Positions 1 to 32,163 of a stretch of 32,163 nt of DNA are shown one piece after another. The position numbers and the translations under genes are program-made. The DNA is from an uncultured Bacilli bacterium (GTDB lineage Bacteria > Bacillota_I > Bacilli_A > RF39 > UBA660). Location: positions 1 through 32,163 of the forward strand of contig CANQWY010000011.1 of assembly GCA_947627675.1 (NCBI GenBank), read 5' to 3'. A model generated the notes under the pieces. It saw only the letters and a list, made by a program, of their open reading frames with translations, made no database searches and was not told the origin of the DNA. Numbering within the stretch: position 1 is the first letter of the stretch; each line of letters starts with the position of its first letter.

Positions 1-57
1 ACTTCTAATAATATTAATGAGACTTAATTTAAAAAGATATTTTAGGAGATGATGATT

Positions 58-927
58 GTGAAAAAAAAGGTCTTAGTGAAAAGCTATCCAAGTTTAAGAA
101 ACGATAGTGTATTTAAATACTTATTTAAAAATAAAGAAACAAGAAGTTACTTTGATAAATTAGTATATGAAACAACAAAAATAGATATAAGTCGATATAA
201 ACTAATAGATCAAGAACTAAATAGTGGAAATAAAAAGAAAGATTATAGACTAGATATACTCCTCGAAAAAGAAGATACCATAATAAATATAGAATTAAAC
301 AGTAAATATAACGAATATGTGCAAAATAAAAGTAAAGCCTATATTTATAGAATAGCAGGATATTTATATAATGAAGGAGAACAATATAAAAATAAGAATA
401 TAATTCAAATTAACTATAATTATGCCTTATTAAAAGGAGCAAAAGATGCAATATTAAAGTTTAAATTTAGAGATAAAAAATATAAATATGAAAAAGAAGG
501 AATAACAATATACGATGTATATGTAGAAAATTATAAAGGGATATGCTATAATGGAAATAACTTAAAAGAGACGTTATTATCGGTATTTAATGCCAAAAGT
601 AGAGAAGAACTAATAAGAATAGGAAATAAAAATAAGGAGGTAGAAAAGTTAATGGACAATCTTGAAAAATTATTAACAAGTGAGGAGTTTTACAATTTAT
701 TTGATTATGAAAAAGAAAGAAAAAGAGAGCTTAATTACTACAAAGATAAAGGAATTGAAATAGGCGAAAAACGAGGTGAAAAGCGAGGAATGCGTTTTGG
801 AATTGAAAAAACCAAAAAAGAAAATGCTCTTAATTTATTAAAAGAAGATGTAGATATAAATATAATTTCAAAATGTACAGGCTTAAGTATAAAAGATGTT
901 AATAAACTTAGAAACAGTTTAAATTAA
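58..927 (+). CDS. Rpn-family PD-(D/E)XK nuclease / putative transposase-like protein
   Basis: Resembles the Rpn (recombination-promoting nuclease) / PD-(D/E)XK nuclease family transposase group. Counting from an upstream ATG at 49, the N-terminus has the family opening (SLRNDSVFKYLF). The nuclease core is DYRLDILL (Asp 69) followed by INIELNS (Glu 82); the residue that is usually Gln/Lys two positions after this Glu is Asn here, so activity is uncertain. The C-terminal 70 residues are charged and helical (GEKRGEKRG) and end in an HTH-like stretch (INIISKCTGLSIKDVNKLRN), typical for the family. The SD-like AGGAGATGAT (44-53) fits GTG at 58; ATGs at 49 and 52 lie too close. It stands alone, and a terminator overlaps its 3' end. 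Family members promote RecA-independent recombination and often behave as accessory genes. Fairly sure of family, unsure of role. Confidence 0.8.
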   Translation: MKKKVLVKSYPSLRNDSVFKYLFKNKETRSYFDKLVYETTKIDISRYKLIDQELNSGNKKKDYRLDILLEKEDTIINIELNSKYNEYVQNKSKAYIYRIAGYLYNEGEQYKNKNIIQINYNYALLKGAKDAILKFKFRDKKYKYEKEGITIYDVYVENYKGICYNGNNLKETLLSVFNAKSREELIRIGNKNKEVEKLMDNLEKLLTSEEFYNLFDYEKERKRELNYYKDKGIEIGEKRGEKRGMRFGIEKTKKENALNLLKEDVDINIISKCTGLSIKDVNKLRNSLN

Positions 928-940
928 CATCTTTTTCTTT
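891..940 (+). terminator. Rho-independent terminator overlapping the 3' end of the Rpn-like gene
   Basis: AAAAGATGTTAA (891-902) pairs perfectly with TTAACATCTTTT (924-935), with an inner AAACT/AGTTT pair, followed by a T-rich tract. The left arm and the stop codon are within the coding sequence. Confidence 0.7.
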
Positions 941-994
941 TACTGTTAATAATACAAATTATTTCAATATAAAATAAAGCTAATTTTTTTATCA

Positions 995-1023
995 TTGCAT
1001 TTCATATTAAATTGCTGTAAAAT
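995..1023 (+). promoter_or_regulatory. Sigma-A promoter for the ABC-F gene
   Basis: TTGCAT (995-1000), 17 bp, TAAAAT (1018-1023). The GAGGTGAT SD begins about 12 bp further on, so the leader is short. Confidence 0.65.
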
Positions 1024-1045
1024 TATACATGTTTGAGGTGATAAT

Positions 1046-2635
1046 ATGTTAGAAGTTCGTAATGTAAGTTTAAGATTTGGAACAAGAACACTATTTGAAG
1101 ACGTTAATATTAAATTTCAAGATGGAGCTTGTTATGGTTTAATTGGTGCTAATGGAGCAGGTAAATCAACATTTTTAAAGCTTCTTTCAAAAGAACTAGA
1201 TACTACAACCGGAGAAATATATTTGGAGAAAGGAAAAAGAATCTCATTTTTAAAGCAAGATCATTATATGTATGATGATGTAAGTGTAATTAATACTGTT
1301 TTAATGGGAAATCAAAAGTTATGGGATATAATAGAAGAAAAAAATAGGCTATATAGCCAAACAGAATTCTCTGATAGTGATGGTATTAGACTAGCAGAAC
1401 TTGAAAGTATATTTATTGATATGGATGGTTGGAATCAGGAATCTAATGCAGCAACTTTATTAAACAATTTAGGTGTTTTAGAATCTTTACACTATAGTTT
1501 GATGAAAGACATTCCTGTAAAATTAAGAGTAAAAGTTCTTTTAGCACAAGCATTGTTTGGAAATCCAGATGTGCTATTATTAGATGAACCAACTAACAGT
1601 CTTGATATAGATGCTATAAATTGGTTAGAAGAATTTTTAATAAATTTTCCTAATACTGTTATAGTTGTATCACATGATAGATATTTTTTAAATAAAGTGT
1701 GTACACATATTGCAGATATAGATTATGGAAAAATAAAATTATATGTTGGTAATTATGATTTTTGGTATGAATCAAGTGAACTTTTACAAAAACAAATAAA
1801 AGAATCAAATAAGAAAAAAGAAGAAAAAATAAAAGAGCTTCAAGATTTTATTGCTAGATTTTCTGCTAATGCTTCTAAATCAAAGCAAGCAACTTCCCGT
1901 AAGAAAATGCTTGAAAATATCGAACTTGAAACATTAACCCCTTCTTCAAGAAAATACCCATTTATTGAGTTTAAAATAGAAGAAAATCATAGTAAAGAAA
2001 TATTAACTGTGGGTAAACTAACAAAAAAAATAGGTGATAAAGTAATTTTTGATAAAATAAGTTTTACAGTAAGAAGTGGAGATAAGATAAATATAATATG
2101 TGATGATGATACAAAAAAAACTTGTTTATTTAATATATTAATGGGACTTGATAAAGATTACTCAGGTGAAGTAATATGGGGAAAAACGATAAAACCATCA
2201 TACTTACCACAAGATAATACAAATTATTTTAATGATGAAAATAAAAATATAATAGAATGGATAGGCCAATTTTATGATATCAAGGATGAAACTGTTCTTA
2301 GAAGTTTTTTAGGTAGAATGTTATTTTCTAAAGATGACGTATTTAAAAAAGTAAATGTATTATCAGGAGGAGAAAAGGCTCGTTGTATGATATCTAAAAT
2401 GATGCTTGAAAAACCAAATTTTTTATTACTTGATGAGCCTACTAATCATTTAGATCTTGAAAGTATTACTTCTTTAAACAAAAGTTTAGTTAATTTCACA
2501 GGAGAATTAATTTTTACTAGTCGTGATCATGAACTTAATAGTACTGTATCAAATAGAATAATTAAAATTGAAGAAAATGGTAAAATTACTGATAGGTATT
2601 TATCATATGATGAATTTTTAGAAAAAGTAAATTAA
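1046..2635 (+). CDS. YbiT-type ABC-F ATPase with a degenerate second nucleotide site
   Basis: Cytosolic ABC-F protein, 529 aa, with two ATPase domains joined by a charged linker (about 245-310) that carries the YbiT-like run FSANASKSKQATSRKK. Members act on the ribosome. Domain 1 has Walker A GANGAGKST (about 35-43), Walker B LLLDEPTNSLD and switch SHDRYF. Its signature is replaced by IPVKLRVK, which is normal for YbiT relatives. Domain 2 keeps LSGGEKARC and LLLDEPTNHLD, but its Walker A reads ICDDDTKKTC instead of GxNGxGKST, and the switch is SRDHE instead of SHDRE. One composite ATP site therefore looks intact and the other dead. No membrane segments. Start ATG follows GAGGTGAT by 3 nt. Housekeeping translation factor versus antibiotic-resistance type cannot be settled, though YbiT likeness favours the former. 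Confidence 0.9.
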   Translation: MLEVRNVSLRFGTRTLFEDVNIKFQDGACYGLIGANGAGKSTFLKLLSKELDTTTGEIYLEKGKRISFLKQDHYMYDDVSVINTVLMGNQKLWDIIEEKNRLYSQTEFSDSDGIRLAELESIFIDMDGWNQESNAATLLNNLGVLESLHYSLMKDIPVKLRVKVLLAQALFGNPDVLLLDEPTNSLDIDAINWLEEFLINFPNTVIVVSHDRYFLNKVCTHIADIDYGKIKLYVGNYDFWYESSELLQKQIKESNKKKEEKIKELQDFIARFSANASKSKQATSRKKMLENIELETLTPSSRKYPFIEFKIEENHSKEILTVGKLTKKIGDKVIFDKISFTVRSGDKINIICDDDTKKTCLFNILMGLDKDYSGEVIWGKTIKPSYLPQDNTNYFNDENKNIIEWIGQFYDIKDETVLRSFLGRMLFSKDDVFKKVNVLSGGEKARCMISKMMLEKPNFLLLDEPTNHLDLESITSLNKSLVNFTGELIFTSRDHELNSTVSNRIIKIEENGKITDRYLSYDEFLEKVN

Positions 2636-2688
2636 AAGAAAAATGATATGCTTTGAGCAGAAATATTTACCTATTTGTCAACAATCTG

Positions 2689-2722
2689 AAAACATTCATT
2701 GTTATATTAATGAATGTTTTTT
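2689..2722 (+). terminator. Terminator of the ABC-F gene
   Basis: AAAACATTCATT (2689-2700), 8-nt loop, AATGAATGTTTT (2709-2720), then more T. It is symmetric enough to also serve the convergent minus-strand operon. A second inverted repeat (ATTCATAAA/TTTATGAAT, 2756-2777) lies nearer that operon but lacks a T-tract on the minus strand. Confidence 0.75.
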
Positions 2723-2801
2723 ACAATAATACATGTTATGAAATTTTATTTTTACATTCATAAAAAAATTTATGAATATCTTTTTATATAAATTTTAATT
2801 T

Positions 2802-3746
2802 TTATCTAACTTTTATTTCACCTTTCTCACATCTATTTCCCCAACTGTCAATCATTTTTTTATCTTTTTTAACCATTATTATTTCACAATTATTAGGACA
2901 TCTATTACAATTAGCAGAGGAAGTTTCAAAATTAAAGTTATTTAAATCAAAATTATAATCTTTTTCCTGTTCTCTTTTAGATAAAATAGCAACCCCTAAT
3001 GCTCCCATTAAATGTCCATTATCCAGTGTCTTTACTTCTTTTTTTAATATATTTTCAAAAGCCTTTTTAACTCCTATATTTTTAGAGACGCCACCTTGAA
3101 AAACAATAGGTTCATTTATTTTTTTACCCTTAGCAACGTTATTTAAATAATTAAGAGCAACACTATTACAAAGGCCAGCAATTATATCCTCTTTTTTATA
3201 TCCTATTTGGGCTTTATGTACCAAATCACTTTCAGCAAAAACAGTACATCTTGCTGCTAAAAGAGCGGGTTTTTTGCTTTTTAGAGCAATATTTCCAAAA
3301 TCTTCGACATTTACGCCTAAGCGATTAGCTTGGCTTGATAAAAAAGAGCCTGTTCCAGCAGCACATAAAGTATTCATTGCATAATCTGTTACAATTCCAT
3401 CATCAAGTAAAATAATTTTAGAATCTTGTCCTCCAATTTCGATAATTGTTCTAACATTTTTTTCATAGGTGCTTGTTCCAATAGCATGGGCAGTAATTTC
3501 ATTTTTTATAACAGAAGCATTTAAAATACTACCAATTAATTTCCTTGCTGAACCAGTAGTTCCTACACCAACAATTTTATATTCTTCATCAATATCGAGT
3601 ATTTTATCTAAAACTTTTTTGACTGCTTTAATAGGATTACCTTCAGTCCATAAATAGCAACTACTAATTATTTTATTATTACTATCTATAACTACACCTT
3701 TAGTTGAAATGGAACCTATATCTACTCCTAAATATGCTTTTTTCAT
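2802..3746 (-). CDS. CoA-substrate enzyme activase (BadF/HgdC-type ATPase)
   Basis: ASKHA-fold ATPase of the BadF/BadG/HgdC family, which drives ATP-dependent electron transfer to 2-hydroxyacyl-CoA dehydratases or related reductases. Visible are the phosphate loops GVDIGSISTKG (residues 7-17) and IGGQDSK, and the two cysteines expected to hold the bridging [4Fe-4S] cluster of the homodimer, Cys128 (LCAAGTGSFL) and Cys167 (ARCTVFAESD). A further C-terminal cysteine cluster (CNRCPNNC, then GNRC) suggests a second metal or Fe-S site, as in the activase half of the large fused proteins. ATG follows AAAGGAG. Its start overlaps the preceding stop by 4 nt, so it is the last gene of a three-gene operon. 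No dehydratase subunits are in the window, so the partner is unknown. Confidence 0.9.
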   Translation of the reverse strand: MKKAYLGVDIGSISTKGVVIDSNNKIISSCYLWTEGNPIKAVKKVLDKILDIDEEYKIVGVGTTGSARKLIGSILNASVIKNEITAHAIGTSTYEKNVRTIIEIGGQDSKIILLDDGIVTDYAMNTLCAAGTGSFLSSQANRLGVNVEDFGNIALKSKKPALLAARCTVFAESDLVHKAQIGYKKEDIIAGLCNSVALNYLNNVAKGKKINEPIVFQGGVSKNIGVKKAFENILKKEVKTLDNGHLMGALGVAILSKREQEKDYNFDLNNFNFETSSANCNRCPNNCEIIMVKKDKKMIDSWGNRCEKGEIKVR

Positions 3747-4807
3747 TTTTTCTCCTTTCTATACTTTAATAAATCAAAAAATGCTTCTAGTCTTGTATCA
3801 ACGCCGCCATCTTCAACTTCAGTATCAAAACTAAAGAAAATAACAGGCATATTATAGTCACGGCAAACATTTTTAATAATTGGAATAGCTCCAATTTCTG
3901 GTGTACATCCAAAAGGCTTAGTATGGATTATACCATCATATTTTTTATTTATTAAATAAATACTTCTATATACATTATCAAGACCATCTGCTCCAAGAGA
4001 ATATTTACAATATTTTTTAGTTTTTCTCAACATTTTCTTTTTATAGAAAATCTTTTGCCATAATAAATAACTAAGATTAGTAAACCTTTTAATTTCAATA
4101 TTATTATTTGCAAGTTTTTTTTCTAAATTATATGTGCTAGATCCTTCCATTGCAGTATATAGTTCACCAATAATTCCAATTTTTATAGGATTATTTTTAA
4201 TCGTCTCTAGATTTTTAAATTTCTTTTTATATTTAAAATACATTTTAGTAAGATGAAAATAACCTCTACATTTTGAAAAATCATCAAGCATTTCTTTTTT
4301 TAGATCAATAAAACTATTTTTCTTTTTTTCAAAGCCAATATTCTCTCTAATAAAAGAGTCTATTTTATCCATATAATAAATCATTAAAATACTAAGAATT
4401 CCATAATATAAAAATGTTTTATATTTTAATCTGGGATTTAAATCTTTAAATATTTTGTAAACCTCTTTTAAATAAATTCTATCTTTAGTAGTAAGCTTTA
4501 TAAATTTGAAATCGTATCCTAAATCTCTTAAAATTTTTTCTTGTATCTCTGCATAATATCTATATCTACAACCACCACCTGCCTGAAATAATATATTGCA
4601 CCCATTTTCAAGAGCTTCTATAAAATTACCTAAATTATATTTAAATGGAACGCATACATCACTAGGTGAATATTTGCTACCAAGCTCTATCGTTTTTTTT
4701 GTAATAGGAGGGGCCTCTTTTACTTCAATATCACATAAATTACTAATAAAATATTTAATAGGAATATAATAATCTGCTAAGTGTGGAAAACTAATTACAT
4801 TTTTCAT
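3743..4807 (-). CDS. CoA-activase-associated protein (DUF2229/HgdB-like, second half)
   Basis: Matches what I know of CoA protein activases: SFPHLADYYIPIKY near the N-terminus, PPITKKTIELGSKYSPSDVC (residues 38-57), CVPFKYNLGNFIEALENG, QAGGGCRYRYYAEIQ, and near the C-terminus GCTPEIGAIPI and FSFDTEVEDGGVDTRLEAF. This fold corresponds to the HgdB/D-component-like half of the roughly 1,400-residue activase/DUF2229 fusions of other anaerobes; here it is a separate gene. The conserved cysteines (Cys in SDVCVP, GGGC, GCTPE) are candidates for Fe-S ligands. ATG at 4807 follows AAGGTGA; it overlaps the upstream gene by 17 bp and the downstream one by 4 bp, implying translational coupling. Cytosolic; substrate unknown. 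Confidence 0.85.
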   Translation of the reverse strand: MKNVISFPHLADYYIPIKYFISNLCDIEVKEAPPITKKTIELGSKYSPSDVCVPFKYNLGNFIEALENGCNILFQAGGGCRYRYYAEIQEKILRDLGYDFKFIKLTTKDRIYLKEVYKIFKDLNPRLKYKTFLYYGILSILMIYYMDKIDSFIRENIGFEKKKNSFIDLKKEMLDDFSKCRGYFHLTKMYFKYKKKFKNLETIKNNPIKIGIIGELYTAMEGSSTYNLEKKLANNNIEIKRFTNLSYLLWQKIFYKKKMLRKTKKYCKYSLGADGLDNVYRSIYLINKKYDGIIHTKPFGCTPEIGAIPIIKNVCRDYNMPVIFFSFDTEVEDGGVDTRLEAFFDLLKYRKEKK

Positions 4808-5696
4808 TTTTCACCTTCAAAATATCGAAGAAAGCATCAAGTCTAGTTATAATTCCTGTATTTGAAAAGCTTTCTTTAGTTATATTTAAAATAGGAATCT
4901 TAATTTTCCTTTTAATAAGCTCATTACTAAGAGAATCAGGACCGCAAGGAAAAGTAGATAAAAGAATGATTCCGTCTACTTTATCTTTATAATAGTTAAC
5001 AGATGCTACTACTTTTTTACTATGAGTCCAATGGATATCTGTTGAAAGTTTGCTACATTCTCTATCTACTAAACCATCTTCTAATAAATCAGAATAAATT
5101 ATTTCAAAATTTTCTTTTTCTAGATAATTTCTTATATCTTTTCCTACTATTTCATCATATAAATTATATGGATGACCTGCAAATAATATTTTAAGCTTAT
5201 TACTTTTTAATTTTCTTTTTTGCTCTTCATATTTTTTTTGTAAAAAAAGTCTTTTTTTATTTTTAGAATAGCAATATGCATTATAACTATCGATATAACT
5301 AATTCCAAGTTCTTTTCCAAGCTTAGTATAAGCTAGTATCTCTATTTCTTTTTCTGTCAAGTCTATATTATAATTTAATAATTTTATATTAGGAAATAAA
5401 TTTTTTGTAACATCATATAAAGAATTAAAATTAGTACATACTTGTTCCCCTTTTTTTATAGAGTATAGTCTAGGTACTAAAATATAATCACATCTGTTTA
5501 TTAAATTTTTTACTTGTCCTAAGAAAATCTTCATTGATAGGCATGCTTCACTATCTGCTAAATTTTCACCAATTGTTATAGTTTCTTTGTTAGTCTTATC
5601 ACTTAAAATTATATCGATGTTTAATTTTTCAAAAAAATATTTCCACATTATTCCATCATAATAATAAAGAAGTGCACGAGGTACTCCTATTTTCAT
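4791..5696 (-). CDS. CoA-activase-associated protein (DUF2229, first half)
   Basis: Begins with the DUF2229 signature MKIGVPRALLYYYDGIMWKY and continues with DSEACLSMKIFLGQV (conserved Cys) and DYILVPRLYSIKKGEQVCTNF. The C-terminal half carries KILFAGHPYNLYDE, LSTFPCGPDSLSNEL and NTGIITRLDAFFDIL. It pairs with the next gene as two separately encoded pieces of the large DUF2229 activase. I place the start at ATG 5696, which gives the canonical MKIGVPRALL opening and is preceded by AAAGGAATGAT; an in-frame ATG 21 nt upstream contains that SD. First gene of the three-gene minus-strand operon. No clear promoter was recognised, but a perfect 10-bp inverted repeat lies in the leader. Exact partner and substrate are not visible. 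Confidence 0.85.
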   Translation of the reverse strand: MKIGVPRALLYYYDGIMWKYFFEKLNIDIILSDKTNKETITIGENLADSEACLSMKIFLGQVKNLINRCDYILVPRLYSIKKGEQVCTNFNSLYDVTKNLFPNIKLLNYNIDLTEKEIEILAYTKLGKELGISYIDSYNAYCYSKNKKRLFLQKKYEEQKRKLKSNKLKILFAGHPYNLYDEIVGKDIRNYLEKENFEIIYSDLLEDGLVDRECSKLSTDIHWTHSKKVVASVNYYKDKVDGIILLSTFPCGPDSLSNELIKRKIKIPILNITKESFSNTGIITRLDAFFDILKVKNEKCN

Positions 5697-5739
5697 AAAA
5701 AGCATCATTCCTTTCATTTTTGCTCAGGGCAACATGGCA

Positions 5740-5763
5740 ATGAAAAATATTATTATTTTTCAT
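5740..5763. repeat. Perfect inverted repeat between divergent genes
   Basis: ATGAAAAATA (5740-5749), 4-nt spacer, TATTTTTCAT (5754-5763), about 45 bp upstream of the DUF2229 start and about 100 bp upstream of the nuclease gene. Either an operator or an AT-only leader hairpin; no protein is identified for it. Confidence 0.5.
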
Positions 5764-5859
5764 GTTACTTTTCCTTCTCATTAAAAAATATGTCTTAAAT
5801 TTTAAATAATACATTTTCTTTATCGACAATTTTTTATATAATTATAATGGGTGATGATA

Positions 5860-6480
5860 ATGAAAAAGATAATATATGTATTTATTTTTATGGTATTTTT
5901 TCTACCTAGTTTTGTTTATGCTGATGATGAAAAGATTGAAGTCACATTTTCAAAATGTGTTGATGGAGATACAGCAAAATTTAAAATTAATGATGAAATA
6001 AAATCTGTTAGATTTTTAGCAATTGATACTCCAGAGACTGTTCATCCAACAAAAAAAGAAGAAAAATTTGGTAAAGAAGCCAGTAATTATACTTGTGATA
6101 AATTAAAAAATGCCAAAAAAATTGTAATAGAGTATGATGAAAATTCTACTAAAACGGATAAATATGATAGAGTTCTTGCTTGGGTATTTGTAGATGATAT
6201 TTTATTACAAGAAAAACTTATTGAAAATGGTTATGCAAAACTTGCTTATTTATATGGTGATTATAAATATGTAGATAAGTTAAAAATAAAAGAGGAAACA
6301 GCAAAAAATAATAGAATTGGTATTTGGCAAGAAACGGATGATAAATCAAATAGTAAAGTAGAAGATAGTAATGGTGATTATAATAAAATTAAAAAAATTA
6401 TTGGTAATCAAGATGAAATATATAAAAAATTAGTGAAAATAGCAAAAAAAGTATTAAAAAAATTAGAAAATATGTTATAA
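5860..6480 (+). CDS. Secreted thermonuclease (staphylococcal nuclease-like)
   Basis: Hydrolyses DNA/RNA phosphodiesters outside the cell. The signal peptide is MKKIIYVFIFMVFFLPSFVYA with cleavage probably after Ala21. The SNase domain follows: VDGDTAKF (calcium-binding Asp), VRFLAIDTPE (equivalents of Arg35, Asp40, Thr41, Glu43) and YDRVLAWVF (Arg87 equivalent); all catalytic residues of the staphylococcal enzyme are in place. The last 60 residues are a lysine-rich, helical tail of unknown role. In-frame GTG 5851 and ATG 5854 exist, but GGGTGAT (5849-5855) is the SD, which puts the start at ATG 5860. First gene of a short operon: 26 nt to the thioredoxin-like gene, 9 nt to the PH-domain gene. 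Confidence 0.9.
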   Translation: MKKIIYVFIFMVFFLPSFVYADDEKIEVTFSKCVDGDTAKFKINDEIKSVRFLAIDTPETVHPTKKEEKFGKEASNYTCDKLKNAKKIVIEYDENSTKTDKYDRVLAWVFVDDILLQEKLIENGYAKLAYLYGDYKYVDKLKIKEETAKNNRIGIWQETDDKSNSKVEDSNGDYNKIKKIIGNQDEIYKKLVKIAKKVLKKLENML

Positions 6481-6506
6481 TCTCTAATAGAGAAAGGAGT
6501 ATTTCT

Positions 6507-7262
6507 ATGGCAAATACAAAAAAAGAGTCTGAAGACAAGACAACAACTAAAAAAAATAGTACAAAAACTGCTAGTAAAAGTAGTTCGACAAAAAAAGCTT
6601 CATCTAGTAGTAAAAAAGTTACAACTGCATCAAAAACAAAATCTGTCTCTTCAAGTAAAAAAAATGAGCCTAAAGTAGTTAAAGAAGAAAAGGTAGTTAA
6701 AAAGGAAGAGATTAAAAAAGAAAATAAAAACACTGATATATCTAAAAAAGTTATTTTAATAGTAATATTATTAGCATTCTTTATTTTAGTATTTTATTTA
6801 AGTACATTATCAGGTAAAGGAGAGTATTCTAAGACATCTACTGATGAAAATTCTTCATCAACTGTTGATGTTGGAAGTGAATCAGAAAATATTACTGAAG
6901 ATGAAATGGGTGAATTGACATCTATTAGTATTGATGAATATTTAGATTTAAAAGAATCAAATGAAAAATATTCAATAATATATATTGGAAGACCTACTTG
7001 TTCACATTGCCAAGTACAATTACCAATTATGAGATATATGGTATATAAATACGGTGTTACAGTTAATTATTTGAATACTGATACTTTAGATGATGATGGT
7101 ATTAGTAAGTTACAATCATCTGATGAATATTTCAATGAAGGTTGGGGCACACCTTTGATATTAGTAGTTAAAGGTGATAAGCTTGTAGATATGTCTGAAG
7201 GAGAAACAAGTATTGAATCTTTAACAGAAATGTTTAAAAAATACAATCTAATTAGTGAATAG
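6507..7262 (+). CDS. Membrane-anchored thioredoxin-like protein with Lys/Ser/Thr-rich cytoplasmic tail
   Basis: Residues 1-80 are almost entirely Lys, Ser, Thr and Glu (cytoplasmic, disordered). Residues 81-101 form one transmembrane helix. Residues 102-135 are an acidic/Ser linker and 136-251 a thioredoxin-like domain on the outer face. The active site is CSHC (165-168) after RPT, and the cis-proline loop is GWGTPLIL (213-219, Thr-Pro 215-216). This resembles extracytoplasmic thiol-disulfide proteins (PedC/bacteriocin-accessory type). Its neighbours, a secreted nuclease and a PH-domain protein, suggest envelope work; the nuclease has few cysteines, so it is not an obvious substrate. The start ATG follows GAAAGGAG. 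The repetitive basic tail is unusual for a thioredoxin-like protein. Confidence 0.85.
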   Translation: MANTKKESEDKTTTKKNSTKTASKSSSTKKASSSSKKVTTASKTKSVSSSKKNEPKVVKEEKVVKKEEIKKENKNTDISKKVILIVILLAFFILVFYLSTLSGKGEYSKTSTDENSSSTVDVGSESENITEDEMGELTSISIDEYLDLKESNEKYSIIYIGRPTCSHCQVQLPIMRYMVYKYGVTVNYLNTDTLDDDGISKLQSSDEYFNEGWGTPLILVVKGDKLVDMSEGETSIESLTEMFKKYNLISE

Positions 7263-7271
7263 GAGATAAGT

Positions 7272-7715
7272 ATGGCAAATATTTATGAAATGGTTGCGGA
7301 TTTTAAAAGAAAGTATCCATTAACTATTGGATGGCGTTATATAAAAAATGCAAGTATTATAGAAAAACACTTGAATCCCGGTGAAGAGGTTAAGTATGCT
7401 TTCATAGCTCAAAAAAACGACAATCTTCTAAGTATTTTTGAAAGTGCTGTAGTTGCTCTTACAAGTGAAAGAATTCTTATTGGTAGAAAAAGAGTAGTAA
7501 TAGGTTATTTTTTAGATTCAATTACACCAGATTTATTTAATGATTTAAAGGTTACTGGTGGTATAATCTGGGGAAAAGTTCACATTGATACAGTAAAAGA
7601 ATTTATTACATTATCAAATATTTCAAATGATGCTTTGCCAGAAATTGAATCTGAAATATCATCTTATATGATAGAACAAAAAAAGAAATATCATATGGAA
7701 AATAACGATGATTAG
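7272..7715 (+). CDS. Small bacterial PH-domain-like protein
   Basis: 147 aa, no signal peptide and no membrane helix. The centre reads LNPGEEVKYAFIAQ... VVALTSERILIGRKR, the usual pattern of bacterial PH (bPH) domains, where LTxxRLI forms a beta strand after the ligand-facing loop. A short helical extension follows (SSYMIEQKKKYHMEN). Cytosolic; ligand unknown. It lies 9 nt behind the thioredoxin-like gene with its own GGAGAT SD, so it is the third gene of the operon. A long hairpin terminator follows. Family assignment rests on pattern only. Confidence 0.65.
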   Translation: MANIYEMVADFKRKYPLTIGWRYIKNASIIEKHLNPGEEVKYAFIAQKNDNLLSIFESAVVALTSERILIGRKRVVIGYFLDSITPDLFNDLKVTGGIIWGKVHIDTVKEFITLSNISNDALPEIESEISSYMIEQKKKYHMENNDD

Positions 7716-7729
7716 TTAGTAATAACATA

Positions 7730-7771
7730 AATTCCTTCTAATTTCATATATTATAATTAGGAGGGATTTTT
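7730..7771 (+). terminator. Terminator hairpin whose 3' arm is the SD of the next gene
   Basis: AATTCCTTCTAATT (7730-7743) pairs with AATTAGGAGGGATT (7755-7768): 14 pairs including two G-U, 11-nt loop, then a run of T. The 3' arm contains the AGGAGGG that serves the GTG start at 7772, so transcription end and translation start of the LysM gene share the same bases. Confidence 0.65.
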
Positions 7772-8206
7772 GTGTATGAGTATATTGTAAAAAAGGGAGA
7801 TAAAATCGAAGATATTTCATTAAAATATGATATTCCCATTAAAAAATTAATTAAATTAAACAAGCTAGAGGCAAGTTATATTTTAAATGAGGGACAGAAA
7901 TTGTTATTACAGGAGCCATTTTATGAATACTATAGTATTGTAAAGAATGATACTATTTATTCTATTGCTGATAAATTCAATACTACTGTTAAAGTATTAT
8001 TAATACTTAACAATTTAAATCTTAATGATTATTTATATCCAAACCAGAAAATATTAGTTCCTAAAATTGGAGTTAATATTTATCAAACAAAAATAGGTGA
8101 TGATATCGAAAAATTAGAAAATATTACAAATACTTCATGTAGTCAATTGGTTATGTCAAATAAATTATATTTATTACCTGAACAGTTAATTGTATATAAG
8201 AATTAA
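7772..8206 (+). CDS. LysM-repeat protein without signal peptide
   Basis: 144 aa made of LysM modules: residues 2-46 (YIVKKGDKIEDISLKYDIPI ... LNEGQKLLL), 52-96 (YSIVKNDTIYSIADKFNTTV ... YPNQKILVP), and a third, diverged one at 103-142 (TKIGDDIEKLENITNTS). LysM binds N-acetylglucosamine chains of peptidoglycan. There is no export signal, so it may be a cytoplasmic or spore-type LysM protein, or released on lysis. GTG start at 7772 follows AGGAGGG, which is embedded in a terminator-like hairpin. tRNA-Cys lies 57 bp downstream with its own promoter. Confidence 0.85.
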   Translation: MYEYIVKKGDKIEDISLKYDIPIKKLIKLNKLEASYILNEGQKLLLQEPFYEYYSIVKNDTIYSIADKFNTTVKVLLILNNLNLNDYLYPNQKILVPKIGVNIYQTKIGDDIEKLENITNTSCSQLVMSNKLYLLPEQLIVYKN

Positions 8207-8220
8207 TATTATTATTTAAG

Positions 8221-8249
8221 TTGACAACTTAAAAAAAATATATTACAAT
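8221..8249 (+). promoter_or_regulatory. Promoter of tRNA-Cys
   Basis: Consensus TTGACA (8221-8226), 17 bp, TACAAT (8244-8249); expected transcription start about 8256, just ahead of the tRNA. Confidence 0.85.
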
Positions 8250-8263
8250 TATAACTGTTAAAT

Positions 8264-8337
8264 GGGTCCATAGCCAAGTGGTAAGGCGTGGGACTGCAAC
8301 TCCCTGATCGTTGGTTCAAATCCGACTGGGCCCTCCA
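8264..8337 (+). tRNA. tRNA-Cys (anticodon GCA)
   Basis: Acceptor GGGTCCA (8264-8270) pairs with TGGGCCC (8327-8333). Anticodon loop CTGCAAC has GCA at 8296-8298. T arm is GTTGG/CCGAC around TTCAAAT. The discriminator is T (8334), as expected for Cys, and CCA is encoded (8335-8337). The outermost anticodon-stem pair is T-T. Single-gene unit with its own promoter and terminator. Confidence 0.95.
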
Positions 8338-8384
8338 GATTGATAGAAAACTCGGAAAAATTTTCGATTAGTAATATACATTAG

Positions 8385-8407
8385 CTAGAGTACGTTCTAG
8401 TTTTTTT
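8385..8407 (+). terminator. Terminator of tRNA-Cys
   Basis: CTAGA (8385-8389), 6-nt loop, TCTAG (8396-8400), then seven T. Confidence 0.7.
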
Positions 8408-8586
8408 GTTATATTATTAGAAAAAAGTGAGAGTTATTATGAATTTAGTTATATTCCTTTTTTACAAGGTATAATCCATTTATGAATTAAATTTCATTTA
8501 AATATGAACTTAAAATATTTATTTAAATTTTTTCTACTTATAAAATTGACTATAATTTTATTAAGAGTAAATTTCATTTTATTATC

Positions 8587-8615
8587 TTGAGTTTATATTC
8601 TTAATATATTATAAT
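8587..8615 (+). promoter_or_regulatory. Promoter of the serpin gene
   Basis: TTGAGT (8587-8592), 17 bp, TATAAT (8610-8615). The SD is AGGAGAGGG at 8632-8640. The roughly 180 bp between the tRNA terminator and this promoter hold nothing I recognise. Confidence 0.7.
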
Positions 8616-8642
8616 TATATATAAAATAAATAGGAGAGGGAA

Positions 8643-10160
8643 ATGAATAAAAAACAAAATAATAAAAAGGCCATATTAGTTATTATTCTAGTAATTTGTA
8701 TTATTGTTGCTGTTATTACTCTTGTTACTAGAAAGGAAACTGAGAATAAAAAGATTAAGACTGATACTAAAATAGTAACTAGCAAATATAAAATGACAGG
8801 TAATTCTTTACAAGATTTTGATTTAAGCTTTCTAAATATTGAAAATACTGAAAGTAATATGATTTATAGTCCATTGTCAATTAAATATACTCTTGCTATG
8901 CTTAGCGAAGGAGCTGCTGGTCTTTCTAAACAACAAGTAGATGCTGTTATAGGTAATTATAAGTCTAAAAAATATACTAATAGTGCAAATATGTCTTTTG
9001 CAAATGCAATGTTTATAAGGGAGAGTTATCGCGATAAAATTAAATCTTCTTACGTAAATAATATTAATAAAAAATATAATATAGATTTAGTATATGATAC
9101 TTTCAAATCAACGGATGTCGTTAATTCTTGGGTTAATAATAAAACTTTTGGTCTAATTAGTAATTTAGTTGATGATTTATCAGAAGTTAACTATGTATTA
9201 GCTAATGCTTTGGCAATTGATATGGAATGGGTAAAAAAAATTCAGCCAACGATAGATAAAGATTTACCATTTAGAGTTGTATACCAACATGAAAATTTTG
9301 ATATTTCTGTTTGGCCAATTGAACTTGATGAGTATCCTACTTTAAAATTTAATAATAAAATAGATGCTAAATCGGTGGAACTTGTTGCTGCTATAAATAA
9401 TTATGATATTATTAAAGAATTAGGTGAGGATTCTATACGTGATACTATTTCAAAAGAATATACTAAATGGCTAAGTGAAGGTGGTTGTGGAGATGATTTA
9501 CCAGTTAGTGAATATGTTGATAAGTACATAGAAGAAATAAATTCAAATTATCAAAGAGTAGACACATCGACAGATTTTTCGCTTAATGACGATGAAAATG
9601 TTAAAGTGTTTGCAAAAGATTTAAAAGAATATAAAGGAACAACTCTTCAATATGTTGGTATTATGCCAAAAAAAGAGGAACTCTCATCATTTATTAATAA
9701 TAACGATGCAAAAAGTTTAAATGCTATTCTTAACAATCTAAAAACATTAAACACCGAAAATTTTCCTTCTGGGACAGTAACAAAAATAGAAGGGAACATA
9801 CCTTTATTTAAATTTGATTATAAATTGGAGTTAATTGATGACTTGAAAAAGCTTGGCATAACAGATGTTTTTAGTAAAGAAAAAGCAAATCTTTCTAATT
9901 TAACTGAAGAAAAAGGTTCATATATTGCTGAGGCAGACCATAAAGCTAATATTGAATTTTCTAATGAAGGTATAAAAGCCGCCGCTGCAACTACTGTAGG
10001 TGGCTATGGTTCTACTAGTTGTAGTTTTATTCATGACTATGATATTCCAGTGCAAGTAATCGATATTACTTTTGATAAACCATATTTATTTTTAATTAGA
10101 GATAAAAATACTGGAGAGGTTTGGTTTGTAGGTAAAGTTATAACTCCAACTACTAATTAA
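8643..10160 (+). CDS. Membrane-anchored serpin (serine protease inhibitor)
   Basis: Serpin fold, 505 aa against the usual 370-400. Residues 10-29 are an uncleaved hydrophobic anchor with a basic start, so the inhibitor domain faces outward. Serpin marks: NMIYSPLSIKYTLAMLSEGA (72-91), NSWVNNKTFGLISNLV (161-176), ADHKANIEFSNEGIKAAAAT (431-450) and FDKPYLFLIRD (477-487). The reactive-centre hinge, NEGIKAAAATTV, keeps the small residues needed for loop insertion, so an inhibitory mechanism is likely. Residues about 205-310 hold an acidic insertion relative to typical serpins, which explains the extra length. The P1 residue cannot be fixed; it lies around 456-463. Own promoter, monocistronic. Gut bacterial serpins are known to target host elastase-like proteases; the target here is unknown. 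Confidence 0.92.
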   Translation: MNKKQNNKKAILVIILVICIIVAVITLVTRKETENKKIKTDTKIVTSKYKMTGNSLQDFDLSFLNIENTESNMIYSPLSIKYTLAMLSEGAAGLSKQQVDAVIGNYKSKKYTNSANMSFANAMFIRESYRDKIKSSYVNNINKKYNIDLVYDTFKSTDVVNSWVNNKTFGLISNLVDDLSEVNYVLANALAIDMEWVKKIQPTIDKDLPFRVVYQHENFDISVWPIELDEYPTLKFNNKIDAKSVELVAAINNYDIIKELGEDSIRDTISKEYTKWLSEGGCGDDLPVSEYVDKYIEEINSNYQRVDTSTDFSLNDDENVKVFAKDLKEYKGTTLQYVGIMPKKEELSSFINNNDAKSLNAILNNLKTLNTENFPSGTVTKIEGNIPLFKFDYKLELIDDLKKLGITDVFSKEKANLSNLTEEKGSYIAEADHKANIEFSNEGIKAAAATTVGGYGSTSCSFIHDYDIPVQVIDITFDKPYLFLIRDKNTGEVWFVGKVITPTTN

Positions 10161-10251
10161 ATATAATATTTAGAAAAGCTATTTTAAATTAATAAAGCTG
10201 ATTTTTTATAAATAATTGTACTGAATATGGATAGTCTATCAAAGTAAAAGA

Positions 10252-10279
10252 TTTAACTGAAAGTATATTTAATTATTAT
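10252..10279 (+). promoter_or_regulatory. Possible promoter of the Cys-rich-tail gene
   Basis: TTTAAC (10252-10257), 16 bp, TATTAT (10274-10279), followed by the GGAGGG SD about 11 bp later. Weak -35. Confidence 0.4.
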
Positions 10280-10300
10280 CTAGTTCAATGGAGGGTTAAT

Positions 10301-11026
10301 ATGAAATATGAAGAAGCGTTAAAATATCCAATAAAATATGCTATTATGCCAATTGTTGAAAAAATAAATTACCAGTCTGATTCAACTGAGTTAGGAGCAA
10401 GGTATGGTGTAGTTGCTAATATTGTATTAAAGTGTTATGTCTTAAAAAAAATAGAGGAATATATTAGTGATGAAAATGTCGAAGTTAAGTATGAAGTTAT
10501 GTTTTTATATAATAGGTTATATGATGAATTTGAGCCATTAGTTAATAAAAATAATATATATCCAAATGAAAATACTAAATCTATTTTTGTAAAGCAATTA
10601 TTTAATAACTTTGAAGAGGCATTAATAGTGGCAGATAAATATAATGAAAAAATTATTCTTGCAAAAGATTCTAAAAAAGAAGTTGAAATAATAAAAGATA
10701 AAATAGATAAGTATAAAATAATTGAAGAAAAAATAGAAAAAGAAACTTGTGATGTAGAAATTACATATAGTCTAACTTTAGAAGAAATAATAGCAAAAGC
10801 TATTGAGGATCCTAGAGAATTTTACATTAAAATTGCAAATTCATTGTCAGTTAAAGAAAAGGAACAAATAAAGAATTTAATAGAAAATAAATGCTGTGCT
10901 AATTATACTAATGGACCTTGCAGGTGTGATGAAGTTCAAACTTCACAAGAAAACTGTTGTTTAGGTTTAAATAATAAAGAATTAATTGGTAGAAAAAAGC
11001 TTTTAATAAAGACATTTGATAATTAA
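10301..11026 (+). CDS. Unknown helical protein with cysteine-rich C-terminus
   Basis: I do not recognise this 241-aa protein. Residues 1-150 are predicted helical with a Lys/Glu-rich coiled-coil-like stretch (EKIILAKDSKKEVEIIKDKI region). The segment EDPREFYIKIANSLSVKEKEQ precedes a cysteine cluster: NKCCANYTNGPCRCDE (about 197-212), then ENCCLG. Six or seven Cys within 30 residues suggest a metal-binding or disulfide-rich tail. No signal peptide or membrane helix, so a cytosolic metal site is more likely. ATG start follows GGAGGG. The next gene has its own promoter only 8 bp later, so the two are probably transcribed separately. Confidence 0.7.
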   Translation: MKYEEALKYPIKYAIMPIVEKINYQSDSTELGARYGVVANIVLKCYVLKKIEEYISDENVEVKYEVMFLYNRLYDEFEPLVNKNNIYPNENTKSIFVKQLFNNFEEALIVADKYNEKIILAKDSKKEVEIIKDKIDKYKIIEEKIEKETCDVEITYSLTLEEIIAKAIEDPREFYIKIANSLSVKEKEQIKNLIENKCCANYTNGPCRCDEVQTSQENCCLGLNNKELIGRKKLLIKTFDN

Positions 11027-11034
11027 ATGAAATA

Positions 11035-11063
11035 TTGAATAATATCTTCTTTTATGGTAAAAT
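11035..11063 (+). promoter_or_regulatory. Promoter of the HEXXH gene
   Basis: TTGAAT (11035-11040), 17 bp, TAAAAT (11058-11063). It lies inside a potential N-terminal extension of the next reading frame, which supports the downstream start at 11110. Confidence 0.6.
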
Positions 11064-11109
11064 ATATAATGTTTTAGTAAACTTTATATTTTTTAAACAG
11101 GGGGATATT

Positions 11110-12015
11110 ATGCAAAATGAACTAGGCTACTTAGAAACTATGAAAATAATTTATGGTTATAAAAAATTTGATAATTCGTTTTTAAATAATGATAATTTTA
11201 AAAGTTGCTTAAATACTTTGAATAATTGTAATTTTAATATGGCAAAATCTATATATAAAAAAATGATACCATTAATTGCAAAAGAGACATTAGATATACT
11301 TTTTCCTAATTTAGACAAATATATTTATATGATTCCATCCGATATTTTATTAAGAATTTATAATGAATTTACTCCTATAGATGAAAATTCTATAGTTGCT
11401 TTTGCAAATAAAGTAAGTAAAATAAAAAGTAAAATAAAAGTTCATAATCTTCCTATATCTTATCAAAGTGGTAATTCAATGGAAGGAAAGGTAAATAAGT
11501 TAATAATATATTGTAAAAATATAGAATTATTAAAAAAATATAAAATTATATTTTCCGGAATTATATTGGGAAGTGATTTTAATTATTTATCTCCTTTTAT
11601 TTTAATTCATGAACAAATTCATTCATTATTAGAAAGGAATAAAGGAGTGATTGAAAATTATTATAATTCTGAGTTGTTACCTATATTAATGGAGTCTATT
11701 GGGGCATATACTCATAATAATATATTAGCTGATTTAATTATAAAAAATAGATTATATTTATGTGAGCATGATAAAAAGAAATTACAAAAAGAAAAAGATG
11801 ATTTAAAAGTAAATAAATATTTAAATTCTTCTTTTTTAGCTTATTATTTATTTGATATTTATATAAGTTATAATAGATTAATTAAGAATGAAATGCTAGA
11901 AAAAATTGAAAAAGTTTTAGATGGTTCTTTACAATTGGAAGAATTTTTAAAGTTGTATGATGCTACTTATGAAAATAGTCAAATCCCTATAGTATTAAAA
12001 AAGTATATTAATTAA
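11110..12015 (+). CDS. Putative HEXXH metalloprotein
   Basis: 301 aa from ATG 11110, which follows AGGGGGAT (11099-11106). The frame is open from 11035, but that stretch carries a promoter and codes for a low-complexity Phe/Asn/Tyr-rich peptide, so I exclude it. Residues 163-171 read FILIHEQIHSL-like with the zinc motif HEQIH (167-171), and 24 residues later LMESIGAY supplies a Glu (195) placed like the third ligand of gluzincin peptidases. No signal peptide or membrane segment, so a cytosolic or non-classically exported metallopeptidase-like protein. I do not know a named family for it. A terminator follows. Confidence 0.7.
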   Translation: MQNELGYLETMKIIYGYKKFDNSFLNNDNFKSCLNTLNNCNFNMAKSIYKKMIPLIAKETLDILFPNLDKYIYMIPSDILLRIYNEFTPIDENSIVAFANKVSKIKSKIKVHNLPISYQSGNSMEGKVNKLIIYCKNIELLKKYKIIFSGIILGSDFNYLSPFILIHEQIHSLLERNKGVIENYYNSELLPILMESIGAYTHNNILADLIIKNRLYLCEHDKKKLQKEKDDLKVNKYLNSSFLAYYLFDIYISYNRLIKNEMLEKIEKVLDGSLQLEEFLKLYDATYENSQIPIVLKKYIN

Positions 12016-12075
12016 TTTTTTAGACATTTAATGATTATTTACTTTAGTTTACAATTTTTTAATTAATAATAATAT

Positions 12076-12100
12076 AAGCTATTGAAAAAAGCTTTTTTTT
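12076..12100 (+). terminator. Terminator after the HEXXH gene
   Basis: AAGCT (12076-12080), 9-nt loop, AGCTT (12090-12094) running into an eight-T tract. Short stem but good T run. The next 95 bp up to the kinase gene hold no clear promoter. Confidence 0.5.
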
Positions 12101-12194
12101 GTATTACAATAATATCAGTTTAATGTAAAGGGTTGATAGATATTAATATTGATTAATTAATTTTTAAATTATAGAAAGATAGGTAGGATAGGTT

Positions 12195-13541
12195 ATGGAA
12201 GAGATAGATTTAAAAGAGCTATTTGATTTTATCAAAAGTAAAATATATATATTAATACTTGCAATAATAGTAGTTGTTATTGGTGGGTGTATTTATTCTT
12301 TTAAGATAAAGATACCAACTTATAAATCAAGTGCTACTATAATTTTAGCAAGTGGCGAAAATACTAATAGTACTGAAATACAAAATGATATAGCATTAAA
12401 TCAAAAATTAGTAAGTACATATAGTGAAATAGTAAGAAGTAGGAAAGTTTTATCAGCGGTAATAACTAATATGAACTTAGATTATTCATATGAAGAATTA
12501 TGTAATAAAGTATCTGTACAAGCAGTTGAAAATACAGAGATTATTACTATATCTGTAGTTGATAAAAATGCTATGAAAGCACAACAAATTACTAATAATA
12601 TTTCAACAGAATTTGCAAGTGAAGTAACAGAAATTTATAATGTAAAAAATGTTAAAATATTAGATTATGCAAATTATTCTCGTAAACCTAATAATGTTAA
12701 CTATGTAAAAGAAATAATAATTTATATATTATCTGGTGGTATATTAGGATTAGCAATTTTATTTATAATATTCTATTTTGATAATACAGTTAAAACAGAT
12801 GAACAAGTAGAAAATAGGTTATCATTGCCAATACTTGGTAGAATACCTTTAGATGTTAATAAGAAAAATGATGGTAAAACTAAAGATGAATTGGTTGCAC
12901 ACTTAAAACCAAAATCAAGTATAAGTGAAAATATTAGAACAATCAGAACTAATTTACAATTTTCTAGTATAAAAGAAAATATGAAAGTTATTTTGGTTGC
13001 AAGTTCTATTTCGGGTGAAGGTAAAAGTTTTATTTCATCAAATTTATCTGTTGCTTTTGCTCAAACAAAGAAAAAAGTATTAATAATAGACTGTGATATA
13101 AGACGTGGCAAACTTCATAAAATTTTAAATTGCAAAGATGAGAAAGGCTTAAGTGATTTATTAATTTCAAATGATGATGTTAATGATTATATTATAAAAA
13201 CTTCTATTAATAATTTATATTTAATAACAAGAGGTACTATTGCACCAAATCCTTCTGAATTATTAAGTTCAAATAGAATGAAAAAGTTAATTGCAGATTT
13301 AAAAACTAGATTTGATTATATAATTTTAGATGGAGTTCCTGTAAATGGATTATCTGATTCTCTAATACTTTCTAAAATAGTTGATAAAACTGTTGTTATA
13401 GCATCTGTTGGATATACTCCTAATGATCTATTATTAAATACTAAAAAAAGTTTAGAAAATGTAGGGGCAGACATCGCTGGTATAGTTGTAAATAAAGTAA
13501 AAGCTCCTAAGAATAGTTATTATTCTAAGTACTATGAATAA
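12195..13541 (+). CDS. Wzc-like fused chain-length regulator and BY-type tyrosine kinase
   Basis: Fusion of a Wzz/CpsC-like adaptor and a CpsD-like bacterial tyrosine kinase. TM1 is residues 17-37, an extracellular domain about 40-168 follows, and TM2 is 173-194. The kinase domain carries Walker A ISGEGKSF (about 272-279), Walker A' VLIIDCD (295-301) and Walker B FDYIILDG (373-380). The tail, NSYYSKYYE, supplies the Tyr cluster (442, 443, 446, 447) that is autophosphorylated. In many Firmicutes these are two proteins (CpsC, CpsD); here one chain carries both, as in proteobacterial Wzc. It regulates export and length of a capsular or exopolysaccharide. The phosphatase gene overlaps its end by 8 bp. 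No glycosyltransferase, flippase or polymerase gene is near. Confidence 0.93.
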   Translation: MEEIDLKELFDFIKSKIYILILAIIVVVIGGCIYSFKIKIPTYKSSATIILASGENTNSTEIQNDIALNQKLVSTYSEIVRSRKVLSAVITNMNLDYSYEELCNKVSVQAVENTEIITISVVDKNAMKAQQITNNISTEFASEVTEIYNVKNVKILDYANYSRKPNNVNYVKEIIIYILSGGILGLAILFIIFYFDNTVKTDEQVENRLSLPILGRIPLDVNKKNDGKTKDELVAHLKPKSSISENIRTIRTNLQFSSIKENMKVILVASSISGEGKSFISSNLSVAFAQTKKKVLIIDCDIRRGKLHKILNCKDEKGLSDLLISNDDVNDYIIKTSINNLYLITRGTIAPNPSELLSSNRMKKLIADLKTRFDYIILDGVPVNGLSDSLILSKIVDKTVVIASVGYTPNDLLLNTKKSLENVGADIAGIVVNKVKAPKNSYYSKYYE

Positions 13542-14280
13542 TTATATAGATCTACATTCGCATATACTAGATAGTATTGATGATGGGAGTAGAAATTTAG
13601 AAGAAAGTGTTGAGATAGTAAAAAAATTGAATAAGTTGGGTTTTATTGAGATTGTAGCAACACCACACTATATAGAAGGTAGTTCTTATACTGCAAATAA
13701 TAAAGTAAAGAAAATGCACTTAGATAGTTTAAAAGAAGAATTGAAGAAAAATAAGGTAGATACTAGTATTTATCTAGGAAATGAAATATTTATTTGTCAA
13801 GATATAGATAAATATATTGTTAATGGTGAAATATATTCAATAAATAATACTAATTATATATTAGTGGAATTGCCTTTTGAAAATGAAATATCTAATTTAG
13901 ATGACTATCTATTTAGATTAAAAAGTAAAGGATGTATTCCAATAATTGCTCATCCTGAAAGATATAAATATTTTCAAGAAAATCCAAGTAGATTAAAAGA
14001 ATATATAGATATGGGAATAATATTTCAAAGTAATTACGGAAGTATTGTCGGTGCTAATGGTAAGCATGCCAAAAAAGCTCTAAAATATTTTCTTAAAAAT
14101 AATTATATAAGTATTTTATCAAGTGATGTTCATCGTATGGATAGTGGTTTTTTCAAGCATTTTCCTAAGGCAATAAAAAAAATAACTAAAATAGTAGGAA
14201 AAGATAAAATAAAAGAATTAACTTATACTAATGCTTATAAAGTAATTAATAATATAAAAATAGAAGACGATATTAATTAA
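13534..14280 (+). CDS. PHP-family tyrosine-protein phosphatase (CpsB/YwqE type)
   Basis: Removes phosphate from the tyrosine cluster of the cognate BY-kinase using a metal cluster. The PHP motifs are all present: YIDLHSHILDSIDDG (His-x-His at the N-terminus), ATPHY, LGNEIFI, IIAHPERY and SSDVHRM. 248 aa, the usual length. The start overlaps the kinase stop by 8 bp and has no good SD of its own, so translation is probably coupled to the kinase. Cytosolic. Together the two form a complete phosphorylation-dephosphorylation switch. A weak AAGAC/GTCTT hairpin with T-tract (14279-14320) may end transcription. Confidence 0.93.
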   Translation: MNNYIDLHSHILDSIDDGSRNLEESVEIVKKLNKLGFIEIVATPHYIEGSSYTANNKVKKMHLDSLKEELKKNKVDTSIYLGNEIFICQDIDKYIVNGEIYSINNTNYILVELPFENEISNLDDYLFRLKSKGCIPIIAHPERYKYFQENPSRLKEYIDMGIIFQSNYGSIVGANGKHAKKALKYFLKNNYISILSSDVHRMDSGFFKHFPKAIKKITKIVGKDKIKELTYTNAYKVINNIKIEDDIN

Positions 14281-14330
14281 GACATCATAATTTTATGTTT
14301 TAATCAATTTAAGTCTTTTTTATTTAATTC

Positions 14331-14358
14331 TTGACAATCATAAATAATATTGTATATT
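14331..14358 (+). promoter_or_regulatory. Promoter of the CAT-like gene
   Basis: Consensus TTGACA (14331-14336), 16 bp, TATATT (14353-14358), with TATTAT at 18 bp as an alternative -10. Confidence 0.65.
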
Positions 14359-14399
14359 ATCAAATTATATGAAATAATTAAATAGGTAAGGTGAATATA

Positions 14400-15014
14400 A
14401 TGAAACAAGAAATAAAGAATTTTGATAGAATAGAATTATTTGAACATTTTAATAGTTCATCTAATCCATTTTCTTTTATTACGACTAAAATAGAAGTTAC
14501 AAAATTGTATAATTTTTGTCAAAAAAATAGAAGTCATTATGCGACTATTGGTTATTATGTAGTATCAGCAATGAATGAAATTGATGCGTTCAAATATCGA
14601 TATGAAAATGGTAAATTTTACAAGTATGATAAATTAAATGCTACTTTTACTCAAAAGTTTAAAAATAATAATATTGGTTTTTTTACCTGTGAAATGACAA
14701 ATAATTATGATGAATTTATAAAAGAGTACAAATCAACAGAACAAAAATTTTTACAAAATAGTAAATCATATCGTGGCAATACTCAAGGTGAAGTTTTACT
14801 TTCATGTGAGCCATGGTTTAATTTTTCTAGTGCCGTAGTACCATATGATAAAAATATTTGTGTTCCCAAAGTTATATGGGATAGATTTAATAAAGAAGGA
14901 GATAAATGTTATTTAAATTTTATGATTATGTCGCATCATGGCTTTGTTGATGGATATCATATAGGGAAATATATTAATAAATTGCAAGAACTATTAAATA
15001 ATATAGAATATTAA
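14400..15014 (+). CDS. CatA-like O-acetyltransferase (chloramphenicol acetyltransferase family)
   Basis: Type A CAT fold, 204 aa against the usual 210-220. The catalytic region MSHHGFVDGYHIGKYI corresponds to HHxxxDGxH, with the second His as base and Asp structural. Upstream are FNxxSNPFSFITTKIEVTKL, similar to the CAT N-terminus, and CEPWFNFSS. It transfers acetyl from acetyl-CoA to a hydroxyl; chloramphenicol or another acceptor cannot be told from sequence. GTG 14391 is in frame, but AAGGTGA (14388-14394) is the SD for ATG 14400. Own promoter; the UDG-like gene follows after 39 bp, possibly cotranscribed. Cytosolic trimer by family analogy. Confidence 0.85.
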   Translation: MKQEIKNFDRIELFEHFNSSSNPFSFITTKIEVTKLYNFCQKNRSHYATIGYYVVSAMNEIDAFKYRYENGKFYKYDKLNATFTQKFKNNNIGFFTCEMTNNYDEFIKEYKSTEQKFLQNSKSYRGNTQGEVLLSCEPWFNFSSAVVPYDKNICVPKVIWDRFNKEGDKCYLNFMIMSHHGFVDGYHIGKYINKLQELLNNIEY

Positions 15015-15053
15015 ATTTTTTTGTTAGAATATAATTAAGTTTAAGGAGTAAAT

Positions 15054-15725
15054 ATGTTGGATGAATTAAAGCAAGAATATGATAAACTACAAAATAAATA
15101 TGGTGCTAAAGATTTAGATGCAATTTATAATGGAGGCTGTACTGATAACCCAGATATATGCTTTGTTTTTATGAATCCTACAGGAAGAAATATTGCATCT
15201 AATAAAAATTGGAAGGGCATTAAATCTCCTTGGCTAGGAACTAAGAATATATGGGATCTTTTTTATTTACTTGATTTATTAGATAAAGATATTTATTATA
15301 AAATAAAAGAAATGAAACCTAATGATTGGACAGAGAAGTTTGCTGAAGAGGTTTATGATGATGTAAAAAAACATAAATATTTTATAACAAACCTTGGAAA
15401 ATGTACCCAAATAGATGCTAGAGAGTTATCTAATTCAATATATAAGAAATATTTACATTTATTAAAAAAAGAAATTAATATTATTAATCCAAAAGTAATA
15501 ATATTGTTTGGAAATCAAGTTAGTTCAATTGTGTTAGATGAGAAAATATCTGTATCTCAAGTAAGAAAAAAATGCTATTTAAAAAAAATAAATAAAACTA
15601 TGTATAAATTTTATTCAGTATATTATCCAGTAGGAAATGGTAGATTTAATATAGATAAATCAATTGAAGATATAAAATGGATAATTAATAAAGAATTAGA
15701 AAAAAATTATCAGCATAATACTTAA
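15054..15725 (+). CDS. Uracil-DNA glycosylase superfamily protein, atypical
   Basis: UDG-fold protein, 223 aa. The motif order is right: FVFMNPTGRN (about 38-46, water-activating/phosphate loop position), YFITNLGKCT (109-118), NPKVIILFGNQ (145-155, central strand) and YYPVGNGRFN (190-199) where canonical family 4 enzymes have HPS/A. The catalytic His-containing motif is therefore changed to YPVGNGR, and the first loop is NPTGRN rather than GEAPG, as in divergent UDG-like proteins. Activity on uracil is uncertain. Start ATG follows AAGGAGT. Convergent with the HipA-like gene and separated from it by a bidirectional terminator. Confidence 0.75.
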   Translation: MLDELKQEYDKLQNKYGAKDLDAIYNGGCTDNPDICFVFMNPTGRNIASNKNWKGIKSPWLGTKNIWDLFYLLDLLDKDIYYKIKEMKPNDWTEKFAEEVYDDVKKHKYFITNLGKCTQIDARELSNSIYKKYLHLLKKEINIINPKVIILFGNQVSSIVLDEKISVSQVRKKCYLKKINKTMYKFYSVYYPVGNGRFNIDKSIEDIKWIINKELEKNYQHNT

Positions 15726-15732
15726 AATTATG

Positions 15733-15767
15733 AAAAATATTATATCAGTTTTTATAATATTTTTTTT
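15733..15767. terminator. Bidirectional terminator between convergent genes
   Basis: AAAAATATTATA (15733-15744), 8-nt loop, TATAATATTTTT (15753-15764) plus further T; on the minus strand the A-run of the left arm gives the T-tract. The right arm overlaps the last codons of the HipA-like gene. Confidence 0.65.
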
Positions 15768-16579
15768 AATATTTTATTATAAAACTTATCTTTTTCTATG
15801 TAAGAAATTCGCTTTGAATCAGATATAGTTATATCATTATCTAATTCAATTTGTGACAATATATCATCAATTTTAATATTTTTTAATATATTTATATATT
15901 TTTCAATATGTGGATACTTGCTGTAAAAACTTGAAAGGCTAAATTTATTTAGTCTTAATATTATAAAGGGATTATTATAAAAATAAAATTGATTTTCGTA
16001 TGATTTTGAAAAATCATATACTGGTGCTAGATTTAGTTCAGAATTTTCTTTAGAAATTTTTAATGTTAAATTCATATTGTGTCTATCCAATTGACCCATC
16101 TTTAAATCTATAGAAATAAGTTTTAAGATATTATCTAACATATTTTTATTGGAAATTTTATCTAAAACTTTATGATTATTAAGATATATTTTAGAAATAA
16201 TTCTTTCAAATAAGGATAATTCATTATCTGAATATGTATTATAATAAGAAAAGCAGTTATCATACATATAATCTTGTTCATAAAATAATTCTGAAAGAGC
16301 ATATAATTCATTATTATAGATACCTATTTTATAATCTACTGCTTCTAATCCAATCTCTTTAGATAAATAACTTCCAATTAATTCGTTAATCATTTCAGAT
16401 TGATTTATTGCTTTGTAATAGTAATAGTTATCATCTATTTTTATTATATAATCTAAAAAATTTAATTTATTCAAATTGATTACAAAGGAAGGTATATTTA
16501 TATTGTTTAATTCATTCTTAGGAAGTTTATTAGGAATAAAATTAATTATTTTGTTGCTATTATAGTTATTAATTATCAT
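15752..16579 (-). CDS. HipA-like Ser/Thr kinase (short form)
   Basis: 275 aa. The C-terminal kinase lobe shows KMGQLDRHNMNLTL (160-173), matching the HipA/CtkA catalytic loop with Asp165 as base and Asn170 as metal ligand, and LAPVYDFSKSY (184-194) with Asp189 as the DFG-like metal ligand. YYYYKA at 52-57 may hold the ATP-binding Lys56. The protein is shorter than E. coli HipA (440 aa) and lacks the N-subdomain 1 segment, like stand-alone HipA-C/CtkA-type kinases. No HipB-like DNA-binding gene is adjacent, so it is not an evident toxin-antitoxin pair. Start ATG follows AGAGATGAT. Very rich in Asn, Ile, Tyr and Lys, as expected from base composition. Confidence 0.75.
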   Translation of the reverse strand: MIINNYNSNKIINFIPNKLPKNELNNINIPSFVINLNKLNFLDYIIKIDDNYYYYKAINQSEMINELIGSYLSKEIGLEAVDYKIGIYNNELYALSELFYEQDYMYDNCFSYYNTYSDNELSLFERIISKIYLNNHKVLDKISNKNMLDNILKLISIDLKMGQLDRHNMNLTLKISKENSELNLAPVYDFSKSYENQFYFYNNPFIILRLNKFSLSSFYSKYPHIEKYINILKNIKIDDILSQIELDNDITISDSKRISYIEKDKFYNKILKKIL

Positions 16580-16863
16580 CTTTTATCATCTCTTTCTTTT
16601 TATTATTTATATATTTCTCTTATTATATTATTATGTATTATTAAAAAAAATACATATTTTTAAGTATGTGATTAGATATTTTAAAAATTAGTTAACATTT
16701 ATTAAAATTCAAAAAAAATATTTAAAATATGATTTAGCTATAAATATTGTTGTTTTAATAGCTATTTATATTTCATTTTTTTAGATATCCTTATTATACC
16801 TAATTACATTAAAAAAATATATATAAATAATAATATTGGAATATAATTTGTTAGGTGATATAT

Positions 16864-17382
16864 ATGCAATATATGGCAAATAAAAGTTACCCAGAGATAA
16901 GAGTTGAAAGGAAAAATGAATATTATGCTAATTTATTATTGGCTGATTATTCTGGTATTAATGGTGAATTAACTGCCATTTCTCAATATGTTTTTCAAGA
17001 TTTTAATTATTTCAAAGAATATTCTAAATTTGCTCAAGTAATAGGAAAAATTGCTATGGTTGAAATGAGACATTTGGAATTATTAGGTAAAACAATTAAA
17101 TTATTAGGAGTAAAGCCAGAGTTTAAGTTTAAGGATAATTTATCATGTTTTTACTTAAATTGGAATAGTAGTTATGTTAATTATTATAATACAGATATTT
17201 TTTCTTTATTAAAATTAAATATAATAAAAGAAAAAATAACTATTAAAAATTATAAATATCATATAAGTATTATTAATGATAAATATATTAAAAGATTATT
17301 AGAAAGGATAATAGAAGATGAACAAATTCATATTGAATGTTTTCAAGAACTTATAAAAGAATATAATTTATTAAAAAAATAG
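16864..17382 (+). CDS. Ferritin-like diiron protein (rubrerythrin/CotJC-related)
   Basis: 172 aa, four-helix ferritin-like fold. The opening YPEIRVERKNEYYANLLLAD leads to the carboxylate ligands: Glu35 (GELTAISQY), Glu67-x-x-His70 (VEMRHLE), Glu123 (IKEKITIKNY) and Glu153-x-x-His156 (DEQIHIE). That is a full Glu/His set for a di-iron or di-manganese centre. Similar clostridial proteins are annotated as rubrerythrin- or manganese-catalase-like and act in peroxide handling or as spore-coat components; the role here is inferred. No rubredoxin domain. Frame opens at GTG 16855, but AGGTGAT (16853-16859) is the SD, so ATG 16864 is the start. The 280 bp between this and the HipA-like gene hold AT-rich hairpins but no clear promoter. 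Own transcript. Confidence 0.75.
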   Translation: MQYMANKSYPEIRVERKNEYYANLLLADYSGINGELTAISQYVFQDFNYFKEYSKFAQVIGKIAMVEMRHLELLGKTIKLLGVKPEFKFKDNLSCFYLNWNSSYVNYYNTDIFSLLKLNIIKEKITIKNYKYHISIINDKYIKRLLERIIEDEQIHIECFQELIKEYNLLKK

Positions 17383-17592
17383 CTTTTAGAGTGGTGATTT
17401 TATCAGTAGCTTCAAATAAAGGGTTTAACTATATCTTTATAGAAGTTCCATCTAAAATTTTTTTAGCTACTACAAAATAATATATTAAATTCTTGAATTA
17501 AAAATACTATATAATATATAAACAAATATTTATTATATAAATTATTTTTAATATTTTCTTATTAAAATCATATAATTTTTTAGGTGATATAC

Positions 17593-18660
17593 TTGAAGAA
17601 ATATATGTTTTTTTTAATTTTAATATTATTTATGCCAATTAATTGTTTTGCTCTAAATGATACTGCTAGAAGTAGCATTGTTATGGATGTAGATAGTGGT
17701 AGAATTTTATATAAAAATAATATCAATGAAAAACGTTTAATTGCTTCGATTACAAAAATTATGACGGCAACAATTGCTATTGAAAATAGTGATGTTAATA
17801 AAAAGGTTATTGCAGGTGATGAAATACTAAAAATGTATGGTACTAATATTTATATTGAATTAGGAGAAAAGATGAGTATTAAAGATTTATTATATGGATT
17901 AATGCTTAGAAGTGGTAATGATGCCAGTGTAGTAATTGCTAAAGCAGTAAGTGGTAGTGAAAAAGAATTTGTAAAGCTTATGAATGAAAAAGCTAAAATA
18001 TTAGGAATGAAAAATACAGTATTTAATAATTGTCATGGTCTAGATGAGGAAACTCAAAATTATTCTACTGCTTATGATATGGCATTGTTATCTAGATACA
18101 TTTATAATAAAAGTGCATTATATAGAGAAATTATTAATACTTATAAATATACATTAGAAACAAACAAGAAAAGTTATGTGTGGTATAATAGAAATAATCT
18201 TTTAAAACAATATAAATACTGTATTGGTGGAAAGACAGGATATACTCCAAGTGCAGGAAAGACTTTAGTAAGTGTTGCTAAAAGGAATAATTTTACTTTG
18301 ACTGCAGTTAGTATCAAGGATCAAAATCATTATGACACTCAAAAAAAAATATATGACTATATATTTTCTAAATATAAAAGATATAAACTAATTGACAAAA
18401 AAGACTTCTCAATAGATGAAGAATATTATAACGATAAATTATATATTAATGAAGATTTTTATTATCCGTTAACAGAAAATGAACTTTCAAATATAAAAAC
18501 AGTAATAAAGATTACTAAACTTAAAAATTATAAAGATAAAGATGTTGTGGGAGAAGTTGAGATTAAATTAGGGAATGAAATAATTAAAAAATTAGATGTT
18601 TATGTAGATGTAAAAAAGTCCCAACAAAAATCATTTTTTAAGAAAATATTTAATCATTAA
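17593..18660 (+). CDS. D-alanyl-D-alanine carboxypeptidase (DacF/PBP5-type)
   Basis: Trims the terminal D-Ala of peptidoglycan pentapeptides outside the membrane. Signal peptide: residues 1-20 (hydrophobic, ending NCFA). The penicillin-binding motifs are SITK (52-55, nucleophile Ser52), SGN in LRSGNDAS, and KTG in GGKTGYTPSAG. A C-terminal beta domain follows from about 250. The last residues (KKSQQKSFFKKIFNH) are basic and amphipathic, suitable for membrane association as in PBP5. I choose TTG 17593, 4 nt behind AGGTGAT (17582-17588); the upstream in-frame GTG 17584 is part of that SD. The 3' end overlaps the convergent metallophosphoesterase gene by 11 bp. Confidence 0.93.
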   Translation: MKKYMFFLILILFMPINCFALNDTARSSIVMDVDSGRILYKNNINEKRLIASITKIMTATIAIENSDVNKKVIAGDEILKMYGTNIYIELGEKMSIKDLLYGLMLRSGNDASVVIAKAVSGSEKEFVKLMNEKAKILGMKNTVFNNCHGLDEETQNYSTAYDMALLSRYIYNKSALYREIINTYKYTLETNKKSYVWYNRNNLLKQYKYCIGGKTGYTPSAGKTLVSVAKRNNFTLTAVSIKDQNHYDTQKKIYDYIFSKYKRYKLIDKKDFSIDEEYYNDKLYINEDFYYPLTENELSNIKTVIKITKLKNYKDKDVVGEVEIKLGNEIIKKLDVYVDVKKSQQKSFFKKIFNH

Positions 18661-19561
18661 TTGCTAATCTAAAAAAATTAATACTAGGTCTTACCATAAA
18701 TCTAAAATTTGGTTTGCTATTACCAATACCACTAGATATAAAAATGTCTGTTCCATTTACATTATAATATTCCTTAAAATATTTTTCTGAGCCTTTTTTC
18801 TTTATTAGACACATATCTTTTGTTATACATATTTGCCCATTTAGACTTGATCCTGCAAGGACTAAATCTATATTCTTGTTAGGAATTATTTCATCAATAC
18901 TATCAGCTTCATGCATTATCAATATATTATAAAGATTTTTATTGTTTTCGTAATTTTTGAAAGCTGCTTCTATATTTCTATTATTATTTATTGAAGAAAG
19001 CCCTGTTATTAATATAGGAATATTGCTATTATTGTATATAATATCACTTGAATTATCTAATAATGTAAATCCACTTTGCTTTAATATAGTTAAAAAATTA
19101 TCGCCATCTTCATCACCAGATATAGCATATTTACCAAGAGGCGCTTTAATACTATTTAGTTTTTTTATTAATTTCTCAAGTTCATTTTTATCTATATTAT
19201 AATCTTTATCAATTAAATCGCCTGTAAAAATAACAATATCTACATTTCTAGTGTTTATTTCCTTAACTAATTTATCTACATCACTAATTTCTATAGTTGA
19301 ACCATAATGTAAATCTGAAAAATGAATTATTTTAATACTATTAAAACTTTCAGGTAGCTTTTCTGATACTAATCTTTTTTCTTTAATAATTATACTATTA
19401 GTAGATATATATTTAGTATATAAGTAAAAAACAATAAAACTACTTATTACTATAAATATTATTTTAAAAAAAATAAGAGTAATTTTTTTTATTTTTTCTC
19501 TTTTTTCTTCTTGCTCAATTTCTTCTTGTATTTCTTTATTTTTTTCTTCTCGTGTAGACAT
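18650..19561 (-). CDS. Membrane-anchored metallophosphoesterase with lost metal ligands
   Basis: Calcineurin-like phosphoesterase fold of the YkuE/YaeI group. A charged N-tail (1-25) is followed by a transmembrane helix (about 28-48), so the domain lies outside. Motifs: FSDLHYG (Asp83, His85) and FTGDLID (Asp115) are intact. But the GNHD motif reads GDED (149-152), losing Asn and His, and the usual GHxHGGQ reads GSSLNGQ (237-243), losing both His. LIMHEAD keeps His217. Half of the bimetal ligands are thus gone, so normal phosphoesterase activity is doubtful. Relatives act on lipid phosphates or cyclic nucleotides. ATG follows GGTGAT. Convergent overlap with the carboxypeptidase gene. Confidence 0.8.
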   Translation of the reverse strand: MSTREEKNKEIQEEIEQEEKREKIKKITLIFFKIIFIVISSFIVFYLYTKYISTNSIIIKEKRLVSEKLPESFNSIKIIHFSDLHYGSTIEISDVDKLVKEINTRNVDIVIFTGDLIDKDYNIDKNELEKLIKKLNSIKAPLGKYAISGDEDGDNFLTILKQSGFTLLDNSSDIIYNNSNIPILITGLSSINNNRNIEAAFKNYENNKNLYNILIMHEADSIDEIIPNKNIDLVLAGSSLNGQICITKDMCLIKKKGSEKYFKEYYNVNGTDIFISSGIGNSKPNFRFMVRPSINFFRLAIND

Positions 19562-19610
19562 ATTATCACCAATTATATTTTATCATATCAGATAATAATT
19601 TTATAAATAA

Positions 19611-19639
19611 TTTCAAAAAAAATAAATTTATGTTATACT
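19611..19639 (+). promoter_or_regulatory. Extended -10 promoter of the VUT-like gene
   Basis: TTTCAA (19611-19616), 17 bp ending in TGT, TATACT (19634-19639). Confidence 0.55.
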
Positions 19640-19671
19640 ATCTGTAAAGTAAAATAAAAAGGAGTGATTAT

Positions 19672-20286
19672 GTGAGCAATTCAAATAATTATAGAAAAAA
19701 GGAAAAAATAAGTAAAAAAGAAGAAATAAATTTAGAAGTAAATAATTTGACATTAGCATATACATTTTTATTATCAACTCTTATTATTTTTGTGAAGTCA
19801 CTTGAAAGTTTCAAATTAGTATTATTTGATAATACTGTATCTTTTTCCATATTTGCTATTCCTTTTGTTTATTTTTTAGTAGATGTTATTTTAAAAGAAA
19901 TAGGATTAAAACCTGCTAAAATTGCAACTTTTTGTTCAATAATAGTATTAATAATAGTAACATTAGTTACCGATAATATATTTGGATTTGAGTTTAATTT
20001 TTTAAGTTTTTTTGGAATAGTACTTGCATACTTTATTAGTCAATTTCTAAATATTTCAATTTATTATTACATGCTTAGTAATTATAAAACACCTTTATTT
20101 TTAGTATTTTTTAATATGGTTTTTTGTTTATTAGTAAATAATATGATTTATATGTTTTTTTCAATGAATATGATATTTAATAATACCTTTTGGGCTAGTT
20201 ACATTATTATAATTTGTATTCAAGTACTTATCTGTATGATACTTACTATTATTCTTAATTTAGTAGAACAGGGAATAGAGGTATAG
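19672..20286 (+). CDS. VUT/YhhQ-like multi-pass membrane protein
   Basis: 204 aa: a basic cytoplasmic tail (1-25), then about six hydrophobic helices covering 28-198. The segment FVYFLVDVILKEIGLKPAKI between helices 2 and 3 resembles the FxxTDxxxExxGxxxAxx signature of the VUT/YhhQ queuosine-precursor transporter family, with D and E in the expected positions. If correct, it imports a deazapurine such as queuine or preQ1. No queuosine riboswitch is seen upstream. GTG start at 19672 follows GGAGTGAT; the ATG at 19670 is out of frame. The next gene begins 4 bp after its stop, so the two are cotranscribed. Family call is tentative. Confidence 0.6.
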   Translation: MSNSNNYRKKEKISKKEEINLEVNNLTLAYTFLLSTLIIFVKSLESFKLVLFDNTVSFSIFAIPFVYFLVDVILKEIGLKPAKIATFCSIIVLIIVTLVTDNIFGFEFNFLSFFGIVLAYFISQFLNISIYYYMLSNYKTPLFLVFFNMVFCLLVNNMIYMFFSMNMIFNNTFWASYIIIICIQVLICMILTIILNLVEQGIEV

Positions 20287-20290
20287 TTTT

Positions 20291-20845
20291 ATGAAAAAAG
20301 AAAATAAAAGTAATACTTCTAATGCTAAAGTAAAATTTAGTACAAAATTGGGAGTAGTTATTTTTTTAATAGGAGTTATTATTATAATTATATCTTTTGT
20401 TATGAATAGTATTAAAAACTATAATCCATATAAAGAAGCTAAATCTAATCCTAAAAGTATAGAGGATACTTTTGTAGTACCAGATACTGCTAATTATAGT
20501 AGTGCTTATCATTTGTATATTAATGAAACTGAAAATGAAAAAACAGCATATAGTAAAGCAATGTTTTCTAAGCATGATATTAAAAATCTTGATTTTAAAA
20601 TGGAAGGGGGATATATATCTTTATTTGATGATAAAGCAGAATTTTCCGTATATTTATATAATTTAAATGAAGTTAATGAATTAAATGCTACTATTGATAT
20701 AAAATTTATATATTATAACAATACAGTAGCAGATACCATAAGTTATAAGATAGAAAATTTAGTTCCATTGGAAGTTAGAAATGTTATAATAAATGTAGAT
20801 AAAAAAGTAATTAATGCTTATAATTATGAAATAAGTATTAATTAA
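20291..20845 (+). CDS. Single-pass membrane protein with extracellular beta-rich domain, unknown
   Basis: 184 aa, not recognised. Basic tail (1-18), one transmembrane helix (about 20-42), then about 140 residues outside the membrane with alternating hydrophobic pattern (KAEFSVYLYNLNEVNELNAT, IDIKFIYYNN), suggesting a beta-sandwich. No cysteines outside the membrane and no catalytic motif seen. It sits 4 bp behind the VUT-like gene, so it is likely cotranscribed with it. Ends at a strong bidirectional terminator. Confidence 0.75.
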   Translation: MKKENKSNTSNAKVKFSTKLGVVIFLIGVIIIIISFVMNSIKNYNPYKEAKSNPKSIEDTFVVPDTANYSSAYHLYINETENEKTAYSKAMFSKHDIKNLDFKMEGGYISLFDDKAEFSVYLYNLNEVNELNATIDIKFIYYNNTVADTISYKIENLVPLEVRNVIINVDKKVINAYNYEISIN

Positions 20846-20849
20846 TAAA

Positions 20850-20880
20850 ATAATCAAGTAACTTATATTTACTTGATTAT
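20850..20880. terminator. Bidirectional terminator
   Basis: ATAATCAAGTAA (20850-20861), 7-nt loop, TTACTTGATTAT (20869-20880); T-rich on the plus side and AT-rich on the other. Lies between the convergent membrane-protein gene and the CPBP protease gene. Confidence 0.7.
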
Positions 20881-20885
20881 TTATT

Positions 20886-21599
20886 TTAAATTATTGATAT
20901 TATTACTAGTAAAGAATTATGTATGATATGCATTAAAATAGATGGATAAATGTTATTTTCTTTATAGTCCATATAAATAAATGATAGACCTAATGCCGTA
21001 TAAGGAATAAAATATAAATATTCTATAATAGTATTAGCAGATGATATAACATGCATTAATCCAAAGACAACTCCTGATAAAATAATACATAAATATTTAT
21101 TTTTAAAAGCATCTAAATATGTTTTCCTAAATACAATTTCCTCAATAATAGGACCAATAAGACCAGCATTTATTAACATTAAATATGGTGTTGTATTAAT
21201 CATTTCTTGAACTATTTTTTCATTATTAGACCCATTTCCTTGTAAAATAACAGTTATTACTAGATTAGTTATAATCATTCCCAACATTCCTAACAAATAA
21301 TACTTTAGACTAGTATCAAACATTTTAAAAAAATTATTTTTAAATTTTATAAAATTGTTAATTAACTCTTTTCTATAGATGATTAACAATATTATTAAAA
21401 CACATAAATTTGAAAATAAATTTAAAAGAATATTAGTTGTAGATGAAATATTTTCTATATCTATTTTAAATAATATTATTGGTATATATTGAAGTAGATT
21501 ACTAAAATAGAATAAGATAAATATTAATATTAATTTAATTAGAGATTTAAAATCTATATATTTTTTTATATTATTAGAAAAATTATATTTTTCGCTCAT
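20886..21599 (-). CDS. CPBP-family intramembrane glutamic protease (CAAX/Abi)
   Basis: 237 aa with about seven or eight hydrophobic helices. The Abi/CPBP motifs are present: EEIVFRKTYL (EExxxR), FGLMH (FxxxH) and, in the last third, a helix with HIIHNS (conserved His). Such proteases cleave peptides within the membrane; in Gram-positive bacteria members act in bacteriocin self-immunity or prenyl-protein maturation. No bacteriocin gene is nearby, so the role is open. Start ATG is 5 nt behind AAGGAGG. Divergent from recG. Confidence 0.88.
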   Translation of the reverse strand: MSEKYNFSNNIKKYIDFKSLIKLILIFILFYFSNLLQYIPIILFKIDIENISSTTNILLNLFSNLCVLIILLIIYRKELINNFIKFKNNFFKMFDTSLKYYLLGMLGMIITNLVITVILQGNGSNNEKIVQEMINTTPYLMLINAGLIGPIIEEIVFRKTYLDAFKNKYLCIILSGVVFGLMHVISSANTIIEYLYFIPYTALGLSFIYMDYKENNIYPSILMHIIHNSLLVIISII

Positions 21600-21650
21600 T
21601 TTTTCCTCCTTATTTATCTAAAAAAATTATAGCATAAAATGGTAATTTTG

Positions 21651-21679
21651 TTTAAAAAAATATTAAAATATGATATAAT
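21651..21679 (+). promoter_or_regulatory. Promoter of recG
   Basis: TTTAAA (21651-21656), 17 bp ending in TGA, TATAAT (21674-21679): an extended -10 promoter with a weak -35. Confidence 0.6.
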
Positions 21680-21703
21680 TAGACGGTAGTAGGAAGTGGT
21701 TTT

Positions 21704-23701
21704 ATGGCAAATTTAAGTGATGTTAAGGGAGTAGGTCCAAAGGCATTAAGTTTACTTAATAAAATAGGTATTTCATCAATTGATGATTTAGTTATGCATT
21801 ATCCTTTTAGATATGAGTATTTAAAAAGAACAAATTTAATGGAAGCGTTAGATGATGATAAAGTAATAGTAGATGGAAAAGTTGAAAGTATTCCTATTTT
21901 AATGAGATTTAAAGCAGGACTTAATAAAATGAATTTTAGACTTATAAGTAATAGTGGTGTTGTTGGAGTATCAATTTTTAATAGAGCTTTTTTGAAAAAT
22001 AGTTTACAAGTTGGAACTAGTGTTATTGTAATAGGAAAATTTGATAAAAAGAAAAATATTATAACAGCCAATGATATTAAATTAGGAACTCTTTCTGATA
22101 AAGCTAAGATAGAGCCTGTTTATCATGTTACTCAAGGACTTACAAATAAGAATATATCTACCTATATTAATATGGCACTTTTACAATTCGGTAAAGAAAT
22201 ATCTGATTATATTCCTGATAATTATATAAATAAGTATTCTTTTTCTAATAAAAGAACTGCATTAAATATTGTACATAATCCACCAACAGATGAGAAATTA
22301 GAGGAAGCACAATATAGATTAAAATATGAAGAGTTATTTTCTTTTATGTTTAAAATCAATTATTTAAAAAAGCAGAACAAGGCTAATAATAAAGGTATTA
22401 GCAGAAAAGTACCTATCGATAAAATAAAAGATTTTATTAATAAACTTCCATTTTCTTTAACAAGTGATCAAGAAACAGCTGTATTTGAAATAATTTCTGA
22501 TATGGAAAAGAAAGGGAGAATGAACAGACTTATTCAAGGAGACGTTGGAAGCGGAAAAACAATAGTTGCTTTTATTGCTATGTATGCTAATTATTTATCT
22601 GGAATGCAATCTGCTTTAATGGCTCCTACAGAAATACTAGCTATTCAGCATTACAACAATTTAAAAGAAATATTGAAAGATACTGCTGTTAATATAGCCT
22701 TACTTACTGGATCTATATTAAAAAAGGAAAAACTTGACATATATAAAGAATTAGAAGATGGCAGTATAAATATTGTAATAGGTACACATGCTTTAATTCA
22801 AGATGATGTTATTTATAATAATCTTGGATTAGTAATAACAGATGAACAACATAGGTTTGGAGTTAATCAAAGAGCAAATTTACAAAATAAAGGTATAAGA
22901 CCTGATATTTTATATATGAGTGCGACTCCTATACCTAGAACGTATGCTTTGACAATATATGGAGACATGGATACTTCTATTATAAAGCAAAGACCAAAGG
23001 GAAGAGGAAAAATAAAAACGTATGTAAAAAGTAATAGTGAAATAAAAGATGTTTTACAATTAATGTTAGATGAGCTTAAAAAGCATCATCAAGTATATGT
23101 AATTGCTCCTTTAATAGAAGACAACAATGAAAATAGTGCTTTAGCGAGTGTGTGTGATTTAAGAGATAAGATGAAACTTGCTTTTGGTGAATATTATAAT
23201 ATTGATATGGTTCATGGAAAAATGGCTAGTAGTGCTAAGGATCTAATTATGCAAGAATTCATTCAAGGAAAAATTCAAATTCTTATTTCAACAACTGTTA
23301 TTGAGGTAGGAGTTGATGTTAGTAATGCTACTATGATGGTTATTTTTGATGCAAATAGATTTGGTCTTTCTACACTACATCAATTAAGAGGAAGAGTAGG
23401 AAGAGGTAGTAATGATTCTAAATGTGTTTTAATAAGTGATAGTGATACTGAAAGATTAAAAATTATGGAAAAAGAAGATGATGGGTTTAAAATAAGTGAA
23501 GAAGACTTTAAACTTAGAGGACATGGTGATTTATTTGGTACTAAACAAAGCGGAGATATGAATTTTAAGATTGCAAATATTAAAGATGATTATGATATTT
23601 TGTTAAAAGCAAAAAAAGATAGCGAGGAATATCTTAATTGCACAACAAATATTGATGAAATTAAATTAAAATTAATAAATTCAATGAACAATAATAGTTA
23701 A
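21704..23701 (+). CDS. recG: ATP-dependent DNA helicase RecG
   Basis: Remodels stalled replication forks and Holliday junctions. 665 aa, full length. It has an N-terminal wedge/OB region (LSDVKGVGPKALSLLNKIGI; then residues 60-150), and a helicase domain with Walker A GDVGSGKT (about 280-287), MAPTEILAIQH (Ia), DEQHRFG (II), MSATPIPRT (III), a second RecA lobe with STTVIEVGVDV (V) and LRGRVGRG (VI), and the C-terminal RecG stretch (DLFGTKQSG). ATG follows GGAAGTGG. Own promoter, no overlap with neighbours. It marks the end of the ordinary chromosomal part; the accessory island starts right behind it. Confidence 0.97.
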   Translation: MANLSDVKGVGPKALSLLNKIGISSIDDLVMHYPFRYEYLKRTNLMEALDDDKVIVDGKVESIPILMRFKAGLNKMNFRLISNSGVVGVSIFNRAFLKNSLQVGTSVIVIGKFDKKKNIITANDIKLGTLSDKAKIEPVYHVTQGLTNKNISTYINMALLQFGKEISDYIPDNYINKYSFSNKRTALNIVHNPPTDEKLEEAQYRLKYEELFSFMFKINYLKKQNKANNKGISRKVPIDKIKDFINKLPFSLTSDQETAVFEIISDMEKKGRMNRLIQGDVGSGKTIVAFIAMYANYLSGMQSALMAPTEILAIQHYNNLKEILKDTAVNIALLTGSILKKEKLDIYKELEDGSINIVIGTHALIQDDVIYNNLGLVITDEQHRFGVNQRANLQNKGIRPDILYMSATPIPRTYALTIYGDMDTSIIKQRPKGRGKIKTYVKSNSEIKDVLQLMLDELKKHHQVYVIAPLIEDNNENSALASVCDLRDKMKLAFGEYYNIDMVHGKMASSAKDLIMQEFIQGKIQILISTTVIEVGVDVSNATMMVIFDANRFGLSTLHQLRGRVGRGSNDSKCVLISDSDTERLKIMEKEDDGFKISEEDFKLRGHGDLFGTKQSGDMNFKIANIKDDYDILLKAKKDSEEYLNCTTNIDEIKLKLINSMNNNS

Positions 23702-23757
23702 TAAATCAACTTTAAAGATTTTATATGTAAAGTATTTGTAAAATTCTAATTATATCA

Positions 23758-23786
23758 TTGACTTTTGATAAATTATTGGATATGAT
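23758..23786 (+). promoter_or_regulatory. Strong promoter of a small RNA gene
   Basis: TTGACT (23758-23763), 17 bp, TATGAT (23781-23786). It is 57 bp behind recG, and no reading frame follows before a strong terminator. Confidence 0.75.
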
Positions 23787-23792
23787 TATGGT

Positions 23793-23893
23793 GCATGATG
23801 ATAATAGTCATGCTGATATCTCTCATGGTTAAATTTGAGAGAATTCAACCGAACCCCCTGAAGATAGGTCGAAAGACCTATCATTTTTGTTTT
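23793..23893 (+). ncRNA. Candidate small RNA with C-rich single-stranded motif
   Basis: About 100 nt between a near-consensus promoter and a strong terminator, with no ORF. Predicted parts: hairpin GCATGA/TCATGC (23793-23798, 23808-23813); hairpin TCTCTCA/TGAGAGA (23819-23825, 23836-23842); single-stranded ATTCAACCGAACCCCCTGAA (23843-23862); terminator stem with GAAA loop. An exposed run of five C before the terminator is the typical seed of Gram-positive regulatory RNAs that pair with G-rich SD sites; this role is inferred. A second CCCCCTGAA-stem-GAAA-stem-ATTTTTG unit occurs at 32063-32094. I do not recognise a named RNA family. Confidence 0.6.
23863..23893 (+). terminator. Terminator of the small RNA
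   Basis: GATAGGTC (23863-23870), GAAA loop, GACCTATC (23875-23882), then ATTTTTGTTTTG. Eight perfect pairs closed by a GNRA tetraloop. Confidence 0.85.
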
Positions 23894-23935
23894 GCCAAGT
23901 ATTTATAAGGGTTTGCACACATTTGAATAAATAAA

Positions 23936-23953
23936 AAGAGATGATTACCTCTT
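23936..23953 (-). terminator. Possible minus-strand terminator of the decayed ATPase gene
   Basis: Read on the minus strand: AAGAG, 8-nt loop, CTCTT, then TTTATTTATT. It lies 18 bp beyond the reconstructed end of the ATPase pseudogene. Confidence 0.45.
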
Positions 23954-23970
23954 ATTCACCTCTTATTTTT

Positions 23971-24862
23971 TTAATTTTTCATATTTTTTAGTTGATTTAA
24001 TATGTCATTTATGGATACTCCATTATTACATAAATTAGCTATTGTATCTATGACTTCATTTTAATGTGAAGTCTGTATTTATCTATACTGTTTATTACAT
24101 CTATAACTGAATTTAATGCACTTTCAAATATATGAATATAAGTATTTAATGTTTCTTCAGTTTGTTCATCAATAGACAATATTAGTTTATTATCTCTTTT
24201 TAAGACTAAATCTAAACTAGGATAATCTCTACTTTCATATTTAAAGTAAAATGTTGATTTAATATTTTCATCTTGTTTTATAGATATTTTTCCATCAACA
24301 CAAGTATCTATTGCTATACTACCTAAAGATTTTCCTTTACGATTTAAATGATGAACTATAATAATAGCAACTTTGTATTTATTGCATAGATTTCTTAATT
24401 GTGGAAATATATTTTGACTCATATCTTGATAGTTATTTAAATCATAACTATTTCCAAAATTAATACCATTAAACATATCAATAAATACTAATTTACCATT
24501 ATATTTTTCGTGAAAGTCTGATATTTCTTTTTCTACTTTTAAAATACTTAACATAGTCATACTATCTTCTGGAAAAGTATAAAAGAAATTATTATCATTA
24601 AGATTACAGTTCTATAATGAATTCTACTTATTGTTTCGGTAGGATTCATTTCTGTACTTAAATAAAGAACAGGTGTCTTTATAGTTTTAAAATTTAAAAA
24701 AGATATACCATTAGCAACAGAATTTGCTATTTGGAGAGCCATTGCTGATTTGCTAACTTTGGCTTCTCCAAGTAAACAATATAAACCATTTTTTCTAATC
24801 ATATTTTCAATGATATAATTCATCTCTACAATACTACTTTTTAATTCTGTTATTGTTTTCAT
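23971..24862 (-). pseudogene. RepA-like AAA ATPase, broken by two apparent frameshifts
   Basis: Fragment 1 (24862-24557) has GLYCLLGEAKVSKSAMALQI, a Walker A variant with Ser in place of the last Gly, and TPVLYLSTEMNPTETISRIH, as in hexameric RepA/KaiC-like ATPases. Near 24605 the frame is lost: read in the next frame, NLNDNNFFYTFPEDSMTML continues into fragment 2 (24560-24048), which has LVFIDMFNGINFG (Walker B) and VAIIIVHHLNRKGKSLGS. At an A4 tract near 24060 the frame breaks again. With one more A it would run on as NEVIDTIANLCNNGVSIND and end at 23971. Both breaks need one inserted base. Such ATPases belong to plasmids and integrated elements. Sequencing error is possible, but the neighbouring gene is broken as well. 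SD AAAGGAATT precedes the ATG. Confidence 0.75.
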
Positions 24863-24873
24863 ATAATTCCTTT

Positions 24874-25110
24874 CTATAAATATTCTTTAGCCATTTTTTC
24901 TAGGTAGTTAATATTTATTTTTAACTTATTAACCACTTCAATCATTGGTAATCTGTTATTTGGGAGAATATAACCTTTTAGAGTAATGTCGTTTTTTATT
25001 TATCTCCTAAGTTTAACTGCGTTATTTTTACCTATTTCAGCAAGTTTCATTAAATCATTTAGATCACACCATTGCTTTGAAATAAGTTTTAAAGTTTCTC
25101 TAGCATCCAT
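24874..25110 (-). pseudogene. Small HTH/excisionase-like gene with in-frame stop
   Basis: ATG at 25110 follows GGAGGAAAG. The frame encodes MDARETLKLISKQWCDLNDL and continues with MKLAEIGKNNAVKLRR, then TAA at 25000-25002. The same frame then stays open for 41 more codons (IKNDITLKGYILPNNRLPMI ... LEKMAKEYL) to TAG at 24874-24876. The joined 78-residue product has an HTH-like arrangement as in small regulators or excisionases beside RepA-like ATPases. One base change (for instance GAA to TAA) explains the stop. The next gene's SD starts at its stop codon, so the two were an operon. Function is inferred. Confidence 0.65.
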
Positions 25111-25196
25111 ATTAAACTTTCCTCCTTCCATTTTAGACTCTAGATAATTAATTATTATCTATGTATCGATTACCAACTAAAGAAAGAAATTATACG

Positions 25197-25213
25197 TGTG
25201 AGTTATACTCACA
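25197..25213. promoter_or_regulatory. Palindromic operator between the remnant and the HEPN/XRE pair
   Basis: TGTGAGT (25197-25203), TAT, ACTCACA (25207-25213), a perfect 7-bp dyad. A further half-site ACTCACA stands at 25266-25272, just upstream of the -35 of the HEPN gene. Another dyad, TAGATAAT/ATTATCTA, lies at 25141-25161. Likely bound by the XRE protein encoded downstream (inference). Confidence 0.6.
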
Positions 25214-25278
25214 GTTAAACAATATCATAATAATTTAATCAAAGTCAATATATTTTGTAATCAAAACTCACAAAAATA

Positions 25279-25307
25279 TTGTTGAATAATAAGTTTTATG
25301 TTAAAAT
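25279..25307 (+). promoter_or_regulatory. Promoter of the HEPN/XRE pair
   Basis: TTGTTG (25279-25284), 17 bp ending in TGT, TAAAAT (25302-25307): extended -10. The half-site ACTCACA abuts it upstream. Confidence 0.6.
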
Positions 25308-25322
25308 TATATTGAGGTGTAT

Positions 25323-25910
25323 ATGTTTTTGAATGAAATAGCAAAAAAATATTTTGTATTAGCTAGTCAATATTACCACACATCAAAAATTTTATTAGAA
25401 ACTATTATACAAAATGATAATTTAAGCATAGGAATAGGTTTTAGTGAAGAAGAAGCCTTGATTGATTTTAATAAAAAAATATTTAAAAGTGATGTTTATA
25501 TTTTTATACCAGCATTATTTAATAGTCTTCAAGCAGTTGAATTGTTTATAAAAGGCTTGTTATTGATAAATGAAAAAGAAATAGATTATAAGCACGCATT
25601 AGAAAATCCACTTTTAATATTAAAGGATATTTATGGTGATAAGTCGGAAATTTATAAATCAATAAAAAATTTTTATAATTTTCAAGAAGATGTGATAGGC
25701 AAATTTAAAATAATTAATCAAATAACAACAACGGAAGATTTATATGAAGCGTTACGATATCCAGAAAGTAAAAATAAAAAGAAATATGATTATAGTAGTT
25801 TAAGATTTAATGGAAAATCTGGAGTAAATTTATTTGAAAAATTATTGGATAGATTGCAAAAAATTAATAAAAATGTTTTACAAGAATTTAAAATAAAAGA
25901 GGTGTCATAA
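25323..25910 (+). CDS. HEPN-like protein, possible toxin
   Basis: 195 aa, all helical. The core YIFIPALFNSLQAVELFIKG (about 59-78) followed by LLLINEKEIDYKHALENPLL resembles the ALELxLKxxL...GHxL pattern of HEPN/AbiV-like proteins, and ALRYPESK late in the chain resembles the FRYPxxK of the same group. The ribonuclease motif RxxxxH is not evident, so RNase activity is uncertain. The start is ATG 25323 behind GAGG; GTG 25317 lies in the SD. Its stop overlaps the XRE gene's ATG by one base (TAATG), a typical coupled arrangement of toxin-antitoxin pairs. Operator sites upstream fit autoregulation. Alternative: a non-toxic accessory regulator. Confidence 0.6.
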   Translation: MFLNEIAKKYFVLASQYYHTSKILLETIIQNDNLSIGIGFSEEEALIDFNKKIFKSDVYIFIPALFNSLQAVELFIKGLLLINEKEIDYKHALENPLLILKDIYGDKSEIYKSIKNFYNFQEDVIGKFKIINQITTTEDLYEALRYPESKNKKKYDYSSLRFNGKSGVNLFEKLLDRLQKINKNVLQEFKIKEVS

Positions 25911-26434
25911 TGAATGGTAAAAATTTAGCAAGTGTAGTAAAGGAAGCTAGAGAAAAATTAGGTATCTCTCAAAGAGAATTATCAAGAAGAACAGGGATTG
26001 ATAATAATACTGTTGCTAAAATTGAGAAAGGCGAAAGAAAGAAACCTAATGTATTATCTTTAAGAAAATTAAGTGCGGTATTAAGAATTGATATAGCAAA
26101 ATTAATGAAACTAGCTGAATATAATGAAGAAGAAATTAAAGCAGTATCAAGTAATAATTATAATAGCTTTGCAATTCATACTGATAATGCACCTGTTATA
26201 ATGATAGATGATATTATAGAAACTGAAGAAGAACAGTTGCAAATCAGAAAAATAATAAAAGAATTATTAGATGATTGTGATGTAACAAAATTAAAAATTT
26301 GCGATAATTTTCAAGAAAAAGAAATAAAAAAAATAGAAAAATTAGTAGAAAAGTATAAGAAAAAAATTAATAATGAAATAAATAATTATTCAAAATCAAT
26401 AGAAAAATTAAGTAAATTAATAAATAAAAAATAA
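25910..26434 (+). CDS. XRE-family HTH regulator, possible antitoxin
   Basis: 174 aa. Residues 6-66 form a Cro/C1-type HTH: VVKEAREKLGISQRELSRRT, GIDNNTVAKIEKGERKKP and LSAVLRIDIAKLMKLA. A linker (75-105) leads to a C-terminal region with coiled-coil character (EIKKIEKLVEKYKKKINNEI and onward), suggesting oligomerisation or partner binding. It probably binds the TGTGAGT/ACTCACA dyad upstream of the pair. SD GAGGTG lies inside the end of the HEPN-like gene. No terminator is seen behind it. Confidence 0.85.
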   Translation: MNGKNLASVVKEAREKLGISQRELSRRTGIDNNTVAKIEKGERKKPNVLSLRKLSAVLRIDIAKLMKLAEYNEEEIKAVSSNNYNSFAIHTDNAPVIMIDDIIETEEEQLQIRKIIKELLDDCDVTKLKICDNFQEKEIKKIEKLVEKYKKKINNEINNYSKSIEKLSKLINKK

Positions 26435-26504
26435 TAAAAATAGAATTTAAAAATTGATAAAATCACTTGCTGAAAAAGGAAAAGATTGCAATTTCTATAC
26501 AAAA

Positions 26505-26567
26505 ATGACATGATGACAGATACATTTGTTATGTACTAGAGTATCTCATAAATGTCATTAATGTCAT
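26505..26567. repeat. Interrupted inverted repeat of ATGACA units
   Basis: ATGACATGATGACA (26505-26518) pairs with TGTCATTAATGTCAT (26553-26567) apart from a small bulge, with a 34-nt loop. Either a long leader hairpin or paired operator half-sites (ATGACA/TGTCAT four times). It lies in the 218-bp gap before the zinc-ribbon nuclease gene; I see no ORF there. Confidence 0.5.
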
Positions 26568-26577
26568 AAAGCTGTCT

Positions 26578-26629
26578 TAGCCAGCACAGGGAGCTTACTC
26601 CCGCAATTTACTTGGAGTACCAAACCCTA
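26578..26629 (-). repeat. Left copy of a diverged inverted repeat flanking the nuclease cassette
   Basis: Read on the minus strand it shares three blocks, in order, with the right copy at 29267-29326: TAGGG-TTTGGTACTCC, GCGGGAGTA and GTGCTGGCTA. Within it, TACTCC (26596-26601) can pair with GGAGTA (26614-26619), or CTCCC (26598-26602) with GGGAG (26589-26593); the two stems exclude each other. Confidence 0.6.
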
Positions 26630-26652
26630 GTCAGATATAGGAGGTTATTGTA

Positions 26653-28617
26653 TTGGAAAAAAAATATATAATTGATAATAAAGTACTAATGGAACAATGG
26701 GATTATGTGAAGAACCAAAATGATAATATTTTCCCAGAAAATATTACTACAGGTAACTCAAATATTAAAATATGGTGGAAATGTGGAAAAGGCCATTCTT
26801 ATCAACAAATAGCTAGATCTAAAGTAAAAGGTATTGGGTGTCCAATTTGTTCCAACAAGCAAGTATTAAAAGGTGTCAATGATTTGGCAACTACTAATCC
26901 TGAATTGTTAAATGAATGGAATTATGAAAAAAATAATAGTATTGGAGTATACCCATATAACGTTACTAAAGGTTCAGAGAAAAAAGTTTGGTGGATATGT
27001 CCTGAATGTAAGGAGACTTATGAAGCATTTTTATATTCGAAAAAAGAATTAGTAGGTTGCCCTTATTGTAGTGGTAAAAAGTTTAAAAAGGGAGTCAATG
27101 ATATTTTTACTCTAATTCCTAATTGGAAAAAAAATTGGAATTTTGAATTAAATCAAAAATATGGAATTGATGCCTATAACATAGGAAGACATAGTCAAAT
27201 AAAAGCCTATTGGCTTTGTAGTGAGTGTGGAAAAAGTTTTCAACGATCTTTGGCAAAAACAAATGATATTGTATTATGTAATGATTGCTCTAAAAGAATT
27301 GGTAATATAAATAAAAAAAATACTATTTTAAAAAATAGAGGAAGCCTAAAACAAAATTATCCATTCCTTATGAATGAATGGGATTATGAAAAAAATAATA
27401 AATTAGGTATAGAGCCAGATAAAGTCACTAGTGGATCTAATGTCAAAGTTTGGTGGATATGTCCTAATGGTCATTCCTATAAATCAACTATTTCACACAA
27501 AATTAGTGGTCGTGGTTGTCCAAAATGTTCAAAAGAAATGAGTATATCATTTCCTGAAAAGGCAATTGTATATTATTTGAAAAAGGTTGATAACAATATT
27601 TTAGAAAGCTATACTCCTGATTGTTTAAAAGGAAAAGAAATTGATATTTATATTCCTAGTAAAAAAATTGGAATTGAATATGATGGAAAAAATTGGCACA
27701 ATGACCCTAATAGGGATATGGAAAAAAATAAACTATGTAAAAAAAATAATATAATGCTATATAGAATTAGAGAGAGTGGCTGTCCAAAATTAGATGGTTA
27801 CTCAATAGATATATATTATGATAGCAATAATAGTTATATTAATCTTAATGAACCAATAAAAAAATTAATAATTGATATTTATAATACAAAAATAGATGTA
27901 GATATTGAAAGAGATAAAATTAAAATCTACGAGTTATTAATTTATACTATTAAGAGTAATTCTTTAGAAAGTGTATATCCTGATATAGCTAGAGAATGGG
28001 ATTATAAAAAAAATAAACCTTTAACACCAAATCAATTTTATTGTACATCTTCAAGAAAAGTATGGTGGAAGTGTGAAAAAGGTCATTCTTATGAATCAAC
28101 TATAAGTCATCGAACAATGGATAAAAATAATTGCCCTTATTGTTCTAATCAAAAATTGTTAATCGGATATAACGATTTAGCAACCACACATCCTTATATT
28201 TTAAAAGAATGGGATTATGATCTTAACAATAAAAATCAAGTATATCCTAGTAATGTATTTAGTGGAAGCCATAAAAAAGTATGGTGGAAATGCGAAAAAG
28301 GACATGAATGGGAAGCAAGTATTATAAATAGAATAAGAGGTAGAAATTGTCCTATTTGTTCTAATAAAATTGTTGTAAAAGGAATCAATGATATAACTAC
28401 AACTCATCCTATAATTTTAGATATGTGGAATTATTATAAAAATGAAAAATTAGATATTTATCCTCAAGATTATTCTTATGGTAGTTCAAAGAAAGTATGG
28501 TGGATTTGTCCAAAATGTAAAAACCAATGGCAACAACGAATAAATCATATTATAAGCGGAATAGGATGTCCAAATTGTCATTATAATTCGATAAAAAGCA
28601 GAAAGGAAGTAAAATAA
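26653..28617 (+). CDS. Seven-zinc-ribbon (DUF4379-like) protein with embedded PD-(D/E)XK nuclease domain
   Basis: 654 aa. Seven repeats of about 57 residues with the pattern EWDYxKN...P..VTxGSxxKVWWxCxxGHxYxxxIxxR..GxxCPxCS occur at about 11-68, 85-141, 158-213, 238-294, 445-498, 516-571 and 588-643. Each is a four-ligand zinc ribbon of the DUF4379 probable zinc-ribbon type. Repeats 4 and 5 are separated by a Vsr/DUF559-like nuclease domain (298-395): SFPEKAIVYYLKK, KEIDIYIPSKKIGIEYDG (Asp331, Glu342) and NWH, then IMLYRIRE. Likely a DNA-binding endonuclease; target unknown. TTG start 8 nt behind AGGAGG. The next gene begins 2 nt after its stop, so it is an operon of two. Proteins like this occur in phage-defence and mobile regions. 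Confidence 0.85.
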   Translation: MEKKYIIDNKVLMEQWDYVKNQNDNIFPENITTGNSNIKIWWKCGKGHSYQQIARSKVKGIGCPICSNKQVLKGVNDLATTNPELLNEWNYEKNNSIGVYPYNVTKGSEKKVWWICPECKETYEAFLYSKKELVGCPYCSGKKFKKGVNDIFTLIPNWKKNWNFELNQKYGIDAYNIGRHSQIKAYWLCSECGKSFQRSLAKTNDIVLCNDCSKRIGNINKKNTILKNRGSLKQNYPFLMNEWDYEKNNKLGIEPDKVTSGSNVKVWWICPNGHSYKSTISHKISGRGCPKCSKEMSISFPEKAIVYYLKKVDNNILESYTPDCLKGKEIDIYIPSKKIGIEYDGKNWHNDPNRDMEKNKLCKKNNIMLYRIRESGCPKLDGYSIDIYYDSNNSYINLNEPIKKLIIDIYNTKIDVDIERDKIKIYELLIYTIKSNSLESVYPDIAREWDYKKNKPLTPNQFYCTSSRKVWWKCEKGHSYESTISHRTMDKNNCPYCSNQKLLIGYNDLATTHPYILKEWDYDLNNKNQVYPSNVFSGSHKKVWWKCEKGHEWEASIINRIRGRNCPICSNKIVVKGINDITTTHPIILDMWNYYKNEKLDIYPQDYSYGSSKKVWWICPKCKNQWQQRINHIISGIGCPNCHYNSIKSRKEVK

Positions 28618-28619
28618 AT

Positions 28620-29249
28620 ATGGAAAAGAAGGAATTATTACAAAAATACTTAAAAGAAGCAAATGATTTTTTAGGCAAGAATTTAACAGCGGATGATAGC
28701 AAATTTAAAGCTTGGAATCATTCTTTAATAAGATTTTTGGAAGCAGAATTTGGTAAGGATTCTACAACTACAAAATTATTTTCAAATAGAGTTTATACTT
28801 TACTTGTATTTTATGAAGCTTCACATTCTGAATATGTAGAAGCTTTTGAGGATAGTTTAAAGATATCAATAGAAGATTTAAAAAGATTAGTAGAAGAAAT
28901 TGACAATGAAAATTTTAGAACAACAAATAATACGAAAAAAAATCAAAATGAGCCACAATTAGCAGTTAATATAGTTAATAGTAATAATAATTCTAATGTG
29001 ATTAACCAAATAGTTATTTTAACAAATGAAGAAATAATAGAAAAAATAGAAGATAATACTTTTTTAGATGATGAATCAAAAGAAGAATTAATGAATGAGT
29101 TAAATAAAATAGAAGAAATTAAAAATAGTTCTGATTCTAAATCAAAGAAATGGAAGAAAGCTAAATGTATATTGTCTTTCATAATTGATAAGGGTGCAGA
29201 TATAGCTATAATGTTTATTCCCAAAATATTAGAGGCAATTTCTAAATAA
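28620..29249 (+). CDS. Helical protein with Asn-rich linker and hydrophobic C-terminus, possible effector
   Basis: 209 aa, not confidently recognised. Residues 1-100 are helical, with FKAWNHSLIRFLEAEFGKDS (29-48), a WxxxxxxFLExxFGxDS pattern I associate loosely with N-terminal domains of multi-domain defence proteins. Residues 103-131 are an Asn-rich linker (NIVNSNNNSNVINQIVI), 132-172 acidic helices, 176-182 a basic patch (KKWKKAK), and 183-205 a hydrophobic helix (ILSFIIDKGADIAIMFIPKI). The basic patch plus hydrophobic helix could insert in a membrane. ATG 28620 follows AAAGGAAG that lies in the nuclease gene, so both are translated together. Alternative: a structural partner of the nuclease. 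Confidence 0.65.
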   Translation: MEKKELLQKYLKEANDFLGKNLTADDSKFKAWNHSLIRFLEAEFGKDSTTTKLFSNRVYTLLVFYEASHSEYVEAFEDSLKISIEDLKRLVEEIDNENFRTTNNTKKNQNEPQLAVNIVNSNNNSNVINQIVILTNEEIIEKIEDNTFLDDESKEELMNELNKIEEIKNSSDSKSKKWKKAKCILSFIIDKGADIAIMFIPKILEAISK

Positions 29250-29266
29250 CAAGTATCGCTTATTAA

Positions 29267-29326
29267 TAGGGGTTGGGTATTCCCACATAAGAATTTTGCG
29301 CGGGAGTACAAATTCAGTGCTTGCTA
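29267..29326 (+). repeat. Right copy of the diverged inverted repeat flanking the nuclease cassette
   Basis: Contains TAGGGGTTGGGTATTCC, GCGGGAGTA and GTGCTTGCTA in the order and spacing of the left copy read on the minus strand. GTATTCCC (29277-29284) pairs with GGGAGTAC (29302-29309), keeping the stem of the left copy despite sequence differences. It lies between the effector-like gene and the ADP-ribosylhydrolase gene. Confidence 0.6.
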
Positions 29327-29390
29327 GACCAAAAATCCACTCATTATATAGAATTATGTATAATATTTTGTTAAAAAGGTAGGTGTAAAA

Positions 29391-31124
29391 ATGTCAAAAT
29401 ATGTTGATAGTATATTAGGTCATGCTATAGGTGATGCAATGGGTGTTCCAACAGAATTTTGTATTCGTGAACATTTAGTAGAACACCCAGTATTAGATAT
29501 GGTTGGATCAAAAAAAGTAGGACAACCTGCGGGATCTTGGTCAGATGACACTTCTATGGAAATAGCTACTATTGAATCGCTTATAGAAAATAAGAAATTT
29601 AATTATTCAGATATAATGTCTAGATGGTGCGATTGGTTAAATAAAGGCGAATATACACCTAATGGTGAAGTGTTCGATGTTGGAAGAACTTGTTTAAGAG
29701 CTTGTAGAAATTATATGAATGGAATAAATCCAGTTGATTGCGGTTTATCAGATATTAACTCAAATGGAAATGGTTCGTTAATGCGAATACTTCCTGTAGC
29801 ACTATACTCCTATTCAAACCATCTTAACAATGAAGAAGTAAGAAAATTATCGGATGAAGTTTCATCTCTTACTCATTCTCATAATATTAGTAAAATAGCT
29901 TGCTATATGTATGTTAGATTTATAATTAATTTATTAAAAGGAATGTCTAAAGAAAGAGCTTACAAATATTTAAGATTAGACGATTATAGTAACTATGATG
30001 AAGACTCAATTTCAAAATACGATAGATTAATAAAAGAAGATATTTCTAAATTGAAAATTAATGATATAAAATCTACAGGATATGTAGTAGATACTTGGGA
30101 ATGTGCATTGTGGATATTATTGAAATCTAAAAGTTATAAAGAAACACTAATAGCATCTACAAATATTGGTAATGATACGGATACAATTGGTGCTATTGCT
30201 GGCTCAATGGCAGGAATAATTTATGGATATGAATCTTTTCCTAAAGAATGGTTATCTAAATTAAAAAGAAAAGATTATTTAATTGATCTTGCAACTAAAT
30301 TTGAAAATGAATTTATAAATGTAAAAAAAGATTCTGTATTAGGTGCAATTATAGGTGATATAGCGGGCTCTAGATTTGAGATAAATAATAATCGTAAAAA
30401 AGATTTTGAATTTTTACATCCTAAATTTTGCAGATTTACTGATGATACAGTAATGACCTTAGCAATAGCTAAAACTTTAATGAACAATAAAGAGAACAAT
30501 GTTAATTTAGAAGAAAATGCTATTAATACTATGGTTGAAATCGGAAGAAGATATCCACAATGTGGTTATGGTAGAAGCTTTTTTGATTGGATAAATAATG
30601 ATAATCATGAACCTTATGGAAGTTATGGAAATGGTGCTGCTATGAGAGTGGGAGCAATACCATTATTTATAAACAATATTGATGAAATAAAAAGGGTTAC
30701 AAAAATATTAACTGATGTATCTCATAATCATGAGGATAGCGAAAAAGGAGCAGAAGCAGTATGCGTAGCTATTCATTTGGCCTTAATTGGAAAATCTAAA
30801 GATGAAATAAAAAAATATATTTTAGATAATTATTATGAACTTAATGATAATGTTACCAATTTATCTAAAAATTATAAATTTCAAATAAAATATAGTGAAA
30901 CTGTTAAATCTGCATTGATTGCTTTTTTTGAATCAACTGGTTTTGAAGATGCAATTAGAAATGCAATATCTATAGGTGGAGATAGTGATACAATTGGAGT
31001 AATTACAGGTAGTATTGCTGGAGCGTATTATGGTGTTCCATATTCAATTAAAGAAGATGCGTTACAATTCTTAGATGACTATTTAAGAGATATATACTTA
31101 CAAATAGACAATTTAAGGAGGTAA
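29391..31124 (+). CDS. Tandem ADP-ribosylglycohydrolase (two DraG-type domains)
   Basis: 577 aa with two complete ADP-ribosylhydrolase domains. Domain 1 (about 4-300): GHAIGDAMGVPTEF, SDDTSM (51-56), NGNGSLMRILP (125-135) and GNDTDTIGAIAGSMAG (260-275). Domain 2 (about 314-577): LGAIIGDIAGSRFE, TDDTVMTLAIA (350-360), YGNGAAMRVG (412-421) and GGDSDTIGVITGSIAG (519-534). The Asp pairs that hold the two magnesium ions are kept in both, so both look active. They remove ADP-ribose from protein or nucleic acid, or act on free ADP-ribose derivatives. Start ATG follows GGTAGGTGT; TATAAT at 29359-29364 may be its -10. The next gene is 4 bp downstream. No ADP-ribosyltransferase is in the window. Confidence 0.92.
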   Translation: MSKYVDSILGHAIGDAMGVPTEFCIREHLVEHPVLDMVGSKKVGQPAGSWSDDTSMEIATIESLIENKKFNYSDIMSRWCDWLNKGEYTPNGEVFDVGRTCLRACRNYMNGINPVDCGLSDINSNGNGSLMRILPVALYSYSNHLNNEEVRKLSDEVSSLTHSHNISKIACYMYVRFIINLLKGMSKERAYKYLRLDDYSNYDEDSISKYDRLIKEDISKLKINDIKSTGYVVDTWECALWILLKSKSYKETLIASTNIGNDTDTIGAIAGSMAGIIYGYESFPKEWLSKLKRKDYLIDLATKFENEFINVKKDSVLGAIIGDIAGSRFEINNNRKKDFEFLHPKFCRFTDDTVMTLAIAKTLMNNKENNVNLEENAINTMVEIGRRYPQCGYGRSFFDWINNDNHEPYGSYGNGAAMRVGAIPLFINNIDEIKRVTKILTDVSHNHEDSEKGAEAVCVAIHLALIGKSKDEIKKYILDNYYELNDNVTNLSKNYKFQIKYSETVKSALIAFFESTGFEDAIRNAISIGGDSDTIGVITGSIAGAYYGVPYSIKEDALQFLDDYLRDIYLQIDNLRR

Positions 31125-31128
31125 AATA

Positions 31129-31497
31129 ATGAGTAAAGATGATATGTTAAAAGTATTAGATGAAAGTATTATAGCTATAGAAAATAATAAATATAAAGCT
31201 GAATTTATTAATGGAGGATATAGTTATTCTGATAATCTAACAAATATAATAAAATTATTAGAAATTTATCAAAAGCTTTACTTTAATAAAGGAATGGATT
31301 TGAATAAAACTAAATTAATAAAAAATAATAATCAAGATAATTTTAATTTATTAGAATGCATAGTTTATTTTTCATATTTATGGCATCTTGAGGGATCTGG
31401 AATTTCGGTTGGAATTATTTATAATAGAATTAAGACAGGACAATATTTAAAGGCACTAAAACGATTTGAAAAATTACTTAAAGAAAATAATGATTAA
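31129..31497 (+). CDS. Small partner of the ADP-ribosylhydrolase (DUF6508-like, tentative)
   Basis: 122 aa, helical, no signal peptide. The C-terminal part CIVYFSYLWHLEGSGISVGI leading to NRIKTGQYLKALKRFEKLL recalls the ending of DUF6508 proteins, which often accompany ADP-ribosylglycohydrolases; similarity is weak. It starts 4 bp behind the hydrolase gene with a full AAGGAGG SD, so the two are cotranscribed. Its stop codon is part of a 16-bp perfect inverted repeat shared with the convergent tnpV-like gene. Role unknown; immunity or substrate-adaptor functions are guesses. Confidence 0.6.
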   Translation: MSKDDMLKVLDESIIAIENNKYKAEFINGGYSYSDNLTNIIKLLEIYQKLYFNKGMDLNKTKLIKNNNQDNFNLLECIVYFSYLWHLEGSGISVGIIYNRIKTGQYLKALKRFEKLLKENND

Positions 31498-31528
31498 AGA
31501 CTAAGAGTGCGTTCTTAGTCTTTAATCA
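31491..31528. terminator. Perfect 16-bp bidirectional terminator covering both stop codons
   Basis: TGATTAAAGACTAAGA (31491-31506), loop GTGCGT, TCTTAGTCTTTAATCA (31513-31528). The TAA of the partner gene (31495-31497) and the TAA of the tnpV-like gene (complement of 31522-31524) both lie in the stem. U-tracts are weak on both sides, so it may also act as an mRNA 3' protecting hairpin. Confidence 0.65.
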
Positions 31529-31875
31529 TATATATCTTCTTTTAGAATAATTTCTTCAGCAATATTTTTTAAACTATTCATTTTTTGAGTCCAAAGTAAT
31601 GGATCTTTTTCTTTTAATTCTTCTGTAATGGTTGGGTCATTGGTAATTAGTTGTTTCATTAAAAATTCAAATTTTTCTAAAGTATTATTACTAACTGAAA
31701 AAAGATATTCATTAAGTTTTTCTTTCATCAATAGTTCTTGATATAAAGCTTTTTTATATTGTTTTAAATAATTAAGTTTTAATAAACCATATTTGTTTAA
31801 TGATTTATTTTCTTTTTCAGATAGTATAAGATTAGGCAAATAATAATCTCCATATTTAGTATAATTTAATTTCAT
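31522..31875 (-). CDS. tnpV: TnpV-like transposon-encoded protein
   Basis: 117 aa, matching TnpV as I know it from clostridial mobile elements: YTKYGDYYLPNLILSEKENK, then KYGLLKLNYLKQYKKALYQE, LLMKEKLNEYL, the ITEELKEKDPLLWTQKMNSL block, and IAEEIILKEDIY at the C-terminus. No enzymatic motif. TnpV accompanies integrative elements and resistance-gene transposons; its function is not established. ATG at 31875 lies behind AAAGGATT. Two tandem TTAGGTACCCA units stand about 55-75 bp upstream. Its presence marks this region as mobile DNA; no transposase or recombinase gene is inside the window. Confidence 0.85.
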   Translation of the reverse strand: MKLNYTKYGDYYLPNLILSEKENKSLNKYGLLKLNYLKQYKKALYQELLMKEKLNEYLFSVSNNTLEKFEFLMKQLITNDPTITEELKEKDPLLWTQKMNSLKNIAEEIILKEDIYD

Positions 31876-31925
31876 AATTTTAATCCTTTCTTTTAATAAA
31901 GAATTATTAAGTAGTATTGTTATTA

Positions 31926-31948
31926 TTAGGTACCCATTTAGGTACCCA
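31926..31948. repeat. Tandem TTAGGTACCCA pair upstream of tnpV
   Basis: TTAGGTACCCA at 31926-31936 and again at 31938-31948, 12-bp period, so both lie on nearly one helix face. Each holds the palindrome GGTACC. Likely a regulator-binding site or element-end iteron. Confidence 0.6.
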
Positions 31949-31959
31949 AATAGTAAAAT

Positions 31960-31987
31960 TTGATAAAATTATTTAAATTTTTATAAT
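31960..31987 (+). promoter_or_regulatory. Possible promoter leading to the pre-intron terminator
   Basis: TTGATA (31960-31965), 16 bp, TATAAT (31982-31987). A start near 31994 would give a transcript of about 100 nt ending at 32094, the same length as the small RNA behind recG. In such AT-rich DNA a chance match is possible. Confidence 0.4.
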
Positions 31988-32062
31988 TAGATTTAATTTT
32001 AAAATGCTTAAAATATAAGAAAATAATAAACAATAATTTATTTTATGTGTATATATATTCAG

Positions 32063-32094
32063 CCCCCTGAAGGAGCCGAAAGGCTCCATTTTTG
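32063..32094 (+). terminator. Terminator with CCCCCTGAA lead, target site of the group IIC intron
   Basis: CCCCCTGAA (32063-32071), stem GGAGCC (32072-32077), loop GAAA, stem GGCTCC (32082-32087), ATTTTTG (32088-32094). The flanks equal those of the small-RNA terminator at 23854-23889, while the stem sequence is entirely different. The intron begins directly after the final G. Confidence 0.75.
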
Positions 32095-32163
32095 GTGTGC
32101 CGTGCATGGCATATATCTAGTTGGTGAAAGTCCAATACACGCGTAGGTATCGACGAAGTGTTA
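32095..32163 (+). mobile_element. 5' end of a group II intron, class C (cut by window end)
   Basis: Begins GTGTGCC, the 5' consensus of IIC introns (GUGYG). Domain I hairpins follow: GCC/GGC around GTGCAT (32099-32110), then TTGG/CCAA around TGAAAGT (32121-32135), similar to the start of the Oceanobacillus IIC ribozyme as I remember it. IIC introns insert directly behind intrinsic terminator hairpins, which is exactly the position here. Reverse transcriptase and domains V/VI would lie beyond the window. Confidence 0.8.

Follow-up and report, generated by a model that had tools for sequence, protein, structure and literature searches.

In the window, by which we mean the whole analysed stretch of 32,163 nucleotides from an uncultured Bacilli bacterium, the region downstream of recG raised the question whether positions 23758–23893 encode a small RNA with an exposed run of five cytosines, and what such an RNA could act on. 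Judging from the comparison of related sequences, this stretch is a real sRNA gene. The reading favored here, to which a probability of roughly two in three is assigned, combines a conserved trans-acting sRNA that would pair with Shine-Dalgarno (SD) sequences carrying a run of guanines with the use of its seed as the attachment core of integrative elements. The features of the locus are collected in Table 1.

Table 1. Features of the sRNA locus, of the rest of the window and of the related element on contig C16 (window positions unless stated otherwise).
Feature	Position	Strand	Basis or remark
recG	21704..23701	+	ORF; usual upstream neighbor of the sRNA gene
Promoter TTGACT-17-TATGAT	23758..23786	+	sequence; kept in homologs
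sRNA gene, predicted transcript	23792..23893	+	covariance models R1 and R2
Hairpin 1	23793..23813	+	23793–23798 pairs with 23808–23813; covariation
Hairpin 2	23815..23846	+	upper stem 23820–23825 with 23836–23841; covariation
Hairpin 2, lower stem	23815–23819 with 23842–23846	+	imperfect in the window copy
Unpaired core AACCGAACCCCCTGAA	23847..23862	+	core columns invariant in homolog alignments
CCCCC within the unpaired core	23854–23858	+	mean unpaired probability 0.93, 88 homologs
Terminator, putatively supplied by an integrated element	23863..23889	+	identity to the left end of the C16 element
Putative integrative element, about 8.2 kb	23854..32072	.	CCCCCTGAAG repeats at the ends; deduced from ends and cargo
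Integrase 3′ end remnant	23989..24159	-	fused to AAA_25 reading frame 24048–24560
Far attachment end	32063..32094	+	CCCCCTGAAG, displaced terminator stem and ATTTTTG; not an RNA gene
Group-II-intron-like 5′ end	32095..32163	+	repeated sequence behind the terminator; contig stops within
C16 element, 8.5 kb	10468–18968 of L024		TCAGGGGG repeats at both ends
C16 tyrosine integrase	17637–18857 of L024		PF00589, E 9e-27; about 110 nt separate its end from the right-hand repeat

For a stretch of 107 nt, fold prediction yielded two hairpins and a terminator with a GAAA loop and left CCCCC unpaired, which is the architecture that an earlier note on this DNA had described; the fold has a z-score of -4.55, and none of 200 shuffled sequences was equally stable. 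The terminator stem (23863–23882) is followed by ATTTTTG, and between hairpins and terminator lies the invariant, unpaired AACC(R)AACCCCCUGAA. All six frames of the region 23741–23900 are short and no meaningful reading frame was found there, in agreement with the absence of an ORF in the earlier description. A peptide-coding mini-gene, for which the short open stretches could be quoted, can be given practically no weight, as no frame of note is present and the changes in the stems are compensatory. Exact matches of CCCCCTGAA were found twice in the window, at 23854 and 32063. If one mismatch is allowed, at least two matches occur in 31 of 100 shuffled sequences; the motif count alone is therefore not significant, and comparative data had to decide.

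A first DNA search covered 60 genomes, namely the window's own and 59 relatives, and gave matches in 18 of them, some being short matches elsewhere. The gene with CCCCCTGAA in place was found in 11 relatives besides the window's genome, and these sequences were aligned. Conservation across the 12 rows extends to the promoter, the hairpins and AACC(R)AACCCCCTGAA, but not to the terminator stem. As MAFFT placed one arm of hairpin 2 wrongly when the relatives were aligned, its alignments were dropped; a hand-padded alignment of the 12 rows became the basis of the first covariance model and was later replaced by a model-made alignment. A covariance-model search, which the earlier note had proposed with two copies as its basis, was run with this 12-row model; of the 386 genomes in the window's family 281 gave a match, almost always one per genome, and these represent 127 of 150 genera. 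With an improved model, 40 of the 395 genomes of a class-wide draw showed a match, and 39 of these belong to the window's family, for which the draw listed 54 genomes (39/54). The single match outside (genome G497, contig C5, locus L282) lies on a 3-kb contig of a genome from another family. This contig also carries a recG that is 66% identical to the window's, and since recG and RNA are found together as in the window's family, it is probably a misbinned stray contig of that family.

Furthermore, a scan of named genomes with the 19–20-nt core alone returned at least 115 stretches. The core matches listed come nearly all from uncultured Bacilli, Tenericutes, Erysipelotrichaceae, Clostridia or unnamed bacteria and include Candidatus Onthousia and Scybalousia. 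All 64 loci which had been fetched by the core alone and given to the model match the full RNA, and in the full model run each of the 100 sources matched, with 103 matches in total, three of which are weak second matches. The resulting model-made alignment comprises 100 sequences, 86 of them distinct. Among the distinct sequences compensatory changes were found in all 17 stem pairs (6/6 in hairpin 1, 11/11 in hairpin 2), 97.6% of the cells are paired, and none of 500 shuffles reached any of these measures, the alignment itself having been fitted to the structure. Sliding the stem partners abolishes the covariation signal, and compensatory changes were already present in 9 of the 17 pairs of the hand alignment.

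None of the 4227 families of Rfam 15 matches the sRNA at its gathering threshold. In the window, a tRNA was the sole match and the best sub-threshold match to the sRNA gene had an E-value of 2.2; among the matches listed for seven homologous loci, one overlapped an RNA gene (BTnc231, 25.4 bits versus a gathering threshold of 80.4). The Rfam model of RsaE gave no match in the window, the sRNA gene or the seven homologous loci. The distribution within the family and the searches against Rfam bear out the suggestion of a new RNA family, and on these sequence comparisons little doubt is left that the sRNA family is both real and new.

The anatomy of the gene was compared in 98 homologs (95 distinct), after two cut-off sequences and the three second matches had been dropped. 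The TTGACT-17-TATGAT promoter of the earlier note is found again with at least 9 of 12 matching positions in 92 of the 95 distinct homologs; in 81 of them the spacer has 17 nt, and in 79 the -10 element ends 5–6 nt before hairpin 1. A terminator directly follows CCCCCTGAA in 89 of the 90 distinct homologs with enough sequence, locus L134 being the sole exception. The core of about 16 nt (AACCRAACCCCCUGAA) is invariant and predicted to be exposed. Its CCCCC has an unpaired probability above 0.5 in all 88 homologs tested (mean 0.93), so that the exposed C-rich stretch typical of sRNAs with a C-rich seed was found throughout and the proposed exposed C5 holds. The gene is single-copy, has its own promoter and typically lies about 65–160 nt downstream of recG. 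Among the 94 loci for which 400 nt or more upstream are available, 69 have recG as the upstream neighbor, duplicate loci being kept in this count. An RNA ending in a terminator could also be the leader or attenuator of a downstream gene. However, the downstream content differs by locus and is often the 3′ end of an integrase gene on the opposite strand, and such a role is hardly to be expected.

The 3′ part of the sRNA locus recurs without the RNA on contig C16 of the window's genome (G000). There, an adjoining integrase and direct repeats at both ends, as expected for tyrosine-recombinase elements, delimit an insertion which interrupts a surface-protein gene: if the flanks are joined, the frame of this gene reads open, and the core that it shares with the RNA gene, TCAGGGGG, lies in the part coding for SGGTWE. 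Positions 23854–24159 of the window and the left end of the C16 element share 98% identity over 307 bp. Beyond 24159 the identity gives way to an AAA_25 gene, only the C-terminus of the integrase being left, and the chimeric frame 24048–24560 (minus strand) probably arose when two elements recombined. The simplest view of 23854–32072 is an element of 8.2 kb whose integrase is truncated and whose cargo encodes TnpV, HEPN, HTH, DUF4379 and ADP_ribosyl_GH (ADP-ribosylglycohydrolase) proteins. In 20 of 98 loci a relative of the integrase is encoded on the opposite strand, 88–308 nt downstream of the RNA; in this count L048 and L086 are one genome and the window's remnant is left out. In addition, identical terminator cassettes were found behind different RNAs; seven loci, for instance, share one 45-nt downstream stretch. 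Conversely, identical RNAs are followed by different downstream sequences in 10 groups, some of which differ by little.

It is considered highly probable that CCCCCTGA is the attachment core of integrative elements which insert right behind the seed. Tyrosine-recombinase elements would integrate after CCCCCTGA, a part of the seed; the former terminator would be displaced and a new one provided by the element, and the RNA would thereby remain intact. The terminator stems would vary between the RNA genes because the elements bring their own and replace the old ones, and CCCCCTGAA would be kept because it is both needed by the RNA and recognized by the elements. The seed of the sRNA would then double as an attachment core, terminator swapping would explain the unrelated end stems of related RNAs, and the use of the gene by elements is possibly why many assemblies break there. 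The reverse relationship, in which the core is conserved as an integration site and the RNA is a part of the mobile elements, could be read from the identity of CCCCCTGA with the element core and from the many loci with an integrase close behind. It is very unlikely, however, as the elements include neither promoter nor hairpins, both of which are on the side of recG, the element copies on C16 and at 32063 carry core and terminator only, and the stems covary.

No relative of the integrase was found among viral contigs in a pattern search, and those found in phage records are all below 60% identity. Two IMG/VR phage contigs (L471 and L472) carry TATTCAACCGAATCCCCCTGAA. Because of their weak scores with the RNA model (E 0.016 and 0.041) and the absence of any integrase or recG relative, these matches were set aside as chance rather than counted as RNA genes; their core is probably fortuitous and possibly a mimic of the seed.

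The second terminator at 32063–32094 is present as the earlier note had described it, but it does not belong to a second copy of the RNA. The RNA model scored this site with 14.6 bits (E 0.19), compared to 61.4 bits for the RNA, and neither hairpins nor a promoter of the sRNA kind were found there. The occurrence of CCCCCTGAAG at this site is best attributed to a duplication of the attachment core by the integrative element, which removes the argument that the motif and not the stem is under selection. The ATTTTTG flank that had been taken as conserved likewise resolves into a T-run with a G, after which the 5′ end of a repeated, intron-like sequence begins. Further copies of this sequence are located on contigs C63, C17 and C38 of the same genome, the last with 91% identity. 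A T-run with a final G stands ahead of the copies on C63 and C17, one of which comes shortly after a tRNA-like sequence. In all, a T-run with G precedes GTGTGCC at three of the four genomic places, the copy on C38 being unmatched by that scan. Three of the four copies are situated at contig ends, so that the repeat probably breaks the assembly.

Group IIC introns are described as inserting behind intrinsic terminators (PMC4424553), and such a position was found for the repeat at three of the four places. We infer from this sequence context that it is a group IIC-intron-like insertion. In contrast to complete introns of this group, only a 5′ end is present in the window, for which RF02003 gave 12.2 bits (E 1.3), far below threshold, and the one related locus examined, L225, showed no reverse transcriptase. 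Similar plasmid sequences among the matches listed carry no annotation.

Integrative elements that enter the 3′ ends of tRNA genes restore the 3′ end of the RNA. Here, by comparison, the RNA is a putative regulatory one and the restored part would be a terminator whose sequence is free. An sRNA locus that serves as an integration site has a precedent in the conserved PrrF1/PrrF2 locus of Pseudomonas aeruginosa, which is described as being used by XerC/D-type recombinase elements (PMC8373256). The islands reported in that source lie downstream of PrrF1 or PrrF2, whereas at the present locus the attachment core would fall within the seed and the terminator would be replaced. Among Bacilli, sRNAs with C-rich regions are known as RoxS, FsrA and CsfG from Bacillus subtilis and RsaE from Staphylococcus (PMC8216469). 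They are likewise short RNAs with exposed C-rich stretches, which according to this source pair with mRNAs; the RNA described here differs by its one invariant C5 core, other hairpins, another host group and the lack of an Rfam match. In the literature search the core was not found in a related context, the string matches being unrelated as far as titles and abstract openings tell, and no small RNA was reported downstream of recG. Titles and abstract openings on small or noncoding RNA in RF39 or Tenericutes mention no such RNA. The family that carries the RNA is probably UBA660 of the GTDB order RF39. Both are described as uncultured, genome-reduced Bacilli (PMC13155120), and these widespread gut bacteria gain a candidate conserved regulatory RNA with two testable targets.

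These targets follow from the proposal that the RNA pairs with G-rich ribosome-binding sites. As a chromosomal, single-copy and trans-acting sRNA of one family of uncultured Bacilli, it would pair through ACCCCCU with SD sequences carrying GGGGG in place of GGAGG, and thereby block the entry of the ribosome. The pattern AGGGGGTTN{2,10}ATG was searched over 117 family genomes and 70 loci were read. Among 47 ORFs of at least 40 amino acids one protein, T1, recurs (4/47); AGGGGGG is likewise found with T1 in the genome of the window. T1 is an orphan of 139 amino acids with the leader AGGGGGTT..ATG and without significant matches in Pfam, NCBIfam or PDB sequences. It is present in 105 of the 117 family genomes and, in a class search, in 23 of 198 genomes, all within the window's family. 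Its SD window contains at least five Gs in 42 of the 70 orthologs read (30 best and 40 further) and four Gs in 13; without the three orthologs that had led to T1, GGGGG is found in 39 of 67. The second likely target, T2, is a membrane-anchored surface protein with AGGGGG..ATG which was noticed by eye among the G-rich SD sequences. It is present in 103 of the 117 genomes and has a GGGGG SD in 26 of the 30 best orthologs, or in 25 of 29 if the ortholog leading to T2 is left out. As controls, GGGGG was found in the SD of 16 of 606 ORFs of about 150 amino acids or more, a generous count, and in none of 55 recG genes. Both genes were picked through a search for G-rich SDs and their orthologs are related sequences, which means that the test values suggest more independence than there is.

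The mean pairing energy between T1 leaders and the core is -14.9 versus -9.3 (sd 1.5) for shuffled cores, none of 200 being as low. GGGGG SDs pair more strongly with the RNA (-15.6 and -16.7) than with the anti-SD (-12.8 and -15.2), and the reverse is seen for GGAGG (-7.7 versus -17.5). Within the window's own genome 19 of 1000 (T1) and 17 of 1000 (T2) shuffled cores pair as well as the real one, and only six bases pair in most T2 orthologs. The proposed pairing is matched by the SD enrichment in T1 and T2, but not by the detection of the RNA: a G-run SD in T1 showed no link with it (the RNA is found in 38 of 55 versus 12 of 15 genomes, p 0.53), and several genomes without an RNA match keep a GGGGG SD in T1. 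Genomes without a match often have congeners with one, which suggests that the missing matches may be assembly gaps. Genome-wide, AGGGGG is not in excess (88 sites versus 100 for the reversed pattern). When 87 AGGGGG sites within one genome were ordered by pairing energy, this by itself did not lead to a clear answer.

The missing link would also fit a structured housekeeping or protein-binding RNA whose core is a protein site, the G-rich SDs being otherwise caused. Its near-universal, single-copy occurrence and an invariant core of about 16 nt, which exceeds a minimal seed, point in the same direction. Against this stand the extreme enrichment of G-run SDs in two conserved genes and a core that is exposed and C-rich as in known seeds, and we regard this explanation as rather unlikely. 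That the RNA is a regulator acting via G-rich SDs is somewhat favored by the sequence data. A more far-reaching version of the trans-acting sRNA, in which it serves as a family-wide post-transcriptional regulator reading a dedicated, ribosome-accepted GGGGG SD, while mobile elements converged on the same five Cs and swap terminators without harm to the seed, is tentative. If true, one sRNA would control both the conserved surface protein and the orphan protein confined to the family in these gut Bacilli with small genomes.

Two more small gene groups with GGGGG in the SD window were observed as possible further targets, namely MIQ..ILEQ proteins at three loci (L082, L083 and L093) and another pair (L152 and L169). 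Finally, repeated upstream sequences like CCTAGGGGGTTAATTATTTTGTCAAA were found at L248, L249 and L265 (contigs C21 and C46 of G000), which perhaps represent an operator family.
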